64,000 nt of DNA. Source: Sphaerolaimus hirsutus. Its lineage: Eukaryota > Nematoda > Chromadorea > Monhysterida > Sphaerolaimidae. The position numbers and the translations under genes were made by a program. Numbering within the stretch: the stretch's first letter is position 1; every line of letters starts with the position of its first letter. The stretch is from positions 19,557,147 to 19,621,146 of the forward strand of contig OZ038457.1 in assembly GCA_964036195.1 (NCBI GenBank), read 5' to 3'. The notes under the pieces are model-generated. The model was given only the letters and a program-made list of their open reading frames with translations, was not told where the DNA came from and did no database searches. Positions 1 through 64,000 of this stretch are shown piece after piece.

Positions 1-584
1 TGGTCCAAGAAACACGCGGCGGCCCATTTGTTCGCGTCGCGGCGGCAAGATGACATAAGGTTGCGCACCTACAACACTGCGCCTCAGTTCAGTTCACTTG
101 CCATTGCCATCCGCCCAGAATCGACCATTTTTCCTCAAACCCAGTACGCCCGCTGTTGGCATAATAAACGCGGCCGGGCCGGGCCGATTTCAAATTTATG
201 AGCAAAGGCGGCCTCATAAAAACTAAAGTAGTCCCGGCGACTAGATATAGTGCCGCCGCCCGATGTGACTCGGGGCCGCGGCGCCGCCAGCCGCCAAACG
301 TCCCTAGCTGCACGTAGTTTTTGGGAGAAACAATTTGCAAAAATGTTTTTGGGCGCCTTGAATGGCAAAAATTTTTTTTGCCATTTGCTGTTGGCATCGT
401 AATTATGACCGAAACGGTCATTCCCTAGGCAAGCCACCATTTTTTGCAGCTGTGCGCATCGGGGATTAGCTGTTGTGGGCGCGAAAAAGTCACATGGCGC
501 AACCAGATGGAAGCATGCATATGCGCCGTGTGGCTTTTATGCGTTACGTCTGGCGCGCTGGCGCTGGGGGCGGATTCAATTAGA

Positions 585-725
585 ACGTAAGGCGCAGGTA
601 AGGCGCTCGACACACGAGTAAGCCCATTAAATTTTGGCCTATTGTGAGCATTAACGCACGCAATTACATGGCTTACTCGCGTGTTGGGCGCCTTACTGGC
701 ACCTTACTCGCGCCTTAGCTGCAAA
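585..725. repeat. Palindrome-rich AAGGCGC cluster
   Basis: Motifs such as GTAAGGCGC and its reverse GCGCCTTAC recur around an AT-rich centre, so the block can fold on itself. A counterpart lies at about 35425-35560 in the right arm. No coding sense is visible. Neighbouring DNA (about 200-310 and 900-1010) is GC-rich, with repeated GCCAGC units. Confidence 0.5.
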
Positions 726-1820
726 TTGGAATTAGGCCCTGGACTGGTGGCGGGGCGGCGCGTTATGGGGCAACAACGTGACGGGCGGTAATCAAGTGAT
801 GCCGGAATCGGCTGCCGCCAGTGATAATGATATTGGTGTCCCTGTGCGTCAAGGACGGACGGCCGGTGAAAAGTGCCGGTGTAGTGATGAATGTTCGCTG
901 TTTTATCGCCATTGTTCCGTGGGTTGTCTTTCACATTTTTTTCGACGTCTGTTTTTTATCCCGCGCCAACGCCAGCGCCAGCGCCAGACTGAACGCCAGT
1001 CGTTTGGCGCTGAATTTTTTTATGGCAGGATGGCCTTCTTGACGTTCAGGGAAGCATGGAACCTGCGTGCATGTGCACGCACTGTTGACTTTGTTTACGA
1101 ATTTTGTGTAAATAATTACATTTTTGTTGCTCTCGGTGATTCTTATTAATTTAAAATTGGGAATAGTAACATAGTTTTATTGAATAAATATTTATGGGTC
1201 ATTAAATTTGTGTTTTTTGGTGATAAAGGTTACCCCCCGTCCATTTTTTTTCCGGCACAATTGTTAAAACGTTTGCAACATTTTTGGCACGTTTTATAAG
1301 TCAATATTAATGATCATATTTACGTCGCTGTAGAGACATACAGTACCGTATATGCTCCAAAAAGTTCCCAGTGAGTTATTTTTCCATCATACTTTTTAGA
1401 CTGGGGGGTTATACGAGGAGTAGTTAATTGAGGCAGGTCATTTTTCGTGGTAATATCAGCTAAAATATTGTCTGAATTGTATAAAAAATACAAATTCCAT
1501 AGTTCATACAATGAAATCAATGCTGGTGAACATCAGCTGCAAAATAAGACATAAGCTTTTAAAGAACACATACCTATTTACATACAACGATTTTTAATAT
1601 TTAAATATATGGGCATCTTCCCTACCAATCAAAGAGGGGGTGAATTTTTCGCTGGGGTAGTAATTACCCGCAAACGATTACATGACACGATATGATATGA
1701 TAAATCATATCAATTTTAGATGTAAATTACATCAATGTAATGTTGGTTGTGCATAAAAACAACAACAACGCATAGAAATTGCATCAAACTTCAAATTTAT
1801 GATAAATTCTTAACAGTGTA

Positions 1821-2032
1821 TACTCGGATGACATTACGCCGTACATTTTTCCGGAGGAAACACTCCATCATGACGTCATCACTTTCGTTGTCATCATCAT
1901 CTCTTGCCATCACGTCGTCTTAATGATGTCATCACTTCGGCATCATCACGTCTTCCATAAGTTCTCAGCTGGCTGTCTGCCAGCCGAAGACATAACTCCT
2001 ATCTGTTTGTAGAGTATCGTGTCTGCCAAGTA
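1821..2032. mobile_element. Tc1/mariner-type MITE, left arm only
   Basis: The element begins TACTCGG and ends CCAAGTA, between two TA dinucleotides. The right arm (about 34295-34310) has the uninterrupted target with a single TA, so this is an insertion with a TA target duplication, as in Tc1/mariner transposons. The inside has repeated ATGACGTCATCA-like units and no ORF. Confidence 0.75.
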
Positions 2033-2102
2033 TACCTAGTTGCACAGTTGTTAATGAGTAGTTGCTTTTACTCAAAAAGGAAGCATACTCGAGCACCGAG
2101 TA

Positions 2103-3049
2103 AACTCGGCGGACTTTTTGCTATACAATGATCGCATGACGTCATTTCGCTGGAATTCAGCCAAGAATAAAGAATGTAAAATACAGTAAACAATAAAATG
2201 CGCAATCTAAATGACGCAATTTTCGCACGTTCTAAAGCCTACACCCATTTCGCTATACAATTTTGTTCAGTTTAGGTATGATTGATAATGTATTGATTTA
2301 AACTTTGAATGGATATATTCCATTCAGTTTGGGGGTGATTTGATTCCATCCAAACTTTTAACGGGACAAATCTCTTTTTGGATCAGTGCCAAAAATGTTT
2401 GTGGCGCGTGTTCATGAATACTCCGGTTATAAGTCGGGACAATAAATTGCGATGGTTAAGCACAGCGGAATAGCGATCCGCTGAACCGCTAACAACCATG
2501 AGATGCATTTCATTTGATGTTATCCTGTCATTCAAAATTCCGTTCCTGGCCTGGAAACTCATAAAAATCATATCGGCCAAGCGATTAAAAGCAAAAATTT
2601 GTACTCACCGATTATTTTCTTGTTCCGTTCTGATGGAGTTAGAATATTTGACAAAAAGGATTTGTATTTCACTCAAATGGGTAATGTCACTCCTAAAAAA
2701 GCAGAAATGCATCAGTAAAAAACGCTTGGATGTTACATTTGAGCCTTTTCAGGATTTTAAAACACTTCACCCAATCAAATAAGGGTTTTGATTGAATACT
2801 AGAAATTATAAGGAAATAAGTCATTTGCGATTAAGCTAATTCAATAGAATATTCTGCTCAAGCACAATCAGCGTCACAGCTTGCGGAAATGCCGTACTCC
2901 GCATAGTCCAGACCAGACCAGCAAACGCTTTTTCTATTTTTATTTTGTTTTAAATAGGCAGTCGGCGTATGGGCAGTTTCACCTCGCCGACGCTCAGTGA
3001 AGGGAAACATAAGTGGAACAAACTCGTAGAATATCATGTCTGCCGAGTT
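2103..3049. mobile_element. TA-flanked element with CTCGGCGGAC ends, left arm only
   Basis: Ends are AACTCGGCGGAC and GTCTGCCGAGTT, flanked by TA on both sides. The right arm at about 34230 has the target with one TA. The 947-bp interior is AT-rich, with one short unremarkable ORF (2498-2782) that I do not consider a gene. It belongs to the family at 1821, 4090 and 40024. Confidence 0.72.
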
Positions 3050-3897
3050 TAAATAGGCAACACATACTTTGAAAAAAGTATCTGTACTCGTTTGTACGCT
3101 TACTTTTTGTGAGTACTAGAGTACAGTAGAGTAATTTTTGGGGAGTACAGAAAGAGTATTTTTGCAATGCGAGAACCCTGCTTTTCATAAAGAATACTAT
3201 TCACAGAAAGCAAACACCTTATTGATGTCTAGGGTAAACATTCATAATGCTTTTTCCAGAAAGAAAAGGTAATTTTACTAACTTTTATCCATTCCTAAAA
3301 GAAAAATACTCCCATTTATGCATTCTGTTCTGAGAAAAAGTATGTGACTCTCATTTACTCGCGAGTAAAAGTAAAATAATTACTTTCTAAATACGCTTTC
3401 TGTACTCGAGGGTGAGTAAAAACAAAATACTTTCGCATACGCATATTTTGAAAAAAGTTCGGTACTTTTAACAACTGGGCCTAGTTGTAGTATAAATACC
3501 TGGTGCGAGATTTAAAGAGCCCAACTCAATGTAAAAAAATCAGGAAATATCTGACACCTTAGAGTTAGATCCGAAATAAATGTCCATACTGTCTAGCAGA
3601 AAAAGCGGGCTAATTAAATTCCGCCCCTGCGTTCTTTTCTTTCATGCCCATCCATTTCTCTCACATTCGGAACGAGGGCGATGTTTCAGGATCGAACGAG
3701 ATCGCTTGTCAAGAACATAAATTCCTCAGACATAAATATCGCTTGAGCGGTTCATTTTTTCAATGTTCGCCACGTCGTTATGGCTGAATTGAATTGGGCA
3801 TTCACGTGTGCAAATGTCTCGTTTGTGACGCCAGATTTATAACATGGTGGCGCGTGGCACCGTAAAAATGGATGGGAGTCACTGTGATTATTTGGAA

Positions 3898-4087
3898 TAC
3901 TGGGCGGACAGCACACCTAGTATGAAACCTACCATAATTTACTGAATAAAGTCTTGTGATTTAATTTCGTAATTAATTGTTCAATAGTAAAAACGAAATA
4001 TTATGATGAAAAAACTGTATAATTTTTGGTTCATGATTCAGATGGGTTATGGTAGGTTTTCATACTAAGTGTGCTGTCCACCGCTTA
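3898..4087. mobile_element. Palindromic MITE, GGACAGCACAC ends
   Basis: GGACAGCACACCTAGTATG near the start is mirrored by CATACTAAGTGTGCTGTCC near the end, with the CCTACCATAA arm also mirrored. A counterpart is at about 33195-33380 in the right arm and a relative at 40024-40212. No coding potential. Confidence 0.6.
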
Positions 4088-4089
4088 TA

Positions 4090-4326
4090 TACTCGGCGGA
4101 CCGGTTGCTATGTGTTTTTTGGATAGAAAAATTGTTCCACAAAAAAAGGAAAAACCTTTCGGGAAAAACATAAGTTGCATATGGAAATGAAAAAGCTTGC
4201 ACATGACTCCGCCTTTTTTTTTTTTGGAATATTTTTTCTTTTTTTGTGAAGTGCGTACATCCTGCTCGCGCGTTATCGACTAAGACATAACTAATTTGGG
4301 GTGCATACTTTGCGGTCAGCCGAGTA
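4090..4326. mobile_element. TACTCGGCGGAC-ended MITE
   Basis: Begins TACTCGGCGGACCGG and ends GGTCAGCCGAGTA, flanked by TA on each side, as expected for a Tc1/mariner-type target. Present in both arms (right copy about 32950-33196), so it predates the duplication. Poly-A/T rich inside. Confidence 0.6.
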
Positions 4327-4468
4327 TATGTTCCGGAATAATTGGGACAATACTTTTGTGAGATACCTAACTGATCTCTTGTGCCCACGGGACGGTTCCC
4401 TCACGGATCTCCCTGGCATGGAGTCCCTGTTTCTGATATTTTAAAAATTGGGCAGCATATATCTATCT

Positions 4469-4615
4469 ACCGTATTCCCTCGAAATACCCCCAGGGGGTT
4501 TGTTTTTTTCAGAGTGGAAATTGGGGGGTATTTCGAGGGAGTTTATTATTTCGTCAGAAATTGGTAGTATACGATTCCAGGAATTTCAAAGGGGGGATTT
4601 CGAGGAAATACGGTA
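4469..4615. mobile_element. CGAAATA-type foldback element
   Basis: Starts TACCGTATTCCCTCGAAATA and ends with the inverse (CGAGGAAATACGGTA), enclosing C-run/G-run segments. It is a short member of a family with many copies in the window. Right-arm copy about 32664-32815. Confidence 0.7.
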
Positions 4616-4670
4616 TGTGGAGCTGGAATTATTGTCAGAAGCGCTCAATGTGCGTAAATACGAAACTTTT

Positions 4671-4866
4671 CAACCGTTACTTTTTCAACCGAAACTTCAA
4701 ATACTCGTAGATCAGCTTTGAAGGCATTTTGGTTTACCGAAATGAGTAATTTTTGATTCCCATGAACTGTAGTTGACGGCCACCTCATTCTATTATCGTA
4801 AACTCAAAATTCAAATACATTCAATGCTGATTTGTGAGTTTTCAAAGTTTCGGTTGAAAACTACTG
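4671..4866. mobile_element. Palindromic MITE with CAACCGAAACTT arms
   Basis: CAACCGAAACTTCAAA near the left end and TTTCAAAGTTTCGGTTG near the right are inverted repeats, with AGTTGACGGCC in the middle. The same architecture and core recur at 16573-16764. No ORF. Confidence 0.55.
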
Positions 4867-4868
4867 TG

Positions 4869-5171
4869 CAGAGGTGGTCAAAGTACTGAACTATTTTAAA
4901 AGTAAACGTAAACGTAAAGTATTTTTCTTTTACTCACCCCTGATTACAGAAAACGTTAAGTATTTTTTAAATACTTTTAACACTGCGTAAAACGTGAGTA
5001 AAATGACATTTTCTGTCCCCTAAAAATACGTTTTCTGTACTCGCGTACTTTCAAAAAGTACGCGAGTAAATGAGTACTGGTGATTTTTTCGCGAGGAAAC
5101 GTAAACGTATTTACGCAGTACTCGAGTATACGTATTTATCGAGTAAACGTAAATACCTTTTAACAACTATG
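4869..5171. mobile_element. hAT-type MITE, CAGAG(T/G)TGGT ends, 8-bp TSD
   Basis: Flanked by CTACTGTG at 4861-4868 and 5172-5179. Left end reads CAGAGGTGGTCAAAGTACTG; right end reads TTTTAACAACTATG. An 8-bp duplication and a CA.. terminus are typical of hAT transposons. The same family sits on splice sites at 14215 and 44914. The right arm has the matching insertion at 32108-32410 with CACAGTAG duplications, so it predates the duplication. Confidence 0.78.
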
Positions 5172-5304
5172 CTACTGTGTAGAGCTATTTAGTTTACTGC
5201 AGTGCAATGGACGCAATAAAATAAACTTTTCCCACATTATCACAAGTCAGGAATTGTTTTATGGTCGTGAATAGATTTTTTGAAGTTTTATGAATGATCC
5301 TGAT

Positions 5305-5644
5305 CAGGGTTGGCAAAATCTCAGAAAAAAATAAAAATAAAATAAAAATAAAATAGAAAATAAAAGAATAAAATAAAAGTAAAATGTAAAATTGAAGAAT
5401 AAAATAAAAATAAAATACAATTTTAATAAAAATAAAATAAAATTTTAGTAAAAAGCATTTTACTTAAATCAATCCTGGTCACGATCTAAAATATAAAATA
5501 AAAATAAAATTAAAATAAAATGAAAAATTGAAGAATAAAATAAAAATAAAATGGAAAATTGAAGAATAAAATAAAAATAAAATACAATTTTAATAAAAAT
5601 AAAATACAATTTTAGTAAAAAGAATTTTACTAAAACCAACCCTA
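5305..5644. mobile_element. hAT-type MITE with AAATAAAAT core, left arm only
   Basis: Flanked by direct repeats ATCCTGAT (5297-5304 and 5645-5652). Ends are CAGGGTTGG and CCAACCCTA; the core is irregular AAATAAAAT repeats. The right arm has the empty site, one copy of the same octamer (ATCAGGAT on +) at 31975-31982. The insertion is therefore younger than the split of the two arms. The same family, much larger, is at 62382-63383. Confidence 0.9.
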
Positions 5645-6139
5645 ATCCTGATTACCAAATTTATATTTCCTATAAATTAATTAAATCAATTTTATTTCCT
5701 CGTTTATTGGGTAATTTCATAAAAAAATAAATGCTTTTCGACGGAGTTAAGGGGCTTTTGCGCGATCTTTATGTAACTGTATTTTCAATAAATAAATTGA
5801 AATTTACACAACAAAAAACATTTCAAGCTGTGACACGTAAATCAGCGTTTGAGCTGCGATTACAGCTTGACGTGAAATTTAAACACGCAAAAACTGTTCC
5901 AATTAAACTGGCAATTGTAAGCATAGTATAATAATTGATAGACATTTTTTGAGCCGTGTTGAATTGAATATTTTATTTTGTTTCCATTCTTAATTCCAGT
6001 AAATTAAACAGTGTTTTTTGGTAGTATAGCGTGCGCAAGATAGAATAATAGACACATTGATGTATACTGGTGGACCGCAAAGTGTGCACCCAAAGTCTTA
6101 GCCGATAACGCACGAGCACTATAATTAATTACCTATGTA

Positions 6140-6591
6140 TACCGTATTTCCTCGAAATACCCCCCCCCTTGAAATACCCCCCCCCTCGTTTGACCCCCCC
6201 CTCTCGAGACCACTATGAAACAATCACCCCCCCCTCGAAATACCCCCCCCCCAAATTGAGTGTAAAGGGAACGTACATGACAATAACTGTAGTTTGTGTT
6301 CAGTGTACTGCAGAACACACGTTAAAACAATGTCGGTGTCACGTTAGAACAGTGTACATACCATCTACATACTAATATTAGTCTACAGAACCTTATAAAT
6401 GGCGGTTTTTGTTGCATTTTTCGACGTCTGCGTACGTTTCAGACGACAATTTCGTACTTGGTTTTCAAAAATTTTCTTGTGAAGCAATAACCCCCCCCCC
6501 TCGAAATACCCCCCCCTCGTTCAACCCCCCCCCCCTCTCGGGACCACTATGAAACAATCACCCCCGGGGGGTATTTCGAGGAAATACGGTA
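6140..6591. mobile_element. CGAAATA-type foldback element
   Basis: Begins TACCGTATTTCCTCGAAATA and ends with its reverse complement. Blocks CCCCCCTCGAAATACCCC and CTCGAGACCACTATGAAACA repeat inside on both sides of a unique 230-bp centre. Nearly the same sequence is at 15265-15701, so this is a defined family, not random C-runs. Confidence 0.8.
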
Positions 6592-6984
6592 TACACGTTA
6601 ACAACAATATTTTAATTGAAAAAGTTAGAGTAGAGTACAACCAACATATTTACTTTTCGTGCCAGAAGTAATTTTTCAATTTTTGTTGCAATTTTTATTT
6701 ACTTAATGATGGCGTCATGATGGAGTGCTTCGTTTAGAAAAATGGATACATAGCACTTACATGGGGGATTCTTTTGCTAATTTACGTGGGGGGGGGGGTT
6801 ATTCCGGGGATCACTGGCGCAGGCAAATCTTACACAAATCAAGAACATAATCTAGAATATGATATAATATTTCGCGAGAGGCCGCAGACTAATCAATTTA
6901 CGCTTCAACAAGAATTAAAATGAATATTATCCGTTCTCTACGCAAACAGACGCTGAAAAAAAATTACGTGACCCATTCAACATG

Positions 6985-7290
6985 TGAAACCTGCTAATAA
7001 TGCGGCGCCAGCCAGCCGCCAGGGGCAGGGCCCTTTTTGCAGCCGGGCCGCCGTCCCCACCGACGGACCCATTATGCAGCGAGAAATATCCACGCGCGGC
7101 GTATTTCATGCCGGCGGCGCGACGGGGCGGCAGCGGCCGCGGCGGCACAGATCAAAGACTCGGGGCCCGCGCAGCCGGGGCGGCACTGTGTGTTCGCCTG
7201 AATCGGAATGAAACCGCCCCGGTGCCGGCCGGCCGTGCCGTGAGAGAAGGTAGGAAAACCACGGGCGGGTATAATGCAGTGGCAACGCCC
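6985..7290. other. GC-rich CpG-dense island of unknown function
   Basis: A sharp rise in GC and CpG compared with the AT-rich surroundings, well preserved in the other arm (about 30780-31075). Several frames stay open simply because of the composition, so open frames are not evidence of coding. It could be a promoter, an unspliced 5' exon, or a fragment of a GC-rich repeat. Confidence 0.4.
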
Positions 7291-9296
7291 ACTCGTTCTT
7301 GATGGATATTTTTTTCCTGAGATTACGGATGATAGTACTCGCGCGCAGCTATTGTGACCGGGTGCACTGATAGAAATACAATAGAATAGAAATGCAAAGG
7401 GGTCCGGGCATGGCATTTGATTGGCACGACACTTCTTTATGGGTATACTCGGCGGACATGATACTCTGCGCTCGCACTCATTTATGTCTCACGTTGGAAG
7501 CGTGCCAATGATGATAAAAGATTTTTGTAGAAATAATGAAAAATATCATTGATGGAATAAGTTAACGTATAGCGTTACAACAGAGATGACTTTTTTCAAC
7601 TTTTTATAAAAATCCGATGCGTAAAAAAAATCGTTGGCACGCTTCCAGCGTGAACTACGCGTGAAGGGTATGAAGCGACTGGAGTATATTTCGATCTCGA
7701 CGATTTTTTATCGAATCTCGTAGGCTGCATCTGCATCTAAAATTTTCCGATGCAATGAATCGGTCCGCTCGAAAAAGCCTAGCGGTCTAATTAAAATCCA
7801 TCCCAGACGACGCGTTGTAAAATTTCTAGTATCCATTGCTGGTCAAAAATCAAAAAGAAAAAGAAAAAACGAAAAAAAGAAAAAAAGAAGGAAGTTTTAG
7901 CGGACAAGGCCACCGAACTCTTGAAATCAAAATATTAAAAAATTCAAAATCCATCGATCGAAAACTGATCGACAAAACGATCCGGCCGTTTTACAGACGA
8001 GCGACACAAAACCATCCTACCCGGTCTCACACGAACAGGAAAAAACAGGAAAATTTTGAAAATATTTTACAAGGAAAAAGCGTTATACAGAATGAAATGG
8101 GGCGACTAGAAGCGACTGGCGCCGTCGAGCAACACCCAGGGCTCATTCACACGGAATGCATTTACACACCCCAGTATTTATGTGCATTTTATAAGTGTGA
8201 ATGGCGCCATGGCGCCAATGGCACGTGTTTGACGTAAAAAATTGGTGTAAAATGCATTTGAGGAGTCTAATTCTAAGTCGACAAGTTCACAAAATGCGAT
8301 TTCAACAAAATATGTAAGTTTCAGATCCAATTCGCGGTCCGTGGTGCGTGTCCAATTTGGCTATCTCATGTCTACCATCAAGTTCCAAATGTTGACAATA
8401 AAGTGTCAAATTTTCAGCCCCTGCTCTGTGAATGTGAAAATGTGTATATGTGAAAAATGGGGTGTCCATAGAATTCCATTTGGGCAGTGCAAAACTGTTT
8501 TGGGGAGGGAAATGGACTTGTAGACTTCTTCTTCTTGTCGAAATCAGTGTCCATAGTGGACTTATCACATTTCTTGCTTTTTCCCAACAAAAAATATGTG
8601 TAGGTGGACTTGTTGACTTTTAGCCCAACACTAAGTGGGTTTGTCGACTTCTTGCCCAATTTTTTCCACGTTTTCCCACAATATCAAAGTTGACGCTATC
8701 AAGTGAGGTCAAAAAATTTATGGAAAATAATGAAAAAGTGCAGGAAAAGCCCCAGATGATGTTTGTGGGCCTAACTCAAAACTTTCTTATTTTGGACATT
8801 TTCGACTTTTAGAATTGGATGCCTCATTTGCATTACAATATTTATACACGGTGGTTGTGATGGGGGTGGTGATGATGATATTCATCAATTATTCAAGATT
8901 TATTCAATGTTAAGAGCACTTTTGGATGAAAGAGTCTGCTGACCACACACCATAATATGAAATGTCACATATTTATGATATTCCATATCTGAATAAAAAC
9001 ACCAAAAAATATCTCACACACCAAATTTGTTACAAAATGTATCATGTGACTTTGTCACCAGAATACGGTAGCGTGCATTCCGGCCAGTGTGCAAAATGTT
9101 TCAAATCAACCCTATGTGTGAAAATGTTGAGCTCAAAATATGTTTACATTTATTTTATAATTAATAATACCTGAATAAAATAGGTAGATAAATATAATGT
9201 TGATATAATTGAGGCATACATGCACAAGTATGGCAGTGTAGTACAAAGCTGTTGAGACGATTCGGGCACATTCTAAACAACAAAAATCAGATTAAG

Positions 9297-9506
9297 GTGC
9301 CACTCCCAGACCCTGTAAAATGTTAAATGTTATGCAAAGTGTCAAAGGTCATGTAAAATGTCCTGTAAAACGTCGTCAGCCATTTTACATTTCTTTTGAC
9401 ACTCTGCATAACATTTGATATTCTACACGGAATTTTACATGACTTTTGACACTTTGCATGCCATTTTCCATTTACATGGCATTTTACAGGGTTTGGACGT
9501 GCCCAC
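9297..9506. mobile_element. Introner-like palindromic element
   Basis: Left end GTGCCACTCCCAGACCCTGT is the terminal repeat of the element that forms introns at 12093, 23750 and 46555; the right end (ACAGGGTTTGGACGTGCCC) is a diverged inverse. The interior is a near-palindrome of ATGTAAAATG and CATTTTACAT words. Right-arm copy 27555-27765. Flanking DNA is not recognisably coding, so whether this copy is spliced is unknown. Confidence 0.72.
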
Positions 9507-10552
9507 GCTCCTTTTTCCAACTTCTATTCTCCAAAAGGGAACTGAAATGTGCGGGCGGCGGGCTCAAAGTGCTCGCATTCTCCAGTCGCCGGTTTACGAG
9601 CGGTCGTAAAATATTTTATGGCCACATAAACGGCATATGTACGGCCCGCTTTACATGTCTGTACGCACAAATGAACGCTGGGTTCTCTGAAAGGAACTTT
9701 TGAGAGTACGATTTGAATGAAGAATGTTTCACGTTGGCGACTTTAATTTTCTCTACCACTGCCGCGGTTTGGGTGAAAAATGGGCCGAAAAAAATTGTCG
9801 GGCACTTTACGAAATCTTGCGAAAACGGCGCGGAATCTTAAAACGGCTTCGGTGTGTCTTGATTTATTGCTTTTACGGCCGCGCTCGACTATGTATCGAT
9901 TTTGCAATTTGATGTGTTTTCTCGTGATTATTTCTGAGATTTTTTGTGTGTGTCACACTGATCGAATGAAATAAATATTTTAATGTCCTTCATTTCTGCT
10001 TGCGAAAATTTCATTGTGAAAAAATAGCATACGCAAATCGAATCGTATAAATTCACAGGAATACGTCGCCTTTGCAAAAATGCGCCCGGCTGTTTTCCCA
10101 GTAGCTGTCGCCATCTCCAGCTGTCGTTACGCCGTACGGGTTCTGATAAATTAATTAAAAAATCAGACATATAAATAAGTCATAAAATACGCATTTATTT
10201 TCAATATTCCAAACCTGTTGCGTGGTGCTTCGGACATCAGAAATCTCGTCAGATTCCACTTTCCTGTCGTTTTTCGGCGGAAAATCGCGCGCTGGGTCCA
10301 ATTCGGACACAGCTGATTCACCCAAATCTTTTTCTTTTTCAACTGGTCTGCGTTTTTTATCGATAAAATTATGCTTGCATCGAGGCTCGAGGGGTGGCGG
10401 CTCATTCGAGGGGGGGGGGGGGGCTTATTCGAGGGGGGGGGGGGGGCTTATTCGAGTGGGGTTATTATTTCGTCAGAAATTTTCGTAAGGATCGTAGTCA
10501 ATAGTAGCCATTTGCGTACTCAAAACAGGTAATAAATGTGTCCAAACAGGAG

Positions 10553-10880
10553 ACCGTATTTGCTTGAATAATCCCCTGGGGGATTATTATTTCGCCAGAC
10601 GTTTTTGTGGGGGGAACTATTCGAGGGGGGAAGTATTCGAGGGGGAATTATTCTGTCGTCAAAATGTTCGAGCATATTTCATTCAAGTCACTTCACGAAA
10701 TTTTTTGCACTTTTTAACACGTGCCATTTTTGTCAAAATTTGGCACACCTAATTGATGAAATATCTTTAAGGGGGGGTATTCGAGGGGGGATTATTATTT
10801 CCTCACTCGTCTTACAGGGGGGGGGGATTATTCGATGGGGGAATTATTCGAGGGGGGGAACAATTCAAGCAAATATGGTA
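10553..10880. mobile_element. Variant foldback, ACCGTATTTGCTTGAATAAT ends
   Basis: Same plan as the CGAAATA foldbacks (ACCGTATTT terminus, inner C-runs or G-runs) but with CTTGAATAATCCCC inner words. Ends CAAGCAAATATGGTA. Right-arm copy about 25128-25455; another at 45734-45995. Confidence 0.65.
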
Positions 10881-11553
10881 TATTTGTAATTAAAAACGTA
10901 GATAGCTACACAAACTAGTCTATGTGTAACTGCAATGCATATTGGCAGTAATAAATACATTATGTACATTGCATACATCATACATGATGTACATCATTCC
11001 GGAGGGGGGTATTTCGAGGGGGTTTATTCCCCAGCACATTTTGAGGGGGTTAATCAGAGGGGGGAGTTAACTCAAGGGGGACAATTCGAGGGGGGGTACA
11101 CTAAAAGGCGGGATAATTCGGGCGGGATTTTAAGGCGGGATTTTAAAAAAATATGATAATATAGAAACCCTTATACCTACTTATTTACCTATATTTTCAC
11201 CGGATTTTTACCAGAGAGATTCTATGATATTTTAATTTAAGAGAAGAAAGTAAATTTACAATAGATTTATAGACGCATTATATTCATTTACACACATTTT
11301 CTCCGTTTATTCAGAGAGATTTGATCAAATCTTTTTCGACACATCTTCTTAGGTTTTATTGAATTAGAAATGCTAATTGTGACGCACGCACTCACATCAG
11401 TGTTGTTAAAAGTACCGAACTTATACAAAGTACCGTATTTCCTCGAACCCCCCCCCCCTCGAAATACCCCCCGTCTCGAAATACCCCCTCAAAATGGCAA
11501 CTATGAATTTATTAGCCCCCCCCCCCCCGAAATCTCGTTTTAACAACTATGAC

Positions 11554-14500
11554 TCACAGTTGACGTTTGTTCATCCTGTACGCCAGACGCCTCTGATTGG
11601 CATTCGGTTCGTTATCAGTAGCGCTGGGCCGTTCCCACGGCCGCATCTCGGCCAACTGAGCCAGGGGAACGTCGAAACGCCGCTGGCCACTTTCTGGCTG
11701 CGTGCCAGATCCGGATGTTTCGCCGCGGCGCCGGCAATCTTGCAGGCAAGTGTACAGCCTGGGCGGCGGCAAAAAAGCTCGACAGAAGAATGAAGACAAA
11801 TAAAGAAATTATGTAATTACCGTATTTCCTCGAAATTTCCCCTTCTTTAACCCCCTCAAAATTTCCACTATGAACAAAAAAAACCCCTGGGAGTATTTCG
11901 AGGAAATTCGGTATTCGTGCACGTGGTTTTCGACGACCACCAGACCTGGGCAGCATCTCGAACATGGCTTTCCTGATATCCTTGGACAGGGCGACGATCA
12001 AGGCCGGCTGCAGCAGCGGGTGCATCGTTTGTATGAAACCGCACCAAATGGTCATTTTGATGGCGAAATGGGTGGGCGTCGAACTTGGGGCACTCCCAGA
12101 CTCTGTAAAATTACCGGAAAAATGTCAAATGTCATGTAAAGTGTCATGAGTCATGTAAAATGTCCTGGAAAATGGCAAACTCCTTCTGCATTTTCGAGGG
12201 CATTTTACATGACTTTTGACACATTGCGTGACATTTAACATTTTACACGGCATTTTACCAGGTCCGGGAGTGGCACCTGTGCAGCTTCAAATAAGCAACA
12301 AACGCTATCGAAGGAATGAAGCAAATGGAGAATAGAACAAGCTCGCAGGTCAACAGTCGGATTGCCTGCGGAAGAAAAAAGATTAATTTATGGGAAAATG
12401 GATATCGTGCGCATGGGTGGAGTTGCCTAGTTGGGTGTCGATCCCTCCCGCAGCCTGTCAAGTGCCACCTGACGATGACAAATGACTAGGTAATTTCAGA
12501 TCAATGTTCATATGGGCCAGTGTCGTACATTGTAAAATGAAATGTAAAATGTCTCACAAATGTCGTGTAGGTAAACAGATTTTTTTCTTATTTTCTTTTT
12601 TTACATTTCACATTACATTTAAAGGGGTACTAGACTGGCTCGTATATTTCACTACATCACTTACTTGAAACATTTCCCGAAATTCCCTTGTCTAACGTCA
12701 ATATCAATTTTATTTGTGGATTTTGTCACCGTCAACACACCTACAGGGCCCTTACTGGGTGCGGGATTGACAGATGACTAACTCTGAGTCTAGCCGCACG
12801 CATTTTCTTGTGTCCGTGGAGCTGCTTGGCGCCCGGAAATGCCGCGTTTGCAGCGGCGGGCAACTGCTGATCTTCGTCGACACTCGCGCCCAGCGATGCC
12901 ACCAGACTTCCCTGTGAGTTGACACTTGACAATAATGGAAATGGAAATTGAAATTTGAAATGGTGCCGCCGTCAGCTTGTCACTTGACACTTTTCTTGTC
13001 ACTTGGTCAACTATTTATAACTTGACGTTATCGCTTGGCACTTTTCTTGTGACTAGCCTACTTTTGGACTTGGACTTCGCGCCTGGACCTTTAGACCATG
13101 TAAAGTGTAAAATAAAGTGTAAAATGTCATGTAAAATGCCATGGAATGTGTCAAATGTCATGCAAAATTTTAAAGTAATGTGTCAATTGTCATGCAGAGT
13201 TCAGTAGCAAAATGTTAACTTTTTTGTTTCAATTGACATTTTACATGACATTTGACACTTTACTTTACACTTTACATGATCTCGGACTGCACTCTCACTG
13301 ACCTGCGACGCGACGCTGGCCATGGGCGGCTTCGCCTTGGCCACCATGCTGTGCAGGCTGAGCAGCGTGGTGCTGCTGCGGTGCAACAGGCCGACGATGC
13401 GGCCGTGCCGCGACTCCGACTGGCTGTCGCCCTCGCTGCCCACCGTCGACGAGGGATTGTGGATGCCGGCCAACCTGCGTGAACGGGTGTCGTCGTCGGG
13501 GTGTTTCCGGCATAGCCAGTAACGATGGCAAAGTTTCTGGAAAAAGTGTGTAATTTTCAAGTGCTTTTTTTTAAAATCACTTTTCGAATTTTCGAATTTT
13601 TTTGGAATACTTTTCAACTTTCAAATTATCACATTTTCGAATTCGTGTTGAATCACAACTCCGAGATTTGAATACATATCTAGGTATCTATGTTTTGTGG
13701 CTTTCCAAACTGTTAGCGCAGACATATTTTTGCATGTTCTGCCGCTACTAAAAGATCCAAGTGAAATTGATGTTTTGTATTGCGTTTCTGCATCTGATAC
13801 ACATTTTCAACCAAAAATCGAGACTAAATTCGAAAATTCGACAACTTTTTCGGAAAAAATACATTTTTAGTTGTTTTTTCTAGTGGTGAAGTAAAAATTC
13901 CAATTTTTGTTTGCCATCGTTATACACAACATAACGCAAACGCCGCAACGGCCCTTTGTTTCAACGCGGTCACATCGAGCACGCTACCACTGGCGCTATC
14001 AGCGTCGCTGGGCCCTTGCCCGGCGCCTTTGGCGGGCGGGTCGCACACCATGCTGACGGGGAACGCGCTGGCGGCGTGCTGCCGGGTGCCGACCAACTGC
14101 GGCCGGTCGCCCGTTGATTGGTGACCCCGGTCCTGTGAAGTTGTCGTAGATTTGTGGCCTAGGATTTTGCAGGCGGTGTGTAAATATTTATGGGGGTACT
14201 GAAGCGACCAGTAGCATAGTTGTTACCTGAAACGTATTTACGTTTACTCGAAGAAAACGTATACTAGAGTGTACTCGTTTTTCCTCTGACAAAGTACCTG
14301 TGCTCGCTTTTACGCAAACTTGTACAGAAAGTACTCGGATACAGAAAACATGAAGCACTATTATAGGGGAAAAAGCCAAAAAAAAATGCTGAAAATAGGA
14401 AAATTCGAACGCGAGAAATGACAAAATATATGAAAAATTAGTGATTTTGAGTGAAAATTACAGCGACATTTAAAAAATATATCCAATTTTTACATTTTCC

Positions 14501-16426
14501 AATGAAAACTATTTTACCCACGTTTGCTCACGAGTAAAAGTAAAAAAAGAAGTAAAAATACGTTTTCTGTACACGGGGTTGAGTAAAAATAAATACTTTA
14601 CGTTTACGTATAGGTACTATACAAAAAGTTTAGTACTTTTAACAACTCTGACCAGTAGATGGCTGCGGATGCTTTTCCACAGGACGAACACCACCGACAC
14701 GTAGCAGAACGACTGCACCACTATAGGTAGGATGACCAGAAATGTGACGTTCGCGACTACGGAAAGTTGCCTGAGTGTTACGTGGTGTAATTAATTCACT
14801 TTAAAAAATACATTATGTAAATCATTAAACAAAAAAGTAGAAAAAAACTGTCGGCGCACTCCAACTGCCGGCTGGAATTCGTGTAAGTCGAAGTGCACGC
14901 GTACAGTTCCTTCGTGTGCGTCCCGAAGTCTATCTTCAAATAGGTTTCTAGGTCCTGCGCGACGGTCAATGTCTCTTTTACATCAATTTTTTTACAAAAA
15001 AACGATCGACCGTATATCCTCGAAATACCCCCACCCTCGAAATACCCCCCTCGAAATAGCCCCCTCGAAATAGCCCCATCAAAATGGACACTATGAATTT
15101 ATAAACCCCCCTCGAAATACCCCCCCCCCCCAGTTTGAGTGTAAACAAAACGTGAATAACAAAAGCTGCGGTTTGTGATCCGGGCAATGCAGAACCCACC
15201 TTAAAACAATGACTTTGTTGTGTTAGAACGTGGTTTAGGTGTATTTACCAATTACATACTTATATACCGTATTTCCTCGAAATACCCCCCCTCCTCGAAA
15301 TACCCCCCCCCCCCTCGTTTGATCCCCCCTCTCGGGACCACTATGAAACAATCACCCCCCCCCTCGAAATACCCCCCCCCAAATTGAGTGTAAAGGGAAC
15401 GTACATGACAATAACTGTAGTTTGTGTTCTGTGTACTGCAGAACACACGTTAAAACAATGTCGGTGTCACGTTAGAACAGTGTACATACCATCTACATAC
15501 TAATATTGGTCTACAGAACCTTATAAATGGCAGTTTTTGTTGCATTTTTCGACGTCTGCGTACGTTTCAGACGACAATTTCGTACTTGGTTTTCAAAAAT
15601 TTTCTTGTGAAATAATAACCCCCCCTCGAAATACCCCCCTCTCGGGACCACTATGAAACAATCACCCCCGGGGGGGGGGGGTATTTCGAGGAAATACGGT
15701 AATATTAAAGACTCTTATTGTTTTGTGCCTTTTTCATTGCATTTTTCTAAATATACCGTATTGGCTTGTTTTGAGTGCCATGCTTTAATTGAGTGCCATG
15801 CTCGAACACAGTGCCAGGGTAACCGCGTTATGAAACAATACAGTGCCATGCTTGAATTGAGTGCCCCCCACACCTAAGTGATAGAAGCAAACATGACGCG
15901 GGAAATGCAGTACGTTCAAAAACGTTACTGCATGCGAGTGGCTTCTGTTCTGTCGCTTCTGTTGTTAAAAAAAATCCAGTCGTTGTTGTATTTATCTAAT
16001 TGACGCAGCTGTTGCAATTACATCATAATTACGCAGCTGGAATCGATATACGTACCAAAATAATACAGTACCATGCTCGAATTGAGTGCCATGCTCTAAT
16101 TGAGTGCCACTGTAAGGACGTTGTGAAAAAATACAGTGCCCGGGGTTCAAAACAAGCCAATACGGTACGTTACAAACACAAATTAGTACTGGGAGTTCGA
16201 AAAATTTCTATCGAAATAATAAACCCCCCTCGAAATTCTCACTCTGAAACAATCACCCCCCGGGGGGTATTTGGAGGAAATAGGGTAAAAAGCGCAACAC
16301 ACGGCGGCGACGGCGTCGATGATGGACAGGGCGGCGGCGGCCGTCCAAATGGCCGCCAGCGCGATTTTGCAGCGCCGTCGGGTTACTATGCGGCGCGCCT
16401 GCAGCCCGTGGCACACCACTAGGTAT
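11554..16426 (-). CDS. Class A (rhodopsin-like) GPCR, 5' exons not found
   Basis: A membrane receptor reconstructed from nine minus-strand exons whose phases agree: 16426-16303 (end of TM3, R-YLVVC, then TM4), 14954-14860 (second extracellular loop with its Cys), 14770-14653 (TM5), 14132-13926, 13536-13303 and 12911-12783 (a long third intracellular loop of roughly 190 residues, Ser/Gly rich), 12365-12277 (TM6, ELVLFSICFIPSIAFVAY), 12092-11946 (TM7, CGFIQTMHPLLQPALIVAL, and helix 8), 11758-11554 (tail ending NKRQL). A GT..AG pair can be placed at each junction. TM7 has HPLLQP where class A receptors usually have NPxxY. No exons for TM1 to TM3 are seen; upstream lies a BEL element and then the inverted arm. 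The ligand cannot be assigned. Intron 7 is a complete palindromic element and intron 3 starts with a hAT MITE. Confidence 0.72.
12093..12276 (-). mobile_element. Palindromic element forming a whole GPCR intron
   Basis: On the minus strand the TM6 exon ends CTGCACAG and the element begins at once, GTGCCACTCCCGG; its other end, GTCTGGGAG then TGCCCC, supplies the acceptor of the TM7 exon. The 184-bp intron therefore equals the element minus its last bases. The interior is a near-palindrome of CATTTTACATGAC and GTCATGTAAAATG words. An AAG acceptor 9 bp further on would also keep the frame. Confidence 0.82.
12512..12641. mobile_element. Palindromic element at the duplication breakpoint
   Basis: GGGCCAGTGTCGTAC at one end and GTACTAGACTGGCTC at the other are imperfect inverse copies, with ATGTAAAATG-type words inside, related to the introner-like family. 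Its outer tip (12641) is where homology between the two arms stops. The right copy is about 23392-23520. Confidence 0.65.
13082..13292. mobile_element. Introner-like palindrome inside GPCR intron 5
   Basis: GGACCTTTAGACCATGTAAAG and the inverse-like CTTTACATGATCTCGGACTGC bound a palindrome of GTAAAATGTCATG words. On the gene strand the element starts about ten bases after the donor of the 13303-13536 exon. It is a more diverged member of the family that makes up intron 7. Confidence 0.65.
14215..14650. mobile_element. hAT-type MITE inserted on the TM5-exon splice donor
   Basis: Flanked by ACCAGTAG at 14207-14214 and 14651-14658. Ends are CATAGTTGTTACC and TTTTAACAACTCTG. On the gene strand the duplicated octamer reads CTACTGGT, that is the last exon bases plus the GT of the 5' splice site, so each side of the element carries a usable donor. 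The inside is rich in GTAAACGTA and ACTCG words. Same family as 4869 and 44914. Confidence 0.83.
15265..15701. mobile_element. CGAAATA-type foldback element
   Basis: Starts TACCGTATTTCCTCGAAATA and ends with its reverse complement. The unique centre (for example GGAACGTACATGACAATAAC) matches the centre of 6140-6591 closely, showing recent spread. A related partial copy lies just upstream at about 15010-15240. Both are in a GPCR intron. Confidence 0.78.
15754..16167. mobile_element. Foldback with TACCGTATTGGCTTGTTTTG ends and GAGTGCCATGCT repeats
   Basis: TACCGTATTGGCTTGTTTTG at the left is mirrored by CAAAACAAGCCAATACGGTA at the right. Inside, AATTGAGTGCCATGCTC-like units recur in two clusters, one near each end. 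Distinct from the CGAAATA family although the first ten bases agree. Located in a GPCR intron, no ORF. Confidence 0.72.
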
Positions 16427-16572
16427 CTGAGGGTTGGGAAGTGGATTGGCGCTACTGGTCGCATACTAACAATGATATCTTATATTACCCAACAGATATT
16501 TATAAATAAAATTTTTTTTATAATTGTATTATTGATGAATTTGGATTTGAATTTGCATTTTCAATATTGTGC

Positions 16573-16764
16573 CTGCGCACACTAGTTTTCACACAAAATT
16601 TTGAAAACTCATAAATCAGCTTAAAACGCATTTGAGTTTTCTACAATGATTTGGCCGTCAACTACAATTGACGGAGATTAAAAATGACTAATTGTGGAAA
16701 ACTCAAACACGTTCAAAGCTCATTTATGAGTTTTCGAAATTTCGTGTGAAAACTAGTGTGCGCA
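16573..16764. mobile_element. Palindromic MITE, TGCGCACACTAGTTTTCACA ends
   Basis: CTGCGCACACTAGTTTTCAC and its inverse GTGAAAACTAGTGTGCGCAG bound a 190-bp palindrome whose arms contain GAAAACTCATAAATCAGC and whose core contains GTCAACTACA. Related by core and layout to 4671-4866. Confidence 0.65.
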
Positions 16765-16827
16765 GGGCCATTAATTCAAAATTAAATTTGAATAAATATA
16801 TACCCATGCAACGCTAGAGACGAACTG

Positions 16828-17917
16828 TGTAACATTATCGTAAAATGTAAAACTTTAATATTTAAGTTGACGTTCTTATGTTCGCTTTTATATTTTTAGT
16901 TAATTCAATTTATCAATATTCCATTTCAATTCACATTCCACCTTTTTAACATCTCAATATTCACCATTTAATATCTCAAGCGATCATGTTTACAACGTGC
17001 CCTTTACGTTGCTCACATATTTAGATCTTAGTCATTGCTCACATTCCGCCACATTTCCTTGACAAGCGGCACGCAAATACGCCGACATGTTTATGTTAAG
17101 CGGCGGGCCCGCCCCAAGCGAGGGGCCGGGCCCGTGCGCCATTTCAAATGCTGTCTGGCTTGTCTCACATTTTCACTATCTTGCCAGTTTAGCTCGCTTT
17201 TCATCGGAGAAGCGAGCGGGCAAGAGTTGATATTTCACAATTGGAAATGTTGGGTAAAAATCGGAGATTAGAGCCGACCAATTGGCGCCAAGCCAGTCGC
17301 CATCGGTCTGGCCCTTAAAAGCCGATTTCACAGCTAAAATCGGCAGTGTTTGCAACCTCGTCAACTTCACACGAATCTCTTCCTAGGATCTAAATAAGCG
17401 CCGTTGTCACTTTTATTAAGTCGCTTATTTTTTGGTGCTAAGTTTTAACCCTTGGTGCTTTAAGTCACCTCAGTGCTTTATTCACATCCGCACTGTTTGA
17501 GGTGCTTTGTTCACAACCGCGCCACTTAATTATTGCCTTTAGTCGTAATTAAGTGCCTACTTTAAATTGCCTTATTTCTCCGGTAATTTGAGCTTCTTTT
17601 ACATCTCATTTAAGTAATTAATTTAGTTGTAAATTAATTCCCTTATTTACGTATATTTTATTTACACTTATTTCTTTGTATTTAATTGTCTAAATAAAAA
17701 CGTTCAGCAAAACCTTTTGTAAACAATCTAAATTCACTTCACACTAACTCACGTCAATTCACTTCAACTCAACTAATCACATTTGATAAAATAACGGAAC
17801 GTCATCTAAGAGACGACGCTTCACGTCAAACTTCATACGTTCACATTCGTCCTCTTCCTCGGTTAGGAATAGGAGCTCGTTCACAAGTCAACTCAACAAG
17901 TTCCGTATTATTTTACA
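16828..17917 (+). mobile_element. Probable 5' LTR of a BEL/Pao retrotransposon
   Basis: Starts TGTAACATTA and ends TTATTTTACA, so it has the usual TG..CA ends. It is followed at once by TGGCGCAGCGAGCAGG, a plausible tRNA primer-binding site, and then by the Gag ORF. CTAAATAAAAACG near 17693 could be the poly-A signal. The 3' LTR is not in the window, so the left boundary is inferred from the TGTAAC start only. Confidence 0.55.
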
Positions 17918-18181
17918 TGGCGCAGCGAGCAGGGTGACTAATTAACTAATTGGTCACTCTAATTATATCGTCTCGCGCGAAATTTCATTGGAAATTGTTT
18001 GTCACAGCACGAGGTTACGGTAATACGGTTTTGGACGCAAAATCGTTAGTAACGCGTGCGTATTTACTTACGATTTTACAAGTACAAGTCACAAGTAACG
18101 AAATATTTATTTTTATTATTTTATTTCGTTCACAGCTAGCTACCACTTTGCTAATAAGCAATAAATCGATCGAACTTTGCT

Positions 18182-20938
18182 ATGGCCGACGAACGCCTAC
18201 GCGCTCTGCGAGGTGCATCCGTCGCCTCAGCTATGCCTTCGAGCAACGTAGATGAGTCCGACACAACTCATCCGTTGACTCAGCATAGCCGGGCATTGAC
18301 TGGAGTGCGCACCGGCGTGTTACGATTCACAACTAAACCAATTCCTAAAATCGTCAAAGACGAGTCACAACCCGCCGCCGTAAACTTGCGCGCGGCGGAG
18401 GAAGTATTAGAACTACTTCAAGCATACGTCTACCAAGCCGAGCTGAAACGCTCAGACCTGTCCACAGCTATGGACAGATTCACATCTATTGTTCAAGATT
18501 ACATCACAAGCTTGGACAGAGACCAAGACGGTGCTGCCGAAGAGGCAAAGAGCGCCAATGCAAAATTGGAATGCGCGCTCTACTCGGGCTCGAACAACGC
18601 GACGATGCTCATGGACGAGCTGGAATCGAAAATGGCGTCCGCCCAAGCGCAAATCAAATCTGCGGAAAGGTTGATACTTTCCTTGAAAGGTCAGTCCACT
18701 GTTGATTTAACTACTCAACCCCCTTCACAACCACCCTTCAATGTCACCACTGGAAGTAGTTCTCAACCTTCACAACCGGAAACTTTGTTAAAGTTACCTA
18801 AAATCGAGCTTGCTAAATATAACGGCGATCCGTTAGAATGGGCAGCTTGGTGGGAAATTTTTCGAGCTCAAATTCACGACCGAGCTACTTTGTCAAACGG
18901 TATGAAATATACGTACCTCAAGCTCAGCCTTACCGGTCCAGCAGCAGAACTGCTGGCTGGATTAAAAGGTGATGGTCGCGATTACATCACAGCGGTCACC
19001 ATGTTAAAATTAAACTTTGGTGAAACGCAGAGGGTACAAGCAGCCCTTTGGGATAAATTGTATTCTCTCAAAAAGCCTTCGTCAAGAGGAGACTCCCTCA
19101 CAAATTTCACACGAACCCTTTTGTCAACTCTCAATCAACTAAAAGAAAGGGGTGAAAGTGTCGATTCTGGTGCAGTTTTAAGAATAATTCGTGGTTATCT
19201 CCCCGATAATATTGTTCTTGCCGTCACAGAAGAACACCGGAATTCGATGCGCACCGCAGCAACCGACGACACTGAACTCACAGTCATCAGGTTTGTTGAT
19301 GCATTAACTACCATTGCTCGTGCTCGGTTAGATGCGATGAAAACTGAACAGTCAAGTTCACAACCTTCAAATGTTGTTCAGAAATCACAAAATTCATTGT
19401 CAAAAAAACCACAAAGTGGAGGAGGTTGGCAACAGCAAAAGAAAAAGGGAAATAAATCACAAAATACTTTTTCTAAGCAAAAACCTATTCACAACACGGT
19501 TGCTTTTGCTGGTACAAATGCTAACGTTGGTAAACAACAAGGAAAAAATAAAAATTCCACTCAACCTCCCAGAACTCCCGCGAGCGGAGCGACTAATCAA
19601 AAGCAGTTTTCACAACCTGCTGCTGATTATCGCAAGCCGAAATTCGAGTGCTTGTTCTGTGGCATTAAAGAGCACTACACCACCGATTGCCCTCAATACG
19701 TCACACCGAAAGAGCGCATCGAACGGTTGCAAGCTTTGGGCGAAGTGTGCACACGATGCACACGCAGAGGTCATCAACCAGCGCAGTGCACTCAAAGATT
19801 GAGTTGCTACTATTGTCGCCAGATCGGTCAGCATCACGGGGCGTTCTGTCCTAACAGACCGGCACCCGGACGGCATCAGGTAAACAATTCACAAAATAAA
19901 GCCTTTGTCACAGCAACGAGCGCTAATTTTGTCAACGCTCAGGTAATCACAACGGGCGCGGCTTCGTCACAAGCGCCGCCATCGTATCCGCCTTCACACA
20001 CGGAATCGACGAGCGCGCGCGTCATCCCCCCGGATGACGACAACTTTCGCTGGGGACAGCGGACGCTGTACCAGATGGACATGGACGGCCCGCTGGACAT
20101 GGGCGAATGGCCGAAGCCCGCGAATGAGCTCCAGGCGAGAGCTCAGGAGGAAGCGCGCAAGTATCACAGCGAAAACGAGCTGTGGACGACGCTCCGCGCC
20201 GGCCTCATCAAGGACGGCATGGACATGGAGACCGTCGAAGCCAAGATCCGCGGCTTCCAGCAAAAACGGTATGAGGTGTACCCACACCTCAACCCAAACC
20301 AAATGTCATTGTCGGTGCCACTTCAACCGAGTCACAGGCCCACGGTGGAGGTACTGAGCGCACAGGCGGGTTACGGTAACCCCAACGCTGCTACCAGGCA
20401 ACAGGCCGAACAAGAATGTGAGTTCGATTTTGCGCCTATTGTTCGTTTGCAAGTGGCCCAGGCTTCGTTAATTAATAAAGATGCTGAACTAAATCGAGTC
20501 ACAGACCCTTTGTTAATATTCTTTGACACTGGATGCGAATATTCATACATCAAAGCATCCGTGGCAAATGAGTATAACTTTGAAAACAAAGGAGACGTTG
20601 TTCTTCAAATGAACGTGTTTGTGACAAAAACACCAGTCACAGTCAACACGTTTTTGATCGAGGCTGTCATGCCTATTTACAAACACGTCGACAATCAGGG
20701 CAATATGTTACAAATTCCGCTCACATTGCGTGCGGTCGATAATTTGGCAACATATGCATGCCCACCTCCTTTGTCACAAGAAGACAAAACAGTCATTTAT
20801 GTTGTGTACGGTAAACATGCACAAGAACAATTCGCGGAACCACTCGAATTGACGGAAATGACTGATGAGTTTTGTCACAAACTATGTCAACCAGATGTAG
20901 TCATTGGTCAAGACTATTATTGGAAGTTCGATATTTGA
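18182..20938 (+). CDS. BEL/Pao retrotransposon Gag-protease polyprotein
   Basis: 918 codons with the order of a BEL/Pao Gag: a coiled-coil N-terminal third, a DUF1759-type capsid region (about residues 205-350, LPKIELAKYNGDPLEWAAWW), a basic Gln/Asn-rich linker, three zinc knuckles at about 490-560 (CLFCGIKEHYTTDC, CTRCTRRGHQPAQC, CYYCRQIGQHHGAFC) and an aspartic protease near 780 with FFDTGCEYSY. Residues about 585-720 are encoded by strikingly GC-rich DNA unlike the rest. The ATG is the first in frame after the primer-binding site. A TGA ends the frame, but downstream DNA in the same frame continues as polymerase. Confidence 0.9.
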   Translation: MADERLRALRGASVASAMPSSNVDESDTTHPLTQHSRALTGVRTGVLRFTTKPIPKIVKDESQPAAVNLRAAEEVLELLQAYVYQAELKRSDLSTAMDRFTSIVQDYITSLDRDQDGAAEEAKSANAKLECALYSGSNNATMLMDELESKMASAQAQIKSAERLILSLKGQSTVDLTTQPPSQPPFNVTTGSSSQPSQPETLLKLPKIELAKYNGDPLEWAAWWEIFRAQIHDRATLSNGMKYTYLKLSLTGPAAELLAGLKGDGRDYITAVTMLKLNFGETQRVQAALWDKLYSLKKPSSRGDSLTNFTRTLLSTLNQLKERGESVDSGAVLRIIRGYLPDNIVLAVTEEHRNSMRTAATDDTELTVIRFVDALTTIARARLDAMKTEQSSSQPSNVVQKSQNSLSKKPQSGGGWQQQKKKGNKSQNTFSKQKPIHNTVAFAGTNANVGKQQGKNKNSTQPPRTPASGATNQKQFSQPAADYRKPKFECLFCGIKEHYTTDCPQYVTPKERIERLQALGEVCTRCTRRGHQPAQCTQRLSCYYCRQIGQHHGAFCPNRPAPGRHQVNNSQNKAFVTATSANFVNAQVITTGAASSQAPPSYPPSHTESTSARVIPPDDDNFRWGQRTLYQMDMDGPLDMGEWPKPANELQARAQEEARKYHSENELWTTLRAGLIKDGMDMETVEAKIRGFQQKRYEVYPHLNPNQMSLSVPLQPSHRPTVEVLSAQAGYGNPNAATRQQAEQECEFDFAPIVRLQVAQASLINKDAELNRVTDPLLIFFDTGCEYSYIKASVANEYNFENKGDVVLQMNVFVTKTPVTVNTFLIEAVMPIYKHVDNQGNMLQIPLTLRAVDNLATYACPPPLSQEDKTVIYVVYGKHAQEQFAEPLELTEMTDEFCHKLCQPDVVIGQDYYWKFDI

Positions 20939-22394
20939 CCAACAGAAGTCGAACTCCCATCTGGACTGATAGTAGTTGAATCAATACTTGGATTGATGCT
21001 TGGCGGAAATGTGTCATCACAGTCATTTGTCACAACACCTGACATCATGCCACATCAATTCATGGTTTCATGCTGTTCACACGCATCATCAGCTGTTGCT
21101 GTTGGTCAAGAGACATTATTTCAATTTCACAGTCTCGAGTCAATAGGCATCACAGACGATCCATTGTCACACGATGACGATATAGCAGAACAGTTAATTC
21201 TGGAATCAATTACATTTGATCCAGAAACTGGACGCTATAGCGTAGATTGGCCATTCAAATCAACAATTCACGAATTGCCAACCAACAATGCAGAAGCATT
21301 TCGCCGCTTTCTGTCACTGTTGAAACGGTTTCGAAAGGATCCCGATTTATTCGCAACATACGCCAAAGTCATCTCCGATCAACTTCACAAGGGTGTCATA
21401 GAACCCGTCTATGGTTCACAAGACGGTTTGCAAGAACACATCTTACCACACCAACCTGTCATCACACCTGGCAGATCGACAACATGTTGAATAGTGTATG
21501 ATGGTTCTGCAGGCAAGCCAAGTCTCAACAATTGCTTATTTCGAGGCCCAGTTCTCACACCACTGGCGCTCGGATTAATGCTTCGTTTCAGAGCCGGAAA
21601 GGTGGTGTTATTAGCAGATATTGAGAAAGCATTTTTACAAATGCTCTTCACCCAAAATCACGCGCTTTCACAAAATTTTATTGGCTGCGTGATGACACCC
21701 TTTCCGACTCACGAGACAACATTCAAATGATGCAATTCACAAGGGTGCTATTTGGTCTCACATGCAGTCCATCTATTTTGTCGACTGTTATCAAATATCA
21801 CCTGGAAACGGAACTAGCTCACATGCATCCCGCTGATTCACACGAACGAGCGAAATTGGAGCTGTTGCTCAACAGCATTTACGTTGATAATTTAGTTATC
21901 AGCGTAGATGATGAAAAATATGCAATACAGCTCTATCGCTTAATTTAAGCTGTTTTTTGCAAGAGCAAATTTCAAGATGCGCGAATGGATGACAAATTCA
22001 CGTGTTGTTTCTGAGAAAATCAAACCTGATGATCTCAACCCGAAACAGTCACAATATATCAAAGTGATGGTCTTGTTTCAGATCACATCGAAGACACCAT
22101 CGCGGTGCCAGCTCCAAAGAAAGATTTCACGCTCATTGTCACAGCAACACGCCGCAATTGAACAAATTGCTTGCTTCAACATATGACCCTATTGGCATCA
22201 CAGCGCCCAGCGTTATTTCAGTTAAAAATTTCGTGTGTCACAAATAATTCAAAGGTGCAATATCACAACCTGGGACGAACTTATCGAAGACCCAGAGGCG
22301 GATGACTTACTGGACGATTTGAAACGACATCTCTCATCCATTAGTCAAATCAAATTTCCCGCGCTCATTTCACTCTTTTGGCATTGATGTTCGT
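20939..22394 (+). pseudogene. BEL/Pao reverse transcriptase region, broken and truncated
   Basis: In frame with Gag after the TGA come the linker (ELPSGLIVVESILG), LESIGITDDP and the start of reverse transcriptase; a second in-frame TGA stands at about 21488 just before IVYDGSAG. Motif A is ADIEKAFLQ. A frameshift at about 21661 is followed by FTRVLFGLTCSPS and motif C as YVDN (about 21880), then more frameshifts near 21945 and 22060. The reading stops at a 200-N gap, so RNase H, integrase and the 3' LTR are missing. This copy cannot make its own polymerase. Confidence 0.85.
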
Positions 22395-22594
22395 NNNNNN
22401 NNNNNNNNNNNNNNNNNNNNNNNNNNNNNNNNNNNNNNNNNNNNNNNNNNNNNNNNNNNNNNNNNNNNNNNNNNNNNNNNNNNNNNNNNNNNNNNNNNNN
22501 NNNNNNNNNNNNNNNNNNNNNNNNNNNNNNNNNNNNNNNNNNNNNNNNNNNNNNNNNNNNNNNNNNNNNNNNNNNNNNNNNNNNNNNNNNNNNN
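22395..22594. other. Assembly gap (200 N)
   Basis: Exactly 200 N, a placeholder length. It cuts the BEL polymerase on the left and abuts a foldback element on the right. The join between the spacer and the right arm depends on scaffolding across it. Confidence 0.99.
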
Positions 22595-23072
22595 ATGAGA
22601 TTAGGAAATTTTCAATTTGTTCTGATTTGTACAGCAGATCACAATCAGCTGTGTTTGTGATCGCTTTATCTGCTTATGCAACATCTGTTCACACAGAGTA
22701 TGCTTCTGTCTGACAGGGAAATCCTGAGGCATTTTTATAAAACTGACTCCGCCTAAATACAGCATTCCACACAAGAGAATTTGAGGGGCAAAATTTAAAA
22801 ACAGTTGCTCAATTTTCTTTACTACTAATTTTCTTCCTTGGACAAAATATGCAATGTTTTTTTAATTTCGCTCCTTGAATTCTCTTGTGTGGAATGCTGT
22901 ATTTAAGCAGAGTCAGTTTTTAAAAAATGCCTGAGGATTTCTCTTTCAGACAGAAGCAACTCTGTGTGAACAGATGTAGCATGAGCAGAATAAGCGATCA
23001 CAAACACAGCTGATCGTGATCTGCTGTACAAATCAGAACAAATTGAAAATGTCTTAATCTCATTTCTATCTG
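22595..23072. mobile_element. Large hairpin (foldback) element next to the gap
   Basis: About 205 bp starting ATGAGATTAGGAAATTTTCA is mirrored by DNA ending at about 23072 (AAATGTCTTAATCTCATTTC), round a short AT-rich loop at about 22800-22865. Both arms contain CAGCATTCCACACAAGAGAA or its inverse. The arms differ at a few positions. Part of the element may lie in the gap. Confidence 0.8.
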
Positions 23073-23660
23073 TAAATTAGCCATTGAAATGGCATTTGGC
23101 ACTAAGCTAGGACTCCTTTCTGTCTTTCAAGCAGTTTTCCGGCCTTAACTGACAGAATATCTGTCATTTTATGGAGCAAGGTGATCACTGCATTTTGGTA
23201 TAAAAAAATGTGTGGGCCGTTTACACAGCCCACATGGCGTTACAATGGGGGGTGCCCCAATGGGCATTTAGGCAACTCTTTGGGCTACTTTTTGTATAGG
23301 GTGAAATTCGCTGTAAAGTTCGGTGGGGGGAGCAACAAAACTTTTTATAAAAAAATCGCAAAGGTGCGGACCGAGGTAAACAGGTGTTTAGGAGCCAGTC
23401 TAGTACCCCTTAAAATGTAATGTGAAATGTAAAAAAAAGAAAATGAGAAAAAAATCTGTTTACACGACATTTGTGTGACATTTTACATTACATTTTACAA
23501 CGTACGACACTGGCCCATATGAACATTGATCTGAAATTAGTCATTTGTCATCGTCAGGTGGCACTTGACAGGCTGCGGGAGGGATCGACACCCAACTAGG
23601 CAACTCCACCCATGCGCACGATATCCATTTTCCCAGAAATTAATCTTATTTCTGCCGCAG

Positions 23661-24478
23661 GCAATCCGACTTTTGACCTGCGAGCTTGTTCTATTCGCCA
23701 TTTGCTTCATTCCTTCGATAGCGTTTGTTGCTTATTTGAAGCTGCACAGGTGCCACTCCCGGACACGGTAAAATGCCGTGTAAAATGTTAAATGTCACGC
23801 AATGTGTCAAAAGTCATGTAAAATGCCCTCGAAAATGCAGAAGGAGTTTGCCATTTTCCAGGACATTTTACATGACTCATGACACTTTGCATGACATTTG
23901 ACATTTGACAGGTAATTTCGCAGAGTCTGGGAGTGCCCCAAGTTCGACGCCCACCCATTTCGCCATCAAAATGACCATTTGGTGCGGCTTCATACAAACG
24001 ATGCACCCGCTGTTGCAGCCGGCCTTGATCGTCGCCCTGTCCAAGGATATCAGGAAAGCCATGTTCGAGATGCTGCCCAGGTCTGGTCGTCGTCGAAAAC
24101 CACGTGCACGAATACCGAATTTCCTCGAAATACCCCCAGGGGGTTTATTTGTTCATAGTGGAAATTTTGAGGGGTTAAAGAAGGGGAAATTTCGAGGAAA
24201 TACGGTAATTAAATAATTTCTTTATTTGTCTTCATTCTTCTGTCCAGCTTTTTTGTCGCCGCCCACTGCCCAGGCTGTACACTTGCCTGCAAGATTGCCG
24301 GCGCCGCGGCGAAACATCCGGATCTGGCACGCAGCCAGAAAGTGGCCAGCGGCGTTTCGACGTTCCCCTGGCTCAGTTGGCGGAGATGCGGCCGTGGGAA
24401 CGGCCCAGTGCTACTGATAACGAACCGAATGCCAATCAGAGGCGTCTGGCGTACAGGATGAACAAACGTCAACTGTGA
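23661..24478 (+). pseudogene. Second, 5'-truncated copy of the GPCR (TM6 to C-terminus)
   Basis: Exons 23661-23749 (TM6), 23934-24080 (TM7) and 24274-24478 (tail) match the left-arm exons in length (89, 147, 205 bp), phase and splice signals, ending in the same NKRQL stop. Few residues differ (for example VLFAICF for VLFSICF). The exons for TM4, TM5 and the third loop are absent because the arm ends at 23392, so this copy cannot encode a receptor. Intact frames fit a recent duplication or a misplaced second haplotype. Confidence 0.75.
23750..23933 (+). mobile_element. Palindromic element forming the duplicated GPCR intron
   Basis: Same 184-bp intron as 12093-12276 in mirror position: the exon ends GCTGCACAG, the element begins GTGCCACTCCCGGACACGG, and the far end GAGTCTGGGAG supplies the acceptor before TGCCCC. 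Length and both splice sites are retained in the two arms despite internal substitutions. Confidence 0.82.
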
Positions 24479-25508
24479 GTCATAGTTGTTAAAGCGAGAT
24501 TTCGGTGGGGGGGGGGGGCTAATAAATTCACAGTTGCCATTTTGAAAGGGGGTAGGTATTTCGAGACGGGGGGTATTTTGAGGGGGGGTTCGAGGAAATT
24601 CGGTACTTTTAACAACTCTGCTGTGAGTGCGTGCGTCACAATTAGCATTCCTAATTCAATAAAACCTAAGAAAATGTGTCGAAAAAGATTTAATCAAATC
24701 TCTCTGAATAAACGGAGAAAATGTGCGTCTATGAATTAATGTGTCTATAAATCCATTGTAAATTTACTTTCTTCTCTTAAATTAAAATATCATAGAATCT
24801 CTCTGGTAAAAATCCGGTGAAAATATAGGTAAATAAGTAGGTATAAGGGTTTCTATATTATCATATTTTTTTAAATACGTATTACCTCGAATTATCCCCC
24901 CTTGAGATAACCCCCCTCGAATTGTCCCCCCTTGTGTTAACTCCCCCCTCAGATTAACCCCCTCAAAATGTGATGCGGAATAAACCCCCCTCAAAACACC
25001 CCCCTCCGGAATGATGTACATCATGTATGATGTTTGCAATGTACATGATGTATTTATTACTGCTAATATGCATTGCAGTTACACATAGACTAGTTTGTGC
25101 AGCTATCTACGTTTTTATTTACAATTTACCGTATTTGCTTGAATTGTCCCCCCCCCCTTGAATAATTCCCCCCTCGAATAATCCCCCCTGTAAGACGAGT
25201 GAGGAAATAATAATTCCCCCTCGAATACCCCCCTTAAAGATATTTCATCAATTAGGTGTGCCAAATTTTAACAAAAATGGCACGTCTTTGTGTTAAAAAT
25301 GCATATTTCGTGAAATGACTTGAATGAAAGATGCTCGAACATTTTGACGACAGAATAATTCCCCCCTCGAATAATTCCCCCCTCGAATAGTTCTCCCCTC
25401 AAAAAAGTCTGGCGAAATAATAATCCCCCAGGGGATTATTCAAGCAAATACAGTATCCTGTTTGGACACATTTATTACCTGTTTTGGGTGCGCAAATGGC
25501 TACTATTG

Positions 25509-26581
25509 GTAGATTCTCGATGAACATCTCCGCAATGAACAACTTTACCGATGAACATCCAATTGAGATGATCATTCATACATAGTGGATGATCATCAGT
25601 AAATAATTCTGGACCTGATGATCATACAAAAGCTAATGTACCGATGAACATCTCACGTCACTTGTGCATCTGTTGTAACCTAAATATGTCGGCAACGGTC
25701 AAAGTTCAAAGCATAATTAGTCCTCCATTTGTGGCGTTTTTTTGGAATGCGCAGCACATCAGAGTTGTTCGAATTACTGAACTTTTTCAAAAGTGTATGT
25801 AAATGTAAGTATTTTTTTACTCACCACAAAGTAAAAAAATGTAAAATACTTTTTTACTTGTACTCATGTGTAAATGTCTATTTCTACTTATCTATTTGCG
25901 CTACATAATCCCCATTGTCTGCTTAGTAGTGATGTGAAAGCGCCATGCGCCAAAGCAAAAAGCGCCATGGCAAAATCTTGAAATATCCAATAGATTGAAA
26001 CGCTGCAACCCCCAACCCCCAGACAATCTTTCAGCTTCTACCACTTCAGAGAGGCAATTTGCTATCTATTTGAACCAGTCTTAGTTACACTTGTGTGTTG
26101 AGCAAGACAACTTATTGATTTCCATTATTTGACCATTTTTGTGTTTTTGGAAGCAATACAGGTTATTGAAAGTAAAGAAAATAGTACTTTGTCTCACCTG
26201 TATCATTAAAGGCAATATCATTTTGGTGCCATGGCCCCCTGGCGCCTTTGGCGCTTGGCGCTAAGGTCCACAAAAGCGCCATGGTGCTTTTGGCGCTTGG
26301 CGCCATTTTGCTGTGGCACCATTTTGCTGTGGCGCCATTGGCGCTTGGCGCTAGTTCCGGAAAAGCGTCATGGCGCTTGGCGCCAAAAGTCTGGCGCTTT
26401 TTACATCACTACTGCTTAGATTTAATTGCATGCACTGAATACACATGGGGAGTGGGATGTTCATCAGTACATTGAAGATGTTCATCAATACATGAGAGGT
26501 AATGAACATCGCACACTGTAGGATGATCATTCATACCTGGGTGGGGATGTTCATTGCGGAGATGTTCATCAGTACCCTCCC
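25509..26581. mobile_element. Right-arm-only composite insertion, 9-bp TSD
   Basis: Flanked by CTACTATTG at 25500-25508 and 26582-26590. The left arm has the single-copy target near 10500. Near the left end is GATGAACATCTCCGCAATGA; its inverse TCATTGCGGAGATGTTCATC is near the right end. GATGATCATNNATAC-like words recur inside. A hAT MITE (25927-26411) sits nested within. Confidence 0.8.
25927..26411. mobile_element. hAT-type MITE packed with GGCGC palindromes
   Basis: Ends TAGTGATGTGAAAGCGCC and GCGCTTTTTACATCACTA, flanked by CTGCTTAG at 25919-25926 and 26412-26419. The outer 100-150 bp are dense overlapping AAGCGCCATGGCGC units; the centre is ordinary AT-rich DNA. The TAGTGATG terminus and 8-bp duplication fit hAT. 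Same family as 36557-37327. Confidence 0.85.
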
Positions 26582-27554
26582 CTACTATTGACTACGATCC
26601 TTACGAAAATTTCTGACGAAATAATAACCCCACTCGAATAAGCCCCCCCTCAAATGAGCCGCCACCCCTCGAGCCACTCGATGCAAGCATAATTTTATCG
26701 ATAAAAAACGCAGACCAGTTGAAAAAGAAAAAGATTTGGGTGAATCAGCTGTGTCCGAATTGGACCCAGCGGGCGATTTTCCGCCGAATAACGACAGGAA
26801 AGTGGAATCTGACGAGATTTCTGATGTTCGAAGCACCACGCAACAGGTTTGGAATATTGAAAATAAATGTGTATTTTATGACTTATTTATATGTCTGATT
26901 TTTTAATTAATTTATCAGAACCCGTACGGCGTAACGACAGCTGGAGATGGCGACAGCTACTGGGAAAACAGCCGGGCGCATTTTTGCAAAGGCGACGTAT
27001 TCCTGTGAATTTATACGATTCGATTTGCGTATGCTATTTTTTCACAATGAAATTTTCGCAAGCAGAAATGAAGGACATTAAAATATTTATTTCATTCGAT
27101 CAGTGTGACACACACAAAAAATCTCAGAAATAATCACGAGAAAACACATCAAATTGCAAAATCGATACATAGTCGAGCGCGGCCGTAAAAGCAATAAATC
27201 AAGACACACCGAAGCCGTTTTAAGATTCCGCGCCGTTTTCGCAAGATTTCGTAAAGTGCCCGACAATTTTTTTTTGGCCATTTTTCACCCAACCACGGCA
27301 GTGGTAGAGAAAATTAAAGTCGCCAACGTGAAACATTCCTCATTCAAATCGTACTCTCAAAAGTTCCTTTCAGAGAACCCCAGCGTTCATTTGTGCGTAC
27401 AGACATGTAAAGCGGGCCGTACATATGCCGTTTATGTGGCCATAAAATATTTTACGACCGCTCGTAAACCGGCGACTGGAGAATGCGAGCACTTTGAGCC
27501 CGCCGCCCGCACATTTCAGTTCCCTTTTGGAGAATAGAAGTTGGAAAAAGGAGC

Positions 27555-27765
27555 GTGGGCACTTCCAAACCCTGTAAAATGCCATGTAAATGGAAAATGG
27601 CATGCAAAGTGTCAAAAGTCATGTAAAATTCCGTGTAGAATATCAAATGTTATGCAGAGTGTCAAAAGAAATGTAAAATGGCTAACGACGTTTTACAGGA
27701 CATTTTACATGACCTTTGAAACTTTGCATAACATTTAACATTTTACAGGGTCTGGGAGTGGCACC
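27555..27765. mobile_element. Introner-like element, right-arm copy
   Basis: Mirror of 9297-9506. Here the far end is a perfect GGGTCTGGGAGTGGCACC, and the start reads GTGGGCACTTCC. Read on + it offers GT..GGGAG ends, but no exon is recognised on either side. Confidence 0.7.
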
Positions 27766-29651
27766 TTAATCAGATTTTTGTTGTTTAGAATGTGCCCGAA
27801 TCGTCTCAACAGCTTTGTACTACAGTGCGATACTTGTGCATGCATGTTTTTTATTCAGGTATTATTAATAAATAAATATATGTACACACAATTTTAATAA
27901 TATTAATGTAAACATATTTTGAGCTAAACATTTTCACACATAGGGTTGATTTGAAACATTTTGCACACTGGCCGGAATGCACGTTACCGTATTCTGGTGA
28001 AAAAGTCACATGATACATTTTGTAACAAATTTGGTGTGTGAGATATTTTTTGGTGTTTTTATTCAGATATGGAATGTCATAAATATGTAACATTTCTCAT
28101 TATGATGTGTGTCAGCAGACTCTTTCATCCAAAAGTGCTCTTAACATTGAATAATTCTTGAATAATTAATGAATATCATCATCACCACCCCCATCACAAC
28201 CACCGTGTGATATTGTAATGCAAATGACGCATCCAATTCTAAAAGTCGAAAATGTCCAAAATAAGAAAGTTTTGAGTTAGGCCCAGAAACATCATCTGGG
28301 GCTTTTCCTGCACAATTTTCATTATTTTCCATAAATTTTTTGACCTCACTTGATAGCGTCAACTTTGATATTGTGGGAAAAAGTGGAAAAAATTGGGCAA
28401 GAAGTCGACAAGCCCACTTAGTGTTGGGTAAAATGTCGACAAGTCCACCTACCACATCTGTTGTTCTTTGTTGGGAAAAAGCAAGAAATGTGATAAGTCC
28501 ACTATGGACACTGATTTCGACAAGAAGAAGAAGTCTACAAGTCCATTTCCCTCCCAAAACAGTTTTGCACTGCCCAAATGGAATTCTATGGACACCCCAT
28601 TTTTCACATACCTATACACATTTTCACATTCACAGAGCAGGGGCTGAAAATTTGACACTTTATTGTCAACATTTGGAACTTGATGGTAGACATGAGATAG
28701 CCAAATTGGACACGCACCACGGACCGCGAATTGGATCTGAAACTTACATATTTTGTTGAAATCGCATTTTGTGAACTTGTCGACTTAGAATTAGACTCCT
28801 CAAACCATTTTACACCGATTTTTTACGTCAAATAGGTGCCATTGGCGCCATGGCGCCATTCGCACTTATAAAATGCACATAAATACTGGGGTGTGTAAAT
28901 GCATTCCGTGTGAATGAGCCCTGGGTGTTGCTCGACGGCGCCAGTCGCTTCTAGTCGCCCCATTTCATTCTCTATAACGCTTTTTTCCTTGTGAAATATT
29001 TTCAAAATTTTCCTGTTTTTTCCTGTTCGTGTGAGACCGGGTAGGATGGTTTTGTGTCGCTTGTCTGTAAAATGGTTGGATCGTTTTGTCGATCAGTTTT
29101 CGATCGATGGATTTTGAATTTTTTAACATTTTGATTTCAAGGGTTCGGTGGCCTTGTCCGCTAAAACTTCCTTCTTTTTTTCTTTTTTTCGTTTTCTTTT
29201 TGATTTTTGACCAGCAATGGATACTAGAAATTTTACAACGCGTCGTCTGGGATGGATTTTAATTAGCCCGCTAGGCTTTTCCGAGCGGACTGATTCATTG
29301 CATCGGAAAATTTTAGATGCAGATGCAGCCTACGAGATCCGATAAAGAATCGTCGGGATCGAAATATACTCCAGTCGCTTCATACTCTTCACGCGTGGTT
29401 CACGCTGGAAGCGTGCCAACGATTTTTTTACGCATGGGATTTTTATAAAAAGTTGAAAAAAGTCATCTCTGTTGTAACGCTATACGTTAACTTGTTCCAT
29501 AAATGATTTTTTTCATCTTTTCTACAAAAATCGCATCTTTTATCATCATTGGCACGCTTCCAACGTGAGACATAAATTAGTGCGAGCGCAGAGTATCATG
29601 TCCGCCGAGTTATACCCATAAAGAAGTGTCGTGCCGATCAAATGCCATGCC

Positions 29652-30669
29652 TGTACCCCGGTGGAGGGAAACCCATTTTTTAACCACAGCGACTCGTAAC
29701 CCATCGACTCGTAAGCCAAAGTGCATCAAGATTTAAGCCAAAGTGCCTCGTCTCTAAAGCCGCAGTCAATCATTTGACTCATCACCAAAAGTGTGTCATT
29801 ATTTAACCCCATTGTGTCATCATTTAAGCCATGCGTACATAGTGCATACCGCATTTCCTCGAAATACCCCCCGGGGGTTTATTGTTTCAGAGTGAGAATT
29901 TTGAGGGAAAAACGTGAAAAATGCAACAATAACCACCATTTTTAAGTTTTTGCAGCCTTATATAAGGATGTAGATGGTATAAACGATGTTCTAACGTAAC
30001 ACAGTAAGTGTTTTGAACGTCTGTTATGCATTTCCCGGACCACAAATTCATGGTGCCCATTTTGAGGGGGGGTATTTCGAGGGGGGGGGTATTTCGAGGA
30101 AATACGGATTTTGTGTCATTATTTTAGCCATGTGTACATATAGTAGTGCTGTGGGAACAGCTGACTTCTAATAAATTGAATTTGCTTATTCCTAATTGAC
30201 AAGCCATGAATTACATGTTCATCCATAATTTTTCCAAAGATGGTGCCAGCCATTTCTGTGCCATTTTATTATAAAATTGATACAATTGTACAAAATTGTT
30301 GGTAAAACGCAAAATGAACATGCAAATACAATGGGAAATAATGCAGTTAAACATAAAAATGAACTGATTTTTTCTCCATCTGACACATGATACATATGTC
30401 CATGCTCAAGCAAATCACCCAAAAATAGCCGAGATCTTACCACCACATGTATTTATTTACTATACATCCATTTTGTATTTATGTGTAACGTTAAGTTACC
30501 TGTATTGCGGCTTACGAGTCGACCTATTGGCTTTAATAATGACACATTTTTTGAACATCAATTTGGCTTGTATGTCGCTATACTTTGGCTTACCTAGCGA
30601 GGTACATTGGCTTTACAGTCGATTGTTTAAATCTCGGGTAGCTTAAATCTCGCTATACTCTCCCACGGT
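29652..30669. mobile_element. Right-arm-only insertion of about 1 kb
   Basis: The left arm runs straight through (GAAATGCAAAGGGGTCCGGG near 7390) whereas the right arm is interrupted by about 1,018 bp that begins CCGGTGGAGGG and ends CTCCCACGGTG, an imperfect inverted pair. Motifs GACTCGTAAGCC and TTAAGCCA recur near the ends. A CGAAATA foldback (about 29848-30106) is nested inside. No ORF or convincing target duplication. Confidence 0.65.
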
Positions 30670-32107
30670 GCATTTCTATTCTATTGTATTTCTATCAGTA
30701 CACCCGGTCACAATAGCTGCGCGCGAGTACTATCATCCGTAATCTCAGAAAAAAATATCCATCAACAACGAGTGGGCGTTGCCACTGCATTATACCCGCC
30801 CGTGGTTTTCCTACCTTCTCTCACGGCACCGCCGGCCGGCACCGGGGCGGTTTCATTCCGATTCAGGCGAACACAGTGCCGCCCCGGCTGCGCGGGCCCG
30901 AGTCTTTGATCTGTGCCGCCGCGGCCGCTGCCGCCCCGTCGCGCCGCCGGCATGAAATACGCCGCGCGTGGATATTTCTCGCCGCATAATGGGTCCGTCG
31001 GTGGGGACGGCGGCCCGGCTGCAAAAAGGCCCTGCCCCTGGCGGCTGGCTGGCGCCGCATTATTAGCAGGTTTAACTTGTTGAATGTGTCGGGTATTCTT
31101 TTTTTCAGCGTCGCTTTGCGTAAAGGACGGATGATATTAATTTTATTTCTTGTTGAAGCGTAAATTGATTAGTCTGCGGTCTGTCGCGAGAAATTATATC
31201 ATATTCTAGATTATGTTTTTGATTTGGGTAAGATTTGCCTGCGCCAGTGATCCCCGGAATAACCCCCCCCCCCCCCGCGTAAATTAGCAAAAGAATCCCC
31301 CATGTAAGTGCTATGTATGCATTTTTCTAAACGAAGCACTCCATCATGACGCCATCATTAAGTAAATAAAAATTGCAACAAAAATTGAAAAATTACTTCT
31401 GGCACGAAAAGTAAATATGTTGGTTGTACTCTACTCTAACTTTTTCAATTAAAATATTTAATTAAAATATTGTTGTTAACGTGTATATACATAGGTAATT
31501 AATTATAGTGCTCGTGCGTTATCGGCTAAGACTTTGGGTGCACACTTTGCGGTCCACCAGTATACATCAATGTGTCTATTATTCTATCTTGCGCACGCTA
31601 TACTACCAAAAAACACTGTTTAATTTACTGGAATTAATAATGGAAACAAAATAAAATATTCAATTCAACACGGCTCAAAAAATGTCTATCAATTATTATA
31701 CTATGCTTACAATTGCCAGTTTAATTGGAACAGTTTTTGCATGTTTAAATTTCACGTCAAGCTGTAATCGCAGCTCAAACGCTGATTTACGTGTCACAGC
31801 TTGAAATGTTTTTTGTTGTGTAAATTTCAATTTATTTATTGAAAATACAGTTACATAAAGATCGCGCAAAAGCCCCTTAACTCCGTCGAAAAGCATTTAT
31901 TTATTTATGAAATTACCCAATAAACGAGGAAATAAAATTGATTTAATTAATTTATAGGAAATATAAATTTGGTAATCAGGATCATTCATAAAACTTCAAA
32001 AAATCTATTCACGACCATAAAACAATTCCTGACTTGTGATAATGTGGGAAAAGTTTATTTTATTGCGTCCATTGCACTGCAGTAAATTAAATAGCTCTAC
32101 ACAGTAG

Positions 32108-32410
32108 CATAGTTGTTAAAAGGTATTTACGTTTACTCGATAAATACGTATACTCGAGTACTGCGTAAATACGTTTACGTTTCCTCGCGAAAAAATCACC
32201 AGTACTCATTTACTCGCGTACTTTTTGAAAGTACGCGAGTACAGAAAACGTATTTTTAGGGGACAGAAAATGTCATTTTACTCACGTTTTACGCAGTGTT
32301 AAAAGTATTTAAAAAATACTTAACGTTTTCTGTAATCAGGGGTGAGTAAAAGAAAAATACTTTACGTTTACGTTTACTTTTAAAATAGTTCAGTACTTTG
32401 ACCACCTCTG
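32108..32410. mobile_element. hAT-type MITE, right-arm copy
   Basis: Counterpart of 4869-5171: CACAGTAG duplications at 32100-32107 and 32411-32418, ends CATAGTTGTTAAAAGG and CTTTGACCACCTCTG. Shared by both arms. Confidence 0.78.
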
Positions 32411-35400
32411 CACAGTAGTTTTCAACCGAAACTTTGAAAACTCACAAATCAGCATTGAATGTATTTGAATTTTGAGTTTACGATAATAGAATGAGGTGGC
32501 CGTCAACTACAGTTCATGGGGATCAAAAATTACTCATTTCGGTAAACCAAAATGCCTTCAAAGCTGATTTACGAGTATTTGAAGTTTCGGTTGAAAAAGT
32601 AACGGTTGAAAAGTTTCGTATTTACGCACATTGAGCGCTTCTGACAATAATTCCAGCTCCACATACCGTATTTCCTCGAAATCCCTCCTTTGAAATTCCT
32701 GGAATCGTATACTACCAATTTCTGACGAAATAATAAACTCCCTCGAAATACCCCCCCCCCAATTTCCACTCTGAAAAAAACAAACCCCCTGGGGGTATTT
32801 CGAGGGAATACGGTAGATAGATATATGCTGCCCAATTTTTAAAATATCAGAAACAGGGACTCCATGCCAGGGAGATCCGTGAGGGAACCGTCCCGTGGGC
32901 ACAAGAGATCAGTTAGGTATCTCACAAAAGTATTGTCCCAATTATTCCGGAACATATACTCGGCTGACCGCAAAGTATGCACCCCAAATTAGTTATGTCT
33001 TAGTCGATAACGCGCGAGCAGGATGTACGCACTTCACAAAAAAAGAAAAAATATTCCAAAAAAGAAAAAGGCGGAGTCATGTGCAAGCTTTTTCATTTCC
33101 ATATGCAACTTATGTTTTTCCCGAAAGGTTTTTCCTTTTTTTGTGGAACAATTTTTCTATCCAAAAAACACATAGCAACCGGTCCGCCGAGTATATAAGC
33201 GGTGGACAGCACACTTAGTATGAAAACCTACCATAACCCATCTGAATCATGAACCAAAAATTATACAGTTTTTTCATCATAATATTTCGTTTTTACTATT
33301 GAACAATTAATTACGAAATTAAATCACAAGACTTTATTCAGTAAATTATGGTAGGTTTCATACTAGGTGTGCTGTCCGCCCAGTATTCCAAATAATCACA
33401 GTGACTCCCATCCATTTTTACGGTGCCACGCGCCACCATGTTATAAATCTGGCGTCACAGACGAGACATTTGCACGCGTGAATGCCCAATACAATTCAGC
33501 CATAACGACGCTGGCGAACATTGAAAAAATGAACCGCTCAAGCGATATTTATGTTTGAGGAATTTATGTTCTTGACAAGCGATCTCGTTCGATCCTGAAA
33601 CATCGGCCTCGTTCCAAATGTGAGAGAAATGGATGGGCATGAAAGAAAAGAATGCAGGGGCGGAATTTAATTAGCCCGCTTTTTCTGCTAGACAGCATGG
33701 ACATTTATTTCGGATCTAACTCTACTGTGTCAGATATTTCCTGATTTTGTTACATTGCGTTGGGCTCTTTAAATCTCGCACCAGGTATTTATACTACAAC
33801 TAGGCCCAGTTGTGTAAAGTACCGAACTTTTTTCAGAGTATGCGTATGCGTAAAGTATTTTGTTTTTACTCACCCTCGAGTACAGAAAGCGTAAAGTGAT
33901 TATTTTACTTTTACTCGCGAGTAAATGAGAGTAACATACTTTTTCTCAGAACAGAATGCATAAATGCGAGTATTTTTCTTTTAGGAACGGATAAAAGTTA
34001 GTAAAATTACCTTTTCTTTCTGGAAAAAGCATTATGAAGGTTTACCCTGGACATCAATAAGGTGTTTGCTTTCTGTGAATAATTACTTTTTATGAAAAGC
34101 AGGGTTCTCGCATTGCAATAATACTCTTTCTGTACTCCCAAAAAATTACTATACTGTACTCTAGTACTCACAAAAAGTAAGCGTACAAACGAGTACAGAT
34201 ACTCTTTTCAAAGTATGCGTTGCGTATTTACTCGGTGCTCGAGTATGCTTCCTTTTTGAGTCAAAACAAAAACTCATTAACAACTGTGCAACTAGGTACA
34301 CTGTTAAGAATTTATCATAAATTTGAAGTTTGATGCAATCTCTATTCGTTGTTGTTTTTATGCACAACCAACACTACATCTAAAATTGATATGATTTATC
34401 ATATCATATCGTGTCATTCATGTCATCGTTTGCGGGTAATTATTACCCCAGCGAAAAATTCACCCCCTCTTTGATTGGAAGGGATGATGCCCATATATTT
34501 ATTAAAAATCGTCGTATGTAAATATGTGTTCTTTAAAAGCTTATGTCATATTTTGCAGCTGATGTTCACCAGCATTGATTTCATTGTATGAACTATGGAA
34601 TTTGTATTATTTGTTACTTACAGGCTTTCCTATTTAATTCTTAGTTTTACATACAATTCAGACAATATTTTAGCTAATATTACCACGAAAATGACCTGCC
34701 TCAATTAACTACTCCTCGTATAACCCCCCAGTCTAAAAAGTATGATGGGAAAATAACTCCCTGGGAACTTTTTGGAGCAAATACGGTACTGTATGTCTCT
34801 ACAGCGACGTAAATATGATCATTAATATTGACTTATAATACGTGCCAAAAATGTTGCAAACGTTTTAACAATTGTGCCGGGGAAAAAATGGACGGGGGAA
34901 AAACTTTATCACCAAAAAACACAAATTTTATGACCCATAAATATTTATTCAATAAAACTATGTATGTTACTATTCCCAATTTTTAATTAATAAGAATCAC
35001 CGAGAGCAACAAAAATCTAATGATTTAAACAAAATTCGTAAACAAAGTCACCAGCGCGTGCACATGCACGCAGGTTTCATGCTTCCCTTACGAGCGTCAA
35101 GAAGGCGATCCTGCCATAAAAAAATTCAGCGCCAAACGACTGGCGTTCAGTCTGGCGCTGGCGCTGGCGTTGGCGCGGGATAAAAAACAGACGTCGAAAA
35201 AAATGACGACGTGAAAGACAACCCACGGAACAATGGCGATAAAACAGCGAACATTCATCACTACACCGGCACTTTTCCTCGGCCGTCCGTCCTTGACGCA
35301 CAGGGACACCAATATCATTATCACTGGCGGCAGCCGATTCCGGCATCACTTGATTACCGCCCGTCACGTTGTTGCCCCATAACGCGCCGCCCCGCCACCA

Positions 35401-36146
35401 GTCCAGGGCCTAATTCCAATTTGCAGCTAAGGCGCGAGTAAGGTGCCAGTAAGGCGCCCAACACGCGAGTACGCCGATGTAATTGCGTGCGTAATGCGCA
35501 CAATAGTCCCAAGTTCATAGGCTTGCGTCGAGCGCCTTACCTGCGCCTTACGTTGTAATTGAATCCGCCCCCAGATGCAGCGCCGCCAGCGCACCAGACG
35601 GAACACATAAAAGCCACACTGCGCATATGCATGCTTCCATCTGGTTGCGCCATGTGACTTTTTCGCGCCCACAACAGCTAATCCCCGATGCGCACAGCTG
35701 CAAAAAATGGTGGCTTGCCTGGGGAATGACCGTTTCGGTCATAATTACGATGCCAACAGCAGTGGAAAAAAAAATTTGCCATTCAAGGCGCCCAAAAACA
35801 TTTTTGCAAATTGTTTCTCCCAAAAACTACGTGCAGCTAGGGACGTTTGGCGGCTGGCGGCGCCGCGGCCCCGAGTCACATCGGGCGGCGGCACTATATC
35901 TAGTCGCCGGGACTACTTTAGTTTTTATGAGGCCGCCTTTGCTCATAAATTTGAAATCGGCCCGGCCCGGCCGCGTTTATTATGCCAACAGCGGGCGTAC
36001 TGGGTTTGAGGAAAAATGGTCGATTCTGGGCGGATGGCAATGGCAAGTGAACTGAACTGAGGCGCAGTGTTGTAGGTGCGCAACCTTATGTCATCTCGCC
36101 GCCGCCGCGACGCGAACAAATGGGCCGCCGCGTGTTTCTTGGACCA

Positions 36147-36548
36147 GCTTTATGATGGGCGCTCTTTGTTGGATGTAGATGCTTTGATTTGCCTGCCTGG
36201 TTTGTAATTAGCATTTCAAAAAGCACTGGTGATTTTATATTTTTGTATTCTCAATCAATATACCTAATGATGTTTATATATATTGTAAATATATATAAAT
36301 AAGATTTATATCGTTCCACATTCTGAATTATATATATACACATGTATAAAATGTAAATATATATATATATATATATATAAATACATTATTTACCAATATA
36401 TAGAATATCTGAAGGAAGTATTAGAAAATTGAAAAAATCAATGAAAGAATCACTCACACTAGATATGTTGCACTTTGTGGCTACACCTGTAGACAAGATT
36501 TCCTTCAGAAAATATCTTTGCTCATATCTCATTTCTCATATCCATATG
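36147..36548. other. No gene seen; TA microsatellite
   Basis: AT-rich DNA with an interrupted TATATA tract at about 36340-36385. The left-arm counterpart, if any, is outside the window. I see no exon, RNA gene or transposon end here. Confidence 0.5.
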
Positions 36549-36556
36549 CTCAATAC

Positions 36557-37327
36557 TAGTGATGCCAAAAGCGCCATGGCGCTTTTCAAACCTTAGCGCC
36601 ATGCGCCAAAGGCGCCACAGCAAATTGGCGCCAAGCGCCAAAAGCGCCATGGCGCTTTCCCGAGCCTTAGCGCCAAGCGCCAAAGGCGCCAGGAGCCCAT
36701 GGCGCCAGCGCCAAAATGATTTTGCTTTTAATGGTACGGGTGAGACACGGTACCCTTTTCTTCACTTTCGATAACTTGTGTTGCCTGTCAAAACACAAAA
36801 ATAGTCAAATGGAAATCAATAAGTTTTCATGCTCAACTCCTCAACCATAGGAATGATATTGACCTGGGTTTTAATTGATTTTTACTTGTGATTTTGAAAT
36901 CAGGGTCAACTCAGATCAAATATTTATAGGTAAACCAAAAAAATGTCAGCAATTTGCTACGTGGTTTGTACTTTTTATCATGTAAGAGGTTTCACACATA
37001 ACATTGCATTGGGAATGTTTTGATTGATTTTAATTTGATAGCTTCCGTGAATCAACCATGATGTGTTCCTTTTCACACAACTATTGTGTGTTTTAATGCA
37101 TGCACGCACAACGAGCTGCATCAATCTTCGCGGCGCAACACTCGCTGGCGCTTTTTGGCGCTTTAAAAAATGGTAGCGCCAAGCGCCAATGGCGCCACTG
37201 GAAAGTAGCGCCAAGCGCCAAAAGCGCCATGGCGCTTTTCGGAAACTCGGCGCCAAGCGCCATGCATGGCGCTTTTTGCTTTGGCCCTAGCGCCAGGCGC
37301 CAGCGCCATGGCGCTTTCACATCACTA
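36557..37327. mobile_element. hAT-type MITE packed with GGCGC palindromes
   Basis: Ends TAGTGATGCCAAAAGCGCC and GCGCTTTCACATCACTA, flanked by CTCAATAC at 36549-36556 and 37328-37335. Both outer parts carry tandem AGCGCCAAGCGCCAAAGGCGCC-like words; the 400-bp centre is ordinary. A diverged short relative lies at about 48427-48535 in a pmt-1 intron. Confidence 0.87.
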
Positions 37328-37335
37328 CTCAATAC

Positions 37336-38678
37336 AGAGAATTGCTGATTGAAATCATATTCCGAGCATGTGAATCATTTGAAATTCAAAAATTTCTCAG
37401 CTCAAATTTACATTGTGATATAAAAAACATGATGGGTAATTCAACTACCTAGTCCTAATTACTTATATACACTACCGTGCAGAATAGTTGGGACTTTTCA
37501 CCATATAGAAACTGTAGGCTTGGCGGTCCACCACAATTTTTTTTGCAGCCCAGTTTTTGTGACTCGTCCAATTTTGATGCCATTCCAGTATGCTGGGGTG
37601 TCAGGCTGGGGCTACTACTTAGAATTTTTGGGAATCCCCTGGGCCCGAGATAAGGGTGGTCTATCAAAAGTGGTCAATAAAAATATTAAAAATGGTAACA
37701 ATTTTTGGCAGTCCAGCCCATTATACCTGAAAGTATTTATTGCCTTATCCAAATACGGTAAGTGATTTCACACCAAATGCCAAAAGTATGGCTACGCATT
37801 GAGTGCAAAATGTTTGCAACATGGAATGTTTTTCAAGTTGCCATCTAGGTTGTAAATTTATCTTATTGTTTTTATGTTGTAATGGTTGTTTGATTTTGTT
37901 GACTTCTCAAATATTCTATTGCATGAATACTGCTTGTTCAATGAGAGTAAATGGATTGTGGAATTTTTTATTACATTTTTTCTGTTTGCAAATGGTACAA
38001 AAAATCCCAAAATACTGGTTGAATTGAAATAAAGAATGAGAGATTGTTTGAGTTAAGAGATGATTAAGAGTGATTCAGTGATTGAAACTAGTAATGAAAG
38101 TAATGAAAAGCTAGAGTGATTTATACTTTTTTTGGAAAGTTACCTTCGAGTGATATATTTTATTATATTTTCCAGAAAATTGGTAATTTTTCTCATCCCA
38201 TTCATAACTGCAGTGTGGCCAAATCATGTGAATTCTGGACATAAATTACGGGAAATAAAATATATGAATCTAAAAATGTGCCTAAGTGGGTGGCCAAAGC
38301 TGCCCCAGATAACAACTTGTTATTCATTTAAAAATGCGTCTAAATTACTGTCTGTAGTGCACTGCTACATCAGTCATATAAATGGCGTCTTCGACTACTG
38401 CACGGGAAGTGTATGTCTAGCATTTCACACACCATACAACATGAAATTTATGTAAATATCTAGGTATATAAATTGCAAGTACAAGTAGTTACTCAACCAA
38501 TTGTGTTATCAGGAACCAAATTCAAATACTGTCATTTTATAAGACAAGTGTTAACAACCAAGAACTGTTAGACGGTGCATTTCAAACATAGCCCAAGACA
38601 AATCCGGCAGTTGCAGTTTTGTGTGCATGCTTGAGATACAATTTACAACTTTTCGGCTTTCTTGACATTTGTCCTGTC
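37336..38678. other. No gene recognised
   Basis: AT-rich DNA with only short frames open by chance. No splice-flanked exon, terminal inverted repeat or RNA gene was recognised. Confidence 0.45.
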
Positions 38679-39244
38679 TAGGGTGTCAACTTTCCGTTTT
38701 CCGTTTTCCGTTTCCGCTTTCCGCAGGCAATTTTTTTTCCGTTTCCGTTTTCCGGCTGCAAATTTTTTTTTCCGTTTCCGTTTCCGTTTTTCCGGCTCAT
38801 TTTCCGTTTTCCGGGAAAAATTTCAGTTTTTCCGCCTTTTTTCCGTTTTCCGGCTCAATTGTCTGTTTTTCCAACTTTTTTCCATTTTCTGACTCAATTC
38901 TCTGTTTTCTGTTTCAGCCAAACTGGTAAACATGCATGCAGGTTCTCAATTATGTGAATTGTTTCTATTTCTAGCAAGATTTCTGAAAAAATTTTTGATT
39001 TCTGGATAAATTTCTGCAATTTTTTTCCGTTTCCGACAAAATTTCAGCAAATTTTTTCTGTTTCCAGCATAATTTCAGAAAATTTTTCCGTTTCCGTTTC
39101 CGTTTTCCAGCCTTTCATTTTTCCGTTTTCCGTTTTCCGGCAGGTGCAAAGTTTTTTCCGTTTCCGTTTCCGTTTTCCGGCAAGTGTAAATTTTTTTCCG
39201 TTTCCGTTTCCGTTTTCCGCCAAAAAGTTTTTGTTGACACCCTA
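38679..39244. mobile_element. hAT-type MITE with TTTCCG core
   Basis: Ends TAGGGTGTCAACTTTCCG and TTGTTGACACCCTA, flanked by GTCCTGTC at 38671-38678 and 39245-39252. The interior is almost wholly TTTTCCG/TTTCCGTTTCCG repeats on one strand. Short sibling at 50205-50453. Confidence 0.88.
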
Positions 39245-39252
39245 GTCCTGTC

Positions 39253-40023
39253 TTATCATCCAACATCATACGGAAATGGTCCCATAGAGTTTTTTTGCCA
39301 CCGAAGTTTGCGTCATTGTTACCCTAGCAGCTGAGTCAGCATTTGCTAGGCATGAGGCACATTAAAATGTTATCAAGTCATAAAACTGTACTGCCCACCA
39401 CTCACAGAAAAAACCGGCCCAAAACTTAGCTAAAAATTCTTCTACACAATTCACAATCGTAACCAAATGCCGTGTCGACCCTACAACAATACACGATTCT
39501 ATTTCTGCGGTCGCGAGTGTACCCTGTAGTACCGAGCTGTGTGTGCTGCACTTCGACTGGCTTGGCACTGTGCCAGCTGCGGTTGCGCCGCGGTGCCCCT
39601 TGCCTTATACACAGACGGCTACAGGACACACGGGCGAGTTGCTCAGTGCACTATGGAGTTTTGCGGAAGGGAAGCCCAGTGGACACCAAAAAGTGAAGGT
39701 TAAAGGTGGAGTGTTAGTCTGAAAAGTGATGATTCATGCTGTGGACATTTGGACGGGGATACGTTGCAAACATGAACTTACCGGATCGTCTACAGCGAAC
39801 TGATTGGGTTGGTTGCCGGATAATTCGAATTTTACTTTATATTTAGAATTAGGAGAACCTTGGAATTTTTATTTCAAGTGTCCCGGACTCTGGTGGAAAG
39901 TTTGATCAGCTCAAAACGCTCTTCGGGGAGCACTTTTCATTCTGACATTCTACGCTACCCAATTCCATGTTCTTCACACTCCTCGCAAAAACGTGTCGGG
40001 CTGGTAAAATTTGGTCTGTCATA
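39253..40023. other. No gene assigned; GC-balanced stretch
   Basis: About 39420-39700 is less AT-rich than its surroundings and open in two frames on opposite strands, neither resembling a family I know. It may hold an unspliced 5' region, but I cannot support a gene. Confidence 0.3.
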
Positions 40024-40212
40024 TACTCGGCGAACCGCAAACTACGTGCAAAATCCTACCGTAATTTACTGAATAAAATCTGGTGATAAATTTCATAATT
40101 AATTTTTCCATAGTAAAAAAAGAAATATAATGATGAAATACTGTACAATTCTGGTTCATTTTTCAAATGCGTTATGGTAGGTTCCCATACTAAGTGTGAT
40201 GTCCGCCGAGTA
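40024..40212. mobile_element. TACTCGGCG-ended MITE, TA target
   Basis: Begins TACTCGGCGAACCGC, ends GTCCGCCGAGTA, with TA on both sides. The interior shares CCTACCGTAATTTACTGAAT and TATGGTAGGTTCCCATACTA with 3898-4087, so it is a member of the same family. Confidence 0.7.
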
Positions 40213-40269
40213 TACATAGATTACCATTCCACCCACACACACACACACTCCTCTCTCACTCTTCCCACT

Positions 40270-40400
40270 TTCAACCAATCAGCATAGAGTTTGGGGGCGG
40301 AGCGCATGGCTCGATGTGGCCGAGCTGAGCGGACGGCGGCTAGGCGAACGGAATGTCTGCCGCCGGCCGGGCGTCAACTATGCCAACATCTTGCCTCGCA
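40270..40400 (+). promoter_or_regulatory. Possible TATA-less promoter (CCAAT box, GC box)
   Basis: CCAATCA at 40275-40281 and GGGGGCGGAGC at 40293-40303 stand 12 bp apart, followed by a CpG-rich stretch. An ATG at about 40352 opens a short frame, but no downstream exon is recognised, so the target gene is unknown and the call rests on composition and two motifs. Confidence 0.3.
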
Positions 40401-40742
40401 CACTGCCCGCCCGGGTGGAATTTAATTTAAATTGTGGCCATTTATTGGGTAATGTTGATCCGCGATTTTATGTTTAGGTAGATTGTAGGGGGCGTATTGA
40501 AAAATCGATGAAAGAGTTTGACCCACGGTTAGATCAAATTGAATTTAATTAAATGGGTTGCTTGCTCTGCACCTTGAAGTTTGGCCCTGAACGCCAATTC
40601 TTCGAAGTATCGACGGCACTGTAGGATTTTCAAAGTTATTTGGCTAGTCGATGTTTTCCTTTCGAACTTTAACAGAAGAAAGCAGGCAGGTCACTTTTAC
40701 AGTAAATATCGAATTCAGAATGCAATGGAGTATACACAGGTA

Positions 40743-41434
40743 CATATGAAGGGTGTGCTTCTAAACGTACCGATCTACAAAAAATCGATTTTGAGATAAT
40801 CGCGATTGAAAGTTTGGCGCATGCAATACCCATACATGGGTATTGGGTATGGGAATTTTGGGTAAGGGTATTTCGGCCATATTGTTGGGTATCCACATGC
40901 ATGGGTATAATCATTGATTATACACATAACACTAGCTATATAAAATTTAGGGAATTGTATTTTTGTAGTACAGTACATTTTAAAGGAACAAATTGGTAAT
41001 AGCGTGTAGATCGGTATTTTTTAAAGCACAAAATCAGAAAGCTGTAGATCGGTACTTTTACCCATAATAAAAAAGCACAAAATGAGTTTTTGCGCAACTG
41101 GACGCCGATCTGACATCGGTACTTTTAGAAGCACAAAAAATAATGTGCAGATCAGTACATTTAAAAGAACAATTTTGAAAAAAGTGTGTAGATCGGTACT
41201 TTTAAAGACACAAAAGCTGAAAAAGCTTGTAGATCGGTACTTTTAAAATTTCAAAAACTGTATTTTGCGATTTTTTTGCTTTTTTCGACCCCCCATATCT
41301 CAAAATTGAATTTCGCACCCCCCACATATTATATATATTTTTGAAGCGCATTTTTATGGGGACCCCAAAAATGGTCCTAACTCAAATTTGAAAAATTTGT
41401 AGATCGGTACTTTTAGAAGCACACCCTTCATATG
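40743..41434. mobile_element. Inverted-repeat element with internal tandem GATCGGTAC units
   Basis: GAAGGGTGTGCTTCTAAACG at the left is mirrored by TTTTAGAAGCACACCCTTC at the right. The right half repeats GTAGATCGGTACTTTTAAAA-like units about seven times at roughly 40-60 bp spacing. Around 40825-40930 GGTATTGGGTAT words also repeat. No ORF. Confidence 0.65.
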
Positions 41435-43010
41435 AATGATACCCAAAATGGGTGAATATATTTAGCTTAGGATAGCAATAACAACTAAATGTATCGCAAT
41501 TTTTTATCAATAACAAAACGACTAATAGTGGATTTCCGGGCAGATAAATATACAACAAATCGGCGGGGGGGGGGGGAAATACTTCCGTATTTTCAAGCGC
41601 GAACAAGTGAGCAACATCGAAGCGAATAGGTAAATCACTATAGACACTCAATAGACAAACCATCATAACAAATCCATTCCATTGAACTGCGGCGACGTGG
41701 GCAGGCAGCTATTTGTTCTCTGGGCCCGGTGTGCAGTACCTATCCCCCCAGCTAAAGGTGATGTTTGCCTTACTCTGACTGTACCTGCGTTCCCAGTGTT
41801 GTGTCTGTGTGTCCCGCCCGCACTGGTTCATACGTTGGGGACATCATATCCACTACAGACATATCCCATCTTTGGGCCCCGTCCCAATTGCTGAGGCTAA
41901 GTATTTGGTTGATTCGGTTCTCGCTGACCAGAGCCGAGACTTTTCACAAATGAATTGATGATGTCTCGGGCGTAAATCCTGGCTGGCGTGGAAAAGCATC
42001 GCCGTACAAGTGTCTCACAAAGGTAGAATAATTAGGCAATCGATTTACTAAACTATATCTCAACCACCAAATTTGAACCGGGCCCGGCAATACACATCCT
42101 TACCCCATTCGCAGTGCGGCGGCGCCACCGAAGCGAGCGCGCAGCTCTGTTTGCACAGTCTCGAGTTGCCCGGCCGTTAGCCCACTCGCCCCCCCCCCCC
42201 CTCCAAACCAACGTCCAACATTGAGCCGTTTGCATTATGCACCGTCTGTTGAGAGGCGAATTGACAATCGTGCGTCGATATTTGCATTTGTGATCGTGTG
42301 TGTGTGGAAAATGGCGCGGGAATGGCCGATCGAGACAAACGGTAGTGGGGCCACGGGCGGGATGCGCTGCGCCGCGCAGCGCACACACAATACACATTCG
42401 TTTTACAGGGCATTTTGTGCCGGTGGTTTTAGAGATATTGCCGCCACCTGGGCAAGTGTTTGTGCCGATAGAAATTTCATCGAGGAAGGATGACTGAGCA
42501 GAAACTTGTGCCAAAATTGAGCCAATTACGAATTAAGATGTCCAGAGAGTCACCCGAAAAACATCCATTTTCACTGCGAAAACTCAAACTCTCCAGCCAT
42601 CCGCGCGCCGCAAAGAGCGCAACTACATTCACCTGTTTGCGCACAATTCCCCAAATGTCAACGTCATACAGTTCAGGACAATTGTTTGCCAAGCAACCGT
42701 TAACCCCCCCCCCCCCCACAAAGCCACACGCAGCGGAAAATATGTGCGCGCGCGCCAGTTGAAATTGGGCCATTACTGTGCAAATATGGGCAGTGCACTA
42801 AAATGGATGTGAGCCCCCGATTTTCATGCGACTATTTTTTCTGAGTAGTGTGGAAATTCCTAGTGTTTATGGAATTATGGATTTGAATTGATTTGTGAAT
42901 TATGGTATATAAATATGCCACGGTATATTTTTTACACAGGATAGTGTTTAGGAAAAACGTGAGCATTGAGCTCTTGTATCGATGAGCATTAGTTCTCGGG
43001 TGCAGAGACA
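41435..43010. other. No gene assigned; CpG-rich block
   Basis: A C/G homopolymer is at about 41565-41576. 42080-42480 is GC- and CpG-rich and could be a promoter region for a neighbour. The frame 42490-42762 (+) begins ATGACTGAGCAGAAAC and stays open for 90 codons, but the opposite strand is equally open and I recognise no family. Confidence 0.3.
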
Positions 43011-43014
43011 CCTG

Positions 43015-43167
43015 GCGCCAATCCCAAGCCCTGTAAAGTGTAAAGTGAAGTGTAAGATGTCATGTAAAATGTCCATCAAAGAAAAAAGAAGAGATTTTAC
43101 TACTGGACTTTGCATGACATTTGTTTGACACTTAACTTCACACTTTTTCAGGGTCTGAGACTGTCCC
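43015..43167. mobile_element. Introner-like palindromic element
   Basis: GGCGCCAATCCCAAGCCCTGT at the left and TCAGGGTCTGAGACTGTCCCC at the right are diverged inverse ends. The inside has GTAAAATGTCC and GCATGACATTTG words as in the intron-forming copies. Upstream of the MSP gene; no exon seen next to it. Confidence 0.6.
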
Positions 43168-43310
43168 CTGTCCACTTGTTGGCTTGGAATCGTTGAAATG
43201 AACTGCTATATTCAAGTGACTGGATACTATTCACTATTGATGTATTGTAGTTTTTTGTGGTAAGTTCATTCAACTACTGCAGTATGCAGTCATTCAAAAA
43301 ACCCTCATTG

Positions 43311-43368
43311 AACCTTATTTGCATCGAACCTTATTTGCATCGAACCTTATTTGCATTGAACCATATGG
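43311..43368. repeat. Short tandem GAACCTTATTTGCATC
   Basis: Three near-perfect 16-bp units followed by a diverged fourth (GAACCATATGG). Confidence 0.8.
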
Positions 43369-43791
43369 AACCCATGCAACAATGGAGATAAGGCTAGTTT
43401 TATAAACCAATACTGGGCTAACACTTTACCGGTGGATTTTTTTTTAGGGATATGATGATGGTTTTGGGATGAGAAAGAGTCAAAAATTCGTAACTAGCGA
43501 AAGTTTTGCCTTATTACTGAATGGAGATAGCGTAGCATTGCACACACCGATCAACACAAAGTGGCAAAAAAACACAGAAACCAAACACGTAAAACCGCGA
43601 CAAAACAACCACAAAACCCGAAGACCCAATCAGAAAAAAACCCAGCCCCAAAGCGCCCAGACATCGAGCAGCCAATAGCACCGAATAAAAACCAAGCCAA
43701 AGGGCCGTCCTGGGCCATCACAGCACACCACCCCCCAAACACATCAGCCAGCGGTAGCGCGGCCACACCGACACCGACGCCGACAGCAGCA

Positions 43792-45431
43792 ATGGGCGAG
43801 CCCTCGGTGGACCCTAACATGGCGTCGATGCCCGCCTCGGGCGGCAGCTCGTCGCACACCATCTCCAATCCGACCGAGAGTCGCATGGCTTTCAAGGTTG
43901 GGTTAGGTTGAGATGGGTTTGGGGCAATGGAACGCGAGAAATCGATCAACTTCCTGGGGCAGTCCCGCACCCTGTAAAGTCGTGTCTTGAATGTCATGCA
44001 AAATGTCAGTAATAAAATCTTTTCGTTTTTACTTTATTGACACTCTGCATGACTCCACGCTGCGCCATTCAATCACTACTAGTCGCTCTAAAATAAGGCA
44101 CGAAACATTGCCTGGAACCGGGAACTTTGTCAGAAATTGGTCACTGAAGATCGCACCAGTGCGGGATTTCAATCGGCTCACGTATACCGATATTTTCTCG
44201 AATAACCCCCACCTAAATAGCCCCATTTCGGGACGAGCTGGCGGAAAAATAAGCCCCCTGGGTTCAACGAAATACGGTAACACACCCACACCCGAATCCA
44301 ATTCCTCAAGCGTAGCAAACAACTCAGGTGAAAACGTCCGACAACGCCCTGTACAAGGTGAACCCCGTGTTCGGCTTCGTCGAGCCCGGCTCGCAGGCGT
44401 CCGTCGAGGTGACCCGCTCCGACGGGCCCGCCAAGGACGACAAGCTGATCATCCAGCTCGCGCCCACCACCCCCGACTGCGCCGATCCCAAAGTGAGTTT
44501 AGTGGAGCCGGGGGGGGGGGGGTTGAAACGTGGTGTAAAAACGTCGATGTATTGAACGTCGAAGAACCGGCAGCGTTGCTCTGTAGCTACTTGTACTATT
44601 TCGTATATACCGTATTTCCTCCCAGGGGGTTTATTTTTTCAAAATGAGAATTTTGAGGGCGGTGGGGTTAAACGAGGGGGGTTATTCGAGGAAATACGGT
44701 ACACCATCAGTGCCTCGCGTTGGAAGTGCGCCAACGATTATTAACGCATGCTAGTTTCGTGAACAATGTAAAGTCACTGATCTATGTTATGCATTAACGG
44801 TTATGTAAATATTTTAAAACGTTAGTGATTGTAATAAATCCGTAGCGCAATCTATTTGACCTCGCGAATTGAATCAGCTTTCTCTACAAGCCCAGCCCGC
44901 TCGCTCAACACAGCATACCTAGTTGTTAAAACTGTATTTACGTTTACTCGATAAATATTTACGGATACTCGAGTACTGTGTAAATACGTTTGTTTTCCCC
45001 TCAAAAAAATACCGGTACTCACCTTCTCGCGTACTTTTTGAAAGTATGCGAGTACAGAAAACGTATTTCAAACAGGCTTTTTTATAGGATTTTCAAGGCA
45101 TAAAGGAAACAATGAGAGAGAAAAGCTAAAAATGGGGACAAAATATCCAAAATAGCATAAAAATAGGCAAAAACATTAACTAGTGAATTTGATCGTGAAA
45201 AACTTCCAAAATTAGTGATTTTGAGTGAAAATTGGGGCAAAATTTCTCAAATAACCACTTTTACGTTTTCCACCGACAAATGTAATATACTCACGTTTAC
45301 GAAAAAATAAATACTTTACTTTACGTTTACTTTCGAAAAAGTTCAGTACTTTTAACAACTCTGCAACACAGGAGCCGTTCTCCGCGGGCGGCACGTTCCC
45401 CGAGCTGCCGGTGGCCCTGTCGGCCGCCTAA
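43792..45431 (+). CDS. Single-domain MSP protein, nematode SSP type
   Basis: Three exons, 43792-43896, 44328-44492 and 45372-45431, with GT..AG introns and matching phase 0 junctions, give 109 residues. That is the size of nematode small sperm-specific MSP-domain proteins. The beta-sandwich signature is clear: NPTESRMAFKVKTS, LYKVNPVFGFVEPGS and KDDKLIIQLAP. Such proteins are cytoplasmic, form MSP-like dimers or filaments, and are typically made in sperm. The ATG is chosen because family members start about 20 residues before the first strand; an in-frame ATG at 43561 would add a Lys/Pro-rich leader. Exon 3 ends FPELPVALSAA. AAAATAAA near 45677 may be the poly-A signal. Intron 1 holds a degraded introner-like half (43955-44055) and a CGAAATA foldback; intron 2 another foldback and a hAT MITE that abuts exon 3. 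Confidence 0.88.
44185..44279. mobile_element. Short CGAAATA-type foldback in MSP intron 1
   Basis: Starts TACCGATATTTTCTCGAATA and ends CAACGAAATACGGTA, an imperfect inverse. About 95 bp, a minimal copy. Confidence 0.6.
44608..44701. mobile_element. Short CGAAATA-type foldback in MSP intron 2
   Basis: TACCGTATTTCCTCCCAGGG at the left, CGAGGAAATACGGTA at the right. Confidence 0.65.
44914..45363. mobile_element. hAT-type MITE on the 3' splice site of MSP exon 3
   Basis: Flanked by CAACACAG at 44906-44913 and 45364-45371. Ends CATACCTAGTTGTTAAAA and TTTTAACAACTCTG. The right-hand CAACACAG ends in the AG that precedes exon 3, so the target octamer was the splice acceptor itself and is now present on both sides of the element. 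Same family as 4869 and 14215. Confidence 0.85.
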
Positions 45432-45733
45432 GCGACAATTCGACCGCGTGCGCCCACACTTTTTGGGCCCATTTTTGGTGCCTATTTCGTGGCGCCGCGC
45501 ACCCTCTACACTCGCAACTTGTGATATTGACTGCAATATGTGATGACATCTTCAAATCTCTAGTCTGGTGACGCCCGCCCGCCGTTCTGACCCGGCCACG
45601 GTGAAAAAAAACTTTGTGGCCACTTTTTTTTGTGCCACTAGATCGACTTGTTTGACTAGCTTTCCAGATGACGATTAAAATAAATTTGCTACCACTGATT
45701 TCATGTGTTGAATGAACGAGATTAGTGTGCAAT

Positions 45734-45995
45734 TACCGTATTTGCTTGAACAGTTCCTCCTTGAATAATTCCCCCTGTCGAATAATTCCCCCTGTTAAGA
45801 CGAGTGGGGAGGTAATAATCCCCCCTTAACAAAAATGGCTCGTTGTTGTGTTGATAAAGCGTATTCCGTAAATAAGTGAAATAAAAATGGTTGAAATTTT
45901 CGACAAAAAAATGATCCTTCCCTTGAATAATCCCGCCACCTCAAAAAAAAACGAAATAATAATTCCCCGGGGAAATTATTCAAGCAAATACGGTA
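45734..45995. mobile_element. Variant foldback between MSP gene and pmt-1
   Basis: TACCGTATTTGCTTGAACAG and TTCAAGCAAATACGGTA bound inner GAATAATTCCCCC words; same type as 10553-10880. It lies between two convergent genes. Confidence 0.7.
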
Positions 45996-46215
45996 GTAAC
46001 ATGCTAGTGATGAAAAAAACGAGCAGTAAAACAGTAGAACCAATATTTCAACGAGAGTAAGACAACAGACTGCGGATGCGGTGCCGAATTCAAGGACTAC
46101 TTACGTGTCCATGGACGCATCGATAATTTTCCAACGAGAAGTAAAACTCATTAAAAAAAATAAAAAAAAAATCTCATAAAAAAATCATAAAAATCTACTC
46201 ATCTAAAAATGTCGA

Positions 46216-49200
46216 CTACGTTCGCTCGAAAATGTACGCAACCATTTCGCCCGTTCCATCAGATGGGCATTTTCTCTGCAGCGTCCATCCACCGAAAGCC
46301 TGGGCGATTTGAGCAGCATTTTTTCTGGAAAAAAATCGAGCCCTGTAAAAATCACCTCGCTTCCAGCTTCACAATTAACATCCCAATTGTTGCTTTCGGA
46401 GCGGAGCAAAATTAGCTGTTTCTTTCCGTCACCGTCATCGAATAAACTCTGCAAAAATCTCATATAGAGAAACTTAAGTTGAACATTAAGTTGAACTTCA
46501 TTTCTATTTATTTTTTTCTCACCAATATAGAGGGCGTGACATCATCAGGGGGCACTCCCAGACCCTGTAGAGAGCCCTGTAAAATGTGAAATGTCATGCA
46601 GTGTCTAAAGTCATGGAAAATGCCCTGCAAAATGGCAACCATTTCGCAGGGAATTTTCCATGATTTATGACACTTTGCATGACATTTGACATTTTACAGG
46701 GCTCTACAGGGTCTGGGTGTGGCACCTGGACACATATTCAGCGCACAGACAATTCTCGGAGCCATGGCAGCCAGTGGGATTGGGTAGTCGCACGACTTTC
46801 TGCATAATGTTCATAAAATATATAGAAAAGAAAAAAGACAGAATATTAAGCAGTCCGTAGACGGATAGAGTAAAAATGCTGGATGTACTTATTCCAGTCA
46901 AATTAATTTCCTAATTATCACTAGGATTGGCGCGGATGTCTTTTTTATCAACTGCTCAAAACATTTTTTTCCAAAAACGGCTCAGAGGTTTTTTACACGT
47001 TTTCCAACCCTATTAGCCGTCCCGATAGCTTGGATACGGATAGACAGTGAACATCTGTTTGGAATTTGAAAACCCAAAATGGTATTTGCAAGAACAAAAT
47101 CACTAAAGACGGAGCTTTGATGACCGACCTTAGCTGACATACCCCAAAACAAAACCCAAGAAAAATCAAAAGTCTCACAAATCTGGCAGGAAGACGGCGC
47201 GCACTTTCTTATCCTTCACTTCATTCATGCTTTTGACAGCGCACCGGTACAGGAAGGCGTCGGTCTCGGCGCACACCACCATGCCGTTCCTGGCCTAGGT
47301 GCCCATGTGGTGCCGGTGTGGAAAATATAGATGGACAAATACTGGTGGACCTTATTAATAACAGACTGAACTCGACTTAGTTATTTATGATTACTTAAAT
47401 CTAGTGACCCGTTACTATCTTAAAATTTATTTATACTCGATACTATTGCTATATTTTAAAATCTCCGGAATGGAATAGCCCAACAAATGAGTTTTTAAGC
47501 CAATGAAATGTGTCCAATGAAATTGGAATCTCAGTCTAAGCATTTTTTTCTCGTATCTCACTAGTCCACAATTGCAAATTATATCACCCGACACTACAAG
47601 GAAAAGCAACAGGTACTAGCATTTGCTATTTGAAATGGGTCAATCCTTTGATGGGCGTTCTTGTTGTGGATTACCATCAGCACGCCGTCATCCGCTGCAC
47701 CTGCATCCTGTCAATAGAAAAATGGCGTATAGTATGTGTGGCGGTGCGCTGTGAGCGGGCAATGCACACGTAGGCCTAGTAGTCATCTAAACCCATTGCT
47801 CATCTTGACCCACTGCTCATCCATTCCTACCCGTTGCTCAAATAATGCGCCTAATTGGGGGCCGTAGATGAGCAGGGACACATGCTCGTGCACACACAGT
47901 TATTTATGTCTTCATGTGACAAAAATGTCAGTGTGGCAATACAACAAAATATAGCGCCAAATTTTTCCACCGATTTTTCAGAAAATGCAAGGTGATGGAC
48001 ATGCCGACCTGTTTCACAGCATCAATTACCACCTTGGTCCTTTGCAGCACTTCAGAACTGGCCATTGCCGAGTCAAACTTTGATTGAGCCTCAATTTGCA
48101 TTGTAGCGCTTTCAGGTATGACAACGTCTTTCAAATAATTAGGATCAGTAGCGGGTGGCGATTTTCCGCCGCAATCACAAGGCACTTTCTGCACCAGCAT
48201 GTGAATTTGGCGCCAATTCCCTTCCACCTGTGTTGACGATATCGATATTGACGAAATTAAAGTTCAACATTACACAACGGCAGTGGTATTCTAGATTTTG
48301 ACGCGGGTTGGGGGATAGCTTCTAGGGGTTCTAGGGGTTGGGGGATAGCTAAGCGCCCTGCGGGATAGATAGGATTCTGGGCGGTTTGGAGGGGGGGTAT
48401 GGTAACTTAGCCACAAAGAGAAGTGAAGTGATGTAAAAAAGCGTCACCGACGCTGGCGCTAGCGCCAAAGCGAAACGGTCATGGATTTTTTGGCGCCTGG
48501 CGCCAAAGCTAGGAGCTTTGACTGTACATCACTACCCAAGAGTCACCGGGCGCTCATCACTCCTATCACAAACCGACCTCAATATAAGTAGTTACTGATT
48601 TCGCCCACAGTATTTTGAACCTGAAGCATTGCGCATCTGTATCTGGCTGACTGCTCAGCTGATTAGAGCACATTCGGCTGAGCAAATGGAGATACAGCGA
48701 TTTGGGCCGGTAAAATGTCGGATTTTCTGGGCTAAGCTGCATTGTGGTTCGTTGAGCTGTAAATTGATTTGAATGGTAGATTTAAGTGTGGGGAAATTCG
48801 AAAATAAAAGCTATTAACACTAGGGTTGGCCGATGTTTTTTTTTAAACGTTTTTTTTTTAAAACGTTTTTTTTTATTTAAAAACATGACGTCCGAAATGT
48901 TTTTTTTTTAAAAAAACATCGGCCAAAATTTTTAGTACTAAGCACTAGGTATTTTGCAAAATTTTTGCGCGCTTGCGCGCAAAAATTTTGCAAAATACCT
49001 AGTGCTTAGTACTAAAAATTTCGGTCGATGTTTTTTTTAAAAAAAAAACGTTTTTTTTTTAATAAAAAACGTTTAAAAAAAAACATCGGCCAACCCTATC
49101 TCTGTTATAACACTATACGTTAAATTTTTTACAACAATAAGTTTTTTTTGCATCTTCATACAAAAATCGCATGCTTTATCATCATTGGCACGCTTCCAAC

Positions 49201-50844
49201 GTGAGACATAAATGAGTGCGAGGGCAGAGTATCAAGTCCACCGAGTATATAAATACAAACATTTACAGCTTACAGTTTTCCCTATTAGGATACTTGTCAA
49301 ACGGCGACTTCGCATGAGACCAAGCGCCAGTACATACCGATGAACAAACGACCAGTTAAATGTTTCGACGTGTCAAAAAAGTTGCAATGTCCAGAGAATG
49401 TCATACATAAAAAACGTCGCCTCACCTTTCTTCAGGGACAGTCAAATGGACAGCATCGCTCAAAATGTACTTGACATTTTCGTTGCCCGAATGAATCTCC
49501 CTGTTTTTCTCCAGAAACGACTCTATAAAATCGACCGCTGTGACCGTGCGCGCGCCCGCAGCCACGAATGCGGATGTGAAACGTCTGAGCGATAAATTCA
49601 GGATTTTACCGTTATTCGTGTATTTTTCTTTATTCGAGGGTTGTGGAGAGGAAGATGATCTAAAACTGTAGTAACCAACATAAGCATTTTAAGTGCTTTT
49701 ACCAAGATGAATTTTTGTGTCTTCATACAAAACAAACAAACAAACCCTACCGCACTCTACGCAACCAAATGTGCATGTTTACCGACAAACCAGGTGCCAA
49801 TTCCGCAAGTAAACGAGTAACAAGAATGCTCTCATGCGACAAGCCATGAGATATTACATGATTTTAATCATGTGGCAGCTGAACTTGACTTTCATTTTAT
49901 TTTCAAATCTACTTGTGTCTAAAATGTTTACTTGCCACACCTCAATTCCCACTTACAACCTTACTTTCCCCTTACAACTTTTCTTGTCACCCGTCAACTT
50001 GCAGAATTGGCCCCGGTATGCTTTAAAACAGACCCAATTCCAGCGCCGACGTCCAGCACGTCCAGGTCGACCACTGGCGGCATGCTGCTCAAAATGTCCC
50101 ATTTGTCGCCTGAAAACGTTTAACAGATTACATTGATTATAAGTTGATCCCCAGGGTGCAATTCTAGCTTGATACACAAAAATGTCTCTTAAAGTGAACA
50201 GTACTAGGGTGTCGAATTTCCGTTTTCCGTTTCCGCTTTCCGCAGGCATTGTTTTCCGTTTTCCGGCAAGTGCAAATTTTTTTCCGTTTCCGCTTTTCCG
50301 CAGGCAAAATTCTTTCCGTTTTCCGCAGGCAAATGTTTTTCCGTTTTCCATTCCGTTTTCATGCAAGTGCAAATATTTTTCCGTTTCCGTTTTCCGGCAA
50401 GTGCCAAAAAATTCCGTGTCCGTTTTCCGTAAAATTTGTTATTTGACACCCTAAACAGTACCCATGAAAGGTGGCTCGAACAAGATGCAATAGAACGTGA
50501 ACACCTTTTCATTGGTTTTTGAGACCATTGAAATAGCAATTCAAATACAGTACACTTTCCTAATTTAAACGATGCTTTTTCACCATTTTACAGGTTTCAG
50601 TGTACACACAGGGAAGTTGCAACAGCAAATATGCCACAAACCCAATAAAAAGACATTAGCGCACTGTAGACGGATGGAGAACGGTAACACTTCAAAACGT
50701 CGTTAAACGGTGCCATTCCCCACCCCTCTAACCTTCAGTGAGCGCGGCGGCGTGCTCGTTGAGCATCATGGAGGTGACGTCGGGCTTGTGCGAGTGCCGC
50801 GCCCAGTACGACTGCAACTCGACGCGACTGCCGCCCGCCGCCAT
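46216..50844 (-). CDS. pmt-1: Phosphoethanolamine N-methyltransferase, PMT-1 type
   Basis: A cytosolic SAM-dependent enzyme that methylates phosphoethanolamine on the route to phosphocholine. Exons on the minus strand: 50844-50733 (start; QSYWARHSHKPDVTSMMLN), 50109-50034 (motif I, VLDVGAGIG), 49584-49426 (RFTSAFV..AVDFIESFLEKN), 48756-48578 (NPTFYRPKSLYLHLLSR), 48227-48009 (NWRQIHMLVQKV), 47707 onward (DAGAADDGVLM, end uncertain), about 47296-47179, 46799-46726, 46554-46523, 46448-46356 and a last exon ending 46216 (IAQAFGGWTLQRK..IFERT). The order follows nematode PMT-1, with the methyltransferase domain first. Between 49426 and 48756 an exon must exist (phases 2 and 1 do not join), but none coding for the expected NWLLMYL-type segment is visible. 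The last junction is also one base out. Intron 46555-46725 is an introner-like element. Confidence 0.8.
46555..46725 (-). mobile_element. Palindromic element forming a whole pmt-1 intron
   Basis: On the gene strand the exon ends TATGTGTCCAG and the element starts GTGCCACACCCAGACCCTGT; its other end ACAGGGTCTGGGAG supplies the acceptor, and the next exon starts TGCCCCCTGATG. The reading frame continues across (ALNMCP then VPPDDVTPSIL), matching the PMT family. 171 bp, near-palindromic, with ATGTCAAATGTCATG words. Nested inner ends AGAGCCCTGTAAAATG repeat the terminal motif. Confidence 0.85.
48821..49098. mobile_element. MITE with a long perfect hairpin, TAGGGTTGGCCGATG ends
   Basis: TAGGGTTGGCCGATGTTTT and AAAACATCGGCCAACCCTA are exact inverses; the centre AAATTTTTGCGCGCTTGCGC is symmetric and flanked by mirrored ACTAAGCACTAGGTATTTTG. 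No clear target duplication. It sits in the pmt-1 stretch where an exon is expected but not found. Confidence 0.8.
50205..50453. mobile_element. hAT-type MITE with TTTCCG core, short copy
   Basis: Ends TAGGGTGTCGAATTTCCG and TATTTGACACCCTA; AACAGTAC at 50197-50204 and 50454-50461. Same family and orientation of the TTTCCG-rich strand as 38679-39244. In pmt-1 intron 1. Confidence 0.88.
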
Positions 50845-51504
50845 GCTTCTTGCTTGTTAAATCGACTGCGAAAAGCGACCAATTGTGGAAATGAACGGAA
50901 AAGCGTCCAGTTTTGTACAAAGGACCAAAATCAATGGCAATTCACCGGCCGGCACGCAAATGCCGCTGGTTTTTGACTTTTGTCGGGCGGCCGCTCGCAA
51001 ATAGCGTGGTATCGCGTTTCTCCATCAGCGAAACATTTACGGTGAAAAAGCGCCGTTATCAGGCGACCTCGGAACTGTTTTACCACATGTTTTACTTTCT
51101 GCGTACCACATTGTACTTTCGGTAAAGTTTCGTAAATGGCCTTTAGGCTCAGGGAATAACGAGCGGGAATGCGACCGGTGATATTTTACTTGCCGGGTAA
51201 AAATGTCATTTGAACGGTCAGTTATCAGGGTGTGAGCTAAATTATTAGTGTATAAATTGTCTATGAGCTTTTACAAAACTTTTTTCATGTGTGTCGTCAG
51301 TAAAACTGTTTGTGTAACTTGATTCGTCAATGACGTACATACGATCCGTGCCACACGAAGCAATAAACCGGAGATTTCCGCACGACTGTCGCCGTAAAAA
51401 TTTAAAATTCTCGTAAATTTGAAAAGAAGCTTACAATTCGCAGTTTGTGTCCATACACCGCTGGATTACATAAATGAGATTCTAATCGCAGAGTTGGGCG
51501 AAAA

Positions 51505-54500
51505 ATGTCGCAAAACGTCGACCCGAATTACGAGGCGCACGCGCCGAAATTTTACGACTTCAACAACATGGACGACGACCCGAACATGTCGGGCGATTCT
51601 TGGTTTGAACGCAGAGCCGAAAAATGTTAGCATTACGCTGTTTAAAACGCTTTTACGGTTTGGATTAGTCGGTTTGATTAAAGTGTGACTTTTTTTGCAG
51701 TGGAGACATTCGAGATGCCGGCATACGATCCGGACCAAGATGATTTTAACAAAGAAAACGAGGGTATGTGTATATATTTGAACTAAATACAAGTATATAG
51801 GGAATTTAGTGCACTGTGCGCCGAAAGTAGTAATTACGTTATGTTCCCTTTATGTGGTATTTTCGGTGCCGTTTCTGGTCGATTTTGTATCCTCGTCGAG
51901 AAAATAGTATCCTTAAACAATCCCCAAACACTTAAACGCAATAAAATGAGAAGCATTACCGAATTTCCGAGTAAATGGTCAGCCCCATGTGCTGTATTTT
52001 TCCGGCATTTTGATAATTCCGCTTTTGTAAATCCTAAAGATGGAAATTCAAAATAATTCATGTCGCTAGACTCGAGTGTGTTTGAAGCTGGCTTATACGG
52101 TTTCCATTTGGTTTTTCGAAATTTCAATAATAAACTAGTGTGTGTACGCACAATACCACAATGTCCCCCGCACAGGCGCCCACTCCCCATCTCCCACCCC
52201 AGCCCTAGACCCCTCCCCAGACGGTCTACTATCAGAGGCGGAGTTAGTGCACTCGGTGCTGCAGCAGCCCACCGCGGACAAGGTGCCGCCCAAACCCGTG
52301 GCCGGCTGCGGCGACGGCAGCGCGCTGGACCAGGGCCAAGACGATGGCGCGCACTCGTCCCCGGCGAAAAGTGGCATCGATTATGATTATACTAGTGAAT
52401 CGGTTGAGTTGGGTTGGGTCTGTGCCGGTGCGCATGTAAACTCGGTGCGCATGTGACTATGTAGGCCAAGTTTTCCGCATTTTCCCATCACACTGATATT
52501 TTATAAGTAAATCGGTCCTCATACTGTCAATTCTCTACAAAATACACCGGATGGCGTGCCCGTCATATCAGCGATTTCTATACATGTATGTATGTATCAG
52601 TCGTATATGTATGTAAACACCTTCTCGGTCACGTCCGGCACCCATTTTTTTATTTTACTTCTCACATCCTATCCCCAGTTCTAGAGCGCCCCAGAGGCTG
52701 ACACTTGGGGGAGATATTGGCGCGACCCCCCTCTACTTCGCATGAATTTGGCGGGTTGCGGCGACCCCTCTCAGGGTGGGTCGCCCTAAGTGCAAAATTT
52801 TTTTCCCGCTTTTGTGTCCCACAGCAGGTCCGGCACCCGTGATTTCTGAGCTGTGGGAGGGGTATAAATCTAAAATTTTGGGGATGTGTTACCAACACCA
52901 CTCCCCTACTATACACTATTCAATAATGTGAGATCTATGTGAAAAATTTCTCAAAAATTCGCTTATTCTCTAAAAAAAAAACCACTCCGCAATAGATAGA
53001 TGACAAGAAATTCACTTTTTAGAACTATTTTATTAGGCACTTGAAGAGATGGTTTACAATACTTTAGAGGGAATGGTTTGATGTTTAAAGTTATGTAAAG
53101 AACCATACCTCTAAAATGCCTGCATTTCAAAATTTACTTAGGGTGAATTTTATGACATCATAATGACATCATTGCAGGAACAAAAATTTACAAAATTTAC
53201 ACTTTGAAATTCCCCCCAAGTAAATTTTGCAATGCATGCATTTTAGAGGTATGGTTCTTTACATAACTTTAAACATCAAACTGTTCCCTTTAAAGTATCG
53301 TAAACCAGCTCTTCAAGTGTCTAATAAAAAAGTTCCAAAAAGTGAATTTTTTGCCATCCATCTATTGGGGAGTGGTGTTTTTTTAGAGAATAAGGGAATT
53401 TTTTAGAACTTTTTCACATTTATCTCACATTATTGAATAGTGTATAGTAGGGGAGTGGTGTTGGTAACACATCCCCAAAATTTTAGATTTATACCCCTCC
53501 CACAGCTCAGAAATCACGGGTGCCGGACCTGCTGTGGGACAACAAAAAAGCGGGAAAAAATTTTTGCACTTATATAGCAAAATAACCCCCCCCCCCCCCG
53601 GTCTTGCAACATCACCATTATGGGCCAAATAGCAGCACCTTGGACAATGTCCATATTCGTCAGAACTCTCAACGATGCGCTCATGCAGCCCATCCTGCCT
53701 AATTACACCAAATCTACAGCGCCTACCAGGGGACTTGGTTACCTTCTGCACGCGTGGAACGACAAACGATGGCAACACGCCAACCAAATAATCGCACAAT
53801 TCCGATAATTCAACGAGCGACATAATGTCCACCGGACACTTAACAATTGCCCTACAAGCCCTACGCTTGGCGCGTGCGCGGGAACCCTGTCTGCCAAACT
53901 TCACCAGCTTGGTGCCTTTCGACCTAGCTATTCCGAGGGACGTTGGCTTCGGAACTTTTCGGTCTACTTGGTTGCCACAGCTAACAAAGTCCGGACGCGC
54001 AAATTGCAAAAGCTTGCAGCTAATCACGTGCGGCTGTAATTTCCCTCTCTTACCCACCAAATACCAAAGGTTTCTAGGCTGCACAGTTTTCTTCAGCCTT
54101 TCAGCAGTTTTCTCAAAAACACCACAAACTCCGGGTTCAACAAAGGTCGGCTCCATGATCGAGTGATCAAGCAACCACTGCTGAGAAGCATCACTAATTA
54201 TTTCTCCAGTGGACAAAACAGAATCAGTAACAAAATCACCGGCGCCCTGAACCTTTTCCGCATACGTGGCCCTTCGCTGAATTTGAAGCAATTCCGACAC
54301 GGGTTCAAAACCATCAAAAACAGGGCCCGGTTCCAAATCATCAACCTCCCAGAAACCTTCAGAACTTGGTGCACTTTCAGAAACAGAAACAAGACTAGCC
54401 CACGCCTCGAAAACCGACAACTGAACATTACTCGAATGCAAGCAAATAAAAGCATCACAATTTCACAAATTAGAATTAGAAGTAATTAGATCCACTAGCT

Positions 54501-57500
54501 GGAATGAGCCAATAGATTAGGTAGAAAACTAGTTGCACCGGAGTAAGCTTGAATTACACTAATTGGGTTTCTCAAATAACGTTGCAATTAAAGTTTCCAA
54601 AGTATTTGAATATTTCCAATTTACCTTTCCACTTTCCAAATCAGAACATTAACCTAAAAATGACTAAATAACACTCAGGGTCATATAAGCTAAACCAGAC
54701 AGGTGAGGATAGCAGTACGATGCACTGGTAAGAGACCACACAAGACCAGGTACTTAAGTCCTAGCTTGGCACAGCACCACTATCAAAAGTAATTCTACGA
54801 CGATGTAGCACAACTGTTTGGGCCCTTACGAAAGCCTAGAGCGAGTCAATAGGTGTACAGCCTACTTCAGCTTATACTACGCCTAAAACAAGTCCACAGA
54901 GGTCCAGACGTACAGTAAGCATCACAGATGGTGGGTTCTCCCCATACAACACCCTATCTTAGCTATACCGGCAGCTCCGTGTGGCCACTCCTGCCCCTGT
55001 GAACCTAAATGTCACCGTGCAGAGGGAAGAGAAGGCCTATGCCAGAGTTAGCAGAGAATGAATAACCAAGGGTAGGCTCATTTCAGCTGGTAAATCACTG
55101 ACTTAGTAATTAGAATTGAATTGAATAGACTGATGATGATCACAAGATTGGGGCTCTATTTTATAGGTCTGAAATGCCCAAAACCGGTTTGCAGCTGGGC
55201 GGAGCCAACCAATCACAAAAGTGCATTCAAAAGTGTACCAAAAATAAGTGACTTCAGCCGAACAAAGCCATGTACCACAAGGGTTACTTTTTAATGGAAC
55301 AAAAGGGAATGGTGACTTGACATTTAGGAACACCTTTCTCCTGGCACTCAGCCAGCTAATAAAACCCAGCCCTGGAACTGTGCCAAACTAGAAAGTAAAA
55401 TACCTACAGTAACTTACCGAATGTAAACGCACAACTAACAGCTTAAAATGACTCAACTGAGCGAAACTCTCCAAATTAACCTGATACAATTAAAAACATG
55501 CCGCGTGAATCCACAGCTACTCGAACTGCAAACACAAACAAAAAGGACCAAAAATGCAAAGATAACCGTATTTGCTCAAACGTGAGCTCGTCCAAACCAG
55601 CGTACCAATCAGCCAACGCAAAACCAAACAAGAAGTGCAAAAGTGCAAAACACAGAAGTAAGTGCGAAACATAGAAATGAGTGCAAAACACAAAACATAA
55701 TCACAAAACACATGCAGTTATCACAACTAAGGGGGTTAGGTGGGTAATTAGATACAAATAAATACAAATACCTGCACAATAAATCACCAATCGCGGCACC
55801 TACCGCGAACCTACATCCTAACCCTACACCTAATACCTACAACATCACAAAACTCCTCCCTGTGGCAGGCGGGGTATGCGCCAAATTACACACAAACACA
55901 GCCTTTTTGGCACTTTTCCAATTGCCTTGGGATTGGCCCGTCTCTACTCCGAAGGACGTAGACTTCAGGAGCTATCGGGGCCGCTCGCAATTCTACTATT
56001 TTTACTTGAGGCACATACCCCTCCAGAAGGGGTGACCCGTCTCTACTCCAAAGGACGTAGGCTTCAGGAGCTATCGGGGCCATCCCTTCCGGTGGCCACT
56101 CCCACCAAAAACTCTCTGAACGGCCGAAGTCTCGTCGCTCCACGGGCAACTCTGGCGGTCGTTGTCGTCGCCGGCCGAGGGGACTGGGTAAGGGAAGATT
56201 TATAAGTTTTGAGCAATAAACTGTCGCCAAAACATGGCCGCAGCACTTAGCCCCCCTCGAAAATACACTCAGTTCCATTTGCCGAAAGTTGGCACTCGGC
56301 CAAGAGTGGCCGATCCGACCCTTCTCAAAATCTCCCCAAAACACCAAAATCCCCCTTCTTCCGGGTTCGGCGGTCGGCGGGTGTCGAATGGCGGCGGCGC
56401 GGCGCTGTCGCGGCCGCGGAAACCGTCCGCCGGCGCTCGTTCGGCCGCCATACCCGAGGGAATCGATTTTTGATCGGCGCTGCTTTTCTTTTTAGTGAAA
56501 GCGCCATAAGTCCCACAAAAGTTAGGTTCCATACCCGGCGATGTCGAATGACGTCACCCGGGCCTTTTCACGACTGAATACGGCTTATTAGGCATTGTCG
56601 CTAATTAAAATTAGCGACATAACGCTGTCGACGCCACATTGTACATGTAATTCGCACCAATTCACAATCCCAGAGGCGTTGATCTAGCATTTTAGTGTCT
56701 TGGCGCCAATTACCGTAATCGGCGTTGACTGCGCCCTAAGTTCCGTGTAAATTAGGTTCCATATGGGGCAACGTCGTAATGACGTCATTTTTAGGGTTGG
56801 GACGATATGACTTTTCGATATCGATATTCGATATTCGTTATTTTTTTCTGAAGCTCGATATTCGATATCGATACGATATGGACCCTCGATATTCGATATC
56901 GATATTCGATATGAAAATATGCTCGATATTCGATATTGATATCTCGATATTTTCGATATTTCGATATTTTCATGCAGAGGGACATATTGTATTTCCATTT
57001 GGTCACAAAGATGGTTGATCATCTTTTTAAATGAGTCTCACAACAGTCAAAATATGAGGATGAAATAAGAACAGGATGAATCTAATTATATCAGGTGAAT
57101 AATTATACAGCAGACATTTACATTTCATACTTGTAACTAGCGGTGGCTGGCTTTTTATATTATAAAAGGTTGTTGTTAAAAAGACTGCCAAAAATGTTTA
57201 GCCACATTTTCGTGAAATTGTTTCCTTGTGATGCAGTTTCCTATAGCTTGTATTTTGTTGGGGTGTGTATACATTACCTTTCACATCCTACTGTTGATAG
57301 CTCAATGCAAAAATGGCATGCTATTTATATGAGATATTACCTGTGTGCATTCAAAGGCATTCACATGTTATGGCTGCAACGTCCACTTTTTGTTGGCTTC
57401 ACCCATTTTTATGGGATCAAAAATAGGTCAAAAAGATCATCAGAATATCGAAAAATATCGAAAAAATGGTCGATATTCGATATCGATATTCGATATTTTT

Positions 57501-60500
57501 TCAAAATTTTCGATATCGATATTCGATATTCGATATGAAAAAATGGTCGATATCCGATATTCGATATTCGATATGATATATCGTCCCAACCCTAGTCATT
57601 TTGGCCCAAAAAGGGGTCAACATGATGTTTCCGGCGACTAAAGCGCCAAAGTTAGGACTTGTATGCGTTAATTGGCGCTGGGTCACAGTCCCAGAGACAT
57701 GGGTCTGGCACTTTAGTGGCCCGCCGTCAGTTATCGCATTACACTTAGGGCGACCCACCCTGAGAGGGGTCGCCACGACCCGCCAAATTCATGCGAAGTA
57801 GAGGGGGGTTGCGCCAATATCTCCCCCAAGTGTCAGTCTCTGGGGCGCTCTAGAACTGGAGATAGGGTGTCACAAGTAAAATCAAAAATAGGGTGCCGGA
57901 CGTGACCGGGAAGGTGTTTATATTTACGTACATATTAACGATTTCTGGCGCCAGTGCTGTGACGCCATTCTGTCACCATGTAAGTAAAATACCCCCGTTA
58001 ACCGTACGGAGTAAACAAACACCTCAAAAATCCTGCTATGGCCCTCCGAGGACCGGGTTTGCATGTGCGTCGGGTTTACATGCGCACTGGATTTGGGCCG
58101 ATGGGTTTGGGCGACATTTTCAGTGGGGTCTGGATGGGAGTGGTATTTGAAAACTTTCCGTTTACCTGAAACTACTAGTCGATTGGGACCGTATATAGTT
58201 GAATATATCTATCATTTATCAACATGTAATAAAATTTGTACTAGTTGAACACCTTACTAGTTGACATCGATTTCTACCCAACTTTAGTAAAATTAGAATG
58301 TTTAGAATTGCAATTGATAAACCTTTTTCCCATTTCGCACAACCACAAAAGATACTGCTGTCGACATTTGAACATTGCAAATGAATAAAATCCCATCACT
58401 TTCAGGAAGCAGACACAGTGGAGTCAGTCAAAAAACCTCCCTCCAATCCACCATCCCCAACCAATCACGACACAATTTCCATTGACGCCGAAACTCCGCC
58501 CCAAACCGCCGCTGAAGCGGTCACTTCGGATCAAGATGGTTCGCAACCGACTGCGCAGAGTGAAAAGGCTCCTCTAGCTGAGGTACAGTTGGCTGACGCT
58601 GTGAAACCTGTCAAGCCGCCCGTGCCTGCGGCCGGGGCTCAGCGCCAGCAGAGAAGTGGTCCTGTGTGGGTGCATTTTTCTGTTTTTCTTTTGCCGTTTT
58701 GTTTCAGTTAGCGTCTCGTAGGTTTGCAAGGAAAAAAGGTCAAGATACATAGATATTCGAAATGAAAGAGTGCTCTAAATCAGTTTTTGAGAAATGCTGT
58801 TTTCTGGCGATGTCTACATATTTAAAAAAAATTTATAGTCCAGTGATTTCAGACCTTGCATGCATGGTTAACATTGGAAGCGTGCCAATGCCAATGACGC
58901 ACGCAATTTACTAAAAAATTATAGAGTTCATTGCTGTAATAACAAGCAAGTGCAGACTATCAAGTCTGTCGAGTTTCTCTAAAGACAATTTTTCCACATT
59001 TTTCCAACTCCACCCATCTGCACATCCACAACACAGTCTGGGCACCCGAGTGAAAGCGATGGTAGCGAACTCCGTGCCGGGGCCGGTGACCCGCGCGCGC
59101 GCCGCCGCCGTCACTGAAGAGCAGGACAAACGGCCGGCGAAGCCGCGTCGCTCCGCCCTGCCCGACTTCAGCAAGATGAACGACAAGGTCAAGCAAGTCA
59201 GCCCCGCCGGCGGGTAGGTGTATATTTATTTATTTTGGGTATTTGGGTTGGTATGGTAGGAGACGATTTCGCTAGATTTTCAAACTTTTCAAGGATTCAT
59301 GCCCAACTTTGATGGTTCCCGATTTCCACCGGAATCTGCTTGCATTGTATTGGTGCACAAATGACACAACTTTCGCGTGCGTAAATACAACTTTTGATGC
59401 GTCAATTTCCAGTTAAACAGCGGTAGCGGTACTATTATTCGTAGCTACTTTTATCTGCTGATTTATAAAAAGACATGTTCGATCACCGCATTGCCCCACT
59501 TGTGCAGGGGTTCTGAAGACCGCGGCCGCAACAGAACCACAAAGCAAACAGCTACAAGTGCGCAGAACAAGGCACCCGTGGCTAACCTCAGGAACAGGGC
59601 TGGTTTGTTTTTAGCCTGGCGCGTGTTTCAGGCCTTGTCACCGGAAATGACAAATAATTTGACGACTAAAATTGATAAGTCTTGAAGTTTTGAACTCATT
59701 GAGTTTCTCGGTATAAATAATTTGGAGTTGATGGACTGTTCACCCTGGTAAACTCAACGTATTTTAATGAGTTTGTCGGTCTTGAAATTTCTGTTTGTCA
59801 ACATAAGCTAGTTGACGCGCTGTCATTGATGGTGAGTTGTCAATTGAATTTTATTAACTTGAAAGTAAGTCAAAATGAGACTTGTAAAAATTGCTAAATA
59901 GACTATTTTGACACACTTTCAATTTCAACTGAAAAGTCAATTGACAACCGACATCACTTCATGTCGCATTAATTAATGTGTCGCACATGGACACGCTCCA
60001 ATCCCCTTCTCAGGCTCCGTCTCGCGCGACAGCGACAAAGACAAAGACAAAGCGGCCAATTCGCAGCACCTACCTATGCACTCTATGCGGCGCGCGCGCA
60101 GCCGCTCGGTGGACATCGCCGACGAGAAAAGTTCCGGCAAGAATGAGCAGACTAAGAAAACGGTGGGCGTGGTTTAGATGGATTTACAGTTAGAGATAAC
60201 GGGAGTGTAATGGTTCATGTGAATATCAAACTTTTGCGCAAAGGAAGGATACTTAAATTAATACATCCGTGTTCACGTTTTTTCAAATAACTGGTTCCAA
60301 CAGGTTTGATATTTAATTATTGTTAACATTCAAATATTTCCACTTAAATAGATCTCCAGCAGGGGCTCGATCCTTGACAACTCTTTTCCTGATCCTTGAT
60401 ATTTAGCTTTTCCTTGACAAATTCCTGATCACCTATTAAAGTGACTTTGCANNNNNNNNNNNNNNNNNNNNNNNNNNNNNNNNNNNNNNNNNNNNNNNNN

Positions 60501-63500
60501 NNNNNNNNNNNNNNNNNNNNNNNNNNNNNNNNNNNNNNNNNNNNNNNNNNNNNNNNNNNNNNNNNNNNNNNNNNNNNNNNNNNNNNNNNNNNNNNNNNNN
60601 NNNNNNNNNNNNNNNNNNNNNNNNNNNNNNNNNNNNNNNNNNNNNNNNNNNTTTTTTCATAAAACTTCATCTGAGTCTTCAGAGTGGGATTGTCTGTGAT
60701 CATGACATCTGCATTGTTGATCATTTCAAACTGCTGTGGTAAAAAAGTGCAGACCTAGTTTTTGGATTTTATTTTTTTATCATAAACTATGCAATTGAGC
60801 ACAGTTTTTGTGAAAAAAAGCTAAGCTCTCAATTCAGAACAAAAAATTTGGCGCCATTTTCAAATTTTCAGCCACGATTTTCAGTGAGAAAACAAGGTCT
60901 GATGAAGTTTGTTTGTATGGGCCAAATAACCCCACTATCTTGGTAAAAATCCAAAATATCACATTGATAGATGATGTCAAGCAAAAGTTTTGAATTTCCT
61001 AAGAAACATCTAGAAAAAATATATGATTTTTGACTTTTATCAATTTTTTTAGTGGAAGATGGCATTTCCAGATATATGTATGGAAGGAAATTTTTAGTTT
61101 CTATGTATGAAGATTCCAAATCCACCATAAAAATGGGGGTCACAATTTTTTATGTGAAAAGTGCATTTTTGTATGACAGCACCTATCCAAAGTATGTTTA
61201 ATAAAAAATGGAGATATACAAATGAAAGAACATGGTAAAATTACCTAAGTTTATGATGGAAACTTTTTTCATACAACTTCATCTGAGTCTTCAGAGTGGG
61301 CTTGGCTGCGGTGGTGAGATGGGTGTCGGGCTGTTTCAAACTGTTGTGGCAAAAATTGGCAGACCTACTTTTTCTATTTTACTTTCCTAAAATAAACTAT
61401 GCAATTGGGCACAGTTTTTGCAAAAAAAAGCTAAGCTCTCAATTACAAACTGAAAATTTAATGCCATTTTCAAAATTTCAGCCATCACTTTCGTTGAGAA
61501 AAAAACATTTGATGAAACTAGTTTGTATGGGCCAATTAATCTCCACAACTTTCTTAATAAAAATACAAAATATTATATTGATAGATAAAGTCAAACAAAA
61601 GTTATGAATTTCCAAAAAACAGCCTGAAAAATGGTGACTTTTGACTTTGATCAATTTTTTCAGTAGGAAGATGACATTTCCGGATATATGCATGGAAGGA
61701 AATTTTAAGTTTCTAGTTATGGAGATTCCAAATCCATGAAAAAAAACGCAAAATTTTTTTTTGTAACAAGGGAGGTTTGGTCCTTAGGCGAAGAGAGTCT
61801 TAACTTTTTTACTTTTTGGTCGTTAATTTTTTTGTTTGTGTGCGTCTTCATGAAATCAAAAGTTGCCTTGCCATATCAACAAACGTACATCTTTACGTCG
61901 ATTTTTCTAGCGTTTCTTGAATTCAAAGTTCAAGTTCCTGACAACCCCTTGCCTTTCGGTAAAATGTATGACCAACGAATCGCCATTTTGTAACATCACA
62001 AACCCATCTGTTTTCGCAGCTTAGGTTCCATTTGCGAGAGAATGTACCCCCTGAAGCCTTTGGCGCACCCGCCGGCCGATCTGAGACCCACTGTGCCCGG
62101 GGTGTATCCCATGAAAAGTCTGCATGGCTGTGGTGAGCTCGTGACCAATGGGCCTCAGGTGTGTAAGCCTGGGCGCGCTTTTAGTTTGAGACAAGCGGTT
62201 TTAGCCTTTCGAGCTGAGGCTCGTGCTTGTGTACATGCATACTGTATTACCTCGAATTATCCCCCCCTTGAATAAACCCCCTCGAATTAACCCCCTCAAA
62301 ATAATAATAATATTATTTTTATTTGGGCTGGGGAAATAATAAACCTCCCCTCGAAATACCCCCCCCCCCCGGAATGATGTACAGGGTTGGTTTTATAAAA
62401 ATCATTTGTATACAAATTGTATAAAAATTGTATAAAAATGTATTTTATTTTTATTTTATTCTTGTTTCATTTTATTTTATTTTATTCCAAATTAATAATA
62501 AAATGGACCATTTTACAAAAATTTTACAGAAATTTTACAAAAAAATCAGAATATTGCATGCAAGGTCAGAAAAATGTGACTATTAGACCTAAACATGAAA
62601 AACGTGTGACAAATTTTTACATTACTTTGCAAAAGTTGGATGCAGTAGGTATTGTTAGCTAGTTGCAAGTGTTAAGTTACAATTATCGATTAGAATGGTT
62701 GCATTTTCAGTAGAAGGATTACTGGAGTGTGCTGGGCGCATTTGTAAAAAAACATGCAAAGTGTCAATTGTCATGACAAATGTAGTAAAGAGTCAATTGG
62801 CATCTCAACTGTAAAGCAAAGTATAATTGTCATGACAAATGTCATGCACAGTGTAAATTATGTATCTGAATCTTATGTTTTGGTATCCAAACCTTATATT
62901 TTGGTATCCAAATCTTATGTTTTTGTATCCAAATGTTCACATAAAATTTGGTTACAAAAGATAAGATTTGGATACAAAAGATAAGATTTGGATACAATTT
63001 GCTTTACAGTTTCCACTTTAATTTATATTTGTCATGACAATTGACACTTTACTTAACATTTTCATGAAAATTGACACTTTCCATTCCATTTCGTATGACA
63101 TTTTGACACTTTACATGGCTTAGGACTGCCCCAGCTCCGCGAATGAACAGGTTGAACTACGAACAACAGAAAAAAATTTTTACAAAAATATGAATTTTTA
63201 TACAATTTTTACAAAAATATGAATTTGTATACAATTTTACAAAAATTTTACAAAAATTCGAATTTTTATACAATTTTTATTTTTATTTTGAAATTTTCCA
63301 TTTTATTTTATTTTATTTTATTCTTCAATTTTCCATTTTTTATTATTTTATTTTTATTCTTTTCTGAGATTTTGCCAACCCTGATCATGTATGCAATGTA
63401 CATGATGTATTTATTACTGCTAACTTGCATTGCAGCTACACATAGACTAGTTTGTGTAACTGTCTACGTTTTTATGTTCAAATATATCCTGTTGGGACAC

Positions 63501-64000
63501 ATTTATTACCTGTTTTGGGTACGCAAATGCCAACTATTTACTACGATCCTTACGAAATTTTCTGACGAAGTAAAAAAAACCCTCGAATTAATCCTCTTCA
63601 AATTTTGCTGGCGAAATAATAAACCCGTGTCCTTTTTACAAAAATATGAATTTGTATTTGTCCTAAGTGAAATAAAATTAGACCCTGGTGTAATACTGCC
63701 TGTCCACTCTCACCACCATCCAGGTGCCTTTCAACTGCGGCACTACCAACACTAGCGCTCCTGCAGCCGTTCCAACTTCAACAACGAACGATGCGAGCCC
63801 TGAATTGGAGTGCTGCCAACAATCGTCCGATCCATACCCCACTCACGATTTGGACGCCGCCCTCAGCGCAGTCAGGTCTATGACTGCGCGTTTGAATAAA
63901 CTTCAAAGGGGTGCCGCTGGAGATGGACATAGGAACGTTTATTGTCCCGTTCCTATCAAGGGAGAGGTTGTGCCGTGCGAGGTATTTCAGACTGGTGGAT
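51505..64000 (+). CDS. tpxl-1: TPX2/TPXL-1-like spindle protein, 3' end outside window
   Basis: Spindle-assembly factor that binds and activates Aurora A on microtubules. The call rests on the N-terminus: NYEARAPKFYDFNNMDDD followed by GDSWFE reproduces the TPX2 Aurora-binding pattern (aromatic pair, acidic stretch, then WF). Exons: 51505-51625, 51701-51763, 52176-52402, 58406-58665, 59037-59213, 59508-59602, 60014-60162, about 62020/62039-62158, and 63724 to the edge; phases agree at nearly all junctions. After the N-terminus the protein is low-complexity, Pro/Ser/Lys-rich (RRARSRSVDIADEK near 60100, DLDAALSAVRSMTARLN in the last exon) and not recognisable alone, as expected for fast-evolving TPX2 tails. 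Intron 3 (6 kb) and intron 8 (1.56 kb) are filled by transposons. The acceptor of the 62.0-kb exon is uncertain. Confidence 0.72.
52788..53571. mobile_element. Foldback element, about 780 bp
   Basis: Arms AAGTGCAAAATTTTTTTCCC and GGGAAAAAATTTTTGCACTT are followed inward by CCACAGCAGGTCCGGCACCC and its inverse, then by a long mirrored stretch with AAGAACCATACCTCTAAAAT, round a short centre at about 53155-53190. Confidence 0.8.
53425..54441 (-). CDS. Orphan ORF inside repeats, possible transposon protein
   Basis: Open for 338 codons from the ATG at 54441; about the first 285 lie in unique sequence and the rest read into the foldback arm, so the natural end may be lost. The N-terminal part is acidic and Ser-rich, the middle basic (SRARAKRRACRAIVKCP), and near residue 270 is CPRCCYLAHNG, which looks like a Cys/His zinc motif lacking its last ligand. 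Upstream on the same strand, TATAAAATAGAGCCCC (about 55148-55163) resembles a TATA box. It could be a Gag-like or transposase-accessory protein; no family is recognised. Confidence 0.4.
   Translation of the reverse strand: MHSSNVQLSVFEAWASLVSVSESAPSSEGFWEVDDLEPGPVFDGFEPVSELLQIQRRATYAEKVQGAGDFVTDSVLSTGEIISDASQQWLLDHSIMEPTFVEPGVCGVFEKTAERLKKTVQPRNLWYLVGKRGKLQPHVISCKLLQFARPDFVSCGNQVDRKVPKPTSLGIARSKGTKLVKFGRQGSRARAKRRACRAIVKCPVDIMSLVELSELCDYLVGVLPSFVVPRVQKVTKSPGRRCRFGVIRQDGLHERIVESSDEYGHCPRCCYLAHNGDVARPGGGGVILLYKCKNFFPLFCCPTAGPAPVISELWEGYKSKILGMCYQHHSPTIHYSIM
54482..55880. other. Intron 3 DNA without recognised genes
   Basis: A less AT-rich stretch (54680-55060) with no recognised exon, then the TATA-like motif on the minus strand. 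It may be the leader or an LTR of the element encoding the 54441 ORF; no LTR pair or primer site could be confirmed. Confidence 0.35.
55935..56085. repeat. Direct repeat of about 45 bp, two units 100 bp apart
   Basis: CCCGTCTCTACTCC.AAGGACGTAG.CTTCAGGAGCTATCGGGGCC occurs at about 55938 and again at about 56037 with two differences. Confidence 0.8.
56234..56473 (+). other. GC-rich 79-codon open frame of doubtful status
   Basis: ATGGCCGCAGCAC.. opens a Pro/Arg/Gly-rich frame ending EGIDF. The opposite strand is also open over most of it, as expected for GC-rich DNA. It lies in intron 3 of the TPX2-like gene and no family is recognised. I list it because it is the longest such block there. Confidence 0.2.
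56792..57594. mobile_element. hAT-type MITE with TCGATATTCGATA core
   Basis: Ends TAGGGTTGGGACGATATG and ATATCGTCCCAACCCTA, flanked by GTCATTTT at 56784-56791 and 57595-57602. Both outer parts are tandem TCGATATTCGATATCGATA repeats; the 450-bp centre is ordinary AT-rich DNA. Confidence 0.9.
60452..60651. other. Assembly gap (200 N)
   Basis: Exactly 200 N inside intron 7 of the TPX2-like gene, next to a tandem array, probably the reason for the gap. Confidence 0.99.
60652..61740. repeat. Tandem units of about 615 bp
   Basis: CAACTTCATCTGAGTCTTCA occurs at about 61274 and (one base different) at about 60663, and the DNA after each is similar for some 470-600 bp (AAACTATGCAATTG, TTTGTATGGGCCAA, AAATCCA.GA). 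The unit is therefore about 615 bp and at least 1.8 units are visible; more may be in the gap. Confidence 0.75.
62240..62375. mobile_element. Diverged CGAAATA-type foldback in intron 8
   Basis: TACTGTATTACCTCGAATTA start, CCCCCTCGAATTAACCCC inside, CCTCGAAATACCCC at the far side. It is interrupted on the right by the element at 62382. Confidence 0.5.
62382..63383. mobile_element. Large copy of the CAGGGTTGG hAT-type element
   Basis: Left end CAGGGTTGGTTTTATAAAAA; right end, read inverted, CAGGGTTGGCAAAATCTCAG, identical to the start of 5305-5644. Flanks ATGATGTA and ATCATGTA differ at one base and may be the 8-bp duplication. TTTTATTTTATTTT repeats near both ends, with an introner-like palindrome in the middle. 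Confidence 0.65.
62733..63137. mobile_element. Introner-like palindrome nested in intron 8
   Basis: TGGGCGCATTTGTAAAAAAA and CTTTACATGGCTTAGGACTG with TGCCCC beyond are diverged ends; GTCAATTGTCATGACAAATG and TTTGTCATGACAATTGACAC are mirrored inside, as is AAATCTTATGTTTT. Confidence 0.55.

Follow-up and report, generated by a model that had tools for sequence, protein, structure and literature searches.

A putative intron in a nematode pmt-1-like gene appears to be one copy of a large family of palindromic introner elements

A putative palindromic intron in a pmt-1-like gene

The window analyzed here is a stretch of 64,000 nucleotides from Sphaerolaimus hirsutus (contig OZ038457.1, positions 19,557,147 to 19,621,146), and positions without a prefix refer to it. 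A preliminary description, made from the letters alone, regarded the genome as nematode-like, which agrees with 56 matches to the cuticle-collagen N-domain (Col_cuticle_N), and proposed that an intron of a pmt-1 gene is, from end to end, a palindromic mobile element. The host gene is indeed PMT-1-like: typed exon pieces matched 4krg, a solved PMT-1, at an E-value of 5.2e-14 through the N-terminal domain. The alignment claimed for the region around the intron was less secure: the C-terminal part, which contains it, gave just a weak alignment to solved PMT-1 (E 0.08-0.27).

The putative intron occupies positions 46555-46725 of the minus strand (171 nt, GT...AG), between an upstream exon at 46726-46799 and a downstream exon at 46523-46554 (VPPDDVTPSI), with the next coding exon of the gene at 46206-46448, all on the same strand. 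Written with slashes at the element and intron borders, the minus strand reads CCAG/GTGCCACACCCAGACCC ... GGGTCTGGGAG/TGCCCCCTGATGATG, which places the predicted 5' splice dinucleotide, GT, at 46725-46724 inside one terminal repeat and the predicted 3' dinucleotide, AG, at 46556-46555 inside the other, exactly where they had first been proposed. The claim that the protein frame runs across the intron was equally sound, the upstream exon ending in ..SCDYPIPLAAMAPRIVCALNMCP and the joined reading being ..SCDYPIPLAAMAPRIVCALNMCP / VPPDDVTPSIL.. Given this arrangement, splicing would be expected to remove 46725-46555.

The whole of 46546-46728 forms a palindrome: inverted repeats (36, 30, and 27 nt) are stacked within it, their arms 86-97% complementary, and the entire segment is 84% identical to its reverse complement. 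The predicted RNA fold of the intron strand is a single hairpin of -125.4 kcal/mol (z = -19.4), and none of 200 shuffles was equally stable; the palindrome is genuine and far beyond chance. Within it, the transposon copy without its target duplication covers 46549-46725 on the minus strand (GTGCC...CCCC), as delimited by family ends taken from 40 loci. It lies between a 5' target-site copy, CAG (46726-46728), which corresponds to the CWG duplication of the family, and a 3' target-site copy, CTG (46546-46548), which the flanking sequence shows to be mismatched to CAG. The end-to-end palindrome first described is near-perfect between CAG and CTG, but the family ends are unequal and the element is no simple palindrome. 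In this copy, whose right flank is CTG, splicing as proposed would add three codons (VPP) to the reading, the first 9 nt of the downstream exon, TGCCCCCTG, being element plus target copy.

A paralogous block at positions 2634-7209 of locus L009, about 43 kb away, is 92.6% identical to 44213-48825 of the window, indicating that the gene was duplicated together with its neighborhood. The block carries the same intron with both GT and AG kept, and the AG was retained despite two changed bases just before it (CTGGGAG to CTATGAG). Substitutions in the two flanking exons are all synonymous: this holds for every codon scored (3 of 3 in one exon and 1 of 1 in the other) and for a fifth change, which lies in the first exon beyond the part that was scored. 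An intronless pmt-1 copy was sought within the genome, and the sole other copy found has the same intron. As a separate observation, the element intron (46555-46724) is about twice as diverged between the two pmt-1 blocks as the introns around it, with differences at 16 of 170 aligned sites versus 37 of 824 in three neighboring introns (p = 0.014).

The window also holds a shorter family member at 43015-43167 on the plus strand, with CTG on both sides, GC in place of GT, and four mismatches of 24 at each end. Four more copies, at 9296-9506, 12086-12277, 23749-23940, and 27555-27765, occur in mirrored pairs, which suggests a large inverted duplication. The 3' end of another member (43955-43978, minus strand) stands near an open reading frame at 44316-44450 (plus strand) that appears MSP-domain-like by eye. 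A long palindrome with A and T runs at 48840-49080, also noted by eye, is apparently unrelated to the element.

Size, ends, and target duplication of the element family

A genome-wide search with the terminal repeat, as proposed in the preliminary description, was run on the assembly (348 Mb, 762 contigs) and revealed a large family. The first search yielded 3,018 first-look candidates, 40 of them scored, along with 80 matches that correspond to 40 places read on both strands. Alignment of 40 loci shows that the two ends of the family differ, one being CWG/GTGCCACTCCCAG and the other CTGGGAGTGCCCC/CWG, and that the target duplication is 3 bp long (CWG). In aligned copies, the 5' end reads CWG/GTGCCACTCCCAGACCC and the 3' end GGGTCTGGGAGTGCCCC/CWG; read from outside, these become CWG/GTGCCAC and CWG/GGGGCAC, respectively. 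Exact 22-mers of the 5' end occur 1,124 times in the genome (605 with CAG and 519 with CTG) and those of the 3' end 789 times (462 with CAG and 327 with CTG), with 0 occurrences of the controls in both cases. When up to two mismatches are allowed, the 24-letter 5' end is found 10,420 times (control 0), a count that mixes both ends because the other end differs by only 2 letters. From these figures, we infer a family of several thousand copies.

For closer analysis, the C1 sample, taken from contig C1, comprised the first 80 of 100 listed places with a perfect 5' end. The left/right target copies at these 80 loci, six near-duplicates included, are CAG/CAG in 25, CTG/CTG in 17, CTG/CAG in 7, CAG/CTG in 1, and other combinations in 30. 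CWG is present on both sides at 50 of the 80 loci and identical at 42; among the remaining 30, the 3' end is often poorly resolved. Exclusion of the 6 near-duplicates and of 14 further places whose 3' end matched at fewer than 17 of 24 positions left 60 loci. Element length is 178-193 bp in the first 40 loci and 99-415 bp in the C1 sample. On contig C4 (881755-982294), ten exact CTG-type 3' ends stand on one strand at a spacing of approximately 7-15 kb, resembling a tandem array of a larger unit.

Copies in conserved coding sequence and their predicted splice sites

Copies were removed in silico with one CWG kept, and the joint was translated in one frame per locus and strand, chosen by the same rule. 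The 60 C1 loci gave 53 open frames in the sense and 55 in the antisense orientation; the sense peptides were scanned singly, with L046, L052, and L053 left out as the shortest (50 scanned), and the scan of antisense peptides covered all 55. Ten of the 50 sense junction peptides had a Pfam match at E ≤ 1e-3, seven of them spanning the joint, compared with 0 of the 55 antisense peptides at the same threshold (Fisher p = 3.6e-4). With E relaxed to 0.05, 14 of the 50 sense peptides matched and no more than 4 of the 55 antisense ones. The ten sense matches are not all independent because they include two pairs of neighbors: L073 and L074, 6 kb apart, match the same family, while L114 and L115, 1.6 kb apart, match successive parts of the cullin profile and are probably one gene.

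Spanning matches were obtained to CHGN (L055), carnitine acyltransferase (L071), Abhydro_lipase (L074), COMM (L083), bestrophin (L090), and cullin (L115), as well as to GT11 (L076), a match that falls below the curated cut-off and has only five residues upstream of the joint. The other three were not counted as spanning: the 7tm_1 match (L094) adjoins the joint; the Abhydro_lipase match at L073 overlaps it by 1-2 residues, with an automatic 3' end that by eye is one base off through a lost C; and the cullin match at L114 starts at the joint, with no more than three residues on its upstream side.

The peptide work on the first 40 loci excluded 7 near-duplicates. Ten hand-picked peptides gave 8 Pfam matches, 7 of them spanning (trypsin, sulphate transporter, Myb, Fringe, PDEase at E 0.003, M13 peptidase, and innexin), and ten further hand-picked peptides gave 0 matches at E ≤ 1e-3. 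Against the PDB, the PRP8 junction aligned without a gap at the joint at E ~1e-40 (3.3e-80 for a chain containing the stretch twice), and the cullin-1, PDE1, and bestrophin-1 junctions were likewise gapless at the joint. In total, removal of the copy restores a conserved reading in 15 genes (7 + 7 + PRP8), 8 of which were first picked by eye. Symplekin (L104, E 4.5e-11) was kept out of this set for its poor upstream alignment and a one-residue gap beside the joint. ARPC5, a by-eye guess for the host of L105, was dropped, with no Pfam match and nothing in the PDB below E 0.4; AGXT (L097) and other by-eye host guesses scanned against Pfam were unconfirmed. Over the 60 loci, open frames across the joint are longer in the sense than in the antisense orientation (medians of 40 and 26, p = 0.003) and also longer than in frame-shifted joins (p = 0.002).

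Copies with the same ends and CWG duplication are therefore inserted in frame, and in one orientation, in conserved genes, which extends to 15 genes the introner-type insertion that had been suggested for pmt-1. MITEs are common within introns, and an ordinary MITE could have landed in introns whose splice sites are older than the element. The element may also be abundant outside genes: 40 of the 50 C1 sense peptides have no family match at E ≤ 1e-3, so that a large part of the family may lie in non-coding DNA or in genes outside Pfam. A pre-existing intron would, however, leave flanking intron sequence, whereas in the 15 genes the coding reading adjoins the target duplication on both sides and no outside intron sequence is needed; we consider this origin very improbable. 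Equally little credence can be given to the view that the palindrome disrupts genes, as an exonic insertion in pseudogenes or dispensable paralogs. A few copies without a usable AG would suit it, but the coding context is oriented (10/50 versus 0/55), the changes in the pmt-1 paralog are synonymous, and PRP8 and cullin are essential genes, a point made for the loci analyzed here.

The pmt-1 feature is thus, very probably, one copy of a large introner family formed by a non-autonomous palindromic DNA transposon. Similar sequences appear to interrupt the coding sequence of many unrelated genes, the predicted splice sites lie in the element and/or the target duplication, and the orientation seems limited to the one that bears those sites. 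The element would insert at CWG, duplicate these 3 bp, and bring its own 5' splice site, since the unequal ends (GGGGCAC versus GTGCCAC from outside) put a GT donor right at the insertion point in one orientation. At a CAG target, the AG of the downstream target copy could serve as the acceptor and the original coding sequence would be restored exactly. At a CTG target, as in pmt-1, the acceptor would be the AG in GGGAG/TGCCCCCWG (in pmt-1, GGGAG/TGCCCCCTG), with a gain of 9 nt, or three codons, and an unchanged frame. Both the splicing of the copies and this choice of acceptor are predicted from the sequence. TTTACAG, 19 nt before the exact junction, was rejected as an acceptor because its use would shift the frame.

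Of 93 non-redundant copies, 90 have GT next to the 5' target copy, although 60 of the 93, those from C1, were pre-selected for GT, which is constant there because a perfect 5' end was the criterion for that sample. CAG stands on the right in 12 of the 15 genes and on the left in 7; where the two target copies differ, the right one is CAG five times and CTG never. Among the 93 copies, differing targets are CTG/CAG in 8 versus CAG/CTG in 4, with pmt-1 itself being CAG/CTG. Genome-wide, CAG accounts for 59% of 3' ends versus 54% of 5' ends (p = 0.04), the 3' figure being weighed upon by the CTG array of contig C4. The right target copy is CAG in 33 and CTG in 18 long-frame copies, compared with 12 and 16 in the others (p = 0.096). 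The CAG bias on the right fits, if not strongly, a use of its AG as the acceptor, and outside the 15 genes the apparent 3'-side preference is weak.

Across the 93 copies, an AG is available in the right target copy of the 45 that have CAG there and at the GGGAG position in 28 of the 34 right-CTG copies, leaving 6 of the 34 without AG at either predicted acceptor. Two copies in coding sequence and in frame, L076 and L114, have CTG on the right and no AG at either place; these may use TG, follow a hairpin-guided route, or be dead. They would suit a variant in which the element is an introner but its CTG copies are spliced at a 3' TG, or through hairpin guidance, and not at GGGAG. The same holds for the PDE1 and bestrophin copies, which have CTG on both sides and are gapless against their relatives (only the exact join was aligned), and for the mutual pairing of both ends in the predicted fold. 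Against this variant, most right-CTG copies keep the AG of GGGAG, though so do 35 of the 45 right-CAG copies; an addition of three residues may be tolerated; and the AG is retained in the pmt-1 paralog. On balance, we find the variant unlikely. Similarly doubtful is the notion that the nematode spliceosome removes very many transposon introns, TG-ending copies included, with the target base deciding between canonical and non-canonical splicing; TG-ending copies would then be spliced because the perfect element hairpin sets both exon ends side by side.

Possible origin and comparison with known introners

For the preferred reading, an introner family with an acceptor in either the CAG target or GGGAG, the target duplication offers a clue to ancestry. 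By this feature, the element appears to fit the NuwaI group of PHIS (PIF/Harbinger-like) transposons, for which the sections available of one account give a 5'-CWG-3' duplication and a terminal inverted repeat usually beginning with GGG (PMC4482050). The element resembles NuwaI in its CWG duplication and in its acceptor end, CWG/GGGG from outside, where the GGG start is present; unlike NuwaI, it lacks this start at its donor end, which is GTG (PMC4482050, same sections). The donor would have arisen through alteration of the GGG of one terminal repeat to GTG, a plausible origin, and a PHIS/NuwaI-type transposase supplied in trans would mobilize the copies. An autonomous partner would encode a DDE transposase and a Myb ORF and would show the CWG duplication and GGGGCACTCCC-like ends. 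The profile of the Harbinger-like transposase DDE_Tnp_4 gave 163 reported matches in the genome. Dozens of them have near-identical scores and an equal number of in-frame stops (perhaps an intron), which probably marks a young family. None of the 15 matches listed on C1 lies, by eye, within 10 kb of a listed exact element end, and no tie between the DDE_Tnp_4 matches and the element ends emerged, so that DDE_Tnp_4 is a candidate partner transposase at most.

The origin of new introns is a long-standing question, and animals have supplied few examples of mass gain. Here, a short palindromic transposon with very many copies appears to give rise to new introns in an animal genome, and a simple origin is suggested, in which base changes in a single terminal repeat of a Harbinger-like MITE would provide the donor and the CAG half of the CWG targets the acceptor. 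A nematode genome in which a single introner occurs in very many copies, in PRP8, cullin-1, and other genes, would bring the process into a genetically strong phylum with rich comparative genomics.

Introners as such are already known, and what is added is a family on a large scale in nematodes, an animal group for which the literature matches listed contained no report of introners, in a search that left out most subscription papers. According to the available portions of Gozashti et al. (2022), introners among animals and land plants (835/3,325 genomes) occur in only two groups, both of them animals, and copepods are named (PMC9860276); the term "nematod" is absent from the main text of that study. 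A paper on non-canonical splicing in tunicates mentions introner transposons in its accessible part (PMC13326754). The introners surveyed by Gozashti et al., as presented in those portions, include some that take one splice site from the target duplication or add codons (Aureococcus, 12 bp). The present family resembles them in having similar introns in many genes, terminal inverted repeats, short target duplications, and a splice site from the element and/or the duplication, and it differs in that the target base could decide, within one family, between the acceptor of the target duplication and that of the element itself (PMC9860276). Similarly, it shares inverted repeats with the introner elements of Amoebophrya, which the excerpted text defines among non-canonical introns (>60% of the introns there) and where a hairpin joins the exon ends and direct repeats of 3-5 nt stand at the boundaries (PMC7789003). 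Unlike those elements, as far as that text describes them, the family reported here has a nearly constant GT at its 5' end and an available AG in most copies.
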